Shown: positions 1 through 64,000 of the stretch, piece after piece
Layout of the letters: each line of letters starts with the position of its first letter
Numbering within the stretch: the stretch's first letter is position 1
Source: Solwaraspora sp. WMMD791
GTDB taxonomy: Bacteria > Actinomycetota > Actinomycetes > Mycobacteriales > Micromonosporaceae
Direction: 5' to 3'
DNA length: 64,000 bases
Assembly: GCF_029581195.1 (NCBI RefSeq)
Contig: NZ_CP120737.1
Location: 5,991,001 to 6,055,000, forward strand
The notes under the pieces: generated by a model
The model's database searches: none
Seen by the model: the letters and a program-made list of their open reading frames with translations, nothing else
Told to the model about the DNA's origin: nothing
Translations under genes and position numbers: made by a program

Positions 1-77
1 CCGGCCGTGCCAGCAGGCGTTGGTCAGCGTCGCCGCCCTTCGGCGCGCCACCCCGCCCGCCGAGCAGGTGGTGGACG

Positions 78-704
78 GTGCTGCTCGCCGATGAGTTCTT
101 CCTGCTCGCCCACCACGATGTCACGGGCCGACCCCGACTGCACCCCCGCGCGGTCGGGCTCGGCCTGGCCAGCGCGGTCCTCGCCGAACTCGTCACCGTC
201 GGGGCGGTCGCCGTCGACGCCGGCCAGATCTGGGTGGTGAACCCGGCCGCGCCGGCCGACGCCCTGGGCCGATCCGCGATCCGGCTGCTGCTCGACGAAC
301 CGGAGCACACCGCGCTGCGGATCTGGCTGACCGTACTCTCCGAGCGGGCACCCACCCATGTGGCGCACCGCCTCGTCGCCGGCGGAGTGGTCCAGGCCGA
401 GCAGAGCCGCCGACTGCTGCGCAGCCGCACCGTCTACGTACCGGTGGACATGAACACCGCCGCCTGGCCCTGGGCCCGGCTGTCGATGCGGCTGCGCCGT
501 GGTGAGCCGCTCACCGAGCCGGACCTGTTTCTCGCCGGCCTGTCGGTCGAGACCGGCCTGGACACCTACCTGCTCGACGGGGCACCACCCGAGGCGAGCC
601 GGCACCTCGCCAGCCTGCTGCGGAGCCTGCGCCCGGACCTGCGAAGCCTGCTGCGCCACACCGGCGCGGCGGTCGGCAACGCGGTCCTGTCCGGCCGCGC
701 CTGA
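78..704 (+). CDS. GPP34 (GOLPH3-like) family protein
   Basis: The 208-residue product opens with LLADEFFLLAHHDVTGRP, the N-terminal signature of bacterial GPP34/GOLPH3-like proteins, followed by alternating helices and short Arg-rich stretches (LRRSRT-like, LRRG). Eukaryotic GOLPH3 binds phosphatidylinositol 4-phosphate at the Golgi; the role of actinobacterial homologues is not settled and no enzymatic motif is visible. The start is a GTG at 78 preceded by a GAGCAGG-like ribosome site; no better in-frame start lies upstream in the 77 bases available. The size matches the family (about 200-230 residues). A GNAT acetyltransferase follows after about 77 bases on the same strand. Family assignment is fairly sure, function is not. 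Confidence 0.75.
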   Translation: MLLADEFFLLAHHDVTGRPRLHPRAVGLGLASAVLAELVTVGAVAVDAGQIWVVNPAAPADALGRSAIRLLLDEPEHTALRIWLTVLSERAPTHVAHRLVAGGVVQAEQSRRLLRSRTVYVPVDMNTAAWPWARLSMRLRRGEPLTEPDLFLAGLSVETGLDTYLLDGAPPEASRHLASLLRSLRPDLRSLLRHTGAAVGNAVLSGRA

Positions 705-781
705 TCCGGTCCCGGCCGGCACCCGCGCCGGCCCGCTGTGCCAGCCACCACGAATCCGTCTCACCTATCTGGAGTGTGCCG

Positions 782-1414
782 ATGAACGCGACCATGCCCG
801 CGACGACCGTCCGCGACGCCACACCCGACGACATTCCGCAGGCGGCGACGCTGCTCACCGAGGCTTTCCTGATCGCACCGGTGTCCCAGTGGCTCGTCAC
901 CGACATCGACGCGCGGGTCACCACCTTCCGGACGCTCTTCACCCTCGAACTCGAACACGCCCTCGATGTCGGAGCCACGGTGCACGTCGCCGGCCCGCTG
1001 AGCGCCGTGGCGATCTGGTACCGCCGGGAACGACCGGCGCCGACCGGCCAGGTCACCATCCACCAGCGACGGATGCTGCTCGCCGCCGGGATCTGGCAGC
1101 ACCGGGTCGCTGCGCTGGACGCCCTGCTCGACCAGCACCGCCCGGAGACACCGCACCACTATCTGGCGTACCTCGGGGTCACCCCCTGGCTGCAGGGCCG
1201 GGGCATCGGCACCGCCCTGCTGCGCCACCAGCACCAGCTGCTCGACGCCGCCGCCGAACCGGCGTACCTGGAAGCCACCACCCCCCGCAACCGGGGCCTC
1301 TACCAACGCCACGGCTACGCCGCAGCCGAGCCGATCCCACTGCCCGACGGCCCGTCGGTCTGGCCGATGTGGCGCGCACCCCGCCCCCGGGACGGTCGGC
1401 CCGCCTCACGGTGA
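782..1414 (+). CDS. GNAT family N-acetyltransferase
   Basis: The 210-residue protein has the GNAT fold signature: an N-terminal VRDATPDDIPQAATLL strand-helix, then YLAYLGVTPWLQGRGIGTALL around residues 120-140, where QGRGIGTAL is the acetyl-CoA pyrophosphate-binding loop (Q/RxxGxG/A), and a C-terminal NRGLYQRHGYAA motif typical of GNAT beta6-alpha. It probably transfers an acetyl group from acetyl-CoA to a small amine; the substrate cannot be told. ATG at 782 is preferred over GTG at 776 because GGAG at about 769 is nine bases from the ATG and too close to the GTG. It lies in tandem between the GPP34 gene and the copper cluster. Confidence 0.8.
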   Translation: MNATMPATTVRDATPDDIPQAATLLTEAFLIAPVSQWLVTDIDARVTTFRTLFTLELEHALDVGATVHVAGPLSAVAIWYRRERPAPTGQVTIHQRRMLLAAGIWQHRVAALDALLDQHRPETPHHYLAYLGVTPWLQGRGIGTALLRHQHQLLDAAAEPAYLEATTPRNRGLYQRHGYAAAEPIPLPDGPSVWPMWRAPRPRDGRPASR

Positions 1415-1540
1415 CCTTCGGCCCTGGCGAGAATCCGGGCAACCGACGGGAACCAGGCGACGCGGGCAGCCGACCAATGCACCAAGCCCCAGCCACGCCC
1501 ACCGGCCATGGGCGTCCGCAGACCGAGAGGTAGCCCGTCA

Positions 1541-2257
1541 ATGCACTCCACCCTTCGCCAGGTCGCGCGCCTCGGTGCCGTCGCCGCCCTCGCCGGCGGC
1601 GCGGTGCTGCTCGCCAGCGCACCGGCGGCGGCCCACGTCACCGTCACGCCGACGGTGACCACCGCCAACTCCTACACCGTGCTGACCGTGTCGGTGCCGC
1701 ACGGCTGCGACGGCTCGTCGACCACCAAGGTCGCCATTCAGATCCCCGAGCCGATCAACGCGGTGACGCCGACGATCAATCAGGGCTGGACCGTCGAGAA
1801 GGTGATGGCCGAACTCGACCCACCGGTCACCGACAGCCACGGCAACGAGCTGACCGAGCGGGTGGCCGAGATCGTCTACACCGCCAAGACCCCGCTGCCC
1901 GAGGGACACCGGGACGTCTTCGAACTGTCCCTGAAGCTGCCCGACGCTGCCGGGGAGCGCCTGGTCTTCCCATCGATCCAGACCTGCGAACAGGGTGAGA
2001 CGGCGTGGGCGCAGGTGCCGGCGGACGGCGAGGACGGTGAGGACCTGGAGCACCCGGCACCCTGGTTCGTGATCACCGCCGCCGAGGAGGCGCCGGCCGC
2101 CGACGGCGACGACACCGTACCGGCCGCCCTCACCACCACCGACTCCACCACCGACACCGGCCCCACCTCGCTGCTCGGCTGGATCGGGCTGATCCTCGGC
2201 CTGCTCGGGTTCATCGCCGGTGCCCTCGCCCTGCACCGGACGAGGAAGGCAGCCTAG
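1541..2257 (+). CDS. YcnI/DUF1775 domain membrane-anchored copper protein
   Basis: This 238-residue exported protein has a cleavable signal peptide (residues 1-33, ending ASAPAAAHV), so the mature N-terminus starts with His, as expected for the copper-binding histidine of YcnI proteins. A DUF1775 beta-sandwich domain follows (SVPHGCDGSSTTKVAIQIPE, then FPSIQTCEQGETAW), then an acidic Thr/Asp linker and one transmembrane helix near residues 205-230 with a basic tail (HRTRKAA). YcnI proteins bind Cu(II) and are encoded beside copC/copD, as here: the CopCD gene begins two bases after this stop. The ATG at 1541 has GAGAGG upstream. A role in copper handling outside the membrane is an inference from family and context. 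Confidence 0.88.
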   Translation: MHSTLRQVARLGAVAALAGGAVLLASAPAAAHVTVTPTVTTANSYTVLTVSVPHGCDGSSTTKVAIQIPEPINAVTPTINQGWTVEKVMAELDPPVTDSHGNELTERVAEIVYTAKTPLPEGHRDVFELSLKLPDAAGERLVFPSIQTCEQGETAWAQVPADGEDGEDLEHPAPWFVITAAEEAPAADGDDTVPAALTTTDSTTDTGPTSLLGWIGLILGLLGFIAGALALHRTRKAA

Positions 2258-2259
2258 CT

Positions 2260-4089
2260 GTGCCACGCCGTCACCGGCTGCGCCCACCGGCGCGGCCGGT
2301 CCATGGCGCGTCCCGCGGGTCGCCTCGCGCACTCAGGGCGTCCCGCACCCGGCGGGCGGGCCTCGTCGCCGTACCGGGGATGCTGCTCGGGCTGTTGCTC
2401 GGCCTGGCCGGCGCGAGCCCGGCCGCCGCGCACGCCACTTTGCTCAGTCACGACCCGGCCGACGGTGCGCTGCTGGCCGAGGCGCCGTCGACGGTCACCC
2501 TCACCTTCGACGAGCCGGTCACGCTGCGCCCCGGTGGAGTGCAGGTGCTCGACGCCGCCGGCGCCACAGTAGACGCAGCCGCCCGGTCCGTCGACCGGAC
2601 CGTCGTCATCGACCTGCCCGCCGCCCTGACCGACGGGACGTACGTGGTCAGCTGGCGGGTGGTCTCGGCGGACAGCCACCCGGTGGCCGGCGGGTTCAGC
2701 TTCGCGGTCGGCGCACCCTCCGCCGGCAGCGTCGCCATCCCGGTCAGTACGCCGGACACCGCCCTGCAGGTGCTGCGCCCGGTCACCGAGGCGGTCGTCT
2801 ACCTCGGCGTGCTCGGCGGCAGCGGGCTGGCCGTCTTCGCGCTGCTGTTCCTACCGGGCCGACCGGCCCCGCGCCGGACGATCCAGCTGCTCGGCGCCGC
2901 CGCTCTGGTCGCGCTGACGGTGATGCCGCCGGTCACCGCCGCCTGGCAGGACGCCGCCGACGTGACCGCGCTGGCCACCGCCGCCGCCTGGCGCACCGGC
3001 TGGACCGCGGACCTCGGCCTGTCCGCCGGCCTCGCCGGGGCCGGGGTGATCGTGGTCCTCGCCGGCACCAGAATGCTCACCCGGGTCACCGGTGGCCGCC
3101 GACGCGCCGTCGCGACAGCGGTCTTCGCCGGGGCCGGCCTCGCCCTCGGCGCGTTGCTGATCGTCGGACACACCCGCAGCTTCGGCCCGGCGTGGCTGGT
3201 GCTCGGCAGCGACCTGCTGCACCTGGCGACCGCCGCGATCTGGCTCGGCGGCATCCTGGGCCTGACCCATCTGCTGCGGAGGCCCGCCGACACGCCGCCG
3301 GCCGGGTCCGATGCGGGCACCGACGTACCGGCGGCGGGGTCCGGCACCGACGCGCCGCCGGTCGCGGAGCGGGCCGCCGTGGTGGCCGCCTTCTCCCAGG
3401 TCGCCGCCGTGCTGGTGGCGCTGCTCGGGGTGGCCGGTGTGCTGCTCGGCTGGCGGATCGTCGGATCCTGGTCGACCCTGTTCGGCACCGGGTACGGACT
3501 GGCGCTGCTGGCCAAGGTGGCTGCGGTCGCGGTGCTGATCGGGATCGCCGGCTGGAATCGGTACCGGCTGGTGCCCCGGACCAGCCGGCCGGATACCGAG
3601 GCCGCCGCGCTGGGCGCGCTGCGTCGCACCGTACGGGTCGAAGCGGCGCTGCTGGTCGCGGTGCTCGCCGTGACCGGCGTACTGGTGACCCGCGATCCCA
3701 CCGCGCCACCGGTCGGCACCGACCCGACCAGCTCGGCCGACGGCACCGCACCCGACGTCGCCGAGCAGGTGGTCGTCGCCGGGGCGGGCCTCGGCGACGG
3801 CCAGGTACGGATCCGGATCACTCCGGGGGGCACCGGGATCAACGCCCTGGAGGTGGCGTTGTTCGACGCGGCCGGGCAGCCGCTGGAGCCGGTGGCACCG
3901 CCCACCGTGACCGTCAGCCTGCCGGAGTACGACCTTGGCCCGCTGGAGCGCCGGCTGTCCCAGGTCGGCACCGGGCGCTACGAGGCGATCGCGGACTTCC
4001 CACTGGCCGGTGCCTGGGAGGTCGAGATCAACGCCCGGACTTCCCGGTTCGACAGCCCGATCGCGACGATTCCCGTGGAGATCCGTTGA
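2260..4089 (+). CDS. Copper resistance protein, CopC-CopD fusion
   Basis: A 609-residue membrane protein. After a long basic N-terminus, a signal helix (about residues 36-56) ends in ASPAAAHATLLSHDPADG, placing the conserved copper-binding His of CopC at the mature N-terminus. The CopC beta-barrel spans about 58-150 and includes a second signature, SADSHPVAGGFSF, with the other His. About eight transmembrane helices of CopD follow (165-470), with an Asp/Ala/Pro-rich cytoplasmic loop near 345-370. A C-terminal soluble domain (500-609) resembles the YtkA/FixH-like beta domain. It likely carries copper across or into the membrane. The GTG start has GAGGAAGG ten bases upstream, and the gene is translationally packed between the two YcnI genes. 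Confidence 0.9.
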   Translation: MPRRHRLRPPARPVHGASRGSPRALRASRTRRAGLVAVPGMLLGLLLGLAGASPAAAHATLLSHDPADGALLAEAPSTVTLTFDEPVTLRPGGVQVLDAAGATVDAAARSVDRTVVIDLPAALTDGTYVVSWRVVSADSHPVAGGFSFAVGAPSAGSVAIPVSTPDTALQVLRPVTEAVVYLGVLGGSGLAVFALLFLPGRPAPRRTIQLLGAAALVALTVMPPVTAAWQDAADVTALATAAAWRTGWTADLGLSAGLAGAGVIVVLAGTRMLTRVTGGRRRAVATAVFAGAGLALGALLIVGHTRSFGPAWLVLGSDLLHLATAAIWLGGILGLTHLLRRPADTPPAGSDAGTDVPAAGSGTDAPPVAERAAVVAAFSQVAAVLVALLGVAGVLLGWRIVGSWSTLFGTGYGLALLAKVAAVAVLIGIAGWNRYRLVPRTSRPDTEAAALGALRRTVRVEAALLVAVLAVTGVLVTRDPTAPPVGTDPTSSADGTAPDVAEQVVVAGAGLGDGQVRIRITPGGTGINALEVALFDAAGQPLEPVAPPTVTVSLPEYDLGPLERRLSQVGTGRYEAIADFPLAGAWEVEINARTSRFDSPIATIPVEIR

Positions 4090-4847
4090 CTGTCCTCCGC
4101 AGGCGGGCGGTGACGGTGCTGGCCCGGGCGACCCTCGGTCTGGCCGCCTTCGGTCTGGCCGCCTTCGGGGTGGCGACACCGGCCCTGGCACACACTCAGC
4201 TGGCCGGAGCCGCGCCCAACGGTGCCGGCGCGACGACGCTGACCTTCACCTTCGACCACGGCTGCGCCAACGCCGACACCACCGAATTGACCGTCGACAT
4301 GCCCGAGGGCGCGATCGTCGGCACCGCCGTCGGACAGCCGGACGGCTGGACCGCCGACGTGACACCTCGGCGGGTCACCTGGACCGGACCGCCGATCGGC
4401 GACGAACAGATCGCCGCCGGCGTCGCCGAGTTCGCCGTACTGGTCCGGCTGACCGGCCGCGTCGGGCAGACGTTCTGGTTCCCGGCGGTGCAGCGCTGCG
4501 CCGACGGCGACAGCTACGACTGGTCGGAGACCCGGGCCGACGCGGAGCGTCCCGCCCCTTCACTGATCGCCACGAACGCGGTGCTGGCACCGGCACCGAC
4601 GACCGGTGAGGCGGCCGCGCCGCAGCGGTCCGGCGGGGCGAGTCTGCCGCAGGCACTGACCGCCGCCGCGCTGCTGATGGTCGTCGCCGGCGCGGCCGGT
4701 CACCGCTGGGCCCGGTGGGACGGCGCTCCGGATGCCGATCTGGATGGGGGTGCCGCTGTGGGTGCCGGTGCCGGTGTGGATGCCGGCGAGGGCGCGGATG
4801 GCGGTGCCGATGCGGATGCCGGCCGCCCGCCGTCGGCCGGGACCTGA
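4086..4847 (+). CDS. Second YcnI/DUF1775 domain protein
   Basis: A 253-residue exported protein encoded at the end of the copper cluster. The start is a TTG at 4086 that overlaps the upstream TGA (TTGA) and has GGAG five bases upstream, which indicates translational coupling to CopCD. A signal peptide ends ATPALAHTQL, again exposing a His near the mature N-terminus. The DUF1775 core holds FTFDHGCANADTTELTVDMPE and TFWFPAVQRCADGDSYDW. A C-terminal helix (about 190-210) is followed by a 42-residue Asp/Gly/Ala tail made of near-repeats, which lies opposite the end of the convergent gene at 4700-5053. It is probably a copper-binding partner of the CopCD protein; having two different YcnI paralogues around one CopCD suggests division of labour. 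Confidence 0.85.
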   Translation: MTVLRRRAVTVLARATLGLAAFGLAAFGVATPALAHTQLAGAAPNGAGATTLTFTFDHGCANADTTELTVDMPEGAIVGTAVGQPDGWTADVTPRRVTWTGPPIGDEQIAAGVAEFAVLVRLTGRVGQTFWFPAVQRCADGDSYDWSETRADAERPAPSLIATNAVLAPAPTTGEAAAPQRSGGASLPQALTAAALLMVVAGAAGHRWARWDGAPDADLDGGAAVGAGAGVDAGEGADGGADADAGRPPSAGT

Positions 4848-5053
4848 CCGGAGGGCGGGCGACCGGCACCCGGCGTGGCGGAGGAAAGCTCAGGCGGGCC
4901 GGGCGACCGGTGGTCGCCGGTCAGTTCCAGCGCCCACCGGGCCTGCCAGCAGGGGTACGGCATCAGCAGGCCCCACCAGGCCAGACAGCCCTGACAACAG
5001 CCGTCGGCACCGGGCACGTGGACCCGGACGATCTCCGCTGCCCGTTCGGTCAT
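4700..5053 (-). CDS. Small Cys-containing hypothetical protein, second gene of XRE-linked pair
   Basis: I do not recognise a named family. The 117-residue product starts MTERAAEIVRVHVPGADGCC and carries GCLAWWGLLMPYPCWQARWALE, with four Cys in the first 50 residues that could bind metal or form disulfides. A Pro/Ala/Ser-rich tail follows. The ATG at 5053 overlaps the TGA of the upstream 55-residue gene as ATGA, strong evidence that both frames are real and translated together. The tail lies antisense to the last 148 bases of the convergent YcnI gene, so the true end of one of them may be earlier. The pair sits downstream of an XRE regulator and is probably under its control. Confidence 0.6.
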   Translation of the reverse strand: MTERAAEIVRVHVPGADGCCQGCLAWWGLLMPYPCWQARWALELTGDHRSPGPPELSSATPGAGRPPSGQVPADGGRPASASAPPSAPSPASTPAPAPTAAPPSRSASGAPSHRAQR

Positions 5054-5217
5054 CGCGGCCAGTGGCCCCGGTTGATCGGCACCCGGTGCAGCGCGCGACA
5101 GGGCAGTTCGGCACCGCACCGGCAGGTCCGCCGCCAGCGCCGCCACGACCACTGCGGGCGGTGCCGGCGGGCCAGTGTCGCCGCGACGGCGAAGAGATAC
5201 TCGTCGTACGAGACCAT
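5050..5217 (-). CDS. 55-residue hypothetical protein, first gene of XRE-linked pair
   Basis: A short basic protein, MVSYDEYLFAVAATLARR followed by a Trp/Arg-rich middle (WSWRRWRR) and two Cys pairs' worth of residues (TCRCGAELPC). The ATG at 5217 has GGGAG five bases upstream and the stop overlaps the next start (ATGA). Length and composition would suit a small adaptor or DNA/RNA-binding peptide, but no family is recognised. About 150 bases upstream lies a CGTAAC-N5-GTTACG palindrome that also occurs upstream of the regulator gene, so shared control is likely. Confidence 0.6.
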   Translation of the reverse strand: MVSYDEYLFAVAATLARRHRPQWSWRRWRRTCRCGAELPCRALHRVPINRGHWPR

Positions 5218-5362
5218 GGTCACTCCCTTCACGACGGTGGACGCGGCGAACCGACGGCGCGGGCGCGACACGACAGCCGGGGTGCGACGCCGGGGGCTCT
5301 CCACTGACACCCGACGCCGCACCCCGTACCCATGACGTTAGAAGCTCCGACGTGGATTGTGC

Positions 5363-5377
5363 GTAACGACCGGTTAC
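5363..5377. promoter_or_regulatory. GTAAC-N5-GTTAC palindrome, copy 1 (candidate XRE operator)
   Basis: A perfect inverted repeat GTAAC-GACCG-GTTAC, extendable by one C/G pair each side. It overlaps the stop codon of the XRE regulator and lies about 150 bases upstream of the small two-gene unit. The same half-sites and the same 5-base spacer recur at 6625-6639. The repeat is seen directly; its use as an operator is inferred. Confidence 0.5.
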
Positions 5378-6570
5378 GTTGCGTGGTCCTCTGGGGAGAG
5401 TGGGTCGATGCCCATCCGGACGGCGAGCTGGCGCAGCTCGTCCGAACCGCCCCGGGGCGACGAGTCGCGCACGATGTGGGCGATGATCTCCCGTACGGTG
5501 GCGCGGCTGCGGGTCTCGTGCGGGGCGATCGCCTCGGCCCGCAGGAACGCCCGGACCGCCTCGTCGTTGCGTTTGGCGGCGTGGAAGCCGCGCCCGGCGT
5601 CCATGTGCAGCCGGGCCCGCCGCTGCGGGGTACGCAGCGCGCTCTGGTCCACCTTGCGGGCCAGCTCGGGAGCCCGACCCGGCTCACCGTTCTCCAGCAC
5701 CACGCCGACCCGCCACACCGCGACGTTGGCCGGGGTGAACTCCATCCGCCACGGGTCGCCGGCGGTCCGCCGGGCCACCTCCTCCGCCTCGACGACGTGC
5801 TCCTCGGCGACGTCGTGCTGGCTGAGGCTGGCCGCGGAGAGCGCGGCGTGCAGGTGCAGCATGCCGTACCAGGCCCGGCCCTCGTCCGTACCCAGATGGG
5901 CCTGCATCCGTTCGGCGGCGGCCCGGGCCAGGGTCCAGGACCGTTTGCGCAGGCCGGTGGCGAGTACCGCCTGGGCCAGTGCGAAGTCGGCGGCGGCCTC
6001 GCAGGCCGGGTCGCCGGAGAGCTTCGCCGCCCGGACGGCGCGTTCGGCGAGCCGCATCGCCAGGTCGACATGGCCCTGCGGCTTGAGCGCCAGCGAGCCG
6101 GTGACCAGCGTCTGTACGGCGATCCGCAGCGCCGCCGGGTCGTTCTCGGCATTGGCGGTGGCCCGGATCTCGGCGATCAGCCGGGGCAGCAGAATCCCGA
6201 GGGTCGGGTTGTCGCAGGCCATCCGCGCCCGCATCGCCCGGTCGGCCTCGGCGGCGAGCTGGGCCGGCGGCCGGGCCACGGCCGGCTCGTCGTCGTCCAT
6301 CGCCTTGCGGATCGCCGGTACGGCCGCCCACAGCGCCAGGTCGTTGCGGGACCGGGGCAGGTACGGCTGGGCGGTGAGATCCATGGTGGATACGCCGAGG
6401 GCGGAGGCGAGCGCGATCAGCATGGATCGTTTGGTCACGGCGCGCTTGCCGTTTTCGATCATGGATACGTACTCGCGGCTCACGCCGATCTCGGCGGCGA
6501 GTTGTTGCTGCGTCATGCCGGCGATGTCGCGCCAGCGCGCGACCCGCAGGCCGATGTAGTCCTCCGGCAT
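5374..6570 (-). CDS. XRE-family transcriptional regulator with TPR-like C-terminus
   Basis: A 398-residue protein with an N-terminal Cro/C1-type helix-turn-helix (residues 8-60: WRDIAGMTQQQLAAEIGVSR then EYVSMIENGKRAVTKRS) and a large helical C-terminal region (about 120-390) rich in Ala/Arg/Glu pairs, typical of the TPR-like sensor part of actinobacterial XRE regulators. It probably controls its own gene and the two-gene unit downstream. ATG at 6570 is preferred to the GTG at 6579: GGGAGG lies eight bases from the ATG and overlaps the GTG. GTAAC-N5-GTTAC palindromes flank it on both sides. The inducer is unknown. Confidence 0.85.
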   Translation of the reverse strand: MPEDYIGLRVARWRDIAGMTQQQLAAEIGVSREYVSMIENGKRAVTKRSMLIALASALGVSTMDLTAQPYLPRSRNDLALWAAVPAIRKAMDDDEPAVARPPAQLAAEADRAMRARMACDNPTLGILLPRLIAEIRATANAENDPAALRIAVQTLVTGSLALKPQGHVDLAMRLAERAVRAAKLSGDPACEAAADFALAQAVLATGLRKRSWTLARAAAERMQAHLGTDEGRAWYGMLHLHAALSAASLSQHDVAEEHVVEAEEVARRTAGDPWRMEFTPANVAVWRVGVVLENGEPGRAPELARKVDQSALRTPQRRARLHMDAGRGFHAAKRNDEAVRAFLRAEAIAPHETRSRATVREIIAHIVRDSSPRGGSDELRQLAVRMGIDPLSPEDHAT

Positions 6571-6624
6571 CGGGGACACCTCCCATGCCGACGGTACGGA
6601 TCGAACGCCGTGACGTCGACCAAT

Positions 6625-6639
6625 GTAACTTCTTGTTAC
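6625..6639. promoter_or_regulatory. GTAAC-N5-GTTAC palindrome, copy 2 (candidate XRE operator)
   Basis: GTAAC-TTCTT-GTTAC lies 55 bases upstream of the XRE regulator's ATG, where an autoregulatory operator would sit. Half-sites and spacing match the copy at 5363-5377 exactly while the spacer sequence differs, which is what a protein-binding site would show. Confidence 0.55.
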
Positions 6640-6709
6640 GCCCGTCTCGCCTGGTGGTGTCCGCCGCTGATCATCACGTCGGTGGTCCGCCCGGTGCGGT
6701 GACCCCGGG

Positions 6710-8023
6710 TCAGCCGCTGGTGAGGGTCGCGTTGGCCTGGTCGAGGAACCCCTCGGCCGCCTCCTGCGGGGTGGCGGTGCCGCCCTGCACGCTCTCGGCG
6801 GCGGTGATCAGCAACGACCGGACCTTGGTGTGCCCCGGCGGCGGTGGCACCGGCGCGGGCCCGAACAACTCGGCCATCTGCTGCTCGAACGCGACCGAGG
6901 CCTTCATCTTCTCGTCCGCGAGGGTCGCCTGCACGGTCTGGCGTACCTCCAGGTTGGAGCTCAGGCCCCGCTCGGTGCCGAGGATCCGGCCGGCCTGCGG
7001 ATCGTTGACCAGGAAGTCGATCACGTCGACCACCAGCTCAGGGTGCCGGGTGCCGCGGTACCCCGCCCAGTACATCGAAGCCCGCGCCCACTGGCCCTTC
7101 GGGTCACCGGGATAGGAGACCACGCCAAGGTCGTCGTTGGTCTGTTTCTGCAGCTCGGCCAGCTGGTTGGACCACATGAAGGAGGTCGCCGCGTCGCCGG
7201 TGGCCACCAGTTGCTGGGTCACGTCACCGCTGTTCGCCGACTTGATCAGCGCGGCGTCCGGGGTGGCGCCGGCGGCGCGGGCCTGCTCCCACAACGTGAA
7301 CCACCTGGTCAGATCGGCGGCGCTGAAGCCCATCCGGCGGCCCTGGTAGAGCTCCAGATCCTGGGTGCGCAGCCAGAGCCAGAGCGCCTTGTAGTCGCCG
7401 GACGGGTCCATCGTCCCGGCCACCTCGCCGTCGGTACGCGCGGTGATCTCGCTGGCCCAGTCGATGAACTGCTCGTAGGTCATCCCGATGGTCGGCTCGT
7501 CGACCCCCAACTCGGCCAGCAGGGTCTTGTTGTAGACCATGCCCGGGGTGTTCGCGGCGGCCGCCACGGCGACGGTCCGACCGGCAACCTGTCCGTACTG
7601 GACCAGACTGCTCGGAAAGCCGGAGAGGTCCAGTTCGCCGCTCTCGACGTACGGGGTGAGGTCCAGCACGACGTTCCGCTCGGCGTACTCGGTCAGGTAG
7701 TTGTCGTCGATCTGGAACAGGTCCGGGGCGTTGCCGCCGGCGGCCTGGCTGGACAGTTTGTCGTAGTAGCCGGTGTTGCCCTGCCAGGTCACCTTGAAGG
7801 TGACGCCGGGGTGGCGGGCGGCGTACACGTCGAGGGCCTGCTGGGTCAGCTCCGCCCGGCGCTCGGCACCCCACCAGAAGATGGACAGTTGGACCGGCCC
7901 GTCCTCGGTGGTGTCCTCGTCGCGCTCGCCGGTGGCGCAGGCGGTGAGACCGACGACGACGGCGAGTGCGACAGCTAGTGCTCGGGTGAGGACTCCACGT
8001 GTCGAACGGGCGGATGGTGACAC
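6710..8023 (-). CDS. ABC transporter extracellular sugar-binding lipoprotein
   Basis: A 437-residue solute-binding protein of the carbohydrate-uptake type (SBP_bac_1 fold). It has a lipoprotein signal with lipobox VVGLTAC (Cys near residue 29), then FWWGAERRAELTQQALDVYA and TWQGNTGYYDKLSSQAAGGN, the usual N-terminal lobe, and a C-terminal lobe with FLVNDPQAGRILGTERGL. It should capture an oligosaccharide outside the membrane for an ABC importer. The GTG at 8023 has AGGAG six bases upstream. No permease or ATPase genes lie next to it, so the partner transporter must be elsewhere. It is transcribed away from a pectate-lyase-like gene, and the shared intergenic region holds a LacI-type palindrome. 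Confidence 0.88.
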   Translation of the reverse strand: MSPSARSTRGVLTRALAVALAVVVGLTACATGERDEDTTEDGPVQLSIFWWGAERRAELTQQALDVYAARHPGVTFKVTWQGNTGYYDKLSSQAAGGNAPDLFQIDDNYLTEYAERNVVLDLTPYVESGELDLSGFPSSLVQYGQVAGRTVAVAAAANTPGMVYNKTLLAELGVDEPTIGMTYEQFIDWASEITARTDGEVAGTMDPSGDYKALWLWLRTQDLELYQGRRMGFSAADLTRWFTLWEQARAAGATPDAALIKSANSGDVTQQLVATGDAATSFMWSNQLAELQKQTNDDLGVVSYPGDPKGQWARASMYWAGYRGTRHPELVVDVIDFLVNDPQAGRILGTERGLSSNLEVRQTVQATLADEKMKASVAFEQQMAELFGPAPVPPPPGHTKVRSLLITAAESVQGGTATPQEAAEGFLDQANATLTSG

Positions 8024-8141
8024 GAGTTTCTCCTGATCGGGGCCGGGTTCGCCGGTCGGCGGCCCGACCATTTACACAAGCGATCCGGGCGGGTGTCAAC
8101 GGTCCGACCGGATGGTCATTGCCGTGCCATTAATCGACGTA

Positions 8142-8170
8142 TTGACATGCGTACTGATTCGTCATACCGT
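8142..8170 (+). promoter_or_regulatory. Sigma-70-like promoter of the pectate-lyase-like gene
   Basis: A TTGACA -35 at 8142-8147, a 17-base spacer and TACCGT (-10) at 8165-8170. This is an unusually good housekeeping promoter for such GC-rich DNA. Transcription would begin near 8177, just before the palindrome at 8181-8194, about 60 bases ahead of the ATG. Confidence 0.55.
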
Positions 8171-8180
8171 TCCCTGCATC

Positions 8181-8194
8181 GGAAAGCGCTTTCC
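8181..8194. promoter_or_regulatory. LacI/GalR-type operator palindrome
   Basis: GGAAAGCGCTTTCC is a perfect 14-base palindrome with the central CG that LacI/GalR-family repressors recognise. It sits at about +5 to +18 relative to the predicted start of the pectate-lyase-like transcript, a position where a bound repressor would block transcription. It may also act on the divergent sugar-binding lipoprotein gene. No lacI-family gene is in the window. Confidence 0.6.
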
Positions 8195-8238
8195 TGCGCG
8201 CGTCGTCAGCGTACCGTCCGCCACCGGAAGGCACCGCC

Positions 8239-10149
8239 ATGTGGCACCATCCCGACCGGGCCCACCGCCGTCGGCGGCCGCGCGGCCCGGCCCTCGCCGC
8301 CCTCGCCGTCACCGGCACCGCGCTGCTCACCGCCGGTGCCCTGCTCGCCACCACCGTCACCGGAGCCTGGGCGGCGACCCTGTTCACCGACGACTTCGAC
8401 GACGGCGACGCCGCCGGCTGGTCGAAGTCCGGCGGCACCTGGGCGGTCGTCGCCGACGGCTCCCAGGTCCTGCGACAGTCCAAACCCGACGCCGGGCTCG
8501 CCCGGATGTTCGCCGGCTCCACCAACTGGACCGACTACCGGCTCCAGGCCCGGGTCAAGCCGCTGAGCTGGACCTCGTCCGGCGGATTCGTCGGACTCGC
8601 CGCCCGGTCCCCGGGCGCCACCAGCTTCGACCGACTGGCACTGTTCGACGGGCGCGTCGAACTGCAGGCCGTACGCAGCGGAGCCGTCACCGTCCTCGGC
8701 ACCGCCGCCCGGCCGGTGCCCGCCGATACCTGGGCGACCCTGACCCTGGAGGTCTCCGGTGGCACCGTCCAGGGCTGGGTGGACGGCACCCTGATCGGCA
8801 CCGGTGCCAGCCAACGCGGCCAGGGCCGCATCGGCGTGCAGACCGACCGCGCCACCGCCGCCTTCGACGACGTGACCGTCAGCACCGTCGGGGCCGGCCC
8901 GACACCGACGCCGACGTCCTCCGTACCGCCGACGTCCTCGCCATCGGCGAGCCCGCCGCCGACAGCGCCGCCCACGACAGCGCCGCCGACCACGGCACCG
9001 CCCACGACGGTGCCGCCCACGACGGTCCCGCCCTCGTCCGGGCCGGGCCGGGACCTGATCGTCGCCACCACCGGCGACGACGCCAACCCGGGCACCCTCG
9101 CCCAGCCGCTGCGCACCGTGCAGCGCGCCGTCGACCTGGCAGTCCCCGGCACCACCATCCGGCTGCGCGGCGGCCGCTACGCCCCGACCACCAACATCCG
9201 GATCCTCACCTCCGGCACCGCCGACGCGCCGATCACCCTCACCCGGTACGGCACCGAACACGTACTCATCGACGGCGAGCCGATGCCGCACACCCCGGCA
9301 CCGCTGAACGGCAGCATCCCCAACATCGAACGCGGCGCCATACACATGCAGGCGTCGTACTGGCGGCTCGTCGACCTGGAGATCGCAAACGGCCCGTACG
9401 GGGTCTACTGCCGCACCTGCCACCACAACGTCTTCCAGCGCCTGACCACCCGTGACAACTACGAATCCGGCCTGCAGATCCAGGGCGACGCCACGTACAA
9501 CCAGGTCATCGACCTCGACGCGTACGGCAACCGGGACCCGCGCAAGAACGGCGAGAGCGCCGACGGCCTGGCCATCAAGGAAGGCTCCGGCGTCGGCAAC
9601 GTCGTCCGGGGCGCCCGACTGTGGAACAACGTCGACGACGGCTTCGACGCCTGGATGTTCCGGTCGCCGATCCTCATCGAGAACTCGGTGGCCTGGGGCA
9701 ACGGCGTCAACCGATGGGGCTTTCCCGACTTCGCTGGCGACGGCAACGGCTTCAAGATGGGCGGCGGGATCCCTGACGCGGTGCCGCATGCCGTCCGCAA
9801 CAGCATCGCGTTCGGCAACGCCGTCGACGGCTTCATCGACAACGGTAACCCGGGTGCGCACCGCTTCGACCGCAACACCGCCTGGAACAACGGCCGCAAC
9901 GGTTTCACCGTCAACCGGTCGGCGTCGGTGCTGACCGGCAACCTGGCCGCGACCAACCCCACCCCGGTGTCGCTCGGCTCGTCGACCGGCACCGGCAACT
10001 CGTGGAACATCGGCGGCACCTGGACCGATGCGTCGCTGGTCAGCACCAACGCGGCGACGATCACCGGGCCGCGCCGCCCCGACGGTGCCATCCCGACGTC
10101 ACCGTTCCTGCACCCGATCGGCCAGCCCCACCTGGGCGCACGCCTGTAG
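8239..10149 (+). CDS. Secreted PL9-like pectate lyase with N-terminal sandwich domain
   Basis: A 636-residue exported protein. A basic N-region and hydrophobic helix form a signal peptide (1-46, ending AWAA). A beta-sandwich domain (48-220, FTDDFDDGDAAGWSKSGGTW) resembles concanavalin-like DUF1080 modules. A Pro/Thr/Ser linker follows (about 225-270). The C-terminal right-handed beta-helix (275-630) carries PL9 hallmarks: ATTGDDANPGTLAQPLRTVQ, DDGFDAWMFRSPI and GNGFKMGGG, where the Lys in FKMGG is the likely catalytic base. It should cut polygalacturonate by beta-elimination. GGAAGG precedes the ATG. A TTGACA promoter and LacI-type palindrome upstream suggest sugar-controlled expression, matching the divergent sugar-binding lipoprotein. 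Confidence 0.82.
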   Translation: MWHHPDRAHRRRRPRGPALAALAVTGTALLTAGALLATTVTGAWAATLFTDDFDDGDAAGWSKSGGTWAVVADGSQVLRQSKPDAGLARMFAGSTNWTDYRLQARVKPLSWTSSGGFVGLAARSPGATSFDRLALFDGRVELQAVRSGAVTVLGTAARPVPADTWATLTLEVSGGTVQGWVDGTLIGTGASQRGQGRIGVQTDRATAAFDDVTVSTVGAGPTPTPTSSVPPTSSPSASPPPTAPPTTAPPTTAPPTTVPPTTVPPSSGPGRDLIVATTGDDANPGTLAQPLRTVQRAVDLAVPGTTIRLRGGRYAPTTNIRILTSGTADAPITLTRYGTEHVLIDGEPMPHTPAPLNGSIPNIERGAIHMQASYWRLVDLEIANGPYGVYCRTCHHNVFQRLTTRDNYESGLQIQGDATYNQVIDLDAYGNRDPRKNGESADGLAIKEGSGVGNVVRGARLWNNVDDGFDAWMFRSPILIENSVAWGNGVNRWGFPDFAGDGNGFKMGGGIPDAVPHAVRNSIAFGNAVDGFIDNGNPGAHRFDRNTAWNNGRNGFTVNRSASVLTGNLAATNPTPVSLGSSTGTGNSWNIGGTWTDASLVSTNAATITGPRRPDGAIPTSPFLHPIGQPHLGARL

Positions 10150-10247
10150 CCCGGGCGTCGTATGAGCCCCGCCGCGCCGCCAGCCCGGGAATCGTCGGCG
10201 GCGCGGCGGCCCCCGGCCAGGACCTCCGAACCGCCCCAGCCTGGCCA

Positions 10248-10283
10248 GCCCGTCCGCCCCGTCAGCTTGAGGGGCGGACGGGC
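10248..10283. terminator. Strong hairpin between pectate-lyase-like gene and purC
   Basis: A 13-bp perfect stem GCCCGTCCGCCCC with a 10-base loop lies 100 bases after the lyase stop. There is no T-run, as is common in high-GC actinomycetes. It probably ends the lyase transcript before purC. Confidence 0.6.
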
Positions 10284-10335
10284 ACCCGGCGGTCCAGGTC
10301 CGTCGCCGCTGCGTCGTCGTGATGTACTTGCCGGC

Positions 10336-11166
10336 GTGGAGCTGCTGCACTCGGGCAAGGTCAGGGACGTGTACGCCGACGGCGACGACCTGATCCTCGT
10401 CGCCTCCGACCGGATCAGCGTCTACGACGTGGTGCTGCCCACCCCCATCCCGGACAAGGGCAAACTGCTCACCGCGCTGTCGCTGTGGTGGTTCGAGCAG
10501 CTCGCCGACCTGGTGCCGCACCACGTCGTCTCCGCCACCGACGTACCGGCCGAGTTCGCCGGCCGGGCCATCCGCTGCCGCCGCCTGGACATGGTGCCCG
10601 TCGAGTGCATCGCCCGCGGCTACCTGACCGGTCTCGGTCTGAAGGAGTACGAGAAGTCCGGGTCGGTCTCCGGCATCGCGCTGCCCGCCGGCCTGGTCGA
10701 GGCGTCCAAGCTGCCCGAGCCGATCTTCACCCCGACGACCAAGGCGCCGGTCGGCGAGCACGACGAGTTCATCACGTACGCCGATGTGGTCACGCAGGTC
10801 GGCGCGGAAACCGCGCAGCGGCTGCGGCAGATCACCCTGGACGTCTACCGGCGCGGCGCGGCGCTGGCCGAGGAGCGCGGCCTGATCGTCGCCGACACCA
10901 AGATCGAGCTGGGCTGGGCACCGGACGGCACCCTGGTCCTCGCCGACGAGGTGCTGACCAGCGACTCCTCCCGGTTCTGGCCGGCGGACGCGTACCAGCC
11001 GGGCCGTGCCCAGTTCTCCTTCGACAAGCAGTACGTGCGGGACTGGGCTGCCGGCACCGGTTGGGACAAGCGCCCGCCGGCCCCCGAGGTGCCGGCCGAG
11101 ATCGTCGAGGTGACCCGGGCCCGCTACGTCGAGGTCTACGAACGGATCACCGGCCGCACCTGGTGA
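10336..11166 (+). CDS. purC: Phosphoribosylaminoimidazole-succinocarboxamide synthase
   Basis: SAICAR synthetase of de novo purine synthesis: it joins CAIR and aspartate using ATP. The 276-residue protein has the family N-terminus LLHSGKVRDVYADGDD, then LILVASDRISVYDVVLPTPI, CIARGYLTGLGLKEYEKSG and the C-terminal DEVLTSDSSRFWPADAY motif. The start is taken as GTG at 10336 because homology begins at VELLHSGKVRD; the frame is open further upstream but that extension is Pro/Arg-rich and unlike PurC. There is no clear Shine-Dalgarno, so translation may be leaderless. It is convergent with the MFS gene; a hairpin separates them. Confidence 0.93.
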   Translation: MELLHSGKVRDVYADGDDLILVASDRISVYDVVLPTPIPDKGKLLTALSLWWFEQLADLVPHHVVSATDVPAEFAGRAIRCRRLDMVPVECIARGYLTGLGLKEYEKSGSVSGIALPAGLVEASKLPEPIFTPTTKAPVGEHDEFITYADVVTQVGAETAQRLRQITLDVYRRGAALAEERGLIVADTKIELGWAPDGTLVLADEVLTSDSSRFWPADAYQPGRAQFSFDKQYVRDWAAGTGWDKRPPAPEVPAEIVEVTRARYVEVYERITGRTW

Positions 11167-11259
11167 GCGGGTCAGCTCCGCGTGAGCCGGGACGCCTGAG
11201 ACACCGTGGCCGTTCGCCATGTGGGCCAGGACGCGCGCCAACAACTCGTAGGCGAACCT

Positions 11260-11297
11260 GGTGGTTGGTGCTGAGACAGACCACGGCACCAACCACC
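11260..11297. terminator. Bidirectional hairpin between purC and MFS gene
   Basis: GGTGGTTGGTGC (11260-11271) and its exact complement at 11286-11297, with a 14-base loop, lie between the convergent purC and MFS stops. It probably ends both transcripts. Confidence 0.5.
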
Positions 11298-11323
11298 GAC
11301 ACGAAGACCTGACGCCAGCGCGT

Positions 11324-12946
11324 TCAGCCGGCGACCGCGTCCTTCGTGAGGTTCCCCGGAGTCGGTTCCGGCTGCTCGGCTCGTGGCCTACGCTGCGGAC
11401 CCCGGGCGAGCACGTAGCCGAACAGGAGCACCATCACCCCGACGCCCACCCACATGGCCTGCTGCCAGCCGTCGACGAACGACTGCTGCGCGGCCCGGAC
11501 CAGCTCGTCGGCGTACGGGCCGGCGTCGTCGGCGGAGGCGAGAGCGGTGGCGATGCCCTCCCGGGCCGCGTCGGGCGCGTCGACGGCCAGCTCGTCGAGC
11601 CGGGGGTCGACGGCGTTGCGGTAACCGGCGGACACGATCGCCCCGAGCAGCGCGACGCCGAGCGCGGCACCGAACTCTCTCGTGACGTCGTTGAGCGCGG
11701 ACGCGGTGCCCTGGCGGGCGCGGGGCAGGGCGCTGGTGATCGCCTCGGTGGAGGGGGTCATCGACAGGCCCATGCCGAGCCCCATGGCGAGCATCCCGGG
11801 CAGCACCGACAGGTAGCCGCCGTCGACGGAGACGAAGCTGGCCATCAGGGCCAGGCCCGCGCCGCCGAGGAAGATCCCGGCTGCCATGGTGGCGCGGGCG
11901 CCGACCAGCGCGGCCACCCGTGGGGCGAGGCCGGAGGCGACCATCATCAGCAGGGCCATCGGCATCATCGCCAGCGTGGAGCGCAGCCCGGACCAGCCGA
12001 GGACGGCCTGGAAGTACGGGAAGAGCACCACGAAGATGCCCGCCTGAACGCCGAACACCGCGAGCAGCGACACCGAGCCGCTGGACAGCCCCCGGTCGCG
12101 GAACAGTCGGACGTCGAGCAGCGGCGCGCGCCGACGCAGCTCCCAGGCGACGAAGACGACGGCCCCGACGACGCCGACGAGCAGACCCACCAGCGTGGCG
12201 GGCGCGGTCCAGCCATGTTCCGGCCCCTCGTGCAGGACGAAGATGAGTCCGACGGCGGCGAGCACCGACGACAGCGAACCGATGGTGTCGAACGGGTGAC
12301 TCGACTCCTCGCGGGAGTTCGGGACGTACCGGATGGTCATGCCGGCGGCCACGACGACGAGCACGACCGGGAGGGCGAACAGCCAGCGCCAGTCCGCCAC
12401 GTCGACCAGGAACGCCGACAGGTACATCCCGAGCAATCCGCCACCTCCGGCGACGGCGGTCCAGACGCCGATCGCCCGGGACCGTTCCTGGTCCGGGAAG
12501 GTCGAGGTGATCACGGCCAGGGTGATCGGCATGATCATCGCCGCGCCGATGCCGCTGAGCAGTCGTGCGGTGATCATGATCTCGGTCGAGGTGGCGAGGC
12601 CCGCGGCGGCGCTGGCGGCCCCGAAGACGATCAGGCCGGCGAGCAGTACGGGCTTGCGGCCCCACCGGTCGCCGACCGCGCCGAGCGGCAGCAGCAGCGC
12701 GGCCAGGGTGATCGTGTAGATGTTGATGATCCACAGGACGGTGCTCTGCGAAGCGCCGAACGCGACGGCGAACTCCTGCTGAGCGACGTTCAGCCCGGAG
12801 ACGGAAGCGATCACCGCCATCAGCGCGATGCAGACCGCGATGAGGACGGCGCGGCGTCGGCGCGGATCGTGGATCGTCGGGTCGGAATCCGCCGCAGCGG
12901 CGTCCGCGACGGCCGACACCTGCGGAGACAGGCTTGGAGAGGTCAT
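11324..12946 (-). CDS. MFS drug exporter, DHA2 (14-TM) family
   Basis: A 540-residue multidrug-type transporter. Motif A is GDRWGRKPVLL (about 93-103) and motif C-like GVWTAVAGGGGLLGMYL lies in helix 5. About 14 hydrophobic helices are spread over residues 33-520, with a large extracellular Ala/Asp-rich loop near 455-490 before the last helix, typical of DHA2 proteins. It should expel a small hydrophobic or cationic compound using the proton gradient. An XRE-cupin regulator gene lies 58 bases upstream on the same strand, and the gap contains inverted repeats, so substrate-inducible control is likely. The substrate is unknown. Confidence 0.87.
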   Translation of the reverse strand: MTSPSLSPQVSAVADAAAADSDPTIHDPRRRRAVLIAVCIALMAVIASVSGLNVAQQEFAVAFGASQSTVLWIINIYTITLAALLLPLGAVGDRWGRKPVLLAGLIVFGAASAAAGLATSTEIMITARLLSGIGAAMIMPITLAVITSTFPDQERSRAIGVWTAVAGGGGLLGMYLSAFLVDVADWRWLFALPVVLVVVAAGMTIRYVPNSREESSHPFDTIGSLSSVLAAVGLIFVLHEGPEHGWTAPATLVGLLVGVVGAVVFVAWELRRRAPLLDVRLFRDRGLSSGSVSLLAVFGVQAGIFVVLFPYFQAVLGWSGLRSTLAMMPMALLMMVASGLAPRVAALVGARATMAAGIFLGGAGLALMASFVSVDGGYLSVLPGMLAMGLGMGLSMTPSTEAITSALPRARQGTASALNDVTREFGAALGVALLGAIVSAGYRNAVDPRLDELAVDAPDAAREGIATALASADDAGPYADELVRAAQQSFVDGWQQAMWVGVGVMVLLFGYVLARGPQRRPRAEQPEPTPGNLTKDAVAG

Positions 12947-12986
12947 GCGGGAAAGCTAACGCCGCCTTGCGCTATCGGCACCAAGG

Positions 12987-13003
12987 CTTGCAGTAATGGC
13001 AAG
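12987..13003. promoter_or_regulatory. CTTGC-N7-GCAAG palindrome upstream of the exporter gene
   Basis: A perfect inverted repeat CTTGC-AGTAATG-GCAAG lies in the 58-base gap between the XRE-cupin stop and the MFS start. A second interleaved pair (CCTTG at 12964, CAAGG at 12982) sits closer to the exporter ATG. The repeats are seen; repressor binding is inferred. Confidence 0.4.
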
Positions 13004-13004
13004 A

Positions 13005-13604
13005 CTAACTGGTTGGGGCGTCGCTCGACGACTGCGCGTGGGCCCGCTCGCCGTCCTGGTCGAAGATGGTGAGGATCTCGACCGGCCCGTTCACCGCGCC
13101 GATGGAGTGCGGGATCATCGTGGAGAACTCCGCCGCGTTCCCTTGGCCGACCGGGATCTGCCGCTCACCCAGATGCAGCAGCGCGGTGCCGCTGAGCACG
13201 AAGAACCACTCCCGACCGGGGTGCACGCTCAGATGCCCCGGACCGGTACGGCGCTCCGGGGTGATCCGCATCTTCGCCACCATGCTGCCGCCGGGCTGCC
13301 CTGAGCTGCGCGACAGCATCCAGGTGGCCAGACCCGGCTCCTGGTGTTTCATCGGCCGGATGATCACGTCGGCATCGTCGACCGGCTCGACGAGTTGATC
13401 GATCGTGGTGTCCAGCGCCCTGGCCAGGGCGACGAGCTGGTCCAGGTCGATCCGCCGGTGGCCGGTCTCGATGCGGCTCAGCGTGGACGGGCTCAGGTGG
13501 CATCGGGCGGCGAGGGAGTCGAGACTCCAGCCGCGCGCCTGCCGTAGGCCACGGATGCGCTGCCGGACCACGTCGGAAAGCTCGACCTCTGACACGCCCA
13601 CCAT
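13005..13604 (-). CDS. XRE-cupin transcriptional regulator
   Basis: A 199-residue regulator with an N-terminal XRE helix-turn-helix (LRQARGWSLDSLAARCHLSP then STLSRIETGHRRIDLDQL, about residues 18-58) and a C-terminal cupin_2 domain (about 110-185: HLSVHPGREWFFVLSGTALL and IPHSIGAVNG, with the metal-type His residues of a small-molecule-sensing cupin). Such proteins usually bind a ligand in the cupin and control a neighbouring transporter or detoxification gene; here that is the MFS exporter. The methyltransferase gene is divergent, and TAGGT-N3-ACCTA lies just upstream of the start. A GTG nine bases downstream of the ATG at 13604 is an alternative start. Confidence 0.85.
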   Translation of the reverse strand: MVGVSEVELSDVVRQRIRGLRQARGWSLDSLAARCHLSPSTLSRIETGHRRIDLDQLVALARALDTTIDQLVEPVDDADVIIRPMKHQEPGLATWMLSRSSGQPGGSMVAKMRITPERRTGPGHLSVHPGREWFFVLSGTALLHLGERQIPVGQGNAAEFSTMIPHSIGAVNGPVEILTIFDQDGERAHAQSSSDAPTS

Positions 13605-13606
13605 GC

Positions 13607-13619
13607 TAGGTGCTACCTA
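13607..13619. promoter_or_regulatory. TAGGT-N3-ACCTA palindrome in divergent promoter region
   Basis: A perfect 5-base inverted repeat with GCT spacer, starting three bases ahead of the XRE-cupin ATG and 64 bases ahead of the divergent methyltransferase start. It could serve both promoters; function inferred. Confidence 0.35.
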
Positions 13620-13682
13620 CTGCCTTCTTGCGGAAACCGCATGAACTCTTCCAGTTCTCGGAAGGCTCGTTACCGTCGAGGC

Positions 13683-14324
13683 ATGACCAACGAGACCCAC
13701 ACCGATCATCCCGCGTTCAGCGCCGACTGGTGGGAGCAGCACTATCAGGCGCACCCGGCGGGACACGTCTCGCCGGGACCGCAGCTGGTCGCCGAGGTCG
13801 CGGACCTGCCCCCGGGTACGGCGCTCGACGCGGGCTGCGGCACCGGCGCCGACGCGATCTGGCTCGCCAGCCGGGGTTGGCAGGTGACCGCCGTCGACGC
13901 CTCGTCGACTGCAGTCGGCCGCGCCAAGGAGCTCGCCGCACAACAGGATCACGCTATTGCGCAGCGCATCACCTGGCTCACCGCCGACCTGACCAGCTGG
14001 GAGCCGGCGCAGCGCTACGACCTGGTGACCAGCCAGTACGTCCACCCCGACCTGCCGTTCGACCGGTTCGTGGCACGGCTGGCCGCCGCCGTCGCCCCCG
14101 GTGGGACCCTGCTGGTCGTCGGCCACGACCACGCCGACACCCACTCGGCTGCCCACGCCCCCCGGGCCGCGTCGATCGGCTTGGGCGCCGTCGTCGGGTC
14201 CCTGCCCGAAGCGCAGTGGAAGGTGGCCGTCGCGGAGTCCCGTACCCGCGAGGTGCACCACGACTCGAAGCAGTTGACCATCCACGACTTCGTCGTCCGG
14301 GCTCACCGTACGCCGCCAGCCTGA
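13683..14324 (+). CDS. Class I SAM-dependent methyltransferase
   Basis: A 213-residue methyltransferase with the nucleotide-binding motif I ALDAGCGTGADAIWLASRGW (about residues 47-66), an acidic motif II (VTAVDASS) and post-motif LTADLTSWEP plus VAPGGTLLVVGHDHAD. The opening FSADWWEQHYQAHPAG resembles the small thiopurine/tellurite-type methyltransferases that modify toxic compounds, but the acceptor cannot be fixed from sequence. The ATG at 13683 is chosen over an in-frame ATG at 13641 because homology starts here. It is divergent from the XRE-cupin regulator and may belong to the same detoxification response as the MFS exporter. Confidence 0.83.
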   Translation: MTNETHTDHPAFSADWWEQHYQAHPAGHVSPGPQLVAEVADLPPGTALDAGCGTGADAIWLASRGWQVTAVDASSTAVGRAKELAAQQDHAIAQRITWLTADLTSWEPAQRYDLVTSQYVHPDLPFDRFVARLAAAVAPGGTLLVVGHDHADTHSAAHAPRAASIGLGAVVGSLPEAQWKVAVAESRTREVHHDSKQLTIHDFVVRAHRTPPA

Positions 14325-14356
14325 GAAACAGCGCTGCCTGCTGCCCTCGATGCCGT

Positions 14357-14390
14357 CTGCCGGGCTGGCCGATCGCGGCCAGCCCGGCAG
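14357..14390. terminator. 14-bp hairpin after methyltransferase gene
   Basis: CTGCCGGGCTGGCC, a six-base loop and its exact complement. It lies 32 bases past the methyltransferase stop and 38 bases before the end of the convergent 44-residue gene, so it probably works in both directions. Confidence 0.6.
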
Positions 14391-14427
14391 CCGTCCGTCA
14401 GTACGCAGTTCACCTGCCGGGGGCGCG

Positions 14428-14562
14428 TCAACTCCCGCCGTCGGCGTAGGGCAACTCCACGTGCGCCGTCCAGTAGCAGAGGTCGGCCCGGTGCTCGACC
14501 AGCGTGACCGGCTTGCCGCAGTGCTCGGAGATCAGCGTCGCCGCCTGATCGAGGTCGCTCAT
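14428..14562 (-). CDS. 44-residue hypothetical protein
   Basis: A possible small gene beginning MSDLDQAATLISEHCGKPVT and ending YWTAHVELPYADGGS. It reads like a compact folded peptide, not random translation: balanced helix plus strand and few Arg/Pro runs. It is transcribed away from the DUF397 gene 41 bases upstream. No strong ribosome site is visible, and it could be a remnant. No family recognised. Confidence 0.4.
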   Translation of the reverse strand: MSDLDQAATLISEHCGKPVTLVEHRADLCYWTAHVELPYADGGS

Positions 14563-14603
14563 CGGCGAGATCGCGGCAGCACGCGAGCGTGAGTGAGGCG
14601 AGG

Positions 14604-14825
14604 ATGAACGTGACCGACCTGTCTGGCCGGACGTGGCGTAAGTCGAGCCGCAGTGGCTCCGACTCCAACTGCGTCGAGGTGGCAGGGCTTGCTGGCCCTG
14701 AGGCACCCGGCGTCGCGGTGCGGGACTCAAAGGATCCGTACGGTCCTGTTTTGTCCTTTTCTGGCAACTCCTGGTCTGGCTTCGTGACGGCTCTTCGCCG
14801 TCGAGGTGACGCTGACGCACGCTAA
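14604..14825 (+). CDS. DUF397 domain protein (orphan)
   Basis: A 73-residue protein with the DUF397 pattern: WRKSSRSGSDSNCVEVAGL, AVRDSKDPYGPVLSFSG and WSGFVTALR. In actinomycetes DUF397 proteins are normally encoded directly downstream of a DUF5753-type XRE regulator and act with it as a regulator/antagonist pair. No such regulator is next to this gene, so it is an orphan. The ATG at 14604 has GAGG five bases upstream. The last codons and the TAA stop fall inside the palindromic element at 14800-14860, so the original C-terminus may have been replaced. Confidence 0.8.
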   Translation: MNVTDLSGRTWRKSSRSGSDSNCVEVAGLAGPEAPGVAVRDSKDPYGPVLSFSGNSWSGFVTALRRRGDADAR

Positions 14826-14860
14826 AACGCGAAAATAGCGTGCGTCAGCGTCACCTCGAC
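14800..14860. repeat. Palindromic element, copy 1 (25-nt arms)
   Basis: A perfect inverted repeat: 25-base arms at 14800-14824 and 14836-14860 around an 11-base A-rich loop with CGCG in the middle. The arms share the 20-base core TCGAGGTGACGCTGACGCAC with the element at 16328-16390, and the loops are related too. It provides the DUF397 stop codon and lies just after the end of the convergent DUF559 gene, so it may also act as a terminator. A MITE- or REP-like repeat is the best description. Confidence 0.8.
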
Positions 14861-14873
14861 CGGTGCGATGTGG

Positions 14874-15827
14874 TCAGGTGGTGCGTTCGGCGATCGCCGC
14901 CCGCACCTTTTGCACGACTTGTTCCTTCCGCCGGAGTACGTCGTCGGCAGTGAAGCGGAGCGCAAGCCAGCCGGCTTCCCGGAGCGCGTTGAAGCGGTAC
15001 ACGTCCTTGCGGAACGTCGCTCGCTCCCGGTGGTGGTCACCTTCGTACTCGATGGCGATCCGCCACTGCGGGTACGCCAGGTCGACCCGCGCGATGAACC
15101 GCCCCTTCCCGCTCAGTGAGGCGTCCCGTACCTCGTACTGCAAGGTGGGTTTCGGCAGGCCGGCGTCGTGTAGCAGCAGGCGGAGTCGGCTCTCCATTGG
15201 CGATTCACTCAACGGCTCCGCAAGAGCAAGGAGGTCCCGCACCTGCTGCAAGCCGCGTAGCCCATGGCGGGTGTCGATGTACGCCGCGAGGTGCGCGCGC
15301 GTGACAAGGCGGCGGCGTAGGACGGTGTCGAGGGCGCTGAGTGCATCAGCACGCGGCAACGAACGACCCAGGTCGAACGCGGTACGGACTCCAGTGGTCA
15401 AGGGAAGTCCGCTCAAGGACGTGATGTCGTCAGGGTCGAGTGTCCGGTATGCGGACTTTACTCTTGGGTACGAGTACCGCCTGGCCGTCTTCGGCAGGGC
15501 AATGTGTACCGGCACCACCGCCTGCCCGGGACCGCGTAGCGGCAGGAGGTTGGCCCCCCAGAGAAAGGCCGCGCTGAGCTCGTGGATCGCCGCACCGGGC
15601 GGCAGCCGTGCGGCGGCGGCTGTACACCACATCCGGTAGTCGTCGGGGTCGTACGAGCTCTCGTGTACATAGACGTCGGGGAGGATGCGGCGCCAGGACG
15701 GACCGTTGAGCATCCGCCGGGTGATCAGGCCGGCAGCGATGGCGCGGCTGCCGCAGAACGGTTCGAAGCTCAGCTCGCGTGGCACCGTGGCAGGGCGGGG
15801 CATCGGAGGAGCTTGCCCTGTCGTCAC
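14874..15827 (-). CDS. DUF559 (Vsr-like nuclease fold) protein with AbiEi-like N-terminus
   Basis: A 317-residue protein common in actinomycetes. Residues 20-60 (AIAAGLITRRMLNGPSWRRI, LPDVYVHES) resemble the winged-helix N-terminus of AbiEi-type proteins. The C-terminal DUF559 part (about 215-310) shows the PD-(D/E)XK pattern: an E in SPMESRLRLLLHDAGLP, then RVDLAYPQWRIAIEYEGDHH with the D and E-x-E residues of an endonuclease-like site, and WLALRFTADDV. Nuclease activity is expected from the fold but not shown for most members. The gene lies alone between the two palindromic elements with YnfA. The GTG at 15827 is used; an ATG 24 bases downstream is an alternative. Confidence 0.8.
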   Translation of the reverse strand: MTTGQAPPMPRPATVPRELSFEPFCGSRAIAAGLITRRMLNGPSWRRILPDVYVHESSYDPDDYRMWCTAAAARLPPGAAIHELSAAFLWGANLLPLRGPGQAVVPVHIALPKTARRYSYPRVKSAYRTLDPDDITSLSGLPLTTGVRTAFDLGRSLPRADALSALDTVLRRRLVTRAHLAAYIDTRHGLRGLQQVRDLLALAEPLSESPMESRLRLLLHDAGLPKPTLQYEVRDASLSGKGRFIARVDLAYPQWRIAIEYEGDHHRERATFRKDVYRFNALREAGWLALRFTADDVLRRKEQVVQKVRAAIAERTT

Positions 15828-15943
15828 CGTCGTTTTCTGCCCGGTACGCCGGTCCAGTCGCGCATCCGACTAAAGAAGACACTCCCGGCTCCAGGAGCAC
15901 CCGCCGGGCACAGGAGTACCGCCGGCAGCGTGGCCTTGGCCGT

Positions 15944-16276
15944 TCAGCTGCGTGGGGCGTACATGATGACGGCGACGCCGATCAGGCAGATCACCGCGCC
16001 GGTGATGTCCCAGCGGTCGGGCCGGAACTTGTCCACGACAACGCCCCAGGCGAGGGATCCGGCGACGAAGACGCCGCCGTACGCGGCGAGGATCCGGCCG
16101 AAGTTCGGATCCGGCTGCAGCGACGCGGCGAACCCGTACAGCCCGAGCGCGATCACCCCGGCGGCGATCCACAGCAGGCCACGGTGCTCCCGCCAGCCCT
16201 GCCAGATCAGCCACGCCCCGCCGATCTCGGCCAGCGCGGCGAGCATGAACAGGGCGAGGGAACGCGCGACGGTCAC
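15944..16276 (-). CDS. YnfA/UPF0060 family small membrane protein
   Basis: A 110-residue four-helix membrane protein with the family sequence pattern [20 protein letters not shown], then [23 protein letters not shown] and [16 protein letters not shown]. Length matches YnfA (about 108). The family is related to small multidrug resistance proteins, but its role is unclear. The GTG at 16276 is chosen because family homology starts there; a longer in-frame extension runs into the palindromic element. It lies between the DUF559 gene and palindromic copy 2. Confidence 0.85.
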
Positions 16277-16327
16277 GACGCTGACCCTACCCAGATCCCC
16301 GCGAGCATCGGGGGTACTGTCCCGCTG

Positions 16328-16390
16328 CATCGAGGTGACGCTGACGCACCTTATTTCGCGATTTTGAGGTGCGTCAGCGTCACCTCGATG
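16328..16390. repeat. Palindromic element, copy 2 (24-nt arms)
   Basis: Perfect 24-base arms at 16328-16351 and 16367-16390 around a 15-base T-rich loop containing CGCG. The arm core is the same 20 bases as in copy 1. Its right edge abuts TAG at 16391, which is in frame with the methyltransferase remnant that follows, so the element marks the point where that gene lost its 5' end. Confidence 0.8.
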
Positions 16391-17228
16391 TAGATCAAAC
16401 ATCGGGACGAGCGGGCAGCGCAGGGGTACGACCGCACCTCGGCAGAAATGTTCGCACGCCATGTGCTGGACCCGACGGTGGAGTTTCTGGCCAAACTGGC
16501 CGGCACCGGTTCCGCGTTGGAGTTCGCGATCGGCACCGGCCGGGTGGCGATCCCGCTTTCCGCGAAGGGCATTTCGGTTAGCGGGATCGAGCTGTCGCAG
16601 CCGATGATCGATCAGCTACGCCGCAAGGTCCCGCTGGCAGACGACCTGCCGGTCGTCGTCGGCGACATGGCGACGGCGACGGTTCCGAAGCGGTTTTCCC
16701 CTGGTGTACGTCGTTTACAACAGCATCGGCAACCTGCGTACGCAGGACGAGCAGGTGGAGTGCTTCCGTAACGCCGCCCGGCACCTGACGTCCGGTCGGC
16801 GGTTCGTCGTCGAGCTGTGGATGCCGGGCATCCGGCGGTTCCCACCGGGGCAGTCGGCGGTGCCGTTCGAAGTGACGGACCGGCATGTCGGCTTCGACAC
16901 CTACGACATGGTCACCCAGCAGGGGACCTCGCACCACTACCGGCGGAGCGACGACGGCAGCGCCAGCTACGGCAACAGCAACTTCCGCTACATCTGGCCA
17001 GCCGAGTGCGACCTGATGGCCCGGCTCGCCGGTCTGACGCTGGAGTGCCGGTTAGCGGACTGGGACGGCTCGCCGTTCACCGCCGACAGCGAGAAGCACG
17101 TCTCCGTCTGGCGTAAGCCCTTGACTGGCCCGGGAGCGAGACCGACCGATGGCGGTCGGAATCTGGATGCGGACGACGGCGCCGTACCGCTAGCGTCGAC
17201 CGGTAACAGCGACGACGGAGCCGAGTAG
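16391..17228 (+). pseudogene. Broken SAM-dependent methyltransferase
   Basis: Two adjacent frames together make a class I methyltransferase. The first runs from about 16394 to 16700 ([20 protein letters not shown], then [20 protein letters not shown] with the SAM-binding loop, then VVVGDMATATVPKRF). The second runs from 16702 to 17228 (VYVVYNSIGNLRTQDEQVEC, RFVVELWMPGIRRFPPGQ, then a C-terminal WDGSPFTADSEKHVSVWR). One extra base in the TTTTCCCC run at 16694-16701 shifts the frame; removing it gives FSLVYVVYN. The 5' end is also missing: an in-frame TAG sits exactly at the edge of the palindromic element and no start codon precedes ATG 16448. Two independent lesions indicate a true pseudogene, though the indel alone could be a base-calling error. 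Confidence 0.8.
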
Positions 17229-17242
17229 CGGTTGCGCCCACC

Positions 17243-17488
17243 GGAGTGACAGAGAGCCGCCCACAGCTGAGAGGGCGGACTCCGGCCCAGCCACGAAGAC
17301 CCTCCTGAGCTGCGGGAAAGAACGGCCCGTACGGGCTCAGTAGACTCCCGCCGACTCGCCCACGTCACGGGTAAGCGAAGGCCGCGCCGCGCGTACACCG
17401 CGATGGCGCGGTGAAGGTGTGGTGGCACCGCGAGGATCCCGCTCGCCCACACCTCTCTGGGGACGCGTTGCGCACACCGGAGGAGGTC
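17243..17488 (+). promoter_or_regulatory. T-box riboswitch leader, translational type
   Basis: The leader has the T-box Stem I distal pattern: CCGGAGT at 17241 pairs with ACTCCGG at 17278, enclosing GACAGAGAG, a CCGCCC/GGGCGG stem and a GCTGAGA apical loop. Downstream, GTGTGGTGGCACCGCGAG (about 17417-17434) matches the conserved T-box, in which TGGC would pair with an uncharged tRNA ending GCCA, i.e. discriminator G73 as in tRNA-Asp and tRNA-Asn. ACCTCTCTGG (17451-17460) is complementary to the ribosome site CCGGAGGAGGT (17477-17487), a sequestrator like those of actinobacterial translational T-boxes. A GAC triplet (17298-17300) is the candidate specifier. The fold was derived by eye. Confidence 0.75.
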
Positions 17489-17494
17489 ACCACC

Positions 17495-18799
<1,305 letters not shown>

Positions 18800-18839
18800 C
18801 GCGGATGGCAAACCGGTGGGCGGTGGAGCGGGGCGGGCG

Positions 18840-18845
18840 TACGAT
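18840..18845 (+). promoter_or_regulatory. -10 element (TACGAT) for leaderless thrS leader peptide
   Basis: TACGAT lies seven bases before the ATG of the leader peptide, the spacing at which an actinobacterial transcript starts on the start codon itself. No clear -35 is visible. This would give thrS its own promoter after the upstream synthetase gene. Confidence 0.4.
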
Positions 18846-18852
18846 CGCGGGC

Positions 18853-18909
18853 ATGGTTTTGTGGTCGGCCACGACGACGCCGGGACGTCCCGGCGTACGT
18901 TCGCGCTGA
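18853..18909 (+). CDS. Candidate Thr-sensing leader peptide of thrS
   Basis: An 18-codon frame, MVLWSATTTPGRPGVRSR, with three consecutive Thr (ACG) codons. It lies 100 bases ahead of thrS and is followed by a perfect palindrome overlapping its middle codons (18877-18896), then a 13-bp terminator hairpin (18930-18958). This is the layout of a ribosome-mediated attenuator: slow decoding at Thr codons would favour readthrough into the threonyl-tRNA synthetase gene. There is no Shine-Dalgarno, but TACGAT seven bases upstream fits a leaderless start. The frame and codons are seen; attenuation is inferred. Confidence 0.6.
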   Translation: MVLWSATTTPGRPGVRSR

Positions 18910-18929
18910 CCTGACCTTCAGCTGACGAC

Positions 18930-18958
18930 ACGGCCCCGGGCGAGACGCCCGGGGCCGT
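18930..18958 (+). terminator. Attenuator-type terminator ahead of thrS
   Basis: ACGGCCCCGGGCG, loop AGA and the exact complement make a 13-bp stem followed by TTT. It stands between the Thr-codon leader peptide and thrS, where a conditional terminator would be placed. Confidence 0.65.
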
Positions 18959-18974
18959 TTCCGGCTTTCCGCAG

Positions 18975-19009
18975 GGTGTCTCGGCCGGGTCACGACCCCA
19001 GGAGACACC
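18975..19009 (+). promoter_or_regulatory. Hairpin sequestering the thrS ribosome-binding site
   Basis: GGTGTCTC (18975-18982) pairs exactly with GAGACACC (19002-19009), with an inner GGGT-CACG-ACCC stem. Most of the AGGAG ribosome site of thrS is inside the right arm, ending one base before the GTG. This could add a translational layer to thrS control. Confidence 0.5.
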
Positions 19010-20377
19010 GTGAAGAACGTCGACCACCGCAAGCTCGGCCGGGAACTCGACCTGTTCGACTCCGATCCGCTGATCGGTGCCGGCCTGCCGTTCTGGCTGC
19101 CGGCCGGCGCGGCGGCCCGCCACGAAGTCGAGTCGTACCTGCGCGAGCTGGAACGCCGCGCCGGATACCAGCACGTCTACTCACCGGTGCTGGGCAAACG
19201 GCAGATGTACGAGTTGTCCGGTCACTGGGCCAACTTCGCCGACGACATGTTCCCGCCGATGGCCCTGGGCGGGCAGCGCGACGACAACGACGCCGACGAC
19301 AGCGATGGCGACGGGGACGGCGACGGCGAGGGGGACGGGGACGCGCTGGTGCTGCGGCCGAGTCTCTGCCCGCACCACGCGTTGATCTTCAAGTCGCGAC
19401 AGCGCTCCTACCGGGACCTGCCGCTACGGATCGCCGAGCTCGGTGCCATGTATCGCGCCGAACGCTCCGGTGTGCTCGGTGGCCTGACCAGGGTCCGGTC
19501 GATCTGGCTGAACGACTCGCACATCTTCTGCGCACTGCCGCAGATCGGTCCCGAGATCGCCGACGTGCTGCGGCTGATGCGGCAGGCGCACGACGCACTC
19601 GGCGTACGGGTGTCGTCGTACCAGTTGTCGCTGCGCGGTGCCGGCGGCAAGTACGCCGGGGACGACGACGCGTGGCGGCAGGCCGAGCGGCTACTGCGGC
19701 AGGCGTTGGACGCGGCGGGTGTCCGGTACGGTGTCGCCGCCGGTGAGGCCGCCTTCTACGGGCCGAAGATCGACGTGCAGATCGTCGACCCGGCCGGCCG
19801 TGAGTCGACCCTGTCCACCATCCAGGTCGACTTCCTCCAGCCGGCCCGGTTCGACCTGTCCTATGTCGACGAGCGCGGCGAACGGGTCCGGCCGGTGATG
19901 GTGCACCGCAGCCTGATCGGCTCGATGGAGCGGCTGTTCGCGCACCTGATCGAGGTGCACGCCGGTGCCTTCCCGGCCTGGTACGCCCCGGTGCAGCTAC
20001 GGGTCCTGCCGGTGGCCGCCGACCAGCGACCGGCCGCCGACGCGCTGTCCGGCGACGCGATCGCCGCCGGCCTGCGCGTCGACATGGACGCCGACGGCAC
20101 CATCGGGGCCCGGGTGCGGGCGGCGGTGGCGCGCAGGGTGCCGTACGTGGCGGTGATCGGGGCCCGGGAGGCACCGTACGGCCGGGTCGCGCTGCGGCTG
20201 CGTGACGGCCGGCAGCTGCCGGCGATGCCCGGTGCCGAGGCGGTCGCGTTGATCGCCTCGGCGGTCGCCTGCCGCTCGGCCGACCTGCTGCCGCCCGACG
20301 CGGCTGCCCGCCACGGGGTCGAGTCCCCGGCGATCTTGCACTTATCGAGGGACATTCACGACAAATCTTCTCGATAA
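19010..20377 (+). CDS. thrS: Threonyl-tRNA synthetase lacking TGS and editing domains
   Basis: A 455-residue ThrRS that begins directly at the catalytic domain (HRKLGRELDLFDSDPLIGAG), so the usual N-terminal TGS and N2 editing domains (about 240 residues) are absent. Zinc ligands are all present: Cys in LRPSLCPHHAL, His in LNDSHIFC and His in MVHRSLIGSMERLF. The anticodon-binding domain follows (about 330-430). An Asp/Gly-rich insert (about residues 88-110, encoded by GAC/GGC near-repeats) interrupts the catalytic domain before LVLRPSLCP and is unusual. It should charge tRNA-Thr but not proofread Ser mischarging by itself. The GTG has AGGAG five bases upstream, within a hairpin. The last residues and TAA derive from the palindrome at 20328-20391. 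Confidence 0.88.
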   Translation: MKNVDHRKLGRELDLFDSDPLIGAGLPFWLPAGAAARHEVESYLRELERRAGYQHVYSPVLGKRQMYELSGHWANFADDMFPPMALGGQRDDNDADDSDGDGDGDGEGDGDALVLRPSLCPHHALIFKSRQRSYRDLPLRIAELGAMYRAERSGVLGGLTRVRSIWLNDSHIFCALPQIGPEIADVLRLMRQAHDALGVRVSSYQLSLRGAGGKYAGDDDAWRQAERLLRQALDAAGVRYGVAAGEAAFYGPKIDVQIVDPAGRESTLSTIQVDFLQPARFDLSYVDERGERVRPVMVHRSLIGSMERLFAHLIEVHAGAFPAWYAPVQLRVLPVAADQRPAADALSGDAIAAGLRVDMDADGTIGARVRAAVARRVPYVAVIGAREAPYGRVALRLRDGRQLPAMPGAEAVALIASAVACRSADLLPPDAAARHGVESPAILHLSRDIHDKSSR

Positions 20378-20391
20378 CTGCAAGATCGCCG
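20328..20391. repeat. Imperfect palindrome at the 3' end of thrS (22-nt arms)
   Basis: CGGCGATCTTGCACTTATCG and two more bases at 20328-20349 pair, with one mismatch, with 20370-20391 around a 20-base loop. The right arm supplies the thrS TAA stop, so the C-terminal residues AILHLSRDIHDKSSR are encoded by the repeat. It also lies 13 bases from the end of the convergent glpK gene and may terminate both. It is unrelated in sequence to the 14.8/16.3 kb element. Confidence 0.75.
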
Positions 20392-20403
20392 AGGGAGGGT
20401 GGG

Positions 20404-21954
20404 CTAGTCGTCCACCCAGTCGAGGGTACGGCTGACGGCCTTGCGCCACTGGGCGTACTCGCGGTCGCGGTGTGCCGGCTCCATCGCCGGCCGCCACTGC
20501 GCGTCGGCCCGCCACTGGGCGCGTAGCGTATCCAGGTCCGGCCAGAAACCGACCGCCAACCCGGCCGCGTACGCCGCCCCCAGGCAGGTCGTCTCGCTGA
20601 CCGCCGGGCGGACCACCGGCACGTCGAGCACGTCGGCGAGGAACTGCATCAGCAGCCCGTTGGCGGTCATCCCGCCGTCGACCCGCAGCCGGCGCAGCGC
20701 CACGTCCGAGTCGGCGTTCATCGCGTCGACCACCTCGCGGGTCTGCCACGCCGAGGCTTCCAGCACCGCCCGGGCCAGATGCCCCTTGGTGATGTAGCCG
20801 GTCAGCCCGGCGACCACGCCCCGGGCGTCGGCCCGCCAGTGCGGGGCGAACAGTCCGGAGAACGCCGGCACGATGTAGCAGCCGCCGTTGTCGTCGACGC
20901 TGCGGGCCAGCTCCTCGATCTGCGCCGCGCTGGAGATCAGCCCCAGGTTGTCGCGCAGCCACTGCACCAGCGAGCCGGTCACCGCGATCGCACCTTCCAG
21001 CGCGTAGTGCGCCGGGGCGTCACCGATCTGGTACGCCACCGTGGTCAGCAACCCGTGCTGCGAGGTGACCGCACTCGTCCCGGTGTTGAGCAGCAGGAAA
21101 CTGCCGGTGCCGTAGGTGCATTTTGCCTCGCCGGGCTGGAAGCAGGTCTGCCCGAACAGCGCCGCCTGCTGGTCACCGAGGGCGCTGGCGACCGGTACGC
21201 CGGCCAGCGCCCCGCCGGCGACGTCGGCGTCCGCCGTACCGTAGATCGTGGCCGACGGAACGATCTCCGGCAGCATCGCGGCCGGAATGCCCGCCGCGGA
21301 CAGGATCTCGTCGTCCCAGCGCAGCGTGTGCACGTCCATCAGCAGGGTCCGGCTGGCGTTGGTGACGTCGGTGACGTGCCGGCCGGTCAGTTTCCAGATC
21401 AGCCAGGATTCCATCGTGCCGAACAGCACCTCGCCGCGCTGCGCCCGCTCGGCGAGGCCATCGACGTGTTCCAGCAGCCACATCGCCTTCGGCCCGGCGA
21501 AGTACGTCGCCAGTGGCAGCCCGGTGCGTTCCCGCAGCCGCTGTTCGCCGTAGGTGTCGCCGAGGCGGTGCAGTTGCGGCCCGGTGCGGGTGTCCTGCCA
21601 GACGATGGCGTGGTGCACCGGCCGGCCGGTGGCCTTGTCCCACACCACCGTCGTCTCCCGCTGGTTGGTGATCCCGATCGCGGCGAGCCCACCAGCGCCG
21701 CCGCCGGCGTCGGCCGCACCGGCAATGCCGGCGTCGGCCAATGCCTGCCGGACCACCTGTTCGACGTTGGCCCAGATCTCCTCGGCGTCGTGCTCGACCC
21801 AGCCGGGGCGGGGGAAGATCTGCCGGTGTTCGCGCTGCGCCATCGTGACGATGGAGCCGTCGGCGTCGAACACGATGCAGCGCGACGAGGTGGTGCCCTG
21901 GTCGATGGCGGCGATGTACCGTCCGGCGGTGGCCGGGCTGCTCTGCGCGGTCAT
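20404..21954 (-). CDS. glpK: Glycerol kinase
   Basis: A 516-residue FGGY-family kinase that phosphorylates glycerol to sn-glycerol 3-phosphate with ATP. Hallmarks are the N-terminal phosphate loop [18 protein letters not shown], the substrate segment [52 protein letters not shown] and the C-terminal FGGY-like signature [20 protein letters not shown]. Length matches the family (about 500). ATG at 21954 is preferred; an in-frame extension upstream is unlike GlpK. It stands alone, without glpF or glpD, and is divergent from the CE7 esterase gene 64 bases away. Confidence 0.93.
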
Positions 21955-22018
21955 CCCGCCAGTATGGCCGTGGACAGCGCACCCCATCCGCCCCGCCGTC
22001 GCTGGTAGCGTGCCGGCC

Positions 22019-22993
22019 ATGGCCTGGTTCGATCTTCCCCTCGATCAGCTGCGGCGCTACCAGCCCGAGCTGTCCCCGCCGGCCGATCTGCGCGCGTTCT
22101 GGGACGACACGCTCTCCGACGCCCGGTCGATGGCGGCACCGGCGGTGGCGACCCCGGTGGCGACCCCGCTGCGCATGATCGACACGTACGACGTGAGCTT
22201 CACCGGCTTCGCCGGCCAGGAGATCAAGGGCTGGCTCAACGTCCCGTCCGGTGCCGCCGGGCCGCTGCCGGTCGTCGTCGAGTTCATCGGGTACGGCGGC
22301 GGCCGTGGCCGCCCGCTCGAATGGCTGCTCTGGGCCAGCGCCGGCTTCGCCCACCTGGTGATGGACACTCGGGGTCAGGGCGGGTCGTGGCGGGGCGGGG
22401 ACACCCCGGACGCCGGACCGGACGGTTCCGGGCCGACCACCCCCGGCTACCTGACCCGAGGCGTGCTGGATCCGGCCGGCTACTACTACCGGCGGCTGAT
22501 CACCGACGCCGCCCGTGCCGTGGAGATCGCCCCCGAACTGCCCGGCGTCGACGGATCCCGGCTGGCCGTGGTCGGTACCAGCCAGGGCGGCGGGCTGGCC
22601 CTGGCCGCCGCCGCGCTCGCCGGGGACCGGGTCGGCGCGGTGGTGTCCCGGGTGCCGTTCCTGTGCCAGATCCGCCGGGCGGTGACCATCACCGACGCGG
22701 ATCCGTACAACGAACTGGTCCGGTTCTGCCGAATCCAGCCGGAGCGGGCCGCGGCGGCGTTCGCCACGGTCGACTACGTCGACGCCGCCCACCTGGTGCC
22801 GTGGGCCAGCGCCCCGGCACTGTTCAGCGCCGCCTTGATGGACCAGACCTGCCCGCCGTCGACGGTCTTCGCCGCCTACCACGCCTACGCCGGCCCGAAG
22901 GAGATCGAGGTGTACGAGTGGGACGGGCACGAGGGCGGTCGGTCGCACTTCGACCAGGTGTCGATCGAGTTCGTCCGTAAGCAACTCGGCTGA
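22019..22993 (+). CDS. Acetylxylan esterase / cephalosporin-C deacetylase family (CE7)
   Basis: A 324-residue cytosolic alpha/beta hydrolase (no signal peptide). It shows the CE7 set: RGQGGSW, the nucleophile elbow [12 protein letters not shown] (Ser near 185), the Asp in [18 protein letters not shown] and the His in YEWDGHEGG. Enzymes of this family remove acetyl groups from xylo-oligosaccharides and from cephalosporin C. Length matches the usual 320. The ATG at 22019 is the first codon of the homologous region ([20 protein letters not shown]). It is divergent from glpK. Confidence 0.9.
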
Positions 22994-23035
22994 GCCCGTC
23001 CGGGGTCGCGTCGGTCACGCCCGCGCAGGCTGACC

Positions 23036-23041
23036 TACGAT
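23036..23041 (+). promoter_or_regulatory. -10 element (TACGAT) for leaderless prs-like gene
   Basis: TACGAT is followed by six bases and then the GTG start, and there is no ribosome site. This fits a leaderless transcript. Confidence 0.45.
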
Positions 23042-23047
23042 CACCTG

Positions 23048-23986
23048 GTGCGTGAGATCGCGGTGTTCAGCGGCAGTGCCCACCCCGACCTGGCTGCGGA
23101 GATCTGCACCCATCTGGACGTGCCGCTGCACCCGGTGCGGGTCTCCCGGTTCGCCAACGACTGCCTCGAGGTGCAGCTGCAGGCCAACTGCCGGGAACGC
23201 GACGTCTTCCTGATCCAGCCGCTGGTACCGCCGGTGCAGGAGCACCTGGTGGAGCTGCTGCTGATGCTCGACGCCGCCCGAGGGGCCTCGGCCGGGCGGA
23301 TCACCGTGGTGCTGCCGCACTACGCGTACGCCCGGTCCGACAAGAAGGACGCCCCGCGAATCTCGATCGGCGCCCGGCTCGTCGCCGACCTGCTGGTTTC
23401 CGCCGGCGCCGACCGGGTGCTGGCGATGACCTTGCACTCCCCGCAGGTACACGGCTTCTTCAGCGTCCCCGTCGACCACCTGCACGCGCTGCGGGAGCTG
23501 GCCGCGCATTTCCGCAACCACGACCTGACCGACACGGTGGTCGTCTCGCCCGACCTGGGCAACGCCAAGGAGGCCGCCGCGTTCGCCCGGATGCTGGGCA
23601 CCCCGGTCGCGGCCGGCGCCAAGCAGCGGTTCAGCGACGACCGGGTGCAGATCAGCGCGGTGATCGGCGACGTCGTCGACCGCGACGTGATCGTCCTCGA
23701 CGACGAGATCGCCAAGGGCAGTACGGTGATCGAACTCATCGACCACCTGCGCGACCTGAAGGTCCGGTCGATCCGCATCGCCTGCACCCACGGGCTGTTC
23801 TCCAGCGGCGCGTTGGACCGGTTGAGCAGCCAGGACGGCGTACTGGAGATCGTCTGCACGAACACGGTGCCGATCCCGGCCGGCAAACGGGTGCCGAAGC
23901 TGCAGGTGCTGTCGGTCGCACCGGCCCTGGCCGAGGCGATGCGCCGGATCCACAATGGCGAGTCGGTCAGCGCCCTGTTCGGCTGA
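23048..23986 (+). CDS. Ribose-phosphate pyrophosphokinase homologue
   Basis: A 312-residue PRPP-synthetase-like protein: EIAVFSGSAHPDLAAEICTH and VSRFANDCLEVQLQANCRER at the N-terminus, then VLPHYAYARSDKKDAPRISI, which matches the conserved ATP/Mg loop (PYxxYARQDRK), and VVVSPDLGNAKEAAAFA. The PRPP-binding loop reads IVLDDEIAKGSTVIEL instead of the canonical DDMxDTxGT, so this is a divergent paralogue; PRPP synthesis from ribose 5-phosphate and ATP is likely but not certain. The GTG has no ribosome site and looks leaderless. The 3' end overlaps the convergent ATPase gene by 20 bases. Confidence 0.8.
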   Translation: MREIAVFSGSAHPDLAAEICTHLDVPLHPVRVSRFANDCLEVQLQANCRERDVFLIQPLVPPVQEHLVELLLMLDAARGASAGRITVVLPHYAYARSDKKDAPRISIGARLVADLLVSAGADRVLAMTLHSPQVHGFFSVPVDHLHALRELAAHFRNHDLTDTVVVSPDLGNAKEAAAFARMLGTPVAAGAKQRFSDDRVQISAVIGDVVDRDVIVLDDEIAKGSTVIELIDHLRDLKVRSIRIACTHGLFSSGALDRLSSQDGVLEIVCTNTVPIPAGKRVPKLQVLSVAPALAEAMRRIHNGESVSALFG

Positions 23987-24446
23987 CCGGGTCGTCGGCG
24001 TCGGCGTCGGCGTCGGACAGCCCGAGGCTGATCCGTACCGTGGTGCCCTCCGGGCCGGTGGCGACGGCCATCGTGTCGGTGAGCCGCTCGGTCAGCCACA
24101 GCCCCCAGCCGCCGGCGGTGTTCGGTGCCGGCCGGTCCCGGCGGCGCAGCCGGTCCGAGCCGATCCCGGCACCGTTGTCGGAGACCTCGCAGAACATCGA
24201 CTGCGCGTCGCGCCACAGCCGCAGCCACCCCCGGCCGCCGCCGTGCCGGACCGCGTTGGTGATCAACTCGTTGACCGCGAGCACGAAGTCGTCCAGGCGC
24301 TGCCCGCGCATGCCGGCCGACGTGGCGCACGATGCCACGTGATGCCGCAGGTCAGTGACCTGACCCCGGTCGAAGGACTCGCTCAGCAGATCCATCGGGT
24401 CGATAGGCACGACCGTACGCGATGATGGGGGATCTGCGTCGGTCAT
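23967..24446 (-). CDS. Anti-sigma-factor-like ATP-binding protein (HATPase_c)
   Basis: A 159-residue GHKL ATPase of the RsbW/SpoIIAB type. The N box is DDFVLAVNELITNAVRHGGG (about residues 53-72), the G1 box CEVSDNGAGIG and the G2 region GGWGLWLTERLTD. Such stand-alone ATPases bind and inhibit sigma factors or phosphorylate STAS-domain antagonists. The tail DADADADD comes from GTCGGC-type DNA repeats and overlaps the prs-like gene by 20 bases. It is divergent from the adjacent sensor kinase gene. Confidence 0.83.
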   Translation of the reverse strand: MTDADPPSSRTVVPIDPMDLLSESFDRGQVTDLRHHVASCATSAGMRGQRLDDFVLAVNELITNAVRHGGGRGWLRLWRDAQSMFCEVSDNGAGIGSDRLRRRDRPAPNTAGGWGLWLTERLTDTMAVATGPEGTTVRISLGLSDADADADDPVSRTGR

Positions 24447-24615
24447 GGCCCATCCGGCTGCTGGTCGTACGGTGCTTTCGCGGCGTTCTCACCCTACGTT
24501 GACCGGTACGGAATTGCACCTCGCACCCGGCGTGTCCGCCGGCAGCGCGCACCGTCGGCCGCGACCGGGTCCGCCCGCACCGCCCCGGCCCGGTCGGGTG
24601 TGCCATCGTCGTCAC

Positions 24616-25806
24616 GTGCGTCACAGCCCTGCCCCCACCGGAACCCTGAGCGTGCCGCTGTGGCGGGCGATCGCGGTCTTCCGGTTCGCCGCCCTCGGCT
24701 ACGTGCTGGTGCTCTACGCCCGTAACGCGGCGGACTACGCGCATCCGTTCCTCGCGGCACCCGTACTGCTCGGGATGATCGTCTGGACGATCACCGCGAC
24801 CTGGGCGTACCCGCGGCGTCAGCTGCGCCGCTGGCCGCTGCTCGCCACCGACCTGGCCGTCGCGCTGGCCACCCTGCTGGTCAGCCCGTGGCTGATCGGC
24901 CGGCCGGCGCTCGCCGACGGGGTGCCGACCATCGCCGTCGCCTGGCTGGCCGGCCCGGTGCTGGCCTGGGCGGTCGCCGGTGGCCGCCGGCTCGGGGTCG
25001 CCGCCGCCGTGGTCCTGGCCGCCACCGACCTGGCGGTACGGGACCGGCTCAACGAGTCGTCCGTGACGCCCGGGGTGCTGATGCTGCTGGCCGGCATCGC
25101 GGTCGGGCACGTCGCCCGGCTGATCGCCACCGCCGAGCAGCGGCTGCGGAGGGCGGTCGAGCTGGAGGCCGCGACGCGGGAGCTGGCCGCCGCGACCCGG
25201 GAACGGGAACGGCTGGCCCGCGACATCCACGATTCGGTGCTGCAGGTGCTCGCGATGGTCGCCCGGCGCGGCGCGCACCTCGACGGTGAAGCCGGCGAGC
25301 TGGCGCGGCTGGCGGGGGAGCAGGAGTCGGCGCTGCGGGCCCTGGTCACCAGCCGGCCGACGGCACCGTCGACGGCACCACCGGCGGACGCCGCCGCACC
25401 GCCCGGTGACGCGACCGACCTGCGGACCATGGTCGCCGGGTACGCCGCCCCCCGGGTCTCGGTCGCCGCCCCGGCCGAACCGGTGCTGCTCCCCGGCCAC
25501 CTCGCCACCGAGGTCACTGCCGCGGTCGGCGCGGCCCTGGACAACGCGTTGCGCCACGGCGGCCCCGACACCCGGGCGTGGGTGCTCATCGAGGCGGAGC
25601 CCGATGCCGTTACCGTGTCGGTCCGGGACGACGGCTGTGGCATCGCCCCCGGCCGGCTCGCCGAGGCCGCCGCGCAGGGCCGCCTCGGGGTGAGCCAGTC
25701 GATCCGGGGGCGGATCGTCGAGGTGGGGGGCACGGTACGGATCCACTCCGCGCCCGACGAGGGCACGGAGATCGAACTGCGGGTGCCGGCACCGGTGCCC
25801 GGCTGA
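24616..25806 (+). CDS. Two-component sensor histidine kinase (HisKA_3, NarL-type)
   Basis: A 396-residue membrane sensor. About six hydrophobic helices (residues 15-170) form the N-terminal sensor, followed by a short coiled linker, the HisKA_3 motif RERLARDIHDSVLQVLAMVA (phospho-His near residue 210) and an HATPase domain with AVGAALDNALRHGG, VRDDGCGIAPG and a G2 region GRLGVSQSIRGR. This resembles the MacS-type kinases. It is 26 bases upstream of a NarL-type response regulator and the two form a pair. The start is uncertain: GTG 24616 avoids the Arg/Pro-rich extension back to 24445, and GTG 24652 is also possible. Confidence 0.85.
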   Translation: MRHSPAPTGTLSVPLWRAIAVFRFAALGYVLVLYARNAADYAHPFLAAPVLLGMIVWTITATWAYPRRQLRRWPLLATDLAVALATLLVSPWLIGRPALADGVPTIAVAWLAGPVLAWAVAGGRRLGVAAAVVLAATDLAVRDRLNESSVTPGVLMLLAGIAVGHVARLIATAEQRLRRAVELEAATRELAAATRERERLARDIHDSVLQVLAMVARRGAHLDGEAGELARLAGEQESALRALVTSRPTAPSTAPPADAAAPPGDATDLRTMVAGYAAPRVSVAAPAEPVLLPGHLATEVTAAVGAALDNALRHGGPDTRAWVLIEAEPDAVTVSVRDDGCGIAPGRLAEAAAQGRLGVSQSIRGRIVEVGGTVRIHSAPDEGTEIELRVPAPVPG

Positions 25807-25831
25807 CGGTGGTGGGACAGGAGTACGGCGA

Positions 25832-26506
25832 ATGACAGCCGACGAGCGGGAGCAGGAGACGGCACCGATCCGGGTGATGGTGGTCGACGACCATCCGATG
25901 TGGCGCGAAGGCGTCGCCCGCGACCTCGCCGAAGCCGGCTACGACGTGGTCGCCACCACCGGGGAGGGCCGGCAGGCGGTACGGATCTGCGCGGCTGCCC
26001 GACCCCAGGTGGTCGTGCTGGATCTGCAGCTGCCCGACGTCTCCGGGGTCGAGGTGATCCGGGGCCTGCACGCCGCGCGACCCGGCGTCCGGGTGCTGAT
26101 GCTCTCTGCCAGCGGCGAGCAGCAGTCGGTGCTGGACGCGGTCAAGGCCGGTGCCACCGGCTACCTGGTGAAGTCCGCCAGCCCGGCGGAGTTCCTCGAC
26201 GCGGTGGCGCGCACCGCCGCCGGTGATGCGGTGTTCACGCCGGGGCTGGCCGGTCTGGTCCTCGGCGAGTACCGCCGACTGGCCGCCACTCCGGAACCCG
26301 GCGGCGACGAACCACGGCTGACCGACCGGGAGACCGAGGTGCTGCGGCTGGTCGCCAAGGGGCTGTCGTACAAGCAGATCGCCGCCCGACTGGGGCTGTC
26401 CCACCGGACGGTGCAGAACCACGTGCAGAACACCCTCGGCAAGCTGCATCTGCACAACCGGGTGGAGCTCACCCGGTACGCGATCGAACGCGGCCTGGAC
26501 GGTTAG
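25832..26506 (+). CDS. NarL/FixJ-family response regulator
   Basis: A 224-residue regulator with a receiver domain (RVMVVDDHPMWREGVARDLA, phospho-Asp in VVLDLQLPDVSG, Lys in YLVKSASPAE) and a C-terminal LuxR helix-turn-helix (LTDRETEVLRLVAKGLSYKQ then IAARLGLSHRTVQNHV). It is the partner of the sensor kinase immediately upstream. The ATG at 25832 has AGGAG eight bases upstream. Targets are unknown. Confidence 0.93.
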   Translation: MTADEREQETAPIRVMVVDDHPMWREGVARDLAEAGYDVVATTGEGRQAVRICAAARPQVVVLDLQLPDVSGVEVIRGLHAARPGVRVLMLSASGEQQSVLDAVKAGATGYLVKSASPAEFLDAVARTAAGDAVFTPGLAGLVLGEYRRLAATPEPGGDEPRLTDRETEVLRLVAKGLSYKQIAARLGLSHRTVQNHVQNTLGKLHLHNRVELTRYAIERGLDG

Positions 26507-26583
26507 CAGGCCGACGGCCTGGACGAACAGCGGGCCGACGGCCTGGAACGCGGCCTGGAACGGTCAGCGGGCCGACGACCGGG

Positions 26584-27168
26584 TCAGGTGGCGATCGGCC
26601 GGTCCGCCGGTGGTTCGGTCTCGTGGATCGCCAGCTCCTCGGCGCTGGCCCCGCCGCCGGCCGCGCCGGCGTCCATCGCCACGGAGTCCGGTTCGTCGTC
26701 GCTGGGCGCACCTTCGTCGCCGGCGACCAGCCGACCCACCAGGCCGTCCCCGGCCGCGCCGCCGAGCCGGCCGTGGTCGTACACCGACACCGGCGAGTCG
26801 GGATCCGAGTACGGGCCAGGGTCGAGGACATCGGCGTCGCGCTGCGCCTGCGTCCGGGCCTGCTCGCTGTCGGCCTCGTCGCCGAGTGCCTGGTCGACCG
26901 GGCCGGCGAGCGGATCGTTCACCGGCTCCGGCAACGACTCCCGGGCGATCTTGTAGTCCAACGACTCGCCGTCGCGCTGCTCCTGCGCGGTGTTGCCGAA
27001 GTGGTCCACCGCCACCGGCACGTCACCCGGGATGCTCGCCGGGTCCGGGCCGTCGGCCTCCCGGCCGCTGGCCACGTCGTCGTACGCGGTCGAGTCGTCG
27101 TCGGCGATCTCGGGGATCCCTTCGGACTCCGTGTCGGAAACCGGCCGGGGGAAGTCGTCTTCACGCAT
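26584..27168 (-). CDS. DUF5709-like acidic hypothetical protein
   Basis: A 194-residue acidic protein without hydrophobic segments: MREDDFPRPVSDTESEGIPE, then repeated Asp/Glu/Pro-rich stretches, then the Asp-Pro-Gly motif VLDPGPYSDPDSPVSVYDHG and GLVGRLVAGDEGAPSDDEPD. This fits the DUF5709 proteins of actinomycetes, whose role is unknown. It is the last gene of a three-gene same-strand run (STAS/ATPase, small membrane protein, this gene). The ATG at 27168 begins the conserved sequence. Confidence 0.7.
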   Translation of the reverse strand: MREDDFPRPVSDTESEGIPEIADDDSTAYDDVASGREADGPDPASIPGDVPVAVDHFGNTAQEQRDGESLDYKIARESLPEPVNDPLAGPVDQALGDEADSEQARTQAQRDADVLDPGPYSDPDSPVSVYDHGRLGGAAGDGLVGRLVAGDEGAPSDDEPDSVAMDAGAAGGGASAEELAIHETEPPADRPIAT

Positions 27169-27196
27169 GCCGTCCCAATACCCGTCGGTGTGCGGG

Positions 27197-27718
27197 TCAC
27201 ACACCGGGTGCGGACTCGCCGTACCCGGACTCGCCGTACCCGGACTCGCCGTACCGGGGCTGGCGGGGCCCGGACCCGCTGGGCCGGTCCGGGCGGCGGC
27301 GCAGCGGTGGTGGATCGCCGTCGGCGTCGGTCCCGGTCGGCACCACCGGGTCACCGACCGGCGCCACCGGGCTCGCCGTGGTGCGGCCCGGTCGGACCTC
27401 GTACGGATGTGAGGCCGTCGTCGCCGACGCGCCGCTGACCACGTCCGCCGCGAAGTCCTCGTCGGCGGGGCGGCCCGGGTGGTAGCCGAGGTCGGCGCCG
27501 GGTCGCTGCCCGGCCGGCGCGACCGCCGGGCGGACCGGGGTGACCGAACCGGGCACCGGGGCGGTGACCGTACCGGGCACCTGGGCCGCCCGGCCTGCCG
27601 CCGGGCCGCGACGTCGGTCGCGCCCGGCACCGGCGGCCCGGCGGCCGATCAGGTATCCCACCGCCGCGCCGGCCACCAGCAACGCCCATCGCACCGGACC
27701 GGAAACCACACGTACCAC
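27197..27718 (-). CDS. Small membrane protein with Arg/Pro-rich tail and C-terminal repeats
   Basis: A 173-residue protein with one N-terminal transmembrane helix (VRWALLVAGAAVGYLIGRR, residues 9-27) and a long disordered Arg/Pro/Gly-rich cytoplasmic tail. The end carries three copies of YGESG encoded by 15-base tandem repeats. The GTG at 27718 lies one base after the upstream stop and has GGAG six bases before it, so it is coupled to the STAS/ATPase gene. No family is recognised. Confidence 0.65.
   Translation of the reverse strand: MVRVVSGPVRWALLVAGAAVGYLIGRRAAGAGRDRRRGPAAGRAAQVPGTVTAPVPGSVTPVRPAVAPAGQRPGADLGYHPGRPADEDFAADVVSGASATTASHPYEVRPGRTTASPVAPVGDPVVPTGTDADGDPPPLRRRPDRPSGSGPRQPRYGESGYGESGYGESAPGV
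27219..27263. repeat. 15-bp tandem repeat encoding YGESG
   Basis: Three near-identical 15-base units (GTACCCGGACTCGCC) in the 3' part of the small membrane protein gene. They keep frame, so copy-number change would alter tail length without breaking the protein. Confidence 0.7.
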
Positions 27719-27719
27719 C

Positions 27720-28580
27720 TCAGACTCCTTTCCACGAACGGTCCGACGGGTCGAGCACGGCCCAGACCAGCTTGCCGTCGGCGAGTGCGGTGCAGCCCCA
27801 CCGGCGGGCCACCGATTCGACCAGCCACATCCCCCGTCCACCGAGTGCGGTCGGCGACACCGGCGCACCGGGTCGCGGGGCGACGGGGGAGCCGTCCCGG
27901 ACCGACACCCGCAGACAGCCGTCGCGGTACCCGACCCGGACCGACATCGCCGTACCGGCGTGCACCACCACGTTGTTGACCAGCTCGGTCAGCGCGAGCG
28001 CGGCCGGCTCGATCAGCTGCGGGACGTCCCACTGCCGGCAGCCGCGGGTCAGCAGCGTCCGCGCGGTGCGCGCCGCACCCGCGACCGGTTCGAGCTCGAC
28101 GCCGAGCGCGCGGGCCGCCGGTGCCCCGGCCAGCAGGGCGCACGCCAACTGACGATCCGGCAGTACGGAGAACCCGGCGGCCGCCCACAGCGTCCCGGCC
28201 CCTGGTGGCGGGGCGGTGCAGACCAGGCCGCCGGCCGGCCAGTCGGCGACCAGCTGCGGCACGTCGGCGAGGCGCAGCAGCGCCGTCGGCTCGGCGAGGT
28301 GCAGCCCGGAGACGTCGACCCCGAGCGGAGCCGCCCGGTCGGCCAGGCAGTCGAGCAGCGCGTCGCGCAGTTGCCCCACGGTGTCGGTGGTCAGCTCACC
28401 GACCAGCCGGACGATCGGCTGCGACGACAGTCGCACGGCGGCGGTACGCGGTGGGTCGTCCGGCGGCTCCCCGGCGGTGCGCCGCCGGCTCGGGGCGTCA
28501 CCGGACGGCCCGGCAGCGTCGCGGCGCGGCGACGTACCCGGTGGGCGGATGCGGCTGCTCTGCGTCCTGGTCGCTGCCAT
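27720..28580 (-). CDS. STAS plus HATPase domain regulator
   Basis: A 286-residue soluble protein. Residues 48-140 look like a STAS/anti-sigma antagonist domain (PIVRLVGELTTDTVGQLRDA, PLGVDVSGLHLAEPTALLRL). Residues 175-280 look like a GHKL ATPase (ALALTELVNNVVVHAGTAMS, VRDGSPVAPR, GGRGMWLVESVARRWG). A fused antagonist and kinase suggests a stress sigma partner-switching regulator. Its stop is one base before the start of the small membrane protein gene. The ATG at 28580 is the first of the frame; the first 45 residues are Arg/Pro-rich and may be disordered. Confidence 0.78.
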   Translation of the reverse strand: MAATRTQSSRIRPPGTSPRRDAAGPSGDAPSRRRTAGEPPDDPPRTAAVRLSSQPIVRLVGELTTDTVGQLRDALLDCLADRAAPLGVDVSGLHLAEPTALLRLADVPQLVADWPAGGLVCTAPPPGAGTLWAAAGFSVLPDRQLACALLAGAPAARALGVELEPVAGAARTARTLLTRGCRQWDVPQLIEPAALALTELVNNVVVHAGTAMSVRVGYRDGCLRVSVRDGSPVAPRPGAPVSPTALGGRGMWLVESVARRWGCTALADGKLVWAVLDPSDRSWKGV

Positions 28581-28743
28581 ACGTACGGGTACCCCGGTTT
28601 GCTCCGGTCATACCGCCGGTGTGCGTTGTCGCACCTCATCCCGGCCTCACCCGAGGGTGGTGCTGACCGGAACCGGGTGTTCGGCCGTACGGCAGAGGTT
28701 AGAAAGAACCACTACCAACGGTGACGAACCCACGGAGGTGACG

Positions 28744-30123
28744 ATGCGGGTCGCTCTGGTGTCCGCACACGGTGGAGCGTCGCTGCGCCGTGCCGACCCG
28801 GACCGGGACCCCGCCCGGTGCCCCGCCGACGTGAACCCGGCCGGTCAGCCGCTGACCGGTACCGCCGCGCACATCGCCCGGCTCGCCCGTGAGCTGGCCG
28901 CCCTCGGCCACGAGGTACGCGTACATGAGCGGTGGACCGACCCCGACGAGCCGCACACCGTCGAACGCGACGGCTACCAGCTGGTACGGATCCCGGCCGG
29001 GCCGCCGACCCGGCTGCCCACCGCGGACCTGCTGGCGTACCTGCCGGAGCTCGGGCGGGCGTTGGCCGGCCAGTGGCGGGCCGGCCAGTGGACGCCGGAC
29101 GTGGTGCACGGGCACTTCTGGCCCGGCGGGCTCGCCGCCGCCAGCGCGGTGGCCGACAGTCGGATCCCGCTGGTGCAGACCTTCCACAGCGTCGGCAGTC
29201 ACCAGCAGCGCATGCTCGGCAGCGGATACCGGGGACCGCAGGTCCGGATCGCGTTGGAGCGGGCGCTGGGCCGGGTCGTCGACGCGGCGGTCGCGCAGTG
29301 CACCGAGGAAGTCGACGAACTCGCCCGGCTGGGTCGGGACCGGGCGTCGGTGGTGCTGATCCCGCCCGGCGTGGACACGGCCCGGTTCACCCCGGACCCC
29401 GATCCGCCCCGTCGGCGGCGTCGGCGGCTGCTCGCCGTCGGCGACCTTGTCCCCGGTGCTGGTCACGACGCGCTGCTCGGCGCGTTACGGCTGGTCGGCG
29501 ACGCCGATCTGATCATCGTCGGGGGGCCGCCCCGGGCCGAACTGGCCGACGATCCCGGCGCCCGCCGGCTGATCGAGCTGGCCCACCGGTACGGGGTCGC
29601 CGACCGGATCGAACTCGCCGGCCTGGTACCGGCCGAGGAGATGCCCCAGCTGTACCGCTCGGTCGACGTGGTCGTCTGCGCCGCCCGGTACGCCCCGGTC
29701 GGCACCGTGGCGTTGGAGGCGATGGCCTGTGGCATCCCGGTCGTCGGGTACGCCCACGGCGGCGTCGCCGACTGCGTGGTGGACTCGGTGACCGGGCGGC
29801 TGGTGCCGGTGGGCGACGTCCGGGCCCTCGGCGTCACCGTACGGCGGCTGCTCGCCGACGAGGCCGAGCGGTTCGCCTTCGGCCATGCCGGGATCGATCG
29901 GGTCCGGTGCCGCTACAGCTGGGAACGGACCGCTGCCGCCGTCGAACGGCTCTATCAGCGGGTGCTCGGGTTGCGGGGTACGCCGGAGGCGGCGTCGACC
30001 GCCGCGGTGGCGCTGCCCGACGGTGAGTCGGTCGCACCGGTCGAGCTGGAGCTGGACCTGACGGCGATCGACGCCGACGCGATCGAGCCGGCCCCGACCG
30101 CCGCTGCCGTCCGGGCCGCCTGA
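28744..30123 (+). CDS. GT4-family glycosyltransferase
   Basis: A 459-residue GT-B glycosyltransferase. The N-domain begins MRVALVSAHGGASLRRADPD and includes the acceptor loop PLTGTAAHIARLARELAALG and PDVVHGHFWPGGLAA. The C-domain has LLAVGDLVPGAGHDALLGAL and the nucleotide-sugar motif YAPVGTVALEAMACGIPVVG, where E-x7-E is normally found (here E with G/A changes). It probably moves a hexose from UDP/GDP-sugar to a lipid or glycan. GGAGG precedes the ATG at 28744. The last 169 bases are antisense to the tail of the convergent EamA-like gene. Confidence 0.87.
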   Translation: MRVALVSAHGGASLRRADPDRDPARCPADVNPAGQPLTGTAAHIARLARELAALGHEVRVHERWTDPDEPHTVERDGYQLVRIPAGPPTRLPTADLLAYLPELGRALAGQWRAGQWTPDVVHGHFWPGGLAAASAVADSRIPLVQTFHSVGSHQQRMLGSGYRGPQVRIALERALGRVVDAAVAQCTEEVDELARLGRDRASVVLIPPGVDTARFTPDPDPPRRRRRRLLAVGDLVPGAGHDALLGALRLVGDADLIIVGGPPRAELADDPGARRLIELAHRYGVADRIELAGLVPAEEMPQLYRSVDVVVCAARYAPVGTVALEAMACGIPVVGYAHGGVADCVVDSVTGRLVPVGDVRALGVTVRRLLADEAERFAFGHAGIDRVRCRYSWERTAAAVERLYQRVLGLRGTPEAASTAAVALPDGESVAPVELELDLTAIDADAIEPAPTAAAVRAA

Positions 30124-31115
30124 CCTCCGCCGACACGGGCCGGTCCGCCCCCGGCCCGGGCCGTGGGAAGGCCACCGGGGTGGGCGGCCGGAACGCCGCC
30201 GGGGTGTGCCGGCGGAGTGCCGCCGGGGTGGGCGGCCGGTCCGGGGACTGCCGGCCGTGGCGCGGCGACCACCGGTACGGCACCGCTGTGCTGCGCCGCC
30301 GCGTACCGGGTCAGACCCACCACCGAGGCGAGCGTGATCAGGAAGCCGACCGCCGCCAGCCATTCCCGGCCCGGCCAGATCTTGTCGTTGAGCAGCAGCA
30401 GCCCGACGATGGCCGCCGGCACCGCCCCGGCGGCGTCCATCGCGGCGATCGCGGCGGTGACGGAGCCGCGCTGCATGGCCAGCCCGATCAGCCACTGACC
30501 GATCGCGGAGTGCGCGACCAGCAGGTAGAGCAACGGCTCGGTGAGCAGTTCCTGGTAGTTGTCGGCACCGGCGAGCGGCCGGGACGCGACCGCGGCCGCC
30601 GAGAACGCGAACCCGGCGAGCAGGCCGAGCCCGACCGAGGCCGACGGCCCGGTGAACCGGGCGGCGAGCGTCCCCAGCGCGGCGATCACCACGGTGGACA
30701 GCGCGATCACCGCCACCGCGCGGGGGCCGAGCTGATGCGCCGGTGCCGGTCGGGCGGAGACCACCAGCGCGGTCACCCCGATCAGCAGCAGCACCAGCAG
30801 CGCGACCTCGGCCGCCGGTAGCCGCCACCGCAGGGCCAGCACCCCGAGCAGCGCGGTCACTCCGAGCGCGGCGGCGACGCTGGCCTGCACCAGGAACAGC
30901 GGCAGGTCCCGTCGGGCGAAGAAGGCGAACAGGAAGGCGAGGATCTGGCAACCGATCCCGACCAGGTAGACCCGCTGACGGGCCAGGCGCAGCAGCAGGC
31001 CCGGGTCGAAGCGGTGCCGGACCGTCGTGCGGGCTGCGGCGACGGCCTGGAACAGATGCGCGACGCCGTACGTGGCGACCATCGCCCCGAGGAAACACCA
31101 GCCGGTCGTCGTCAC
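29955..31115 (-). CDS. EamA/DMT-like membrane transporter with Pro/Gly tail
   Basis: A 386-residue protein with about nine to ten transmembrane helices (residues 4-285: GWCFLGAMVATYGVAHLFQA to LAAVGFLITLASVVGLTRYA), arranged as in actinobacterial DMT-type permeases. A 100-residue disordered tail follows, with four HPGG-type repeats. GTG at 31115 is preferred to the GTG-free upstream extension because TATCCT lies six bases before it, which fits a leaderless start. The substrate is unknown. The tail overlaps the glycosyltransferase gene by 169 bases on the opposite strand. Confidence 0.75.
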   Translation of the reverse strand: MTTTGWCFLGAMVATYGVAHLFQAVAAARTTVRHRFDPGLLLRLARQRVYLVGIGCQILAFLFAFFARRDLPLFLVQASVAAALGVTALLGVLALRWRLPAAEVALLVLLLIGVTALVVSARPAPAHQLGPRAVAVIALSTVVIAALGTLAARFTGPSASVGLGLLAGFAFSAAAVASRPLAGADNYQELLTEPLLYLLVAHSAIGQWLIGLAMQRGSVTAAIAAMDAAGAVPAAIVGLLLLNDKIWPGREWLAAVGFLITLASVVGLTRYAAAQHSGAVPVVAAPRPAVPGPAAHPGGTPPAHPGGVPAAHPGGLPTARAGGGPARVGGGQAARTAAAVGAGSIASASIAVRSSSSSTGATDSPSGSATAAVDAASGVPRNPSTR

Positions 31116-31220
31116 CCGGCGAGGATAGACGGTGGCTTCGCTCACACCTGTGCAGGCCGGCGCGATCCCGGCGATCCGGCAGTCGTCGATACGTTCGGCG
31201 ACGAACCGGACGACCGACCG

Positions 31221-32012
31221 TCAGCCGAGCCGGTGCAGCAGGTCCGAATGCAGCTTCCCGTTGCTGGCGACGGCGCTGCCGCCGGCCGGGCCGGGTTTGC
31301 CGGTCAGGTCGGTGAAGGTGCCGCCGGCCTCGGTGACGATCGGGATCAGCGCGGCCAGGTCCCACAACGACAGCTCCGGCTCCACCATCGCGTCGACGGC
31401 CCCCTCGGCGAGCAGCATGTAGCCGTAGAAGTCGCCGTACGCGCGGCTGCGCCACACCGACCGCATGATGCCGAGCATCGCGTCCAGCCGCCCCGACTCC
31501 TCCCAGCTGGTCAGCGACGAGTAGCAGAAGCTGGCGTCGGCGAGGCGGCGGACCCCGGAGACCCGGATCGGGGTCGCGGCGGCGGTGTGCCGCCCGGCGT
31601 ACGCGCCGTGTCCGACCGCCGCCCACCAGCGGCGCCCCAGCGCCGGCGCGGAGACCAGGCCGACCACCGGCTGGTCGCCTTCCATCAGGCAGATCAGGGT
31701 GGCCCAGATCGGCACCCCGCGGATGAAGTTCTTGGTGCCGTCGATCGGGTCGATCACCCACTGACGGTTGCCCGGGCCGGCCGCCGCCACCGAGGCACCG
31801 AACTCTTCGCCGAGCACCCCGTCCCGGGGGCGGGTCCGGGCGAGGGTGGCCCGCAACGCCTTCTCCACGGCGGTGTCCGCATCGGATACCGGGGTGAGGT
31901 CCGGTTTGGCCTCGACACTCAGGTCGAGCGCCCGGAACCGGGCCATCGATATCGAGTCCGCGGTGTCCGCGAGCAGGTGGGCGAGGGAGAGATCGTCGGC
32001 GTACCGGGCCAT
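31221..32012 (-). CDS. hisN: Histidinol-phosphatase, inositol monophosphatase family
   Basis: A 263-residue FIG-superfamily phosphatase. Metal sites are visible: E in GVLGEEFG, WVIDPIDGTKNFIRGVPIWA (DxxDGT) and LSLWDLAALIPIVTEAGG (WDxA). In actinobacteria this type (HisN) removes phosphate from L-histidinol phosphate, the penultimate step of histidine synthesis; general inositol monophosphatase activity cannot be excluded. The order aroA-rsgA-hisN, all on one strand with short gaps, supports HisN because the same cluster is conserved in related actinomycetes. Confidence 0.88.
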   Translation of the reverse strand: MARYADDLSLAHLLADTADSISMARFRALDLSVEAKPDLTPVSDADTAVEKALRATLARTRPRDGVLGEEFGASVAAAGPGNRQWVIDPIDGTKNFIRGVPIWATLICLMEGDQPVVGLVSAPALGRRWWAAVGHGAYAGRHTAAATPIRVSGVRRLADASFCYSSLTSWEESGRLDAMLGIMRSVWRSRAYGDFYGYMLLAEGAVDAMVEPELSLWDLAALIPIVTEAGGTFTDLTGKPGPAGGSAVASNGKLHSDLLHRLG

Positions 32013-32030
32013 GGCGGGAAAGGTATCGGA

Positions 32031-33137
32031 TTACCGCACGCGATGGTCGGAGGTCCCCTGGTCGGCCTCCCCGGCACGCGAGTCCAGCAACCGCCGGTAC
32101 GACGCGAGCCGCCGCGCGTCGGCGTTGCCGGCCGCCACCCAGGCCGCCAGCCGGCACTGCTCGGCCCCGCCGGTGTGCTCGCAGTTCGGCGGGCAGTCGA
32201 GACTACCCTCGACCAGGTCGGGGAATCCGTGCAACAGGCTGTCGGCCGACACGTGGGCCAGCCCGAAGCTGCGTACCCCGGGCGTGTCGACGATCCACCC
32301 CGGATCGGCGTCGCGGTCGGCGCCCGCCCCGGCACGGTTGGCCGCCGGCTGCCGGGGCAGCCGCAGCGCGACGGCGCTGGACGACGTGTGCCGGCCCCGG
32401 CCGATCGCGCTGACCGTGCCGACGGCCCGCAACGCCTCCGGCACCAACCGGTTGACCAGGGTGCTCTTGCCGACCCCGGAATGCCCGACGAGCACCGACA
32501 GCCGGCCGGCCAGCCGTTCGCGCAGCTCGGTCAGGTCGCTGCCCGGACGGCACAGCACGTACGCCAGGTCGAGGTCGCGGTAGTAGTCGACGACCTGCTC
32601 CGGGCCGGCCAGGTCGGCCTTGGTCAGGCACAGCAGCGGCGCGATCCCGGCGTCGTACGCGGCGACCAGGCACCGGTCGATGAACCCGGTCCGCGGCGGT
32701 GGATCCGCCAGCGCGCTCACGATCACCAACTGGTCGGCGTTGGCGACCACCACCCGCTCCAGCCGCCCCTCCGGGGTGGACTCGTCGTCGTCGGCGGTAC
32801 GCCGCAGCACCGACACCCGCTCGTCGATGCGCACGATCCGGGCGAGACTGCCGGTTGCCCCCGAGACGTCGCCGACCAGGCCGACCCGGTCACCCACCAC
32901 CACCGCCCGGCGGCCGAGCTCCCGGGCGCGCATCGCGGTCACCACCGGCGGCGGCCCGTCCGGGGAGTCCGGGACGGCGTCGGCGAGCACGCAGCCGTAC
33001 CGGCCCCGGTCGACGGTGACCACGAAACCGTCGACCGCGTCGGAGTGCGCCGGCCGGGTCCGGGTACGCGGGCGGGAGGACCGGCGCGGCCGGACCCGGA
33101 CGTCGTCCTCGTCGTACTCCCTGCGCCGACCGGTCAG
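32031..33137 (-). CDS. rsgA: Ribosome small-subunit-dependent GTPase, probable CTG start
   Basis: A circularly permuted GTPase that helps mature the 30S subunit. Seen in order: an N-terminal basic stretch (DDVRVRPRRSSRPRTRTRP), an OB domain (VVTVDRGRYGC, VVGDRVGLVGD), G4 (CLTKADL), G1 P-loop (VGHSGVGKSTLVNRL), switch (GRGRHTSSS), G3 (WIVDTPGVRSFGL), and a zinc knuckle CPPNCEHTGGAEQC. The first standard start (GTG 33023) would delete the N-terminal segment and part of the OB fold. No ATG, GTG or TTG exists upstream before the in-frame stop, but a CTG at 33137 has GGGGAG seven bases upstream, giving a normal 368-residue protein. Confidence 0.85.
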   Translation of the reverse strand: MTGRRREYDEDDVRVRPRRSSRPRTRTRPAHSDAVDGFVVTVDRGRYGCVLADAVPDSPDGPPPVVTAMRARELGRRAVVVGDRVGLVGDVSGATGSLARIVRIDERVSVLRRTADDDESTPEGRLERVVVANADQLVIVSALADPPPRTGFIDRCLVAAYDAGIAPLLCLTKADLAGPEQVVDYYRDLDLAYVLCRPGSDLTELRERLAGRLSVLVGHSGVGKSTLVNRLVPEALRAVGTVSAIGRGRHTSSSAVALRLPRQPAANRAGAGADRDADPGWIVDTPGVRSFGLAHVSADSLLHGFPDLVEGSLDCPPNCEHTGGAEQCRLAAWVAAGNADARRLASYRRLLDSRAGEADQGTSDHRVR

Positions 33138-33184
33138 GACGGTGCTCCCCTCTACCGGATGCCGGTGCCCGCGCTACCGGCCGG

Positions 33185-34504
33185 TCACGAGTCTGCCAGT
33201 TCGCCCGGGTCACCGGCGGCTACGGCGGACCACAGGGTCGGAAATTCGGGCAGTGTCTTGGAGGTGCAGCCGACGTCGGTCAGCTCGACGCCGGGCACCA
33301 CAAGCCCGAGGACGGCCGCCGCGTGCGCCATGCGGTGGTCGTCGTAGGTGCGCCAGGTGCCGCCGTGCAACGGCTTCGGGTCGATCACCAGCCCGTCGGG
33401 CAGCTCGGTGACCTGGGTGCCGAGGCCGGTCAGCTCGGCGGCGAGGGCGGCCAGCCGGTCGGTCTCGTGCCCCCGGATGTGCGCGACACCGGTCAGTCGC
33501 GACGGCGAATCGGCCAGCGCGGCGAGGGCCGCGAGCACCGGGGTGAGTTCGCCGACCTCCCGCAGGTCGGCGGTGAGGCCGTGGATGGTGCCGGTGCCGG
33601 TGACGGTGAGCCCGGCCGGGCCGACGGTCACGGTGCCACCGAGCTGCTCGACGAGGTCGGTCAGCTGCCGGATCGGCTGCACGCTGTGGGTGGGCCAGCC
33701 GACCAGGGTGACCGTACCGCCGGTGACCAGCGCGGCGGCGAAGAACGGCATCGCCCCGGACAGGTCCGGCTCGACCACGCAGTCGCGGCCGGCCAGCTCG
33801 CCCGGTTCGACCCGCCAGGTGTCGGCCACCGAGTCGTCGACGACGGCGCCGGCGGCCCGCAGCATCTCGACGGTCATCCGCACGTGCGGGGTGGACGGCA
33901 GCGCGGCACCGACATGCCGGACGGTCACGCCGTCGGTGAACCGGGGCGCGGCCAGCAGCAGGCCGGAGACGAACTGGCTGGACCTGGTGGCGTCGACGGT
34001 CACGGCGCCGCCGGGGACCTGCCCGGTGCCGTGCACGGTGATCGGCAGCAGGTCGCCGTCAGCGGCGTCGATGCCCACCCCGAGGGCCCGGAGGCCGGTC
34101 AGCAGCGGCCCGAGTGGCCGGGTCCGGGCGTGCGGGTCGCCGTCGAAGGTGACCGGACCGTCGGCGAGCGCGGCGACGGCCGGCAGGAAGCGCATGATGG
34201 TGCCGGCCAGGCCGACGTCGATCTGCGTGGATCCGCGCAGCGGGCCGGGCCGGACTGCCCACCGCTGCGCCGACGAGGTGTCCAGGTCGACGCCGAGCGC
34301 GCCGAGCGCGGCACTCATCAGCGTGGTGTCCCGGGCGCGCAGCGGCCGGGTGACGGTGCCCGGCCCGGCGGCGAGGGCGGCGAGCACCAGGGCACGGGCG
34401 GTCATCGACTTCGATCCGGGCAACCGCAGGGCGGTACGGACGCCGCCGGCGGCGGTCGGCGCGCTCCACGGCCGGGGCGGTGGGGGCGTGGTCAGTTCGG
34501 GCAC
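33185..34504 (-). CDS. aroA: 3-phosphoshikimate 1-carboxyvinyltransferase (EPSP synthase)
   Basis: A 439-residue EPSP synthase of the shikimate pathway; it joins phosphoenolpyruvate to shikimate 3-phosphate. Motifs: LRLPGSKSMTARALVLAALA (PEP/S3P Lys and Ser), LAGTIMRFLPAVAALADGPV (the usual LGNAGTAMR region, here GLAGTIMRF), DPHARTRPLGPLLTGLRALG, EPDLSGAMPFFAAAL (Asp) and TYDDHRMAHAAAVLGL. The GLAGTIMRF loop replaces the classic GNAGTA, as in many actinobacterial enzymes. It is first in an aroA-rsgA-hisN run and is divergent from the SRAP gene 50 bases away. Confidence 0.93.
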   Translation of the reverse strand: MPELTTPPPPRPWSAPTAAGGVRTALRLPGSKSMTARALVLAALAAGPGTVTRPLRARDTTLMSAALGALGVDLDTSSAQRWAVRPGPLRGSTQIDVGLAGTIMRFLPAVAALADGPVTFDGDPHARTRPLGPLLTGLRALGVGIDAADGDLLPITVHGTGQVPGGAVTVDATRSSQFVSGLLLAAPRFTDGVTVRHVGAALPSTPHVRMTVEMLRAAGAVVDDSVADTWRVEPGELAGRDCVVEPDLSGAMPFFAAALVTGGTVTLVGWPTHSVQPIRQLTDLVEQLGGTVTVGPAGLTVTGTGTIHGLTADLREVGELTPVLAALAALADSPSRLTGVAHIRGHETDRLAALAAELTGLGTQVTELPDGLVIDPKPLHGGTWRTYDDHRMAHAAAVLGLVVPGVELTDVGCTSKTLPEFPTLWSAVAAGDPGELADS

Positions 34505-34541
34505 CCCTACAGTGTGCCAACCCGGCGCCCGCCGGACCGAC

Positions 34542-34547
34542 TAGCCT
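34542..34547 (+). promoter_or_regulatory. -10 element (TAGCCT) for leaderless SRAP gene
   Basis: TAGCCT, then seven bases, then the ATG of the SRAP gene, without any Shine-Dalgarno. Fits leaderless transcription. Confidence 0.45.
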
Positions 34548-34554
34548 GGGCGCC

Positions 34555-35361
34555 ATGTGCGGGCGGTACGCGACCACGCGCAGCGCGGCGGACCTCAGCG
34601 CGCTGTTCGAGGCGCTGGACGACACGGCGGAGCCGTTGGTGGCCGACTACAACGTCGCCCCGACCGACGCGGTGCCGATCGTGCGGCTGTCCCGCCGGGC
34701 CGGTGACGCCGCCGACCGGGCCGACTCGGCCGACCAACGGACCGACCCGCAGGACGCCGACGCGGGGCAGCCCCCGGCGCGGCGGGTGCTCGGCCTGGCC
34801 CGGTGGGGGCTGGTGCCGCCGTGGGCCACCGACCCGAAGATCGGGGCGCGCATGATCAACGCGCGGGCGGAGTCGGTGGCGACGAGCCGGGCGTTCGCCC
34901 CGTCGTTCGCCCGCCGGCGGTGCCTGGTGCCAGCCGACGGCTGGTACGAGTGGGTGCGCCCGCGCGGCGTACGGCGCGGTGCGGCGCAGGCGTACTTCAT
35001 GACGCCCGTCGACGGCCGGCAGTTGGCGTTCGCCGGAATCTGGTCGGTCTGGTCACGGCCCGAACCGATGATCACCAGTAGCGTGATTACCACCGCGGCC
35101 CTGGGCCCGCTGGCCGAGGTGCATGATCGGATGCCGCTGCTGCTGCCGGCGGACCGCTGGTCGGAATGGCTCGACCCGGCGGCGGACGGCACCGCGTTGC
35201 TGAGCCCACCGGATGACGATTACCTCGGCGGTATAGAGATCCGCCCGGTCGGTCCGGCGGTGGGCAACGTACGCAACAACGGTGCTGAACTGGTCCGGCG
35301 GGTCTCGTTCGCCGGCGAGCAGGGCGGCGCTGGCGGGCCTGGGCAGGCCAGCCTGTTCTGA
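34555..35361 (+). CDS. SRAP / YedK-HMCES family DNA-protein crosslink shield
   Basis: A 268-residue SOS-response-associated peptidase. The invariant Cys2 (MCGRYATT) is positioned to form the thiazolidine crosslink with abasic sites in single-stranded DNA. Other hallmarks are YNVAPTDAVPIVR, ARWGLVPPWATDPKIGARMI, NARAES, RRCLVPADGWYEW and HDRMPLLL (catalytic His). The protein protects abasic sites and later self-reverses. An acidic Asp/Gln insert (about residues 50-75) is extra. Only the ATG at 34555 puts Cys at position 2. In Mycobacterium the homologue is also next to aroA. Confidence 0.92.
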   Translation: MCGRYATTRSAADLSALFEALDDTAEPLVADYNVAPTDAVPIVRLSRRAGDAADRADSADQRTDPQDADAGQPPARRVLGLARWGLVPPWATDPKIGARMINARAESVATSRAFAPSFARRRCLVPADGWYEWVRPRGVRRGAAQAYFMTPVDGRQLAFAGIWSVWSRPEPMITSSVITTAALGPLAEVHDRMPLLLPADRWSEWLDPAADGTALLSPPDDDYLGGIEIRPVGPAVGNVRNNGAELVRRVSFAGEQGGAGGPGQASLF

Positions 35362-35615
35362 CGGTCACCCCATGGTACCGCTCCCACCCGCGTGCGGCAT
35401 CAACGGCCGTGACTCCTGGTGTTCATCTGGCCACTGACGTGGAGGTTTGCCAGAGTTGCGACCGAAACGCCGGACCGAATTTTCCCCAGAATCGATCCAG
35501 CCCCTTGTACGTGTGTGGCGAAGTGCGATAGAAACCAGCGCCGACAGTGGATTTGGATTCACTCCAAGCAAACGACTTTGATCAATGTCTGTGATCCCAC
35601 GGGGGAGGTGGGTAA
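35362..35615. other. AT-richer intergenic region ahead of whiB-like gene
   Basis: 254 bases without a gene. The last 150 bases are clearly less GC-rich than the neighbourhood (for example GGATTTGGATTCACTCC and GACTTTGATCAATG), as expected of a promoter region for the WhiB-like gene. I see no tRNA, terminator or strong palindrome. Confidence 0.5.
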
Positions 35616-36113
35616 ATGACACGGGCGCGAATGCCCCGGCCGCACGAGGTCGCTGCGGCACGCCGCGACCCCAGGCTGCTCAGGGCGATGGCGGAACGCC
35701 GTCTGGACGAGGCGTGGCGGACCCGCGGTGTCTGCCAGAGCGTCGACCCGGAGACGTTCTTCCCCGCGCCGAGCGAGCCGCCCGACGCGGCGGTGGCGCT
35801 CTGCCGTACCTGCCAGGTGCAGGGGCCGTGTCTGGCCTGGGCGCTCGATGCGGGCGACAGTCACGGGGTGTGGGGAGCGACCACTCCCCGGGAACGTCGG
35901 GCCATGTTGGTGGCCTGGCAGGGTTCCGCCGACCGGGACGACGCCGACCCCGAGGGCGAGGGCACCGGGCTCGGGGGCAACGGGCTCGGGGGCAACGGGC
36001 TCGACGGCGCCGGTCCCCGCCACGCCGGGCCTGGCGGCGCTGATCCCGACGATGCCGTTGCCGTCGTCGAGCCGGTGCACGAACGGCTGCTCAGCCTGGT
36101 GCCGCTGCGCTGA
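35616..36113 (+). CDS. WhiB-family iron-sulfur regulator with repeat-rich tail
   Basis: A 165-residue WhiB-like protein. Four Cys for a [4Fe-4S] cluster are visible: GVCQSVDPETFFP, then ALCRTCQVQGPCLAWAL (C-x2-C-x5-C after the first Cys). The G[VI]WG-type turn is HGVWGATTPRERRAM, used to contact the sigma factor. A basic N-terminus (MPRPHEVAAARRDPRLLRAM) and a Gly/Asn-rich tail with GLGGN repeats (about 115-135) are extra to the usual 80-120 residues. GGGAGG seven bases before the ATG supports the start. Its subclass (WhiB1-7) is not clear; it lies in the conserved SRAP-sigR interval. Confidence 0.85.
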   Translation: MTRARMPRPHEVAAARRDPRLLRAMAERRLDEAWRTRGVCQSVDPETFFPAPSEPPDAAVALCRTCQVQGPCLAWALDAGDSHGVWGATTPRERRAMLVAWQGSADRDDADPEGEGTGLGGNGLGGNGLDGAGPRHAGPGGADPDDAVAVVEPVHERLLSLVPLR

Positions 36114-36138
36114 GGCAGGCCACCGGCAGAATGGGTCG

Positions 36139-36795
36139 GTGACCGAGACCCAACCGGCGGCAGCCGTACCGGAGCTGACCGGCCAGCAACGGACCGTGCC
36201 GACCCCGCGTGGGCCCGCCCGGGTCGACCTGATCGTCCCGGATCCCGCCGTGACCAGCCTGCTCGTGCTCGGCCACGGGGCCGGCGGCGACGTGACCGCT
36301 CCCGATCTGTCGGCGCTCACCGCCGCCGCCATCCGGGCGGCGGTGGCGGTGGCCCGCGTCACCCAGCCCTACCGGGTGGCCGGCCGGCGGGCCCCGGCCC
36401 CGGCCGGCCACCTGGACGAGGCCTGGCTCGCCGTCGTAGCCGACCTGCTGGCCGGTTTCGCCACGGCGCCGGCGCTGATCGTCGGGGGCCGGTCCAGCGG
36501 CGCCCGGGTCGCCTGCCGGACGGCGGCCGCGCTGGGCGCGGCGGGCGTCGTGGCGTTGGCGTTCCCACTGCATCCGCCCGGCCGGCCGGAGCGGTCCCGA
36601 CTCGCCGAGCTGGACACCGGCCGGCCGACCCTGGTCGTCAACGGCGACCGGGACCCGTTCGGCGTACCGGCACCCGCCCCCGGTCGGGACGTGGTGGTCC
36701 GGCCGGGGCAGCGGCACGACCTGAAGGGCGACCCCGCCGGTACGGCCGCGATCGTCGTCCGGTGGCTCGCCGGGCACGGCTGGGCCCACCCCTGA
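36139..36795 (+). CDS. Alpha/beta-hydrolase family protein (KAT-like small hydrolase)
   Basis: A 218-residue protein with the pattern SLLVLGHGAGGDVTAPDLSA (oxyanion/Gly-rich turn), then ALIVGGRSSGARVACRTAAA (nucleophile elbow GGRSSG, Ser near 118) and TLVVNGDRDPFGVP plus a His in RPGQRHDLKG as the other catalytic residues. This matches the small KANL3/Tex30-like hydrolases of actinomycetes, substrate unknown. The GTG start at 36139 lies 25 bases after the whiB-like gene, so the two could be co-transcribed. Confidence 0.75.
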   Translation: MTETQPAAAVPELTGQQRTVPTPRGPARVDLIVPDPAVTSLLVLGHGAGGDVTAPDLSALTAAAIRAAVAVARVTQPYRVAGRRAPAPAGHLDEAWLAVVADLLAGFATAPALIVGGRSSGARVACRTAAALGAAGVVALAFPLHPPGRPERSRLAELDTGRPTLVVNGDRDPFGVPAPAPGRDVVVRPGQRHDLKGDPAGTAAIVVRWLAGHGWAHP

Positions 36796-36993
36796 CCGGC
36801 CCGTTCCGACCGACCCCGCCCTGGCCCGAGCGGCTTCAGGCCGGAGCGCCCGGGGCACCGGCGGGTGTGGCGTCGGCGCGTCGACCGTGTCCGCCCCGTC
36901 GTGCCGTCGTTGCATCGGATGGCCGTGGCGCCGAGCCGGCGTCCGGCGATGCCGCGGAGGCGACACCACCGCGGGAAACTCCCAGGCCCCTCT

Positions 36994-37026
36994 CGGCTCC
37001 GGTGCCCATCTTCGGCACCGGAGCCG
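36994..37026. terminator. 13-bp hairpin downstream of hydrolase gene
   Basis: CGGCTCCGGTGCC, a seven-base loop CATCTTC and the exact complement. It lies 46 bases ahead of the SigR-type promoter and probably insulates sigR from upstream transcription. Confidence 0.55.
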
Positions 37027-37071
37027 GGACGGGCGCCACCGGTCCCCGACACCCGCCGCCGGCGCGCTGCC

Positions 37072-37098
37072 GGAATGCCCGGACACCCACCTGGCGTT
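37072..37098 (+). promoter_or_regulatory. SigR-type promoter (GGAAT-N19-GTT)
   Basis: GGAAT at 37072-37076 and GTT at 37096-37098, spaced by 19 bases, match the thiol-stress SigR/SigH consensus. It would start transcription about 25 bases ahead of the first in-frame sigR start (GTG 37128/37137), so sigR is probably autoregulated. Confidence 0.6.
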
Positions 37099-37361
37099 AC
37101 ACCCCTCGGAAGTAGCGGCAACGAAGGGTGGAACGGGTGCGAACCGACATACGGGGCGGGACGCGGGCGGCGGCCGGGTGGGTTGCCGGTGGTCGGCTGC
37201 CCGGGTCCGCCGACTGGTCACCGGAGCACTGGGCGATGGGCGTACGGGCGGTCGGACAGCCTGCCACACGACTGGTGAGCACGGGCACACCTGACCGAAC
37301 CACGGTTTCTGGTCGGTCGGTGCGCGTATCCTCGGCGGGACAGTCGAGGGGGGACGAGCGG

Positions 37362-37976
37362 TTGACCCGATCAGAGCAGACAGAGCAGCGGCGGGCGCGC
37401 TTCGAGCGTGACGCGCTGCCCTTCGTCGACCAGTTGTACGCGGCCGCCCTGCGGATGACCCGCAACCCGGCCGACGCCGAGGACCTGGTGCAGGAGACCT
37501 ATCTGAAGGCGTTCTCCGCGTTCCACCAGTTCGAGGAGGGTACGAACCTCAAGGCGTGGCTCTACCGCATCCTCACGAACACCTACATCAACTCCTACCG
37601 CCGGCGGCAGCGTCAGCCGGTGCAGGCGCCGACCGAGGAGATCACCGACTGGCAGCTCGCCGCTGCCGAGTCGCACACGTCCAGCGGGTTGAAGTCGGCC
37701 GAGACCGAGGCCCTGGAGCGCCTGCCGGACAGCGACATCAAGAACGCGCTGCAGCAGCTGCCGGAGGAGTTCCGGCTCGCCGTCTACCTCGCCGACGTGG
37801 AAGGCTTCTCCTACAAGGAGATCGCCGACATCATGGGGACTCCGATCGGGACGGTCATGTCCCGGCTGCACCGGGGTCGGCGGAACCTGCGTGGCATGCT
37901 GGAGCGCTACGCCACCGACCGTGGTCTGCACCGGACCCGGGCGACGAAGCCTGCCGCAGCCGGCCAGGAGGTGTGA
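37362..37976 (+). CDS. sigR: Thiol-oxidative-stress ECF sigma factor SigR/SigH
   Basis: An ECF12 sigma factor. Region 2 is [20 protein letters not shown] and [20 protein letters not shown], with [20 protein letters not shown]; region 4 is [20 protein letters not shown] and [20 protein letters not shown]. It directs RNA polymerase to GGAAT-N18/19-GTT promoters after disulfide stress. The TTG at 37362 with GGGGGG upstream gives the usual 204-residue form. The frame stays open upstream to GTG 37128/37137, giving up to 75-78 extra residues, reminiscent of the long unstable SigR' form of Streptomyces. The anti-sigma gene follows directly. Confidence 0.92.
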
Positions 37977-37981
37977 CGATC

Positions 37982-38266
37982 GTGCAAGGCGGTGACTCGT
38001 TCGACCAGGACTGCCGGCAGGTGCTCGCCGAGGTCTACCTCTACCTTGACCTGGAGTGTGCCGAGGAGCGGCGGCAACGGATCCGGCACCACCTCGACGA
38101 ATGCTCCCCGTGCCTGCGGGAGTACGGGGTCGAGCAGGAGGTCAAGGCGCTCGTCGCCCGCTGCTGCGGCAACGAGACCGCGCCGGCCGAGCTGCGGGAC
38201 CGGCTCCGGGCCAAGCTCAGTGAGTTCGTCTTCGACGCCGAATCCCGCGAGTTCCTGCCGGACTGA
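37982..38266 (+). CDS. rsrA: Zinc-binding anti-sigma factor RsrA
   Basis: A 94-residue ZAS protein with HHLDECSPCLREYGVEQEVK: the H-x3-C-x2-C zinc/redox motif. The additional Cys early (FDQDCRQVLAEVYLYLDLEC) and late (VARCCGN) fit RsrA, where a disulfide releases the zinc and SigR. GTG at 37982 is preferred because AGGAGG lies ten bases upstream; GTG 37973 overlaps it. It is coupled to sigR with almost no gap. It acts in the cytoplasm as the redox sensor of the pair. Confidence 0.92.
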   Translation: MQGGDSFDQDCRQVLAEVYLYLDLECAEERRQRIRHHLDECSPCLREYGVEQEVKALVARCCGNETAPAELRDRLRAKLSEFVFDAESREFLPD

Positions 38267-38292
38267 CCCGGTAGCTCGGCGGTCAGCACCGC

Positions 38293-38331
38293 GGTCGCCG
38301 GTCGGGGCCGTCGCGGCCCCGACCGGCGACC
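38293..38331. terminator. 18-bp perfect hairpin between rsrA and bL37
   Basis: GGTCGCCGGTCGGGGCCG, a three-base loop and its exact complement. It stands between the convergent rsrA and bL37 genes and should end both transcripts. Confidence 0.75.
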
Positions 38332-38338
38332 GGCGGCG

Positions 38339-38413
38339 TCAGGAGTTGGGGCGCTTGCCGTGGTTGGCCGCGCTCTTCTTGCGTGCCTTCTTCTTGCGAG
38401 CCTTCTTGGCCAT
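38339..38413 (-). CDS. 24-residue ribosomal protein bL37
   Basis: A tiny Lys/Arg-rich peptide: MAKKARKKKARKKSAANHGK then RPNS. It matches the actinobacterial 50S protein bL37 (24 residues, ending NHGKRPN-A/S), found in mycobacterial ribosome structures. GGGAGG lies about six bases before the ATG. It is too short for most gene callers. Confidence 0.88.
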   Translation of the reverse strand: MAKKARKKKARKKSAANHGKRPNS

Positions 38414-38559
38414 GTGCCCTCCCGTCGGACGGTGACTCCCGTAGTTCGGGAGCTGACCCTGTTGATGCTAGGCCGGCCCGGTCACCGGCATGCGCGGTGG
38501 GCACGTGGTGGGATACCTTCCGCATGTCGCGTTCGGCACGTACGAAGGAGGGCCGGCAG

Positions 38560-38775
38560 ATGGCCGAGGAGATCCGGGCCGAGATGGTGGCGAACGTGTG
38601 GAAGGTGGTGGCCGCCGCCGGCGACACCGTCTCCGACGGTGACACCCTGGTGATCCTGGAGTCCATGAAGATGGAGATCCCGGTGGTCGCGGAGGCGGAC
38701 GGCGTGGTGGCGCGGCTGGCCGTCAACGAAGGCGACGTGGTGCAGGAAGGCGACCTGATCGCGGTCATCGAGTAG
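38560..38775 (+). CDS. Biotin/lipoyl-carrier protein, short BCCP-like
   Basis: A 71-residue single-domain carrier: EEIRAEMVANVWKVVAAAGD, then ILESMKMEIPVVAEADGVVA, where the Lys in ESMKME is the biotinylation site, and EGDVVQEGDLIAVIE. It corresponds to the small biotinylated protein (TB7.3-like) that neighbours sigH/rshA in mycobacteria. Its partner carboxylase is not encoded here. ATG at 38560 has AAGGAGG seven bases upstream; the frame extends 12 codons further but without a ribosome site. Confidence 0.9.
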   Translation: MAEEIRAEMVANVWKVVAAAGDTVSDGDTLVILESMKMEIPVVAEADGVVARLAVNEGDVVQEGDLIAVIE

Positions 38776-38842
38776 GCACGCCCCGCCGGTGTCGGTCAGT
38801 GCGTGGGTAGGGCGGTCAGTACGCCGGTCGGCCACGCTGCGG

Positions 38843-40639
38843 TCAGCCGCGGCCCAGTAGCCGGCGGATCAGTCCCGGCCGGCGTGGCCGGGGCACCCGC
38901 GCCGACCGGCCGGCGATCCGCCGTGCCGTGCCGGTCGTCGCGGCGTCGAGGTCCGGCGTGGCCAGTGCCAGCTGCGCCAGTGACCACAGGATCGGTACGG
39001 GGCGGTGGCCAGAGACGTCGACCGCGTCAGCGAGCCGTTCGGCGACCACCCGGGCCACGTCCGGGCGTACCGCCGGGTCCACCCACGCGGCGGTGACCAG
39101 CGCGAACAGCGCGGCCTCGGCGGACCAGTCCTCCACCCCCCAGGCCACGTCGATCAGCACCCGGCGGCGGGTCGAGTCCGGCCACGCCTCGTCGGTACGG
39201 TGGTGCAGGATGCCCAGGCACGCCCACACCTGTACGCAGCGGAGCCAGCCGGCCGGGTCGATCCCGACTTCGTCCGGCGGCGACGGCGGGTGCACCAGCA
39301 GCCCGAGCAGGTCGTCCAGATCGAGGGTGGCGAGCACCACCGCGCTGTCGTAGGCCGCCGGTGGATGGTGCCAGACCGGCTGGGCGAGCTGCTGGATCCG
39401 TTGGCTCGCCTTGGTCGACGGCCGGTCCAGCGCCGGGTCGGCCTGCCAACCGGCGTAGCGCCACAGCTGTCGGACCGGGGCGCGTCGTGGCTGGCGGGGG
39501 TCGGGGTTCGGGGTGCGTTGCACGGTGACCGGCAGGCCGGGCAGTTCGGTGCCGAGCAGCCGCATGGCGCTGGGTGGCTCGGGCTGGCGCAGGGACAGCC
39601 GGGTCGGCACCAGACCCCGGGTGAGGGCCCGTTCGATGGTGGCGACCACGGTGCCGCCGGCGGCGGGCAGTCGGGCCAGCCAGGGCCGGTCGTGGCAGCA
39701 CTCGGCCAGGTCGTGGTGTTCGTGCGAGTCGTCGGGGTGGTCCCGGACGAAGTCGGCGAGGGCGACCAGGTGGTGCAGTTCGCCGTCGCGGCGGTAGCGG
39801 AGCCGGTGTGCGGTGTGGACGGCACAGTCGAACGTCGGGTTGCGGGCGAGCGCCTGTTCGATCCAGTCGATGGCCTCGTCGAGGCGCCCGGAGTCGGCCA
39901 GGGTGCCGGCGATGTCGGCGTAGATGGACAGGTCGTCGGGGTCGTGGGCGCTGGCCCGCCGGAGCGCGGCGATCGCCTCGGCGGTGCGTCCGGCGCTGCG
40001 GTAGGCGTACCCGAGCCACACCTCGGCGAGCTTGGAGGGTTCGGCCCGTACCCCCTGCGTGGCCCAGTCGAGTGCGGTGGGGATCTCGCCGAGCCGGCGG
40101 GCAAGGGCCGAGCTGGCGCCGAGCAACAGGCCGTGGTCGGCGTGCGCGGTGGTGGCGTGTTCGGCCAGTCGCAGGTACGGCAGCAGCGGCGGCCGGTCGG
40201 CGTCGGGCACCGGGTCGGGCACGCTGGCGCAGATCTGCATCAGCACGATGACGATCTGGTCCGGGTCCAGTCGGGCGGGCAGGTCGGCGGCGCCGACCCA
40301 GGGAACCCCGGCCCAGTTCACCGTCGGGGCGTGCCCGGTGGCGGCGGCCAGCAGCTCCAGTCCTTCGCCGGCCCGTCCGGCGGCGGCCAGCAGGTGCGCC
40401 CGGGCGACCACCGTGCCGATGAAGACGTGTTCGTCGAGGGGGAACAGGTCGAGTGCGCCGTCGGTGCGGGCGGCCAGCCGGGTGAGCATCTCGTGCACCT
40501 CCGGCATGGTCGGCGCGTGCGTGATGGCGCCGGCGACGTGGTCGGCGGCGTGCCGGTAGTCACCCTCGTCGAGTGCCATCCGGGCCAGTGCCAGCTCACC
40601 CTCGGCCGCCAGCCGTGGGTCGTGCAGTCCCTCGGACAC
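38843..40639 (-). CDS. Tetratricopeptide repeat protein
   Basis: A 598-residue soluble protein. TPR-like helical pairs are evident in residues 10-60 (LALARMALDEGDYRHAADHV), 190-300 (AEVWLGYAYRSAGRTAEAIA, DLSIYADIAGTLADSGRLDE) and 280-320. The C-terminal half is helical with many Trp (WAGVPWVG, HRTDEAWPDSTRRR, VAWGVEDWSAEAALFALVTA) and ends RRPGLIRRLLGRG. It resembles the large TPR proteins of Micromonosporaceae with no assigned function. It is a single gene on the minus strand between the biotin-carrier and SIS genes. Confidence 0.75.
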   Translation of the reverse strand: MSEGLHDPRLAAEGELALARMALDEGDYRHAADHVAGAITHAPTMPEVHEMLTRLAARTDGALDLFPLDEHVFIGTVVARAHLLAAAGRAGEGLELLAAATGHAPTVNWAGVPWVGAADLPARLDPDQIVIVLMQICASVPDPVPDADRPPLLPYLRLAEHATTAHADHGLLLGASSALARRLGEIPTALDWATQGVRAEPSKLAEVWLGYAYRSAGRTAEAIAALRRASAHDPDDLSIYADIAGTLADSGRLDEAIDWIEQALARNPTFDCAVHTAHRLRYRRDGELHHLVALADFVRDHPDDSHEHHDLAECCHDRPWLARLPAAGGTVVATIERALTRGLVPTRLSLRQPEPPSAMRLLGTELPGLPVTVQRTPNPDPRQPRRAPVRQLWRYAGWQADPALDRPSTKASQRIQQLAQPVWHHPPAAYDSAVVLATLDLDDLLGLLVHPPSPPDEVGIDPAGWLRCVQVWACLGILHHRTDEAWPDSTRRRVLIDVAWGVEDWSAEAALFALVTAAWVDPAVRPDVARVVAERLADAVDVSGHRPVPILWSLAQLALATPDLDAATTGTARRIAGRSARVPRPRRPGLIRRLLGRG

Positions 40640-40812
40640 GTTTTCCCGATCCTCGTGTCGTGATCGTCTCCCCTTGGCTCCGGGAGCCTAGGGCACGCAG
40701 CACCAAACGGCGTACCCTGCGCGGTACTGATCGATTCGTTGCTTTCAGCGTTCTAATCGTGCAAGAATGAGCACGCTTCACGCTGGTTTGCGCAAAGCTG
40801 GAGAGGTACGCG

Positions 40813-41916
40813 ATGACGAACGGAAATCCGGCGGCCGGCGGCGAGCCTGGTCCGGCCGGTCGTGGCATGGCGGCCGACATCGCCGAGCAGCCGGCCGGTT
40901 ACGCCCGGCTGCTGCAGTCCGACCACGTCGCCGCGATCGCCGACGTCGCCGCGGCGATCACCCGTCGCCGGCCCCGGCACGTGGTCTTCACCGCACGCGG
41001 GACCTCCGACCACGCCGCCCTGTACGCGGCGTACCTCACCGAGATCCGCCTCGGCCTGCCCGCCGGGCTCGCCTCGCCCAGTGCGGTGACCCTGTTCGGT
41101 GCCCGACCCGATCTGCGTGACGCCCTGGTCGTCGGGGTCAGCCAGAGCGGGGGCTCACCGGACCTCGCCGAGGTGCTGCGGGTGGCCCGGGAGCAGGGCG
41201 CGTTGACCGTCGCGGTCACCAACGCGCCCGACTCGCCCCTGGCGGCCGCCGCCGAACTCACCGTCGACATCGCCGCCGGCCACGAGCGGGCGGTCGCCGC
41301 GACCAAGACGTACACCGCCGAACTGCTCGCGCTGCTGATGCTCGTCGAGGGCGTCCGGTCCGGCGACGGGGCGCTGCCGGCGGCCGAACGGGCCGTGCTG
41401 GACACCCTGCCCGCGCTGGCCGCCCAGGTCCTCGCCGATCCGACCGCCACCGAGCTGGCGCACCGCTACCGGTTCGCCGCCCGGCTGGTCACCACCGGGC
41501 GCGGGTACGCCTACCCGACCGCGCGGGAGGCCGCCCTCAAACTGATGGAGACCTGCTATCTGCCGGCGCTCGCCTTCTCCGGCGCCGACCTGCTGCACGG
41601 CCCGCTGGCGATGACCGACCCCGACGTGCCGGTGCTGGCGGTCGTCGGCTCCGGTCCCGGCGGCGAGTCGATGCGGGAGGTGCTGCACCGGCTCCGCCAG
41701 CGACGCGCCGACGTGCTCACCATCGGTGCTGGTGCTGGTGCCGACAGCGGCGCGGCCGCCGCGGCCGCCGCGATCGTGCTGCCCGACGTCGACGAGCGGT
41801 ACGCCCCACTGCTGGACATCCTGCCCGCACAGCAGCTCGCATTGGCACTGGCGGTCGCCCGTGGCGAGGACCCCGACGCCCCGCGTGGGCTGGCCAAGGT
41901 CACCGCCACCCGGTGA
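40813..41916 (+). CDS. SIS-domain sugar isomerase (GlmS C-domain-like)
   Basis: A 367-residue protein with two SIS domains and no glutaminase domain. SIS-1 has RGTSDHAALYAAYLTEIRLG and VVGVSQSGGSPDLAEVLRVA (phosphosugar Ser), SIS-2 has YAYPTAREAALKLMETCYLP and LLHGPLAMTDPDVPVLAVVG. This matches stand-alone aminosugar isomerases/deaminases (AgaS or NagB-like, GlmS paralogues), so conversion between fructose 6-phosphate and glucosamine 6-phosphate-like sugars is likely. GGAGAGG precedes the ATG. It lies in its own transcription unit ahead of pdtaS. Confidence 0.85.
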   Translation: MTNGNPAAGGEPGPAGRGMAADIAEQPAGYARLLQSDHVAAIADVAAAITRRRPRHVVFTARGTSDHAALYAAYLTEIRLGLPAGLASPSAVTLFGARPDLRDALVVGVSQSGGSPDLAEVLRVAREQGALTVAVTNAPDSPLAAAAELTVDIAAGHERAVAATKTYTAELLALLMLVEGVRSGDGALPAAERAVLDTLPALAAQVLADPTATELAHRYRFAARLVTTGRGYAYPTAREAALKLMETCYLPALAFSGADLLHGPLAMTDPDVPVLAVVGSGPGGESMREVLHRLRQRRADVLTIGAGAGADSGAAAAAAAIVLPDVDERYAPLLDILPAQQLALALAVARGEDPDAPRGLAKVTATR

Positions 41917-42026
41917 CGGCGCACCCCGTCCCGGGGCGACCGGGGCCGACCGAGGTCGGGTGACCGGGTCGACCGACGTCCGGTGACGGGTGTCGGTACC
42001 CCGGCCCGGCATGGCAGGCTACGAGC

Positions 42027-43550
42027 GTGTCGACCCTGCGTGATCTCGTCGAGGAACACACCACCCTGCGTCCGGTCGACATCGACCACCTGCACCGGCT
42101 CGCCGGGGAGTGGCAGCTGCTGTCCGATCTGTCCTTCGCTGACCTGCTGCTCTGGGTGCCGGTCGACGACGACGGGACGTTCCTGTGCGTGGCACAGGTG
42201 CGGCCCACCACCGCCCCGACCGCGTACCAGGACGACCAGGTCGGTCGGACCGTCGACGGCCCGGAGGTCGCCCACCTGACGATCGCGTACCGCCAGGGCC
42301 GGATCTGGCGGGAGGGCGACCCGGTCTGGTACGGCAACACCCCGGCCCGGCACGAGGCGATGCCGGTCCGGCTGCGTGCGGCCGACGGCGAGTCCGGGCG
42401 GATCATCGCGGTGATCGGCCGGGACACCAACCTGTCCACCGCCCGCACCCCCAGCCAGCTCGAACTCAACTACCTGACCACCGCCGACGACCTGGCGCAG
42501 ATGGTGGCCGACGGCACCTTCCCGCCGGTACGCCACCCCGGCGAGACGACCTCGGCGCCCCGGGTCGGCGACGGGTTGATCCGGCTGGACGCCAGCGGCA
42601 AGGTCACCTACGCCAGCCCGAACGCGCAGTCGGCGTTCCGCCGGATGGGCTTCGCCGCCCACCTCGTCGGCGAGGACCTCGCCGCGTTGTCCCACCGCCT
42701 CGCCGACGACCCGCTGGAGGGCACCGACGCGGCCAACCGGATGCTGGTGGCACTGCGCGGCGAGGCGCCGCCCCGCAAGGAGATCGAGGCGCGCGGCGCG
42801 ACCATGCTGACCCGGGCGTTGCCGCTGATGCCGGCCGGGGTGCCGATCGGGGCCCTGGTGCTGGTCCGCGACATCACCGAGGTCCGGCGCCGGGACCGGG
42901 CGCTGATCACCAAGGACGCCACCATCCGGGAGATCCACCACCGGGTGAAGAACAACCTGCAGACGGTCGCGGCGCTGCTACGGCTGCAGGCCCGCCGGGT
43001 CGAGCAGCCGGCGGCCCGGGCGGCGTTGGAGGAGTCGGTACGCCGGGTCGCGTCGATCGCGCTGGTGCACGAGACGCTCGCCATGTCCAGCGACGAGGCG
43101 GTCGAGTTCGACGGCATCGTCGACCGGGTGGCCAGCGCGGCCACCGAGGTCGCCGCGACCGCGGTGCCGGTGACGATGCGCCGCGACGGCAGCTTCGGGG
43201 TGCTGCCGGCGGAGATCGCCACCTCGCTGGTGATGGTCCTCAACGAGCTGCTGCTCAACGCCGTGGAGCACGGCTTCCCCGAGCCGGACGAGGACGCCCC
43301 GCCGGCGGCGGCACCGGCGGTCGCCGAGGTGGTCGTCGCGGTGCACCGGCAGCGCAAGCAGTTGCACGTGACGGTCGCCGACAACGGTCGGGGCCTGCCG
43401 GCCGACTTCGACGCCGACGCCGGCGGCCGGCTCGGGCTGCAGATCGTCCGGGCCCTGGCCACCGGCGAGCTGCGCGGCACGATCGAGCTGCACGACCGCG
43501 ACGGCGGCGGCACCGAGGCCGTGCTGGTCGTCCCGCTGGCCCGCCGCTGA
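42027..43550 (+). CDS. pdtaS: Sensor histidine kinase PdtaS-like (HisKA_2)
   Basis: A 507-residue soluble sensor kinase with an N-terminal GAF-like domain (about 1-165: LSDLSFADLLLWVPVDDDGT), a PAS domain (185-295: DGLIRLDASGKVTYASPNAQ) and a HisKA_2/HATPase module: IREIHHRVKNNLQTVAALLR (phospho-His near 315), LNELLLNAVEHGF and DNGRGLPADFD. In mycobacteria PdtaS phosphorylates the antiterminator PdtaR and senses copper and nitric oxide. The order here (whiB1, pdtaS, biotin carrier, rsrA, sigR, aroA) mirrors Mycobacterium, supporting the name. No pdtaR lies adjacent. Confidence 0.88.
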   Translation: MSTLRDLVEEHTTLRPVDIDHLHRLAGEWQLLSDLSFADLLLWVPVDDDGTFLCVAQVRPTTAPTAYQDDQVGRTVDGPEVAHLTIAYRQGRIWREGDPVWYGNTPARHEAMPVRLRAADGESGRIIAVIGRDTNLSTARTPSQLELNYLTTADDLAQMVADGTFPPVRHPGETTSAPRVGDGLIRLDASGKVTYASPNAQSAFRRMGFAAHLVGEDLAALSHRLADDPLEGTDAANRMLVALRGEAPPRKEIEARGATMLTRALPLMPAGVPIGALVLVRDITEVRRRDRALITKDATIREIHHRVKNNLQTVAALLRLQARRVEQPAARAALEESVRRVASIALVHETLAMSSDEAVEFDGIVDRVASAATEVAATAVPVTMRRDGSFGVLPAEIATSLVMVLNELLLNAVEHGFPEPDEDAPPAAAPAVAEVVVAVHRQRKQLHVTVADNGRGLPADFDADAGGRLGLQIVRALATGELRGTIELHDRDGGGTEAVLVVPLARR

Positions 43551-43692
43551 CCGGTGGAGCGGGCCGCCGTCGACCGGCGCGGGTGAGTCCGCCGTCGACC
43601 GCCGGGTGAGTCGGGCCACAGCCCGCCCGTCATGTGGGACATCGGCTACGGTGCGCTGGTCTGACCGGTACAGATGTGGCAACATCCATGTC

Positions 43693-43779
43693 ATGACCGC
43701 TGCCGTTGAGCGCCGCTTCGTGGCCCGCCGCCACGTCGATTACGGTCGCGTCCGCAGCGCCATCTGTCCGGCTGGCTGA
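43693..43779 (+). CDS. Cys-responsive leader peptide of the sulfite reductase operon
   Basis: A 28-residue frame, MTAAVERRFVARRHVDYGRV then RSAICPAG, with the RRHVD-RV-SAxC pattern of actinobacterial putative leader peptides that precede sulfur-assimilation genes; the Cys (TGT) is the fourth codon from the end. It lies 130 bases ahead of sir. A pair of complementary stretches downstream (43805-43817 and 43865-43875) could form the conditional structure. Cys limitation would stall the ribosome and raise sir expression; this mechanism is inferred. Confidence 0.75.
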   Translation: MTAAVERRFVARRHVDYGRVRSAICPAG

Positions 43780-43804
43780 GTACGCCCGACCTTTTTGTGT
43801 TCCG

Positions 43805-43875
43805 GGCGGCACCCGCGCCGGCCCCCTCGATCTGGCCAGACCATCATCGATGGCCCCCCGCGCCCGCGTGCCGCC
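43805..43875 (+). promoter_or_regulatory. Candidate conditional stem between leader peptide and sir
   Basis: GGCGGCACCCGCG (43805-43817) and CGCGTGCCGCC (43865-43875) can pair over about 11-12 bases with one bulge, enclosing a smaller GGCCA/TGGCC stem. The sites are seen; folding energies were not computed. Confidence 0.4.
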
Positions 43876-43912
43876 GACCGAGTGACGACCCGCAGACACG
43901 GAGGACGCCGCG

Positions 43913-45604
43913 ATGGCGCGCAGCAGCACCCCGACCCGACCCGGCCGCCGGCGCGGCGAGGGGCAGTGGGCGCTCGGGCACCGCGAGCCGCTCAACCCCA
44001 ACGAGCGGACGAAGAAGGACGACGACCCGCTCAACGTCCGGGCCCGGATCGAGACCATCTACGCGCACGGCGGGTTCGCCTCGATCGACCCGGCCGACCT
44101 GCGTGGCCGGTTCCGTTGGTGGGGCCTCTACACCCAGCGCAAGGCGGGCATCGACGGCGGGCGCACCGCCGTACTGGAACCGCACGAGCTGGAGGACGAG
44201 TACTTCATGCTCCGGGTGCGCATCGACGGCGGCCAGCTGAACCTGGCCCAGTTGCGCACCATCGCCGACATCTCGCAGCGCTACGCCCGGGACACCGCCG
44301 ACATCACCGACCGGCAGAACATCCAGCTGCACTGGATCCGGGTCGAGGACATGCCGGCGATCTGGAAGGCTCTCGAGGACGTCGGCCTGCAGACCACCGA
44401 GGCCTGCGGTGACTGCCCGCGGATCGTGCTCGGCAGCCCGGTCGCCGGGGTCGCCGCCGCCGAGAAGATCGACCCGACCCCGGCGATCGACGAGATCGTC
44501 CGCCGTTACGTGGGCAGCAAGGAGTTCTCCAACCTGCCCCGCAAGTTCAAGTCGTCGATCTCCTGGCTCGCCGACACCCCGCACGAGGTCAACGACATCT
44601 CGTTCCTCGGGGTCGACCACCCCGACCACGGCCCCGGGTTCGACCTGTGGGTCGGCGGCGGGCTCTCCACCAACCCGATGATCGCCCAGCGGCTCGGTGT
44701 CTGGGTGCCGCTGGCCGAGGTCGCGGACGTCTGGGCCGGGGTGGTCGGTATCTTCCGCGACTACGGCTACCGTCGGCTGCGCCACCGGGCCCGGCTGAAG
44801 TTCCTGGTCGCCGACTGGGGTGTGGAGAAGTTCCGCGAGGTGCTGGAGAAGGAGTACCTCGGCCGGGCGCTGCTGGACGGGCCGCCGCCGCAGTTGCCGG
44901 CCAAGCCGATCGACCACATCGGCGTGCATCCCCAGGCCGACGGTCGCCGCTACGTCGGTGCCGCCCCGGTCGTCGGACGGGTCTCCGGCAGCCAGCTCAC
45001 CGCCCTGGCGGACCTGGTGGCCGCGCACGGCTCGGACCGGGTACGGCTCACCCCGTACCAGAAGCTGCTGGTCCTCGACGTCGCGCCGGACCGGGTCGAC
45101 TCGCTGGTGGACGGGATGCGCGCGATCGGCCTGGAAGCCCGGCCGTCGGTGTGGCGGCGCGGCACGATGGCCTGCACCGGCATCGAGTTCTGCAAGCTCG
45201 CCATCGTCGAGACCAAGCGGCGGGGCGAGGAGCTGGTGGCCCACCTGGAGCAGCGACTGGCCTCCGCCGGGCTCACCGACGACACCGACATCACGATCCA
45301 CATCAACGGCTGCCCGAACGCCTGCGCCCGGACCCAGGTCGCCGACATCGGGCTCAAGGGCCAGCTGGTCGTCGGGCCGGACGGCCGGCAGGTCGAGGGG
45401 TACCAGATCCATCTCGGCGGTGGCCTGGGAATGGCCCAGGGGCAGACCGCCGGCTTCGGGCGCAAGGTGCGGGGTCTCAAGACCACCGCCGACGAACTGC
45501 CCGATTACGTCGAACGCGTGGTCCGCCGCTACCTGGCCGGTCGTACCGAGGGCGAGACGTTCGCCCAGTGGGTCGTCCGCGCCGACGAGGAGGAGTTGCG
45601 ATGA
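43913..45604 (+). CDS. sir: Ferredoxin-dependent sulfite reductase
   Basis: A 563-residue siroheme enzyme that reduces sulfite to sulfide with electrons from ferredoxin. Both halves of the duplicated SNiRR fold are seen. The iron-sulfur/siroheme Cys pattern is CTGIEFC plus NGCPNAC, and the substrate-side Arg residues are in TDRQNIQLHWIR and RIVLGSPVAG. The leader peptide upstream senses Cys, and cysH and a chelatase follow in overlapping order, which fits sulfite rather than nitrite reduction. The ATG at 43913 follows an ACGGAGG ribosome site. Confidence 0.92.
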   Translation: MARSSTPTRPGRRRGEGQWALGHREPLNPNERTKKDDDPLNVRARIETIYAHGGFASIDPADLRGRFRWWGLYTQRKAGIDGGRTAVLEPHELEDEYFMLRVRIDGGQLNLAQLRTIADISQRYARDTADITDRQNIQLHWIRVEDMPAIWKALEDVGLQTTEACGDCPRIVLGSPVAGVAAAEKIDPTPAIDEIVRRYVGSKEFSNLPRKFKSSISWLADTPHEVNDISFLGVDHPDHGPGFDLWVGGGLSTNPMIAQRLGVWVPLAEVADVWAGVVGIFRDYGYRRLRHRARLKFLVADWGVEKFREVLEKEYLGRALLDGPPPQLPAKPIDHIGVHPQADGRRYVGAAPVVGRVSGSQLTALADLVAAHGSDRVRLTPYQKLLVLDVAPDRVDSLVDGMRAIGLEARPSVWRRGTMACTGIEFCKLAIVETKRRGEELVAHLEQRLASAGLTDDTDITIHINGCPNACARTQVADIGLKGQLVVGPDGRQVEGYQIHLGGGLGMAQGQTAGFGRKVRGLKTTADELPDYVERVVRRYLAGRTEGETFAQWVVRADEEELR

Positions 45605-45623
45605 ACGAGCGAGGTGAGGTGCG

Positions 45624-45785
45624 ATGAGCGCCGAGACACGCACGGCTCCGCTCTACTGCCCGTACTGCGGGGAGGAGAACCTCCGCCCGCACCCGGACGC
45701 GCACACCGCCTGGGAGTGCCACGCCTGCGCCCGGGTCTTCACTGTCCGGTTCACCGGCCTGCTCGCCCGGCAGGTGACCCGATGA
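45624..45785 (+). CDS. 53-residue zinc-ribbon protein
   Basis: A small protein with two CxxC knuckles: LYCPYCGEENLRPHPDAHTA, then WECHACARVFTVRFTGLLAR. The four Cys probably bind zinc or hold an iron-sulfur cluster. The stop overlaps the cysH start (ATGA) and it begins 19 bases after sir, so it is in the same operon. It is commonly seen beside sir/cysH in actinomycetes; a role as an accessory protein in sulfite reduction is inferred. Confidence 0.75.
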   Translation: MSAETRTAPLYCPYCGEENLRPHPDAHTAWECHACARVFTVRFTGLLARQVTR

Positions 45786-46543
45786 GCCCGGTCCTCGCCG
45801 CCGACCTGAATCTGATCCGGCTCGGCCCGGCCGCCGACCGCCCGCCGACCCGCCGCAGTCCGGCCCAGTTGCGCGAGCTCGCCGAACAGGCCGGCCGGGA
45901 ACTGGAGGGGGCGCCGGCGGAGGAGATCGCCCGGTGGGCGGTGGAGACCTTCGGTGACCGGTTCTGCGTGACCAGTTCGATGGCGGACGGGGTGCTGGCG
46001 CACCTGGTCTCCCGGGTCGCCCCCGGCGTCGACGTGGTCTTCCTCGACACCGGGCTGCACTTCCCGGAGACGTTGCGGGTCCGCGACCAGGTGGCCGCCA
46101 CGATGCCGGTCAACCTGCGGTCGATCCGGCCCCGGATGACCGTCGGCCAGCAGGACGGCGAGTTCGGCCCCCGGCTGTTCAACCGGGCCCCGGACGAGTG
46201 CTGCGCGTTGCGCAAGGTCGAACCGCTGGAGCGGGCCCTGGGCGACTACGACGCCTGGGCGGCGGGGCTGCGCCGCGACGAGTCCCCGACCCGGGCCAAC
46301 ACGCCGGTCGTCGGATTCGACGCCCGCCGGGGGCGGGTCAAGGTGAATCCGATCGCCGCTTGGACCCAGGCGGACGTCGACGCCTACGTCTCCCGCTGGG
46401 GGGTGCCGGTCAACGAGCTGTTCCGGCAGGGCTACACCTCGATCGGCTGCTGGCCGTGCACCCGGCGGACCACCGCCGGTGAGGACCCACGGGCCGGGCG
46501 TTGGGCGATGTTCGAAAAGACCGAGTGCGGTCTGCACCAGTGA
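45782..46543 (+). CDS. cysH: APS/PAPS reductase (phosphoadenylyl-sulfate reductase family)
   Basis: A 253-residue sulfonucleotide reductase that releases sulfite from APS or PAPS. The PP-loop motif is VTSSMADGVLAHLVSRVAPG. The APS-type [4Fe-4S] ligands are visible as ECCALRKVEPLERAL and GCWPCTRRTTAGEDPRAGRW, which points to APS rather than PAPS use. The catalytic Cys is near the end in EKTECGLHQ. The ATG overlaps the upstream stop (ATGA) and the next gene overlaps its TGA (GTGA). Confidence 0.92.
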   Translation: MSPVLAADLNLIRLGPAADRPPTRRSPAQLRELAEQAGRELEGAPAEEIARWAVETFGDRFCVTSSMADGVLAHLVSRVAPGVDVVFLDTGLHFPETLRVRDQVAATMPVNLRSIRPRMTVGQQDGEFGPRLFNRAPDECCALRKVEPLERALGDYDAWAAGLRRDESPTRANTPVVGFDARRGRVKVNPIAAWTQADVDAYVSRWGVPVNELFRQGYTSIGCWPCTRRTTAGEDPRAGRWAMFEKTECGLHQ

Positions 46544-47325
46544 CCGGGTCGACGCGGCCCGCCGACCGGGCCGTCCCGGTCGAGGCCGCGCCGATCGTTC
46601 TGGTGGCGCACGGCAGCCGCGACCCCCGGGCGGCCGCCGCCACCCGGGCGCTGGTGCGGGCGGTCGCCGCTGCCCGGCCCGGGGTGGACGTGCGGGCCGC
46701 CTATCTCGATCACGCCGGCCCACGCCCCGGTGCGGTGCTGGCCGACCTGCAGGCCGCCGGCTACCCGGCGGCGACCGTGGTGCCGCTGCTGCTGACCGAG
46801 GCGTTCCACGGGCGGGTGGACCTGCCTGAGGTGGTCCGGGCGGCACGGCGCGACGGCCTGCGGATGCCGGTGGCGCTGACCGACGTGATCGGTCCGCCGT
46901 TGGCCGCGCCGACGGTGGATCCGCTGCTGGTCGCGGGGCTGCGTCGCCGGTTGGCCGCCTCGGGCGCCGACTGCGACGCCGTGGTGCTGGCAGCGGCCGG
47001 TACGCGGAGCGCGTCGGCCCGTCAGACGGTCGCTCTGGCCGCTGCGGCTCTCGGTGCGGACCTGGGGCTGCCCTGCCTGGCGGGGTACGCCTCGGCGGCC
47101 CCACCGACGGCCGGTGAGGCGGTCCGGACGCTGCAGGAGTCGGGGGCCCGGCGGGTCGGGCTGGCCGGCTACTTTCTGGCACCGGGGCTGCTCTACGACA
47201 CGGCGGTGGCCTCGGCCCGGCAGGCGGGGGTGGTCGCGGTGGCGGCTCCGCTCGCGGGCGCGTCGGAGATCGCCCGGCTGGTGCTGCGCCGGGTCGACCA
47301 GGTCGCCGTCGCGGTGCCGGTGTGA
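46540..47325 (+). CDS. Sirohydrochlorin ferrochelatase-like (CbiX/SirB)
   Basis: A 261-residue chelatase with PIVLVAHGSRDPRAAAATRA (catalytic His) and a second half containing LPCLAGYASAAPPTAGEAVR, as in the two-domain CbiX/SirB proteins. It likely inserts Fe(II) into sirohydrochlorin to give siroheme for the sulfite reductase encoded two genes upstream. The GTG start overlaps the cysH stop (GTGA). The stop lies within a 27-bp tandem repeat. Confidence 0.87.
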   Translation: MTGSTRPADRAVPVEAAPIVLVAHGSRDPRAAAATRALVRAVAAARPGVDVRAAYLDHAGPRPGAVLADLQAAGYPAATVVPLLLTEAFHGRVDLPEVVRAARRDGLRMPVALTDVIGPPLAAPTVDPLLVAGLRRRLAASGADCDAVVLAAAGTRSASARQTVALAAAALGADLGLPCLAGYASAAPPTAGEAVRTLQESGARRVGLAGYFLAPGLLYDTAVASARQAGVVAVAAPLAGASEIARLVLRRVDQVAVAVPV

Positions 47326-47390
47326 ACCCGGCTGGCTGTGGTGCCGGTGTGAACCCGGCTGGCTGTGGTGCCGGTGTGAACCCGGCTGGC
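47314..47390. repeat. 27-bp tandem repeat spanning a gene end
   Basis: Two full 27-base units (starting GTGCCGGTGTGAACCCGGCT) at 47314-47340 and 47341-47367 and most of a third. The first unit contains the chelatase TGA stop. Each unit repeats the stop codon in the same frame, so duplication leaves the protein unchanged. Confidence 0.8.
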
Positions 47391-47495
47391 GGCACCGTGA
47401 TCCGATGGCGCGACGGTGTGCTTTCGACAAGTGATCAAATGGCAATCGGTCACGAAATGGTGACCGTTCGACAAACAGTTGTCGGTGGCAATGCA

Positions 47496-47526
47496 CGGCG
47501 CCCCGGAGTCACACTCCGGGGCGCCG
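47496..47526. terminator. 14-bp hairpin between chelatase and whiB1
   Basis: CGGCGCCCCGGAGT, loop CAC and the exact complement, between the convergent chelatase and whiB1 stops. Likely bidirectional terminator. Confidence 0.7.
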
Positions 47527-47553
47527 AACGGACGTCGCGTGGTGGTTAGTGGG

Positions 47554-47811
47554 TCAGGCAGTGTGAGCGCGCAGGACGCGCAGTCCGCCGCGGCGCTTGA
47601 CTGCGCGCCGCTCCTCTTCGCTCATCCCGCCCCAGACGCCTGCGTCCTGCCCGGACTCGAGTGCCCACTGCAGGCACTGATCGGTCACGGAGCAGCGCCG
47701 GCAGACAGCCTTGGCCTGCTCGACCTGCAGGATCGCGGGGCCGGACGTCCCGATCGGGAAGAACAGCTCCGGGTCCTCGTCGCGGCAGACAGCATGGTGA
47801 CGCCAGTCCAT
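47554..47811 (-). CDS. whiB1: WhiB1-type iron-sulfur transcription factor
   Basis: An 85-residue WhiB1: MDWRHHAVCRDEDPELFFPI, Cys residues in AVC, AVCRRC and DQCLQWAL for a nitric-oxide-sensitive [4Fe-4S] cluster, the GVWGG turn and a basic C-terminal DNA-binding part (RRAVKRRGGLRVLR). In mycobacteria it is essential, binds SigA and responds to nitric oxide. ATG at 47811 matches the usual start and has GAGGAG ten bases upstream. A CRP-like site lies about 200 bases upstream, as reported for Mycobacterium whiB1. Confidence 0.93.
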   Translation of the reverse strand: MDWRHHAVCRDEDPELFFPIGTSGPAILQVEQAKAVCRRCSVTDQCLQWALESGQDAGVWGGMSEEERRAVKRRGGLRVLRAHTA

Positions 47812-47829
47812 GGCGGCAACACTCCTCAT

Positions 47830-48235
47830 TCTGGATCGGTGGCGGTGAAATGCTCCGGTCTTTCTTTATGCGCCCGCGCAGTCAATACGACGGATTGCAT
47901 CCGTCGGATCGGCAGCGCGTGAGCAGGCGTGTGCCTGTGGAACGTTGCTCCGAGCTGCCGCGTGGCGAGCGCATCCAGGCAACGTCCCGGGTGAATCGGT
48001 CCGCTTGTGAATACTTTCACGAACTCCTGCGATGTCAAGAGTAGCGATCAGAAAAAGTACAACTGGGTGAGCAACGTCACGACCCTTATGTCCCTTTTCT
48101 GGCGCTCACCGACACCCGGAGTGCGACAGTCAAGAATCAATGTAGTACGGTCCGCCCTGCGTTGCAGGGATTTCGACCACGTGTCCTTCGTGTGCCTGGT
48201 CACGCTCCGCAGTCGAAGTTCAGTTACGTAGCGTG
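47830..48235. other. Long promoter region of whiB1
   Basis: 406 bases between the lipid-kinase stop and whiB1, distinctly AT-richer than its surroundings. It contains a CRP-type site (48006-48021) and no convincing gene or RNA. A long untranslated leader or several promoters for whiB1 would explain its length. Confidence 0.5.
48006..48021. promoter_or_regulatory. CRP-like site upstream of whiB1
   Basis: TGTGA-ATACTT-TCACG matches the TGTGA-N6-TCACA consensus in nine of ten positions. It lies 195 bases upstream of whiB1. Mycobacterial whiB1 is controlled by CRP (Rv3676), which makes this assignment reasonable. Confidence 0.55.
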
Positions 48236-49186
48236 TCAGTGGACGACCCGCAGGGCCTCCCGGACCGCCGTAAAACGGACTTTCAGTCGCTCGCCGAGAT
48301 AGTCGCCGTCGAGTTGGAAGGCCTGCGGGCGAGTTGCGGATATCGTGAATTCGGACAAATCGTGCAGTCGGACGACCTGTCGCCCGCGTGGATCCGGCGT
48401 ACGAGCCGCGACCTGGGCCAACGTACGGGTCGTGCTGGGTACCCGCAGTTGCCGTACGGCCAGCACGTCCAGGCCGAGGTCGAACGAGGCCAGCGGGTTC
48501 GGGTTGATCGCCCGGTCACCGATGAAGGTCCACGGCGCCGTGTTCTGGATCACGACGGTGGCGAGCTCCTCGTGCGCCGGCTCACCCGGCTGCTCCAGCC
48601 GGATCGCCGGGTGCCGCCGGTCCATGCCGATGAAGTACTCACTCACCATCGACCGCAGGTAGAGCCCGACCGTCGACCGGCGACCCCGCAGCCGGGCCCG
48701 CTCCACCTGCCGGATCACCGCCGCGTCCAGCCCCAGCCCGGCGCAGAAGGTGAAGTAGCGGTCGTCGGCCCGCCCCAGCCCGATGGTCCGGAACCGACCC
48801 GTCCGCAGCCCTTCGATCAGTACGCTCGTCGCCTCCGGCCACTGCGGGGGCAGGCCGACCGCCCGGGCGAAGACGTTGGTCGAGCCGACCGGCACGACGG
48901 CCAGCGCGGGCAACCGCTCGGCCGTCGCCGTCGCCGGCTGGTCCGTCGCCGGCAGCGCCGACATCAGCCCGTTGACGGCCTCGTTGACCGTACCGTCGCC
49001 ACCGAGGGTCACCACGACGTCGAACCGCTCCTGCGCGGCCTGCCGGGCCAACGCCACGGCGTGCCCGCGCCGATGGGTGTACTCGACCGACAGGTCGACT
49101 TCGCTGCGCAACGCCCGGACGATCACGTCCCGGGTGCGCTCGCTGGTGGTGGTGGCCTTGGGATTGGCCACCAGAAGGGCCCGCAT
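48236..49186 (-). CDS. Diacylglycerol/sphingosine kinase-family lipid kinase
   Basis: A 316-residue DAGK catalytic-domain protein: MRALLVANPKATTTSERTRD, then the ATP-binding signature VVVTLGGDGTVNEAVNGLMS (GGDGT) and LAVVPVGSTNVFARAVGLPP. It phosphorylates diacylglycerol or a related lipid and may feed phosphatidic acid or phosphoinositide synthesis. The ATG at 49186 is seven bases after TACAGT on the minus strand and has no ribosome site, so it looks leaderless. It precedes whiB1 on the same strand, 400 bases away. Confidence 0.9.
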   Translation of the reverse strand: MRALLVANPKATTTSERTRDVIVRALRSEVDLSVEYTHRRGHAVALARQAAQERFDVVVTLGGDGTVNEAVNGLMSALPATDQPATATAERLPALAVVPVGSTNVFARAVGLPPQWPEATSVLIEGLRTGRFRTIGLGRADDRYFTFCAGLGLDAAVIRQVERARLRGRRSTVGLYLRSMVSEYFIGMDRRHPAIRLEQPGEPAHEELATVVIQNTAPWTFIGDRAINPNPLASFDLGLDVLAVRQLRVPSTTRTLAQVAARTPDPRGRQVVRLHDLSEFTISATRPQAFQLDGDYLGERLKVRFTAVREALRVVH

Positions 49187-49228
49187 GGGCGGCACTGTAT
49201 CGCGACCGGACGCGGGTATCGTGGCGTC

Positions 49229-49618
49229 GTGACCATTGCCGCACCGTCCCTGCCGGCCGGCCTGCGGTGGGCCGTACGGGTGCTCGCCGCGCAGGCGGTG
49301 GCCCTGGGGCTGCTGGCCGGGTACCTGGCCTACCAGGACCTCGCCGGGCGGGCCACCGACCTCGTCTCGGCATTGTTCGTCACCGGCTTCGCCGCTGGCG
49401 GCGCGGTCGCGCTCGGGTTGCTCTCCCGGGGCCTGCACCGGCGGCGGGCGGCGGCCCGGGCACCGGCGATCGTGCTGCAACTGATGCTGCTGCCGGTCGG
49501 CTACTACATGAGCGTCGGTGGGCTGGCCTGGCTCGGCGTACCGCTGATCGTGCTCGGAATCGGCGTGGTGTTTCTGCTGGTCACCCCGGCCACGACGCGG
49601 GCCTTCGGGCTCGACTGA
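49229..49618 (+). CDS. Small four-helix membrane protein
   Basis: A 129-residue integral membrane protein with four hydrophobic segments: VRVLAAQAVALGLLAGYLAY, LFVTGFAAGGAVALGLLSRG, PAIVLQLMLLPVGYYMSVGG and LIVLGIGVVFLLV. No named family is recognised; similar conserved proteins occur in actinomycetes. TATCGT followed by six bases before the GTG suggests a leaderless transcript. It is divergent from the lipid-kinase gene. Confidence 0.75.
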   Translation: MTIAAPSLPAGLRWAVRVLAAQAVALGLLAGYLAYQDLAGRATDLVSALFVTGFAAGGAVALGLLSRGLHRRRAAARAPAIVLQLMLLPVGYYMSVGGLAWLGVPLIVLGIGVVFLLVTPATTRAFGLD

Positions 49619-49627
49619 GCAGGGGCC

Positions 49628-50041
49628 TCAGCGGCCGCCCGAGCGTCGGGTGAGCAGCCGGATGCTGGCCTGTCCGCTGCTGGCGGTCGCCGAGGCGGAG
49701 GTCGTCAGCGCCCGGAGCACCTTCCAGGCGAACGACGACTCCGGCGGAAGCTTCGCGCCGCGCGCGGTGGCGACAGTGACTTCGACGGTCAGTGCGTCGT
49801 CGGTCACCGAGAATCGGCACTCCAGGTCGGCGGGTCTGGTGGCGACGGCGAGCAGCATGGCGCACGCCTCGTCGACCGCGATCCGCAGATCCTCGATCTC
49901 GTCCAACGCGAAGTGCAACCGGGCGGCCAGACCGGCCGTCGCGGTCCGCAGCACGCTCAGGTAACCACCGTCGGCGGGCACGGTGAGGAGCACGACGTCG
50001 TCGTCGATCGTCGGCTCGGATTGTGTGACCAGCGGACTCAT
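49628..50041 (-). CDS. Anti-sigma regulatory factor (RsbW-like ATPase)
   Basis: A 137-residue GHKL-type ATPase: VPADGGYLSVLRTATAGLAA, then the N box DLRIAVDEACAMLLAV and the C-terminal KVLRALTTSAS-like region. It fits the small anti-sigma kinases (RsbW/UsfX) that hold group-3 stress sigma factors such as SigF/SigB. No cognate sigma gene is adjacent. Its stop is nine bases from the end of the convergent small membrane protein gene. Confidence 0.8.
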   Translation of the reverse strand: MSPLVTQSEPTIDDDVVLLTVPADGGYLSVLRTATAGLAARLHFALDEIEDLRIAVDEACAMLLAVATRPADLECRFSVTDDALTVEVTVATARGAKLPPESSFAWKVLRALTTSASATASSGQASIRLLTRRSGGR

Positions 50042-50221
50042 CCGGCATACCCCCGCGTGGACTCTACCGGTTGACGTCGATTTCCGGTGGCATCCGTGGC
50101 CAATTCCGCTCCACCGCTTGTCCCGCTCCTCTGCCGAGGCGGCTCCCGGAGTCGTCCACCGCCGACGGCGGCGGTGGGATGTCCGGCCGGCACGCCGCGC
50201 GTGCCGGCCGGACCTGAGGCC

Positions 50222-50629
50222 TCAGGCCTGCTTGGTCTCCCAGAAGATCTTCGCGATCTCGTCGATCTTCTGCAGCAACTCGTCGGCCTTGGCCGGGTCG
50301 ACCGAGGCCTTCGTCCCGCCACCGCCACCGGCGAGCTTGGTGGCCTCGTTGAACAGCTGGTGCAGCTGCGGGTACTTCTCGAAGTGCGGCGGCTTGAAGT
50401 AGTCGGTCCAGAGCACCCACAGGTGGTGCTTGACCAGCTCGGACCGTTGCTCCTTGATGATCAGGGCACGGGTACGGAACTCCGGGTCGGTGTTCGCCTG
50501 GTACTTCTCGGCGATCGCCTTGATCGATTCTGCTTCGATCCGGGCCTGCGCCGGGTCGTACACGCCACACGGCAGATCGCAGTGGGCGCTGACCACCGTG
50601 CGCGGAGTAAGAATGCGTGGAAGTCGCAT
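50222..50629 (-). CDS. sodN: Nickel-containing superoxide dismutase
   Basis: A 135-residue Ni-SOD. The nickel hook HCDLPCGVYDP starts after a 15-residue leader MRLPRILTPRTVVSA; cleavage before His1 leaves His1, Cys2 and Cys6 as nickel ligands. The four-helix-bundle rest (IIKEQRSELVKHHLWVLWTD, FNEATKLAGGGGG) matches the family. It removes superoxide in the cytoplasm. GGAGGG six bases upstream supports the ATG at 50629. The processing protease gene sodX is divergent, 113 bases away. Confidence 0.95.
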   Translation of the reverse strand: MRLPRILTPRTVVSAHCDLPCGVYDPAQARIEAESIKAIAEKYQANTDPEFRTRALIIKEQRSELVKHHLWVLWTDYFKPPHFEKYPQLHQLFNEATKLAGGGGGTKASVDPAKADELLQKIDEIAKIFWETKQA

Positions 50630-50680
50630 CAGGACCCTCCGTTGACTGGCCGGCGGCACGATCGCCGGCACGCGTAAGGT

Positions 50681-50695
50681 GGAGGAAGATCCTCC
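50681..50695. promoter_or_regulatory. GGAGGA-N3-TCCTCC palindrome in the sodN/sodX region
   Basis: A perfect six-base inverted repeat with AGA spacer, in the 113-base divergent promoter region of sodN and sodX. In Streptomyces nickel represses or activates sod genes through Nur; this palindrome does not resemble the Nur TTGCAA box, so the factor is unknown. Confidence 0.45.
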
Positions 50696-50742
50696 TTGCC
50701 GACCTTATCGCGCATCGGGCCCGCTGACCTGACGAGGTGCAA

Positions 50743-51060
50743 GTGCGTCCGCCTCTGTTCGCCGTGCTGGTGCACGGTCCATCGATGGCTCCCACGCTGC
50801 GTCACGGCGACGCACTGCTGATCCGCCGGGGTGGCCGGGCGGTCCGTCCGGGCGATGTGGTGGTCGCCACCTTTCGCGCCCGGCCCGGTCTGCTGGTGGT
50901 CAAGCGCGCCGTCCGGGCCTGCGACGGCGGCTGGTGGCTGCGTGGCGACAACGATCTCGTGACCGACGACTCGCGGGCGTACGGGGTGGCTGACGTGCAC
51001 GGACGGGCGGTGCTGCGTTACTGGCCGCGACCACGACCATTTTGTTACCGGCGGGTATGA
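50743..51060 (+). CDS. sodX: Ni-SOD maturation peptidase SodX (S26 family)
   Basis: A 105-residue S26 (LexA/signal-peptidase-like) protease: LVHGPSMAPTLRHGDALLIR gives the Ser nucleophile (GxSM) and VVKRAVRACDGGWWLRGDND the Lys (VVKR) of the Ser-Lys dyad. It has no membrane anchor, as expected of SodX, which trims the NiSOD leader in the cytoplasm so that His1 can bind nickel. GTG 50743 is chosen for its spacing from GAGG; GTG 50737 is possible. It lies next to sodN. Confidence 0.88.
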   Translation: MRPPLFAVLVHGPSMAPTLRHGDALLIRRGGRAVRPGDVVVATFRARPGLLVVKRAVRACDGGWWLRGDNDLVTDDSRAYGVADVHGRAVLRYWPRPRPFCYRRV

Positions 51061-51199
51061 CCTACTTGGCGGGAAACCGCCGCGTGGGACACTATGCTCG
51101 ACACGTAACCCGGGTGACCCCCGCAGCGCCTCGCCGGTCAACGCTGACCTCGCGCCGAGCCGGCGGCTCTTTCGCACGCTCAACGGCTCTGGAGTCACC

Positions 51200-52366
51200 A
51201 TGTCTACAGTGGCAATCTCTGATCCGGTCTTCGAACTGCACCGGGGCGGCAAGATGGCGATCACGCCGACCGTCGCACTGACCGACCGCGAAGATCTCTC
51301 CCTGGCGTACACCCCGGGTGTCGCCCGGGTCTGCGAGGCCATCGCCGCCGACCCGACGCTCGTCGACGACTACACCTGGGTGTCGCACACCGTCGCGGTG
51401 GTCACCGACGGCACCGCCGTGCTCGGCCTCGGCGACATCGGCCCGCGCGCCGCGATGCCCGTGATGGAGGGCAAGGCGGTGCTGTTCAAGCAGTTCGGCG
51501 ACGTCGACGCCGTGCCGATCTGCCTGGACACCCGCGACATCGACACCATCGTCGCCACCGTCACCGCACTGGCACCCTCCTTCGGCGGGATCAACCTGGA
51601 GGACATCAGCGCGCCCCGCTGTTTCGAGATCGAACGCCGCCTCGACGAGGCGCTGCCGATCCCGGTCTTCCACGACGACCAGCACGGCACCGCGATCGTG
51701 GTGCTCGCTGCCCTGCGCAACGCCGCCACGTTGCTCGGCCGCCGACTCGGTGACCTGCGGGTGGTGGTCAGCGGGGCCGGCGCGGCCGGCGTCGCGGTGA
51801 CGAAGATGCTGATCGCCGGGGGTGTCGACCCGGCGAAGACGGTGGTCTGCGACTCGCGGGGCATCATCCACAACGACCGGGCCGACCTCAACGGGGCCAA
51901 GGCCGAACTCGCCGCACTCACCGCCGCCTGCGCCGGTGGCATCGCCGACGCGCTGGTCGGCGCCGACGTGCTGATCGGCCTCTCCGGGGGCCAGATCGAG
52001 GAGTCGGCCGTCGCCGGTATGGCACCCGGCGGCATCATCTTCGCGCTGGCCAACCCGACGCCGGAGGTGCATCCGGAGATCGCCCACCGGTACGCCGCCC
52101 TGGTGGCCACCGGCCGCAGCGACTTCCCGAACCAGATCAACAACGTGCTCGCCTTCCCCGGGGTGTTCCGGGGCGCGTTGGAGGTTGGCGCCACCCGGAT
52201 CACCGAGGGCATGAAGGTCGCCGCGGCCGACGCCATCGCGGCCGTGGTCGCCGACCTGCTGCAGCCGGAGGCGTTCGTGCCGTCCGCGCTGGACCCCCGG
52301 GTCGCACCGGCGGTCGCCGCGGCGGTGGCCGCCGCCGCCCGCCGCGACGGTGTCGCCCGCCGCTGA
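51200..52366 (+). CDS. NAD-dependent malic enzyme
   Basis: A 388-residue short-type malic enzyme (no phosphotransacetylase fusion). It opens VAISDPVFELHRGGKMAITP, then LSLAYTPGVARVCEAIA (catalytic Tyr), GLGDIGPRAAMPVMEGKAVL (Lys), PIPVFHDDQHGTAIVVLAAL (metal Asp), and a Rossmann domain VVVSGAGAAGVAVTKMLIAG. It decarboxylates malate to pyruvate with reduction of NAD(P)+. It stands alone after sodX; the ATG at 51200 has no strong ribosome site. Confidence 0.92.
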   Translation: MSTVAISDPVFELHRGGKMAITPTVALTDREDLSLAYTPGVARVCEAIAADPTLVDDYTWVSHTVAVVTDGTAVLGLGDIGPRAAMPVMEGKAVLFKQFGDVDAVPICLDTRDIDTIVATVTALAPSFGGINLEDISAPRCFEIERRLDEALPIPVFHDDQHGTAIVVLAALRNAATLLGRRLGDLRVVVSGAGAAGVAVTKMLIAGGVDPAKTVVCDSRGIIHNDRADLNGAKAELAALTAACAGGIADALVGADVLIGLSGGQIEESAVAGMAPGGIIFALANPTPEVHPEIAHRYAALVATGRSDFPNQINNVLAFPGVFRGALEVGATRITEGMKVAAADAIAAVVADLLQPEAFVPSALDPRVAPAVAAAVAAAARRDGVARR

Positions 52367-52438
52367 CACGGCACAGCGGGCCGCCAGGGCCCGGCCGGCA
52401 CGACACGCCGACCGGGCCCGGCCGAGCTTCGCGCCCGG

Positions 52439-53383
52439 TCAGCCGCCGAGCAGTCGACCGACCGTGCGCAGCAGGTCGGCGTAGAACGTGCCGCCGAGCT
52501 CCCGGAACACGCCGAACGGCTGGCCGGGATCGCCGAAGAAGGGCCGCAGCGTCCAGGCGAGCTGGGTGCCGACGAACCCGAAGAGCAGGATCCAGATGTA
52601 GAGCAGGCTCATGCTGGCCGGCCGCTGGCCGGCCGGACCGGGCGGTCGACCGTAGTGCGCCGGCGGGCCGACGTACAGCGGGGGGCGGTCCGGCATGCCG
52701 TTCACCGCCGGCACCGCTGGCGCTGCTACCACCTGCGTCGGCGCGGTCGCCGGCGTGGACCCAGCCGGTACGGCCACCGCCTGCGGCACGGCCTGCGCAG
52801 GTACGGCCGCTGGCGGTGCCGCCGCCCGTGCCGGTGCCGGTGCCGCCGCCGGTGCCAGCCGCTGCTGATGGTCGTTGAGCGCCTGCATGCCGGAGACCAG
52901 GAACCGTAACCCGACGACGGCACAGAGCAGCAGAATGGCAACGTTGAGCAGCTTGTAGAACTCGTAGCTCTGGGCGGTCACCAGGAAGAAGAGACTGACC
53001 GGTGCGAACGCCAGGGTCAGCGCGGCGGTCACGGTGATCGACACCAGGATCAGCGCGACCGCCTGGAGCATCGACAGCCGGGCACCGAAGACCAGGTTGA
53101 ACAGGTACAGGGTGGGCAGGCAGATGGCCAGCGTCACCAGAAAGAGCAACGGCAGCTTGACCAGTGAGGAGAGGATCTGCTGCCAGCCGTACGAGGCACC
53201 GAGCACGGCTCCGTAGAGCGCCAGGCTCAACGCGGAGCTGACGACCATCTGGCGGACCAGCGGCCGCAGCTCCTGCTCGTCGACGATCTGCTGCCAGACG
53301 CCGTCCCGATCGCGCAGGATGCGCTCGATCACGAGCTGCTTCGTCGCAGCGGCGGGCTCGCCGCCGGGGTGAGTGGTCGACAC
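52439..53383 (-). CDS. Multi-pass membrane protein with Ala/Pro linker (YIP1-like)
   Basis: A 314-residue protein with five hydrophobic helices in residues 45-180 (MVVSSALSLALYGAVLGASY, LLFLVTLAICLPTLYLFNLV, LFFLVTAQSYEFYKLLNVAI), a 60-residue Ala/Pro/Val linker, and one more helix near 270-290 (MSLLYIWILLFGFVGTQLAW). This resembles YIP1-type membrane proteins of unknown role. The GTG at 53383 lies six bases after TACGGT, so it is probably leaderless. It follows the malic enzyme convergently. Confidence 0.7.
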   Translation of the reverse strand: MSTTHPGGEPAAATKQLVIERILRDRDGVWQQIVDEQELRPLVRQMVVSSALSLALYGAVLGASYGWQQILSSLVKLPLLFLVTLAICLPTLYLFNLVFGARLSMLQAVALILVSITVTAALTLAFAPVSLFFLVTAQSYEFYKLLNVAILLLCAVVGLRFLVSGMQALNDHQQRLAPAAAPAPARAAAPPAAVPAQAVPQAVAVPAGSTPATAPTQVVAAPAVPAVNGMPDRPPLYVGPPAHYGRPPGPAGQRPASMSLLYIWILLFGFVGTQLAWTLRPFFGDPGQPFGVFRELGGTFYADLLRTVGRLLGG

Positions 53384-53465
53384 GGCTGCACCGTACCGGC
53401 TGGCGCGGCAGTGCACCGCCCCGTACGGGTTCCCACACCGATGTGGACACGCCTAGTCTGTCGGC

Positions 53466-53774
53466 ATGAACCGCCCTGACCTGCGTGCCTCGGACGCGGA
53501 CCGCGAGCGGGTCGTGCGCAGCCTGGAGCGGCACACCTCGGCCGGCCGGCTGAGCCTCGACGAGCACGCCGACCGGGTGGAGCGGACCATGCACGCCCGG
53601 ACGCACGGCGAACTGGCCGCCGTCCTGGCGGACCTTCCGGCCGAGCCGGACGGATCAGAGGCGGAGCCGGCCGGATCCGGGCAGACCGGGTCGGAACCGC
53701 ACCAGTTGCTGGTGGCGTTCCTGGTCGCCGGGCTCGCGCTGGTCGTGCTCACCGCACTCCTGGGGCTGCGCTGA
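53466..53774 (+). CDS. DUF1707 domain small membrane protein
   Basis: A 102-residue protein with the SHOCT-like DUF1707 motif: DLRASDADRERVVRSLERHT, SAGRLSLDEHADRVERTMHA and RTHGELAAVLADLP. One transmembrane helix follows (LVAFLVAGLALVVLTALLGL). DUF1707 proteins are small actinobacterial membrane proteins of unknown role. TAGTCT then six bases before the ATG indicate a leaderless transcript. Confidence 0.85.
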   Translation: MNRPDLRASDADRERVVRSLERHTSAGRLSLDEHADRVERTMHARTHGELAAVLADLPAEPDGSEAEPAGSGQTGSEPHQLLVAFLVAGLALVVLTALLGLR

Positions 53775-53797
53775 GCAGGACTGCTAGCGTGCGGTGC

Positions 53798-54751
53798 ATG
53801 CGCGCCGTCTACGCCTCGACCATCGACGTCGACGATCCGCTTGCCGCGCTGCGCGTCGGTGAGCTGCCCGAACCGGACCTGCCCGGCCCGGACTGGGCGA
53901 TGGTCGAGGTCCGGGCCAGCTCGCTGAACCACCACGACCTGTGGTCACTGCGCGGGGTCGGGCTGCCCGCCGACCGGCTGCCGATGATCCTCGGCTGCGA
54001 CGCCGCCGGGGTAGACGCCGCCGGCAACGACGTCGTCGTCTACCCGGTGGTGCCCGACCCGGCGGATCCGCGCGGCATGTCGATCCTGTCCGAACGCTAT
54101 CCGGGCACGTTCGCCGACCGGGTCGCGGTGCCGCGTTCGCACCTCGTTGCGAAACCCGCCGGGCTCACCTTCGCCGAGGCGGCCTGCCTGCCCACCGCCT
54201 GGCTGACCGCGTACCGGATGTTGACCACCCGGGGCCGGCTCGACCAGGCCGGGTCGGTGCTGGTCCAGGGCGCGGGCGGGGGAGTCGCGACGGCGGCCGT
54301 CGTGCTCGCCGTCGCCCTGGGCAAGCGGGTCTACGCGACCAGCCGGGACGCGGCGAAGCGGGAGCGGGTCGCCACGCTGGGCGCCACCGCGCTGGCGCCC
54401 GGTGCCCGGCTGCCCGAACGGGTCGATGTGGTGATCGAGACCGTCGGCGCGGCCACCTTCGACCACTCGTTGAAATCCGCCGCACCGGGGGCCCGGATCG
54501 TCGTCTCCGGTGCCACCAGCGGCCACCTGCCCGCCGTCGACCTGCGCCGGGTCTTCGCGATGCAGCTGGAGATCCTCGGCACCTCGATGGGCACCGCCGA
54601 CGAACTGCGCGAGCTGCTGCAGCTGTGCGACACGCGCGGTATCCGGCCGGTCGTCGACACCGTGTACGGCTTCGGCGAGGCCCGGGCGGCCTTCGCCCGG
54701 CTGCACAGTGGGGACACCTTCGGCAAACTGGTCCTGGACCATCAGCGCTAG
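53798..54751 (+). CDS. Zinc-free MDR/quinone-oxidoreductase family dehydrogenase
   Basis: A 317-residue medium-chain reductase: LAALRVGELPEPDLPGPDWA, SLNHHDLWSLRGVGLPADRL, MILGCDAAGVD, and a Rossmann fold with VLVQGAGGGVATAAVVLAVA. The catalytic zinc ligands of alcohol dehydrogenase are absent, so it should use NADPH to reduce an enone or quinone. ATG 53798 is preferred to GTG 53789 because TAGCGT lies seven bases before the ATG (leaderless). Its TAG stop overlaps the convergent hydrolase stop in CTAG. Confidence 0.87.
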   Translation: MRAVYASTIDVDDPLAALRVGELPEPDLPGPDWAMVEVRASSLNHHDLWSLRGVGLPADRLPMILGCDAAGVDAAGNDVVVYPVVPDPADPRGMSILSERYPGTFADRVAVPRSHLVAKPAGLTFAEAACLPTAWLTAYRMLTTRGRLDQAGSVLVQGAGGGVATAAVVLAVALGKRVYATSRDAAKRERVATLGATALAPGARLPERVDVVIETVGAATFDHSLKSAAPGARIVVSGATSGHLPAVDLRRVFAMQLEILGTSMGTADELRELLQLCDTRGIRPVVDTVYGFGEARAAFARLHSGDTFGKLVLDHQR

Positions 54752-55668
54752 AGCTGGTCGTCGAAGACCGCCACCCCCGCCGGAGGTGCCTCGGTCAGCC
54801 GCTCCCGGGCGGCACCGTCGCCGTACAGGGTCCAGCGCAGGAAGTCCGTACTGGTGGCGATCACCACGTCGTAGGCCGGGTTGCCGGGCCGCAGCAGAGA
54901 CTGCCCGTGGTCGCCGTCGGGCAGACTGAGCATCGCCTTCGGCCAGGGCACCCGGTCGTACGCCGCCTTGCCTGACGCGTACGACACCACCTCGTCGAGT
55001 TCGCCGTGGATGAACAGCTGCGGGGCGGCGGCACCGCTGAACGCCGTACCGACCCCGAGGGCGCTGCCGGCCAGCACGACACCGGCGTCCAGCCGCTCGT
55101 CACGGGCTGCGGTGAACAGCCCGACGGTGGTGATCCCGCCGGCCGAGTGCCCGGCGGCGGCGACCCGTTCGACGTCGAGCCGGCCGGCGAACTCGTCGCC
55201 GTCGCGCCCGTCGAGCGCCAGCAGCTCGTCGAGGACGTGTGAAGCGTCCGCCGGCTGGTTCAGCACGTCCAGCGCGTTGCCACCGGAGCCGCCCTGACTG
55301 GTGAACGGGTAGGTGGGGGCGGCGACGACGAACCCGGCCGCCGCCCACTGCGCCAGCACCGCCTGGTAGTCCGCCGGCTCGCCGCCCAGGCCGTGGCTGA
55401 ACAGCACCACCGGGAACGGGCCGGCGTCGTCGGCCGGGTACCAGACGGTCACCGGCAACGGCCGGTCACCACGGGCGAGGTCGAGGGTGCGGGTCGCGAC
55501 GTCGAGCTGACCGGCCGGTGCCGCCCGGCCGGGGGCCGGGGTGGGCGGCACCGACGCCGGCGTGTTGAACACCGGCGGCGGCGTGGGTGCGGACCCGCAG
55601 CCGGCCAGCAGGGCACCGACCAGACCGGCGGTGAGCAGGCCGGCCACCGCCGGACGACGAACACGCAT
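54748..55668 (-). CDS. Secreted lipoprotein alpha/beta-hydrolase (chlorophyllase-like)
   Basis: A 306-residue exported hydrolase. The lipoprotein signal ends LLAGCGSAP (Cys near residue 24). The core has VVLFSHGLGGEPADYQAVLA, the nucleophile VAAAGHSAGGITTVGLFTAA (Ser in GHSAG), HGELDEVVSY (acid) and GDHGQSLLRP (His), matching the chlorophyllase/platelet-activating-factor-acetylhydrolase-like family. Substrate unknown. It is convergent with the dehydrogenase gene, sharing the CTAG stop, and is divergent from the small membrane protein at 55762. Confidence 0.85.
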   Translation of the reverse strand: MRVRRPAVAGLLTAGLVGALLAGCGSAPTPPPVFNTPASVPPTPAPGRAAPAGQLDVATRTLDLARGDRPLPVTVWYPADDAGPFPVVLFSHGLGGEPADYQAVLAQWAAAGFVVAAPTYPFTSQGGSGGNALDVLNQPADASHVLDELLALDGRDGDEFAGRLDVERVAAAGHSAGGITTVGLFTAARDERLDAGVVLAGSALGVGTAFSGAAAPQLFIHGELDEVVSYASGKAAYDRVPWPKAMLSLPDGDHGQSLLRPGNPAYDVVIATSTDFLRWTLYGDGAARERLTEAPPAGVAVFDDQL

Positions 55669-55761
55669 CAGACGATTGTTACCGCGCGGCAGCCAGGTCG
55701 ACCACCCGGACGCGTCGGTCGGTCGTGGCGGCACTTGCCCGATTTCGCTAGGGTCGTCGTC

Positions 55762-55926
55762 ATGTCTGACGAGTACGTCGATCCGAGCGGCAACACCGAG
55801 GCCTTCCGGGCCTTCCAGACGACCCCGCCGCCGGCCGCCGACCAGCCGTCCCGGCTGCCGTTGATCATCGGTATCGCCGTCGCCGTGGCGGTCGTCGTCG
55901 CGATCGCCGTCTGGCTGCTGGTCTGA
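55762..55926 (+). CDS. 54-residue single-pass membrane protein
   Basis: A tiny protein, MSDEYVDPSGNTEAFRAFQT, followed by a Pro/Ala linker and one transmembrane helix LIIGIAVAVAVVVAIAVWLL ending V. TAGGGT seven bases before the ATG suggests leaderless expression. It is conserved in style with many small actinobacterial membrane proteins; no function known. Confidence 0.7.
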   Translation: MSDEYVDPSGNTEAFRAFQTTPPPAADQPSRLPLIIGIAVAVAVVVAIAVWLLV

Positions 55927-56002
55927 CCGCGTCAGCTGCTGGTCCGACCGCGTCAGCTGCTGGTCCGACCGACCGCCACCGGTCGGCTGAGCTGCCCGAC
56001 GC

Positions 56003-57133
56003 TCAGCGGTCGGCCAGCACCGCCCGGGTCTGACTGGCGATCTCGAGCTCCTCGTTGGTGGGGACCACCCACACTCCGACCGGCATACCGTCCGGGGAGA
56101 TCCGCCGTTCGCCACCACCACCTCCACCGTTGCGGTCCGGGTCGACTTGGATGCCGAGCCCGTCGAGCCCGGTGAGCGCCGCCGCCCGGACTCCGGCGGC
56201 GTTCTCGCCGACCCCGGCGGTGAAGGTGACCGCGTCGACCCGGCCGAGCAGCGCGTAGTAGCCGCCGACGTAGAACCGGATCCGGGCGCAGTACATGTCG
56301 ACGGCGAGCCGGGCACCCGGATCCCCGGCGTCGCGGCGGCGCAGCACCTCGCGCATGTCCCCGGCCCCGGCGAGGCCGACCAGCCCGCTGCGTTGATTGA
56401 GCAGCCGGTCGACGTCGGCCGTGGACCAGCCGGCGACCCGTTCCAGATGGAACACCACCGCCGGGTCGAGGTCGCCGCTGCGGCTGCCCATCACCAGGCC
56501 CTCCAACGGGGACAGCCCCATCGACGTGGCCACGCTGCGCCCGCCGGCCACCGCGCAGGCGCTGGCACCGTTGCCCAGGTGCAGGGTGATCACCCGGACC
56601 TCGGCCGGATCCCGGCCGAGCAGAGCGGCGGTACGGCGGGACACGTACGCGTGGGAGGTGCCGTGGAACCCGTACCGGCGGATGCCGTACCGCTGCGCGG
56701 TGTCGGTGTCGATCGCGTAGCTGGCCTGTTCCGGCGGCAGCGTGCGGTGGAAGGCGGTGTCGAAGACCGCGACCTGCGGTACGCCCGGCAGCAGCCGGCG
56801 GGCCTGGGCGATGCCGGTCAGGTTCGCCGGGTTGTGCAGCGGGGCCAGCGGCACCAGCCGCTCGATCTCGTCGACCACCTGGTCGGTGATCAGCGTCGGT
56901 TCGGCGAACCGGACGCCGCCGTGCACCACCCGGTGCCCGACCCCGGCGAGCCCGGTCAGGTCGAGCCGCTGCGCCATCGTCCGTAACGCCTCGGCATGGT
57001 CGGCCGGCCCGCCGCCGGCCTCGCCGATCCGTTCGACGACGCCCTTGTCGACCACCTGCTCGCCGTCGAAGAGCTGGTATTTCAGCGACGACGAGCCGCA
57101 GTTGAGGACCAGGATTCGTGCGGGGCCGCTCAC
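56003..57133 (-). CDS. ackA: Acetate kinase
   Basis: A 376-residue acetokinase that makes ATP and acetate from acetyl phosphate, or the reverse. Signatures: ILVLNCGSSSLKYQLFDG (phosphate 1), GHRVVHGGVRF, VFDTAFHRTLPPEQASYAID, YGIRRYGFHGTSHAYVSRR and VITLHLGNGASACAVAGGRS. The GTG at 57133 overlaps the pta stop (GTGA), so it is translated after Pta. A Gly-rich insert (NGGGGGG) near residue 345 is unusual but lies in a surface loop. Confidence 0.95.
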   Translation of the reverse strand: MSGPARILVLNCGSSSLKYQLFDGEQVVDKGVVERIGEAGGGPADHAEALRTMAQRLDLTGLAGVGHRVVHGGVRFAEPTLITDQVVDEIERLVPLAPLHNPANLTGIAQARRLLPGVPQVAVFDTAFHRTLPPEQASYAIDTDTAQRYGIRRYGFHGTSHAYVSRRTAALLGRDPAEVRVITLHLGNGASACAVAGGRSVATSMGLSPLEGLVMGSRSGDLDPAVVFHLERVAGWSTADVDRLLNQRSGLVGLAGAGDMREVLRRRDAGDPGARLAVDMYCARIRFYVGGYYALLGRVDAVTFTAGVGENAAGVRAAALTGLDGLGIQVDPDRNGGGGGGERRISPDGMPVGVWVVPTNEELEIASQTRAVLADR

Positions 57134-59193
57134 TGCGCGGCGGCCTGGATCGCGGTGATCGCCACGGTGTTGACGATATCGGCCACGGTGGCGCCGCGGG
57201 ACAGATCGTTGACCGGCCGCCGCAGACCCTGCATGACCGGGCCGACCGCGACCGCGCCGGCCGAGCGCTGCACCGCCTTGTAGGTGTTGTTGCCGGTGTT
57301 CAGGTCGGGGAAGACGAAGACGGTGGCCCGGCCGGCGACCTCGCTGCCGGGCAGTTTGGTGGCGGCGACCGTCGGGTCGATCGCCGCGTCGTACTGGATC
57401 GGACCCTCCACCAGCAGGTCCGGGCACCGTTTGCGGACCAGGTCGGTGGCGGCGGCCACCTTACGGACGTCGTCGCCGCTGCCGGAGGTGCCGGTGGAGT
57501 AGGACAGCATCGCCACCCTCGGCTCGATGCCGAACCGGGCGGCGGTCTGCGCCGAGCTGACCGCGATGTCGGCCAGTTGCGCGGCGTCCGGGTCCGGGTT
57601 GACCGCGCAGTCGCCGTAGACCAGCACCCGGTCGGCGAGCAGCATGAAGAAGACGCTGGAGGCGACCGAGACCTCCGGCAGCGTCTTGATGATCTCGAAC
57701 GCGGGCCGGATCGTGGCGGCGGTGGTGTGGGTCGCCCCGGAGACCATGCCGTCGGCGTGGCCGGTGTGCACCATCATGGTGCCGAAGTAGTTGACGTCGC
57801 CGATCACGTCGTGTGCCAGCTCCAGGGTGACCCCCTTGTGCCGACGCAGCTGCGCGTACCGGGCGGCGAAGTCGTCGCGCCACGGGCTGGTCGCCGGGTC
57901 CACCACCCGCGCCGCGTCGACCTGTACGCCGAGCTCGCGGGCCCGCCGGGCGATGTCGTCGGCGTTGCCGAGCAGGGTCAGGTCGGCGACGCCCCGGCGC
58001 AGCAGGATCTCGGTGGCCCGCAGAATCCGTTCGTCGGTCCCCTCCGGCAGCACCAGCCGGCGCCGGTCGGCGCGGGCCCGGTCGATCAGCGCGTACTCGA
58101 ACATCATCGGGGTGACCCGGGCAGAGCGGGTCACGTCGAGCCGCCGGGCCAGCTCGGCGCTGTCCACGCTGGACTCGAAGGCGCCGAGCGCGGCCTCGAC
58201 CTTGCGCGGGTTCGCGGCGCTGGGCCGCGCCGAGATCCGCCCGGCGGCGGCGACCGCGTGGAAGCTGTCCGCCGGCACCGACAGCACGGCCAGGTTCGTG
58301 CCGAGCCGCTCCACCAGCCGCATCGCCCGCGGGTCCGGCTGCTCACCGAGGGTCAGCGCGATCCCGGCCAGGGAGACCAGCCCGGCCGCGTGCGCCGCGC
58401 TGACCGCGACCAGCAGATCCGCCCGGTCCCCGGGGGTGATCACCAGGGCCCCCTCGACGAGATGATCGAGCAGCACCGGCACGTGCGCCGCGCCGACCAC
58501 GAAGTCCAGCACGTCGCGGCTGGTCGCGGTCTCGTCGCCGGCCAGCACGCTGGCGTCGAGCGCGGCGGCGACCTCGGCCACCGTCGGCGCCGACACCGCC
58601 GGGACCTCCGGGATGACGTACGTCGGCACCGGCAACGCCGGCGCGCTCACCTCGGCACCGACCCGGTTGGCGATCACCGCCAGCACCGTCGTGCCGAGCT
58701 CGGTCAACGAGTGGTAGGCGCTGCGTACCGCGCCGGCGACCTCGGCACCGTCGCGACGGATGCCGTCCACGACGGCCACCACCACGCTGCCGAACTCGGT
58801 CGCCAGCCGTGCGTTGAAGGCCAGCTCGCGGGGGAGTCCACCGTTGTCACCGGTGTCGTCGAAGTCGCTGCCGACCACCAGCACCGCCGCGCAGCGCCGC
58901 TCCAGCTCCCGGTAGCGGCCGACGATCCGGGAGATCAGCTCCTCGCGGCGGCCGTCGGCGACCAGCCCGGCGGCCTCGGCGTAGCTGGCCCCGTAGAGCT
59001 GCTCGTCGGGCAGGTCGATGCGGTACCGCTCGCGCAGCAGGCTCAGCGTCGCGTCCGGGCCGTCCCCGGCGACCAGCGGACGGAACACCCCGATCCGCTC
59101 GACCCGACGGGACAACAGCTCGGCCAGGCCGAGCGCGACGGTGGACTTGCCACCACCGGGGCCGAGACCGGCCACGTAGACACTTCGCGCCAC
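57130..59193 (-). CDS. pta: Phosphate acetyltransferase, long three-domain form
   Basis: A 687-residue Pta that interconverts acetyl-CoA and acetyl phosphate. The N-terminal P-loop-like domain shows GLGPGGGKSTVALGLAELLS, the middle DRTGG domain lies about 210-330, and the C-terminal catalytic domain (about 365-685) has VLPEGTDERILRATEILLRR, GMVSGATHTTAATIRPAFEI and PDLNTGNNTYKAVQRSAGAV. GTG 59193 is preferred because TACGTT lies six bases upstream, leaderless style. It is followed by ackA in a GTGA overlap, forming the acetate switch operon. Confidence 0.94.
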   Translation of the reverse strand: MARSVYVAGLGPGGGKSTVALGLAELLSRRVERIGVFRPLVAGDGPDATLSLLRERYRIDLPDEQLYGASYAEAAGLVADGRREELISRIVGRYRELERRCAAVLVVGSDFDDTGDNGGLPRELAFNARLATEFGSVVVAVVDGIRRDGAEVAGAVRSAYHSLTELGTTVLAVIANRVGAEVSAPALPVPTYVIPEVPAVSAPTVAEVAAALDASVLAGDETATSRDVLDFVVGAAHVPVLLDHLVEGALVITPGDRADLLVAVSAAHAAGLVSLAGIALTLGEQPDPRAMRLVERLGTNLAVLSVPADSFHAVAAAGRISARPSAANPRKVEAALGAFESSVDSAELARRLDVTRSARVTPMMFEYALIDRARADRRRLVLPEGTDERILRATEILLRRGVADLTLLGNADDIARRARELGVQVDAARVVDPATSPWRDDFAARYAQLRRHKGVTLELAHDVIGDVNYFGTMMVHTGHADGMVSGATHTTAATIRPAFEIIKTLPEVSVASSVFFMLLADRVLVYGDCAVNPDPDAAQLADIAVSSAQTAARFGIEPRVAMLSYSTGTSGSGDDVRKVAAATDLVRKRCPDLLVEGPIQYDAAIDPTVAATKLPGSEVAGRATVFVFPDLNTGNNTYKAVQRSAGAVAVGPVMQGLRRPVNDLSRGATVADIVNTVAITAIQAAAQ

Positions 59194-59273
59194 CGCCCCA
59201 ACGTACAAGGCGGAGACGGTCGGAGTCTGGTGACCTTGGTCCCGGCCCGGGTGGGACCACCGTCAGATGCCGA

Positions 59274-59450
59274 TCACTCGTCCTCGTCGTCCAGGCGGGC
59301 CAGCCAGGTGGCGAACCGCTCGATCGGCGTTTCGAACTCCGGGTGCAGGTCGACGAAGTCGCGCAGCCGCTCGGCCAGCCAGGTCAGCGTGACCTCCTCC
59401 TCGCCACGGCGCTGCGCCAGCTCCTCGATGCCCCGGTCGGTGAAGTACAT
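59274..59450 (-). CDS. DUF6104-like 58-residue protein downstream of kgd
   Basis: A short acidic protein, MYFTDRGIEELAQRRGEEEV, TLTWLAERLRDFVDLHPEFE and TPIERFATWLARLDDEDE, predicted to be all helical. It fits the DUF6104 family encoded directly after kgd in many actinomycetes. It begins 14 bases after the kgd stop, so it is part of the same transcript. Function unknown; an accessory of the dehydrogenase complex is possible. Confidence 0.78.
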   Translation of the reverse strand: MYFTDRGIEELAQRRGEEEVTLTWLAERLRDFVDLHPEFETPIERFATWLARLDDEDE

Positions 59451-59464
59451 GCCCGCCCCCCCGT

Positions 59465-62400
59465 TCAGCGGCGCGGCAGCGCGGCGTCCATCAACGCCGC
59501 CTGCTCCACGTCGTGCAGCTTGGTCGAGCCGACCGCCGGCGCCGCCGCCGCCGGGCGGGAGATCCGCCGCAGCCGTACGCCGTCGAGGTGCTCCAACAGG
59601 TTGAGCGCCACGAACGACCAGGCACCCTGGTTGGCCGGCTCCTCCTGCACCCAGGCGAAGTCCTCGGCGTTCGGCACCGCCGCCAGCGTGGCCCGCAGCT
59701 GCTCCACCGGCAGCGGATACAGCTGCTCCACCCGGATGATCGCGGTGTCGGTGTCGAGCTGGCCGTTGCCGCCGGTGACCGCGTGCCGTTCGGCCCGAGC
59801 CGCCAGCAGGTCGTAGTAGACCTTGCCGGAGCAGAGCAGCACCCGCTTGATCGCCTCCGGCCGGCCGGCGGCCACCGGGTCGGGCAGCACCGGCTGGAAG
59901 GTGCCGGTGGTGAAGTCGGCGACGCTGGAGACACAGAGCTTGTGCCGCAGCAGCGACTTCGGGGTGAACACGACCAGCGGCTTGCGCTTGGGCGACAACG
60001 CCTGCCGCCGCAGCAGGTGGAAGTAGTTCGCCGGGGTGGACGGGATCGCGACCCGCATGTTGTCCTCGGCGCACAGCTGCAGGTAGCGCTCGGGGCGGCC
60101 GGAGGTGTGGTCCGGACCCTGCCCTTCGTGGCCGTGCGGCAGCAGCAGGGTCAGCGCCGAGCGTTGCCCCCACTTGACCTCGCCCGAGGAGACGAACTCG
60201 TCGACGATGGACTGCGCGCCGTTGACGAAGTCGCCGAACTGCGCCTCCCAGAGCACCAGCGCCTCCGGGTTCTCCACCGAGTAGCCGTACTCGAAGCCCA
60301 TCGCCGCGTACTCGCTGAGCAGGGAGTCGTGCACGAAGAAGCGGGACTCGTCGGTGACCAGACTGGCCAACGGCAGGTAGTCGCGGCCGGTGCGGGCGTC
60401 GACCACCGAGGCGTGCCGCTGCACGAAGGTGCCCCGGCGGGAGTCCTGGCCGGCGAGCCGGACGGTGACCCCGTCGGCGAGCAGGGTGCCGAAGGCGAGG
60501 ATCTCGCCGAAACCCCAGTCGATGTCGCCGGAGACCGCCATCTTGGCCCGCCGCTCCAGCAGTTGCTGGATCCGCTTGTGCGGGGTGAACCCCTCCGGCA
60601 GGTCGACGTGCGCCTCGCCGACGGCGGCGATCGCGGCGGCGTCGACGGCGGTGGCCACCTCCGGCTCCGGCTCCGGCTGGCGGGTGGGCATCCGACTGGT
60701 GGCCGACGCGGCGGCGTCGCGGGTGGCCTTGAAGACCTGCTCCAGCTGCGTCTGGTAGTCACGCAGCAGCTCCTCGGCGTCGGTGACGGTGATGTCACCG
60801 CGACCGATCAGCTCCTCCGTGTAGAGCTTGCGGACGCTGCGCTTGGAGTCGATGATCGCGTACATCAGCGGGTTGGTCATCGACGGGTCGTCGCCCTCGT
60901 TGTGGCCGCGCCGCCGGTAGCAGACCAGGTCGATCACGACGTCCTTGTTGAACGCCTGGCGGTACTCGAAGGCGAGCCGGGCGACCCGGACCACCGCCTC
61001 CGGGTCGTCGCCGTTGACGTGGAAGATCGGCGCCTGGATCATCCGGGCCACGTCGGTGCTGTACAGCGACGAACGGCTGTACTCCGGCGCGGTGGTGAAC
61101 CCGACCTGGTTGTTGACCACGACGTGCACCGAACCGCCCGTACGGTAGCCACGCAGCTGCGACAAGTTCAGCGTCTCGGCGACCACACCCTGCCCGGCGA
61201 ACGCCGCGTCACCGTGCACCAGCAGCGGCAGGACGGTGTAGCCCTCCAACTTGAGATCGATGCGGTCCTGCTTGGCCCGCACGATGCCCTCCAGCACCGG
61301 GTCGACCGCCTCCAGATGCGACGGGTTGGCGGTCACCGAGACGGTGATGCCGTGCTCGCCGTCCGGGGTGGTGAACTTGCCGACCTGGCCGAGGTGGTAC
61401 TTCACGTCGCCGGAGCCCTGGGTGGACTTCGGGTCGAGGTGCCCCTCGAACTCGGAGAAGATCTTCTCGTACGGCTTGCCGACGATGTTTGCCAGCACGT
61501 TGAGCCGACCCCGGTGGGCCATGCCGATCACGACCTCGTCCAGGTCGGCCCGGGCCGAGGACTGCAGGATCTCGTCCAGCAACGGGATCAGCGACTCGCC
61601 GCCCTCGAGCGAGAACCGCTTCTGCCCGACGTACTTGGTCTGCAGGAAGGTTTCGAACGCCTCGGCCGCGTTGAGCCGGTTGAGGATGTGCTTCTGCTCG
61701 GCGGCGTCGGGCTTCTCGTAGCCACGTTCGATGCGTTCCTGGATCCAGCGGCGCTCCTCGGGATCCTGGATGTGCATGTACTCGACGCCGACCCGGCGGC
61801 AGTACGAGTCGCGCAACACACCGAGGATCTGCCGCAGCTTCATCCGCTGCTTGCCGGCGAACCCGTCCACCGGGAAGGTCCGGTCCAGGTCCCACAGGGT
61901 CAGGCCGTGCTGCAGGACGTCCAGGTCCGGGTGCTTGCGGATCTTGAACTCGAGCGGGTCGGTGTCGGCCATCAGGTGCCCGCGCACCCGGTAGGCGTGG
62001 ATCAGCTCGTTGACCCGGGCGGTCTTGTTGATCTGACCCTCGGAGCTGACCGCCACGTCACGCATCCAGCGCACCGGCTCGTACGGGATGCGCAGCGAGG
62101 TGAAGATCTGGTCGTAGAAACCGTGCTCACCGAGGATCAGTTCGTGCATCGCCTTGAGGAACTCGCCGGACTGCGCACCCTGGATGATCCGGTGGTCGTA
62201 GGTGCTGGTCAGCGTGATGACCTTGCTGACGGCGAGGTCGGCAAGGGTCTCCTCGGACATTCCGGCGTACGGCGCCGGGTACTCCATGGCGCCGACTCCG
62301 ATGATCGCGCCCTGACCGGTCATCAGCCGGGGCTGGGAGTGCACGGTGCCGATCCCGCCGGGGTTGGTCAGCGAGATCGTGGTGCCGCCGTAGTCCTCCA

Positions 62401-63337
62401 TGGTCAGCTCGTTGCGTCGGGCGCGACGGACCACGTCCTCGTACGCCTGCCAGAACTGCCGGAAGTCCATCTGCTCGCAGGCCTTGATCGACGGCACCAC
62501 CAGGGTGCGGGAGCCGTCCGGCTTGGCCAGGTCGATGGCGATACCGAGGTTGACGTGCTCCGGGGCGACCATGTGCGGCTTGCCGTCGACCTCGGCGAAG
62601 GAGTTGTTCAGCTCCGGATGCACGGCCAGGGCGCGCACCAGCGCGTACCCGATCAGGTGGGTGAAGCTGACCTTGCCACCGCGGCCCCGCGCCAGGTGGT
62701 TGTTGATCACGATCCGGTTGTCGACCAGCAGCTTCGCCGGGACGGCGCGGACGCTGGTCGCGGTCGGCACCGCCAGCGACGCGTCCATGTTCTGCACGAT
62801 CCGGGCGGCCACGCCGCGCAGCGGGGTCTGCCGGCTGCCGCCGCCCCCGGCACCCGCGTCAGCGGTGGTGCCCTTCGTGGTGGCGCCCTTCGCCGGGGCG
62901 GCCTTGGTGGTCGCCCGGGTCGTGGTGGCCCGTGCCGGTGCCTTCTCGGTGCCCTTCGTCGCGCCCTTGGCCGGGGCCGCCGGGGTGCTCGACGTGTCGC
63001 TGCGGGCCGCGCCGGCGGCCTTCGCCGCCGAACCGCTGCGTCCACCGGTGGCCGCCGGGGCGGCCGGCCGATCGGTGCCGGCGTCGGGCCGGTCGACCGA
63101 CCGCTGGGCGGCCGGAGCGTCGGTGCCGGCCCGCGCCGCCGAGGCGGTGGCGGTCGAGGCGGTCACCTCGGTGGGTGAAGCGGGCCGCGTCCGGTCGTAA
63201 TCGGCGAAGAAGTCGTGCCAAGCGGGATCGACACTGCCGGGATCGGTGAGATACTTCTGGTACATCTCATCGACGATCCACTCGTTCGGGCCGAAACCCG
63301 CCAGCGGATTGTCCTGCGAAGTCTGCTGGGTCGACAC
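59465..63337 (-). CDS. kgd: Multifunctional 2-oxoglutarate decarboxylase/dehydrogenase E1 with E2-like domain
   Basis: A 1290-residue fusion typical of actinobacteria (Kgd/OdhA). An N-terminal recruiting segment ([20 protein letters not shown]) is followed by a 120-residue Ala/Thr/Lys linker, an acyltransferase-like E2 domain (about 165-400, with [20 protein letters not shown]) and the thiamine-dependent E1 domain (about 440-1290: [25 protein letters not shown]-like His segments, [20 protein letters not shown]). It converts 2-oxoglutarate to succinate semialdehyde or succinyl-CoA in the TCA cycle. Its regulator, the FHA protein GarA/OdhI, is not in the window. It is the largest gene here. Confidence 0.95.
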
Positions 63338-63494
63338 GGCCGGTAATCGCCTCTTTCACGCGGGTCGGTTGTCACGCGGGGACGCCACCTGGCTGGGGGC
63401 GCTGGTCGAAGACGGCTTCCAGGCTACGCCGTACCGCGACGGGCGGCATTGTCGCATGCGGCTCGTGTCACTTTTCACAGCGCTGGTCCCTGCT

Positions 63495-63533
63495 GTCGCG
63501 GCTGTCCCGACAGCCCGTCAGGACAGCCGCGAC
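63495..63533. terminator. 13-bp hairpin between ABC permease gene and kgd
   Basis: GTCGCGGCTGTCC, a 13-base loop and its exact complement. It lies 44 bases after the permease stop and 158 bases ahead of kgd on the same strand, so it probably ends permease transcription. Confidence 0.55.
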
Positions 63534-63576
63534 GCAGGTCGGACCCGCTGCACCGGGTCACCACCCGGGTGCCTCG

Positions 63577-64000
63577 TCAAGAGATGTCGCGCCGCCGGGT
63601 GATCACCGTGCCGACGATGCCGGTCAACAGTGCGTAACCGATCAATATCAGCGCGCCCGCCCAACGGGGCGGACTGCCGGGCAGGTCGGTCCCGGCGACC
63701 ATCAGCTGCGACGCCAGCGACGGCACCAGCAGCTGCAGGTCGTTGATCCAGTCACCGAACCGGGCCGCCAGGGTGGTCAGGATGATCGCCGCGCCCAGGT
63801 AACCACCCAGGTAGAGCAGGATCGCCGAGACCGTGGCACCGAGCTGGCTGCGGATCAGCACCCCGAACCCGACCCCGAAGATCGCCCACAGCAGGTACGC
63901 CAGCGCGTTCAGCCCGACGGCCTCCCAGACGGTGCCGGTGCCCAGCTGCGTGCCCACGTCGAGGACGTTGAGCAGCAGCGCGCCGACGACCAGGTTCATC
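63577..64000 (-). CDS. ABC transporter permease, C-terminal part (truncated by window edge)
   Basis: The last 141 residues of an ABC-2-type permease: VGLNALAYLLWAIFGVGFGV, ATVSAILLYLGGYLGAAIIL and ILIGYALLTGIVGTVITRRR are transmembrane helices, ending in a basic cytoplasmic tail. The start lies beyond base 64000; the in-frame Met at 63999 is internal. It is probably paired with an ATPase gene upstream, outside the window. Substrate cannot be told. Confidence 0.75.
   Translation of the reverse strand, partial: MNLVVGALLLNVLDVGTQLGTGTVWEAVGLNALAYLLWAIFGVGFGVLIRSQLGATVSAILLYLGGYLGAAIILTTLAARFGDWINDLQLLVPSLASQLMVAGTDLPGSPPRWAGALILIGYALLTGIVGTVITRRRDIS

Follow-up and report, generated by a model that had tools for sequence, protein, structure and literature searches.

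Perfect palindromes of about 59 bp, built alike but with very different arm sequences, adjoin many DUF559 genes, mainly in Actinomycetota, are dispersed between the genes of the same genomes, and have arms whose similarity follows that of the DUF559 proteins. Based on these observations, the DUF559 protein whose gene lies between the two palindromes described below probably has them as its DNA partner, in a REP-like arrangement with a homing-type nuclease as partner instead of the HUH transposase RAYT. DUF559 is a large family of unknown function. Among chromosomal nucleases that coexist with dispersed palindromes, the textbook example is the REP/RAYT pair, and to our knowledge RAYT is the only partner enzyme known for such repeats.

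The two palindromes and their neighbours

The starting point is a window of Solwaraspora sp. WMMD791, that is, the whole stretch of 64,000 nucleotides analysed here, in which a first-pass annotation had reported two near-identical palindromes. Both are real, each being composed of two 24-bp arms and an 11-bp centre, with 81% identity between the two 59-mers (Table 1). The full arms of copy 1 (14800-14824 and 14836-14860) are 25 bp long and 100% complementary with 11 nt between them, and those of copy 2 (16325-16351 and 16367-16393) are 27 bp long and 96% complementary. The centre of copy 1 is located 44 bp beyond the DUF559 stop codon, between the convergent DUF397 and DUF559 genes, and copy 2 is located upstream of YnfA, at the far side of the DUF559-YnfA pair. 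The single-strand RNA folds of both copies are 10 to 14 sd lower than those of dinucleotide shuffles, and the 20-base core has 4 matches in the window versus 0 in 100 shuffles. An Rfam scan of 13500-17500 gave nothing at the gathering score, with sub-threshold matches only.

Table 1. Features around the two palindromes (positions in the window).
Feature	Position	Strand	Remarks
Palindrome copy 1	14801..14859	.	59 bp; arms 14801-14824 and 14836-14859, 11-bp centre 14825-14835
Palindrome copy 2	16330..16388	.	59 bp; arms 16330-16353 and 16365-16388
DUF397 gene	14589..14825	+	Pfam; convergent with DUF559; stop codon within copy 1
DUF559 gene	14874..15827	-	317 aa; Pfam; stop codon at 14874; proposed partner of the palindromes
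YnfA/UPF0060 gene	15944..16276	-	Pfam; between DUF559 and copy 2
Methyltransferase remnant	16391..17228	+	start region absent beside copy 2; coding potential over two ORFs, 16448-16771 and 16704-17228

The first-pass assignments of DUF559 and YnfA, flanked by the copies, and of DUF397 beside them are confirmed by Pfam, and YnfA shows no sign of membership in the palindrome-DUF559 system. The sequence also bears out that the DUF397 stop codon comes from copy 1 (TAA at 14823-14825) and that an in-frame TAG stands at the edge of copy 2, at 16391-16393, between the copy and the methyltransferase frame. However, the arrival of a palindrome did not truncate the methyltransferase gene. In the related genomes G001, G003, G004 and G005, copy 2 lies in the same place, followed by 60-90 bp and then by the start of a methyltransferase gene with its 5' part intact, while in the window genome about 75 bp beside copy 2 are absent and the frame is split again further on. 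Therefore, as judged from these comparisons, the apparent remodelling is a deletion next to an older palindrome copy rather than the mark of an insertion.

Association of the palindromes with DUF559 genes

To count the association, 134 DUF559 loci were used, which come from Actinomycetota and a few other taxa and are in part redundant. A palindrome was scored where at least 17 of 20 pairs formed between -20 and +130 of the stop codon or in the 200 bp before the start codon. In total, 86 of the 134 loci have a palindrome just past the stop or before the start, from 44/54 loci of the host-family search and 43/80 loci of named genomes (the best 80 of at least 563 confirmed stretches), after removal of one named-genome positive that was a run of N. 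The DUF559 link suspected at first pass is thus strongly borne out. On the 3' side, the commoner one, the counts are 66/134 DUF559 loci versus 6/113 neighbouring genes (Fisher p 2e-15). On the 5' side they are 33/134 versus 3/50, and of 2056 control windows (150 bp each) taken from these loci only 12 contain a palindrome. With one representative per cluster at 80% identity, a palindrome is retained in 61 of 97, namely 39/53 of those with at least 45% identity to the window protein and 22/44 of those below 45%, and only 11/97 have palindromes at both ends. The 48 loci without a palindrome at this threshold are commoner among distant homologues, and most mycobacterial DUF559 loci are without one. 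Among the loci assigned outside Micromonosporaceae, 20/43 have a palindrome; they include Planomonospora, Jiangella, Rhodococcus/Prescottella and a Chloroflexi MAG.

Of the 67 centres on the 3' side, 50 fall 20-51 bp beyond the stop codon; the 5'-side palindromes, 35 in number, precede the gene by 52-201 bp. When the window DUF559 protein was compared by tblastn with 110 element loci, 9 matched, all nine with a palindrome near the gene, and in most of them, including locus L161 of another genus (genome G026), the palindrome centre follows the end of the DUF559 coding sequence by about 46 bp. DUF559 homologues occur at E 1e-30 in 101/200 host-family genomes, and most of 30 inspected loci adjoin similarly built palindromes with very different arm sequences.

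Dispersal of the palindromes and their cognate arms

With a covariance model (R1) at E 0.01, 32 matches over both strands, corresponding to 16 places, were found in the window genome (G000, 6.93 Mb). Searches with the 20-base core, and then with a fixed-end pattern, likewise found further copies of the same length there, the reversed control patterns giving 1 match and 0, so the palindromes are not confined to this pair, and the lack of further copies that was named at first pass as grounds for refutation does not hold. The family is present in 7/7 genomes of the window's genus, and the earlier suggestion of a REP-like dispersed family therefore holds. In the R1 alignment (22 sequences; the outer nine pairs fixed by the choice of sequences and the outermost pair partly assumed), 93.6% of the cells pair and 51 double-side changes are present versus 20.3 in shuffles. 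Among 150 host-family genomes, R1 matched 13, in 6/44 genera with the window's genus counted; apart from that genus, matches are numerous in two genomes only, namely G026 (17 places) and G052 (77 matches over both strands). A family restricted to the genus had been considered from a strict-end pattern, which matched 12/200 host-family genomes, 7 of them in the genus, and the 5 others by single hits with interiors that do not look palindromic. It was rejected when the covariance model matched other genera, which means that the strict ends were too narrow. Intact copies are 57-61 bp long, with TCGAGG, GATCATG and others at the foot.

Among 16 copies of G026, 118/120 pairs have arms that agree at no fewer than 22 of the 24 positions, while the flanks are alike in only 1 pair, which indicates dispersal of the palindrome itself rather than of large segments. 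The 20 copies examined in G052 share their arm with the palindrome next to the DUF559 gene of that genome at 8569951. A second arm type (GATGTGAGG) occurs at four places in the window genome, where none of the three DUF559 homologues matches it; DUF559 genes that do match are found in G001 and G003. Consequently, orphan palindrome copies exist.

In five groups (g1, g21, g7, g4 and Prescottella/Rhodococcus), the arm adjacent to DUF559 is dispersed in the same genome. The g4 group is taken as Micromonospora, since the palindrome of L196 recurs at L254, a locus of a named Micromonospora. Its arm has 46, 52, 40, 35 and 70 matches in five genomes, chosen by us, with a close DUF559 homologue, and 0, 0, 1, 10, 1, 2, 0 and 0 matches in eight genomes without one, G116 with its 10 matches being the exception. 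In G126, whose own palindrome is different, 12 matches were found, and the reversed pattern gave 0 in every genome. For the Prescottella/Rhodococcus arm (Nocardiaceae), three genomes that contain this palindrome have 13, 25 and 18 matches, most of them paired at a distance of 35 bp. A fourth genome, whose palindrome is related, has 9 matches, and three further genomes have 1, 3 and 0; with the pattern reversed, the counts were 1, 1, 0, 0, 0, 0 and 2.

Arm similarity follows protein similarity (Mantel r 0.45 for 84 genes, 0/2000 permutations), and it does so among 61 non-redundant genes (r 0.36, 0/2000) and among pairs under 60% identity (r 0.20, 0/2000). In addition, in 7 of 9 copies with a broken stem, each of the two arms also occurs in other copies, versus 3/180 in the control, so that the arms behave like interchangeable half-sites.

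Position and age of the copies

According to a simple gene caller of our own, intergenic copies make up 119 of the 123; of the other four, one falls within a gene and three at the edge of a locus. Convergent genes surround 56/119 copies versus 130/481 intergenic regions, and divergent genes 14/119 versus 139/481. Copies generally hold their places across the species of the window's genus. Of the 7 genomes, six were compared at the sites of the window pair (the window genome, G001, G003, G004, G005 and G006); copy 1 is in the same place in all six and copy 2 in five (the window genome, G001, G003, G004 and G005). At the copy-2 site, G006 has about 1.2 kb of other sequence with no strong hairpin listed. 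The region of the copy at L071 is retained in most of the genus. At two guessed syntenic regions, the copy of L067 was lost from G005 by deletion, with 13 nt of arm remaining, and the site of L116 in G004 is occupied by 4.4 kb of other sequence. Judging from these comparisons, most sampled copies in the genus are old and fixed in place, although gain and loss are not measurable here, since the compared loci were chosen for holding copies.

A flank comparison in a biased sample yielded 270 occupied and 4 empty-like matches and no clean empty site: the four represent two distinct sites, of which one is a different terminator-like hairpin and the other is not clean. No target duplication was found around 143 copies, there being no excess of flanking direct repeats of at least 5 bases. 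Both results are evidence against recent mobility in the window's genus. The palindromes resemble MITEs in being short, dispersed, non-coding inverted repeats, but the missing target duplication gives no support to the MITE suggestion of the first pass in its strict sense, and no parent transposon or related DDE element came up in an unsystematic look for one.

The DUF559 protein

The protein is assigned to DUF559 by Pfam and to no family by NCBIfam, and the AbiEi profiles of PADLOC match its first two thirds (E 6e-10). Its AlphaFold2 model (mean pLDDT 94) predicts an AbiEi-like DNA-binding part (about residues 11-204) and an EDxHD/Vsr-like nuclease part (about residues 207-317). In VIA-align comparisons, the C-terminal part matches the catalytic domain of I-Bth0305I (3r3p; Z 10.3, 96 residues, rmsd 2.6), the DUF559-like structure 3hrl (Z 10.0) and Vsr (1cw0; Z 8.7, 99 residues, rmsd 2.3), and residues 11-204 match an AbiEi antitoxin (6y8q; Z 9.2, 177 residues, rmsd 4.7). 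Foldseek against the PDB gave nothing at E 0.001 or better, the EDxHD/Vsr fold appearing at E 0.019. In 42 proteins, E212, D249, E260, H266 and D275 do not vary, and we equate them, by our own assignment, with the EDxHD motif. Matches at E 1e-5 are rare in phages (1/50,697 records) and plasmids (7/72,556 records), so the family is chiefly chromosomal.

Proposed mechanism and alternative explanations

In the mechanism proposed here, a DUF559 dimer would bind the 59-bp palindrome as duplex DNA, with one subunit per 24-bp arm, and the 11-bp centre would serve as a spacer, in or beside which a nick or cut would be made. Such cuts, followed by repair or strand exchange, would lead to new palindrome copies at other extragenic sites, and the same processes would keep both arms of one copy alike and maintain the gene beside its own site. 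Each DUF559 lineage has an arm sequence and dispersed repeats of its own. The genomes show the common build of the palindromes, their association with DUF559, the cognate dispersal and the co-evolution, and the fold is a prediction; binding, cleavage, cleavage-driven spread and mobility are what we infer from them. The reading of the palindrome as a duplex dimer site is drawn from two reports: I-Bth0305I, an EDxHD enzyme, is described as binding, as a dimer, a target nearly 60 bp long (PMC3943268), and AbiEi proteins are described as binding inverted repeats in promoters (PMC7319586). It fits the 57-61 bp lengths of the intact copies as well as the chimaeric arms of the copies with broken stems.

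In another form of this mechanism, a single-stranded hairpin would be recognised, as by RAYT. The long perfect stems would suit it, as would five sets of orthologous copies in which the centre has been inverted in place; between L010 and L132, for example, the centre is inverted and the unequal outer ends are not. However, such in-place inversions can be passive. Centre inversion was consequently dropped as proof of enzymatic action, considering that hairpin-mediated inversion may occur passively and that an ordinary hairpin (14373), as well as an unrelated one in L076, L112 and L129, came out positive in the same test.

Could the palindromes instead be terminators or 3' mRNA-stabilising hairpins under RNA selection, which DUF559 genes merely tend to have? 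The very stable predicted hairpins, the complementary changes in the arms, the extragenic location of nearly all copies and their enrichment between convergent genes would all be expected of such elements. Nevertheless, this explanation is unlikely, because RNA selection has no need for lineage-specific arms whose sequence and dispersal both track the DUF559 protein, palindromes are found before the start codon too, and neighbouring genes rarely have such hairpins. Neither window copy was called by a terminator scan, although that scan takes loops of 3-8 nt only; no T-run was seen beside either copy. Slightly less credible still is an AbiEi-like regulator with the palindrome as its operator, where the scattered copies would act as further operators or as decoys, and the function of the nuclease domain would lie elsewhere. 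The predicted AbiEi-like fold, the promoter inverted repeats reported for AbiEi (PMC7319586) and the upstream palindromes of 33/134 loci point in this direction, but the 3' side is the commoner one, the other copies prefer gene 3' ends and avoid divergent regions, and the nuclease residues are invariant in the 42 proteins.

It is quite improbable that the palindromes are ordinary REPs or MITEs spread by an IS200/IS605-type or DDE transposase, with DUF559 as a passenger. A TnpA/TnpB element does lie between two identical palindromes in G002, and the sole Y1_Tnp gene of G026 is about 400 bp from a palindrome. However, the IS605-type element of G002 interrupts DUF559 and therefore came later, the absence of target duplication also speaks against such a transposase, and the association with DUF559 across separate genera would go unexplained. 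Moreover, PF01797 (Y1_Tnp) matches 8/23 genomes and is absent from the palindrome-rich G000, G006 and G052. The REP-associated HUH transposase suggested at first pass is thus without a match in the window genome, for which an HUH/RAYT origin was rejected, the nearby Y1 genes being only the G002 insertion and the G026 neighbour.

Comparison with known systems

The partnership of palindrome and DUF559 that we favour shares its main features with the REP/RAYT systems (REPtrons; TnpA_REP), as two studies describe them: a single nuclease-type gene is flanked by short palindromes, and cognate palindromes are dispersed between genes and co-evolve with the protein (PMC2817692, PMC8266576), the arms change by complementary changes (PMC2817692), and orthologous copies stay in place (PMC2817692, PMC8266576). 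According to PMC2817692, the RAYTs that meet its criteria are from gammaproteobacteria only. The hosts here are mainly Actinomycetota, and the copies number tens, not hundreds. The palindromes are about 57-61 bp long and without GTAG, while REPs are 20-40 bp long with a GTAG-type tag at the foot, and the enzyme is DUF559, predicted to be EDxHD/Vsr-like and AbiEi-like, instead of an HUH tyrosine transposase. The palindrome-DUF559 system is arranged like REP/RAYT yet is not a member of it, given the other enzyme, the lack of GTAG and the longer palindromes.

As for the protein, its predicted nuclease domain shares the fold of I-Bth0305I and Vsr, and the target size reported for I-Bth0305I (PMC3943268) is close to the 59-bp palindrome. 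Unlike the EDxHD homing endonucleases, DUF559 here is chromosomal and not intron-borne, its gene adjoins its presumed site, and that site is a perfect palindrome with many copies per genome. With the AbiEi antitoxins of type IV toxin-antitoxin systems it shares the predicted fold of residues 11-204, the PADLOC profiles and, if it binds the palindromes, the inverted-repeat target reported for AbiEi (PMC7319586). However, it is fused to a predicted nuclease, and no AbiEii-type toxin gene is present among the window neighbours (DUF397, YnfA and methyltransferase).

A literature search, with subscription papers and preprints largely outside it, found no paper joining DUF559 to palindromic repeats. 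The papers that mention both deal with other subjects, according to their titles and abstracts.

More tentatively, and with somewhat less than even confidence, these elements may be an undescribed class of selfish or domesticated repeat system of Actinomycetota, in which an AbiEi-guided EDxHD nuclease with a 59-bp duplex dimer site would spread and keep hundreds of lineage-specific palindromes by hydrolytic cutting and repair, without transposase chemistry. If the proposed partnership is true, a second, unrelated enzyme would occupy the same arrangement as RAYT, and the arrangement would have evolved more than once. DUF559 would gain a concrete, testable substrate, a class of perfect palindromes in actinomycete genomes would be explained, and the arm sequence and the AbiEi-like domain would offer a testable code.

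Comparison of orthologous copies of the palindrome, a dispersed repeat of about 59 bp with two 24-bp arms, revealed five sets in which the centre (11-19 bp) has been flipped in place. Since the centres are inverted between orthologous copies, this is evidence, drawn from sequence comparison, that the palindrome hairpins may form or exchange strands in vivo, although the test for inversion also picked out some ordinary hairpins. In another genome of the genus (G005), a deletion removed a copy (L338) that Solwaraspora sp. WMMD791 has (L067), and only 13 nt of the left arm remain.

In the genus of the palindrome-rich genome G052, the copies (L229-L246) bear a conserved tail of roughly 60 bp, on one side only, which contains a second small hairpin, and therefore the repeat unit there appears to be composite. 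In WMMD791, two copies (L001 and L010) have a right flank of 403 bp in common with 87% identity, and TGATCA replaces the usual foot at one end of L010.

Within 13500-17500 of the window there is a sub-threshold T-box leader match, inside which an ORF resembling an aminoacyl-tRNA ligase (17411-18799) begins.

Palindromes also accompany genes of the DUF559 nuclease family. In G002 of the same genus, two identical palindromes enclose a DUF559 gene split by an IS605-type TnpA/TnpB element (L090). In its congener G006 (L227), a palindrome is located on each side of DUF559 in mirror order, both with TGATCA as the outer end and CTCGG as the inner end, and consequently the pair looks like the ends of one unit. 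In the group taken as Micromonospora (L196, L198), alternating-arm arrays lie 3' of DUF559, similar to BIMEs.

Locations of the features discussed
Feature	Location	Strand	Remark
T-box leader match	window 17203-17453	+	41.3 of 93 bits, E 6e-7, under gathering score
Centre-inversion cases	L109, L130, L075, L140, L132/L010, L137/L001, L128/L078, window 14830 and 16359		
Deleted copy	L338, near 15468-15560		
Palindromes enclosing split DUF559	L090, 5000-7490
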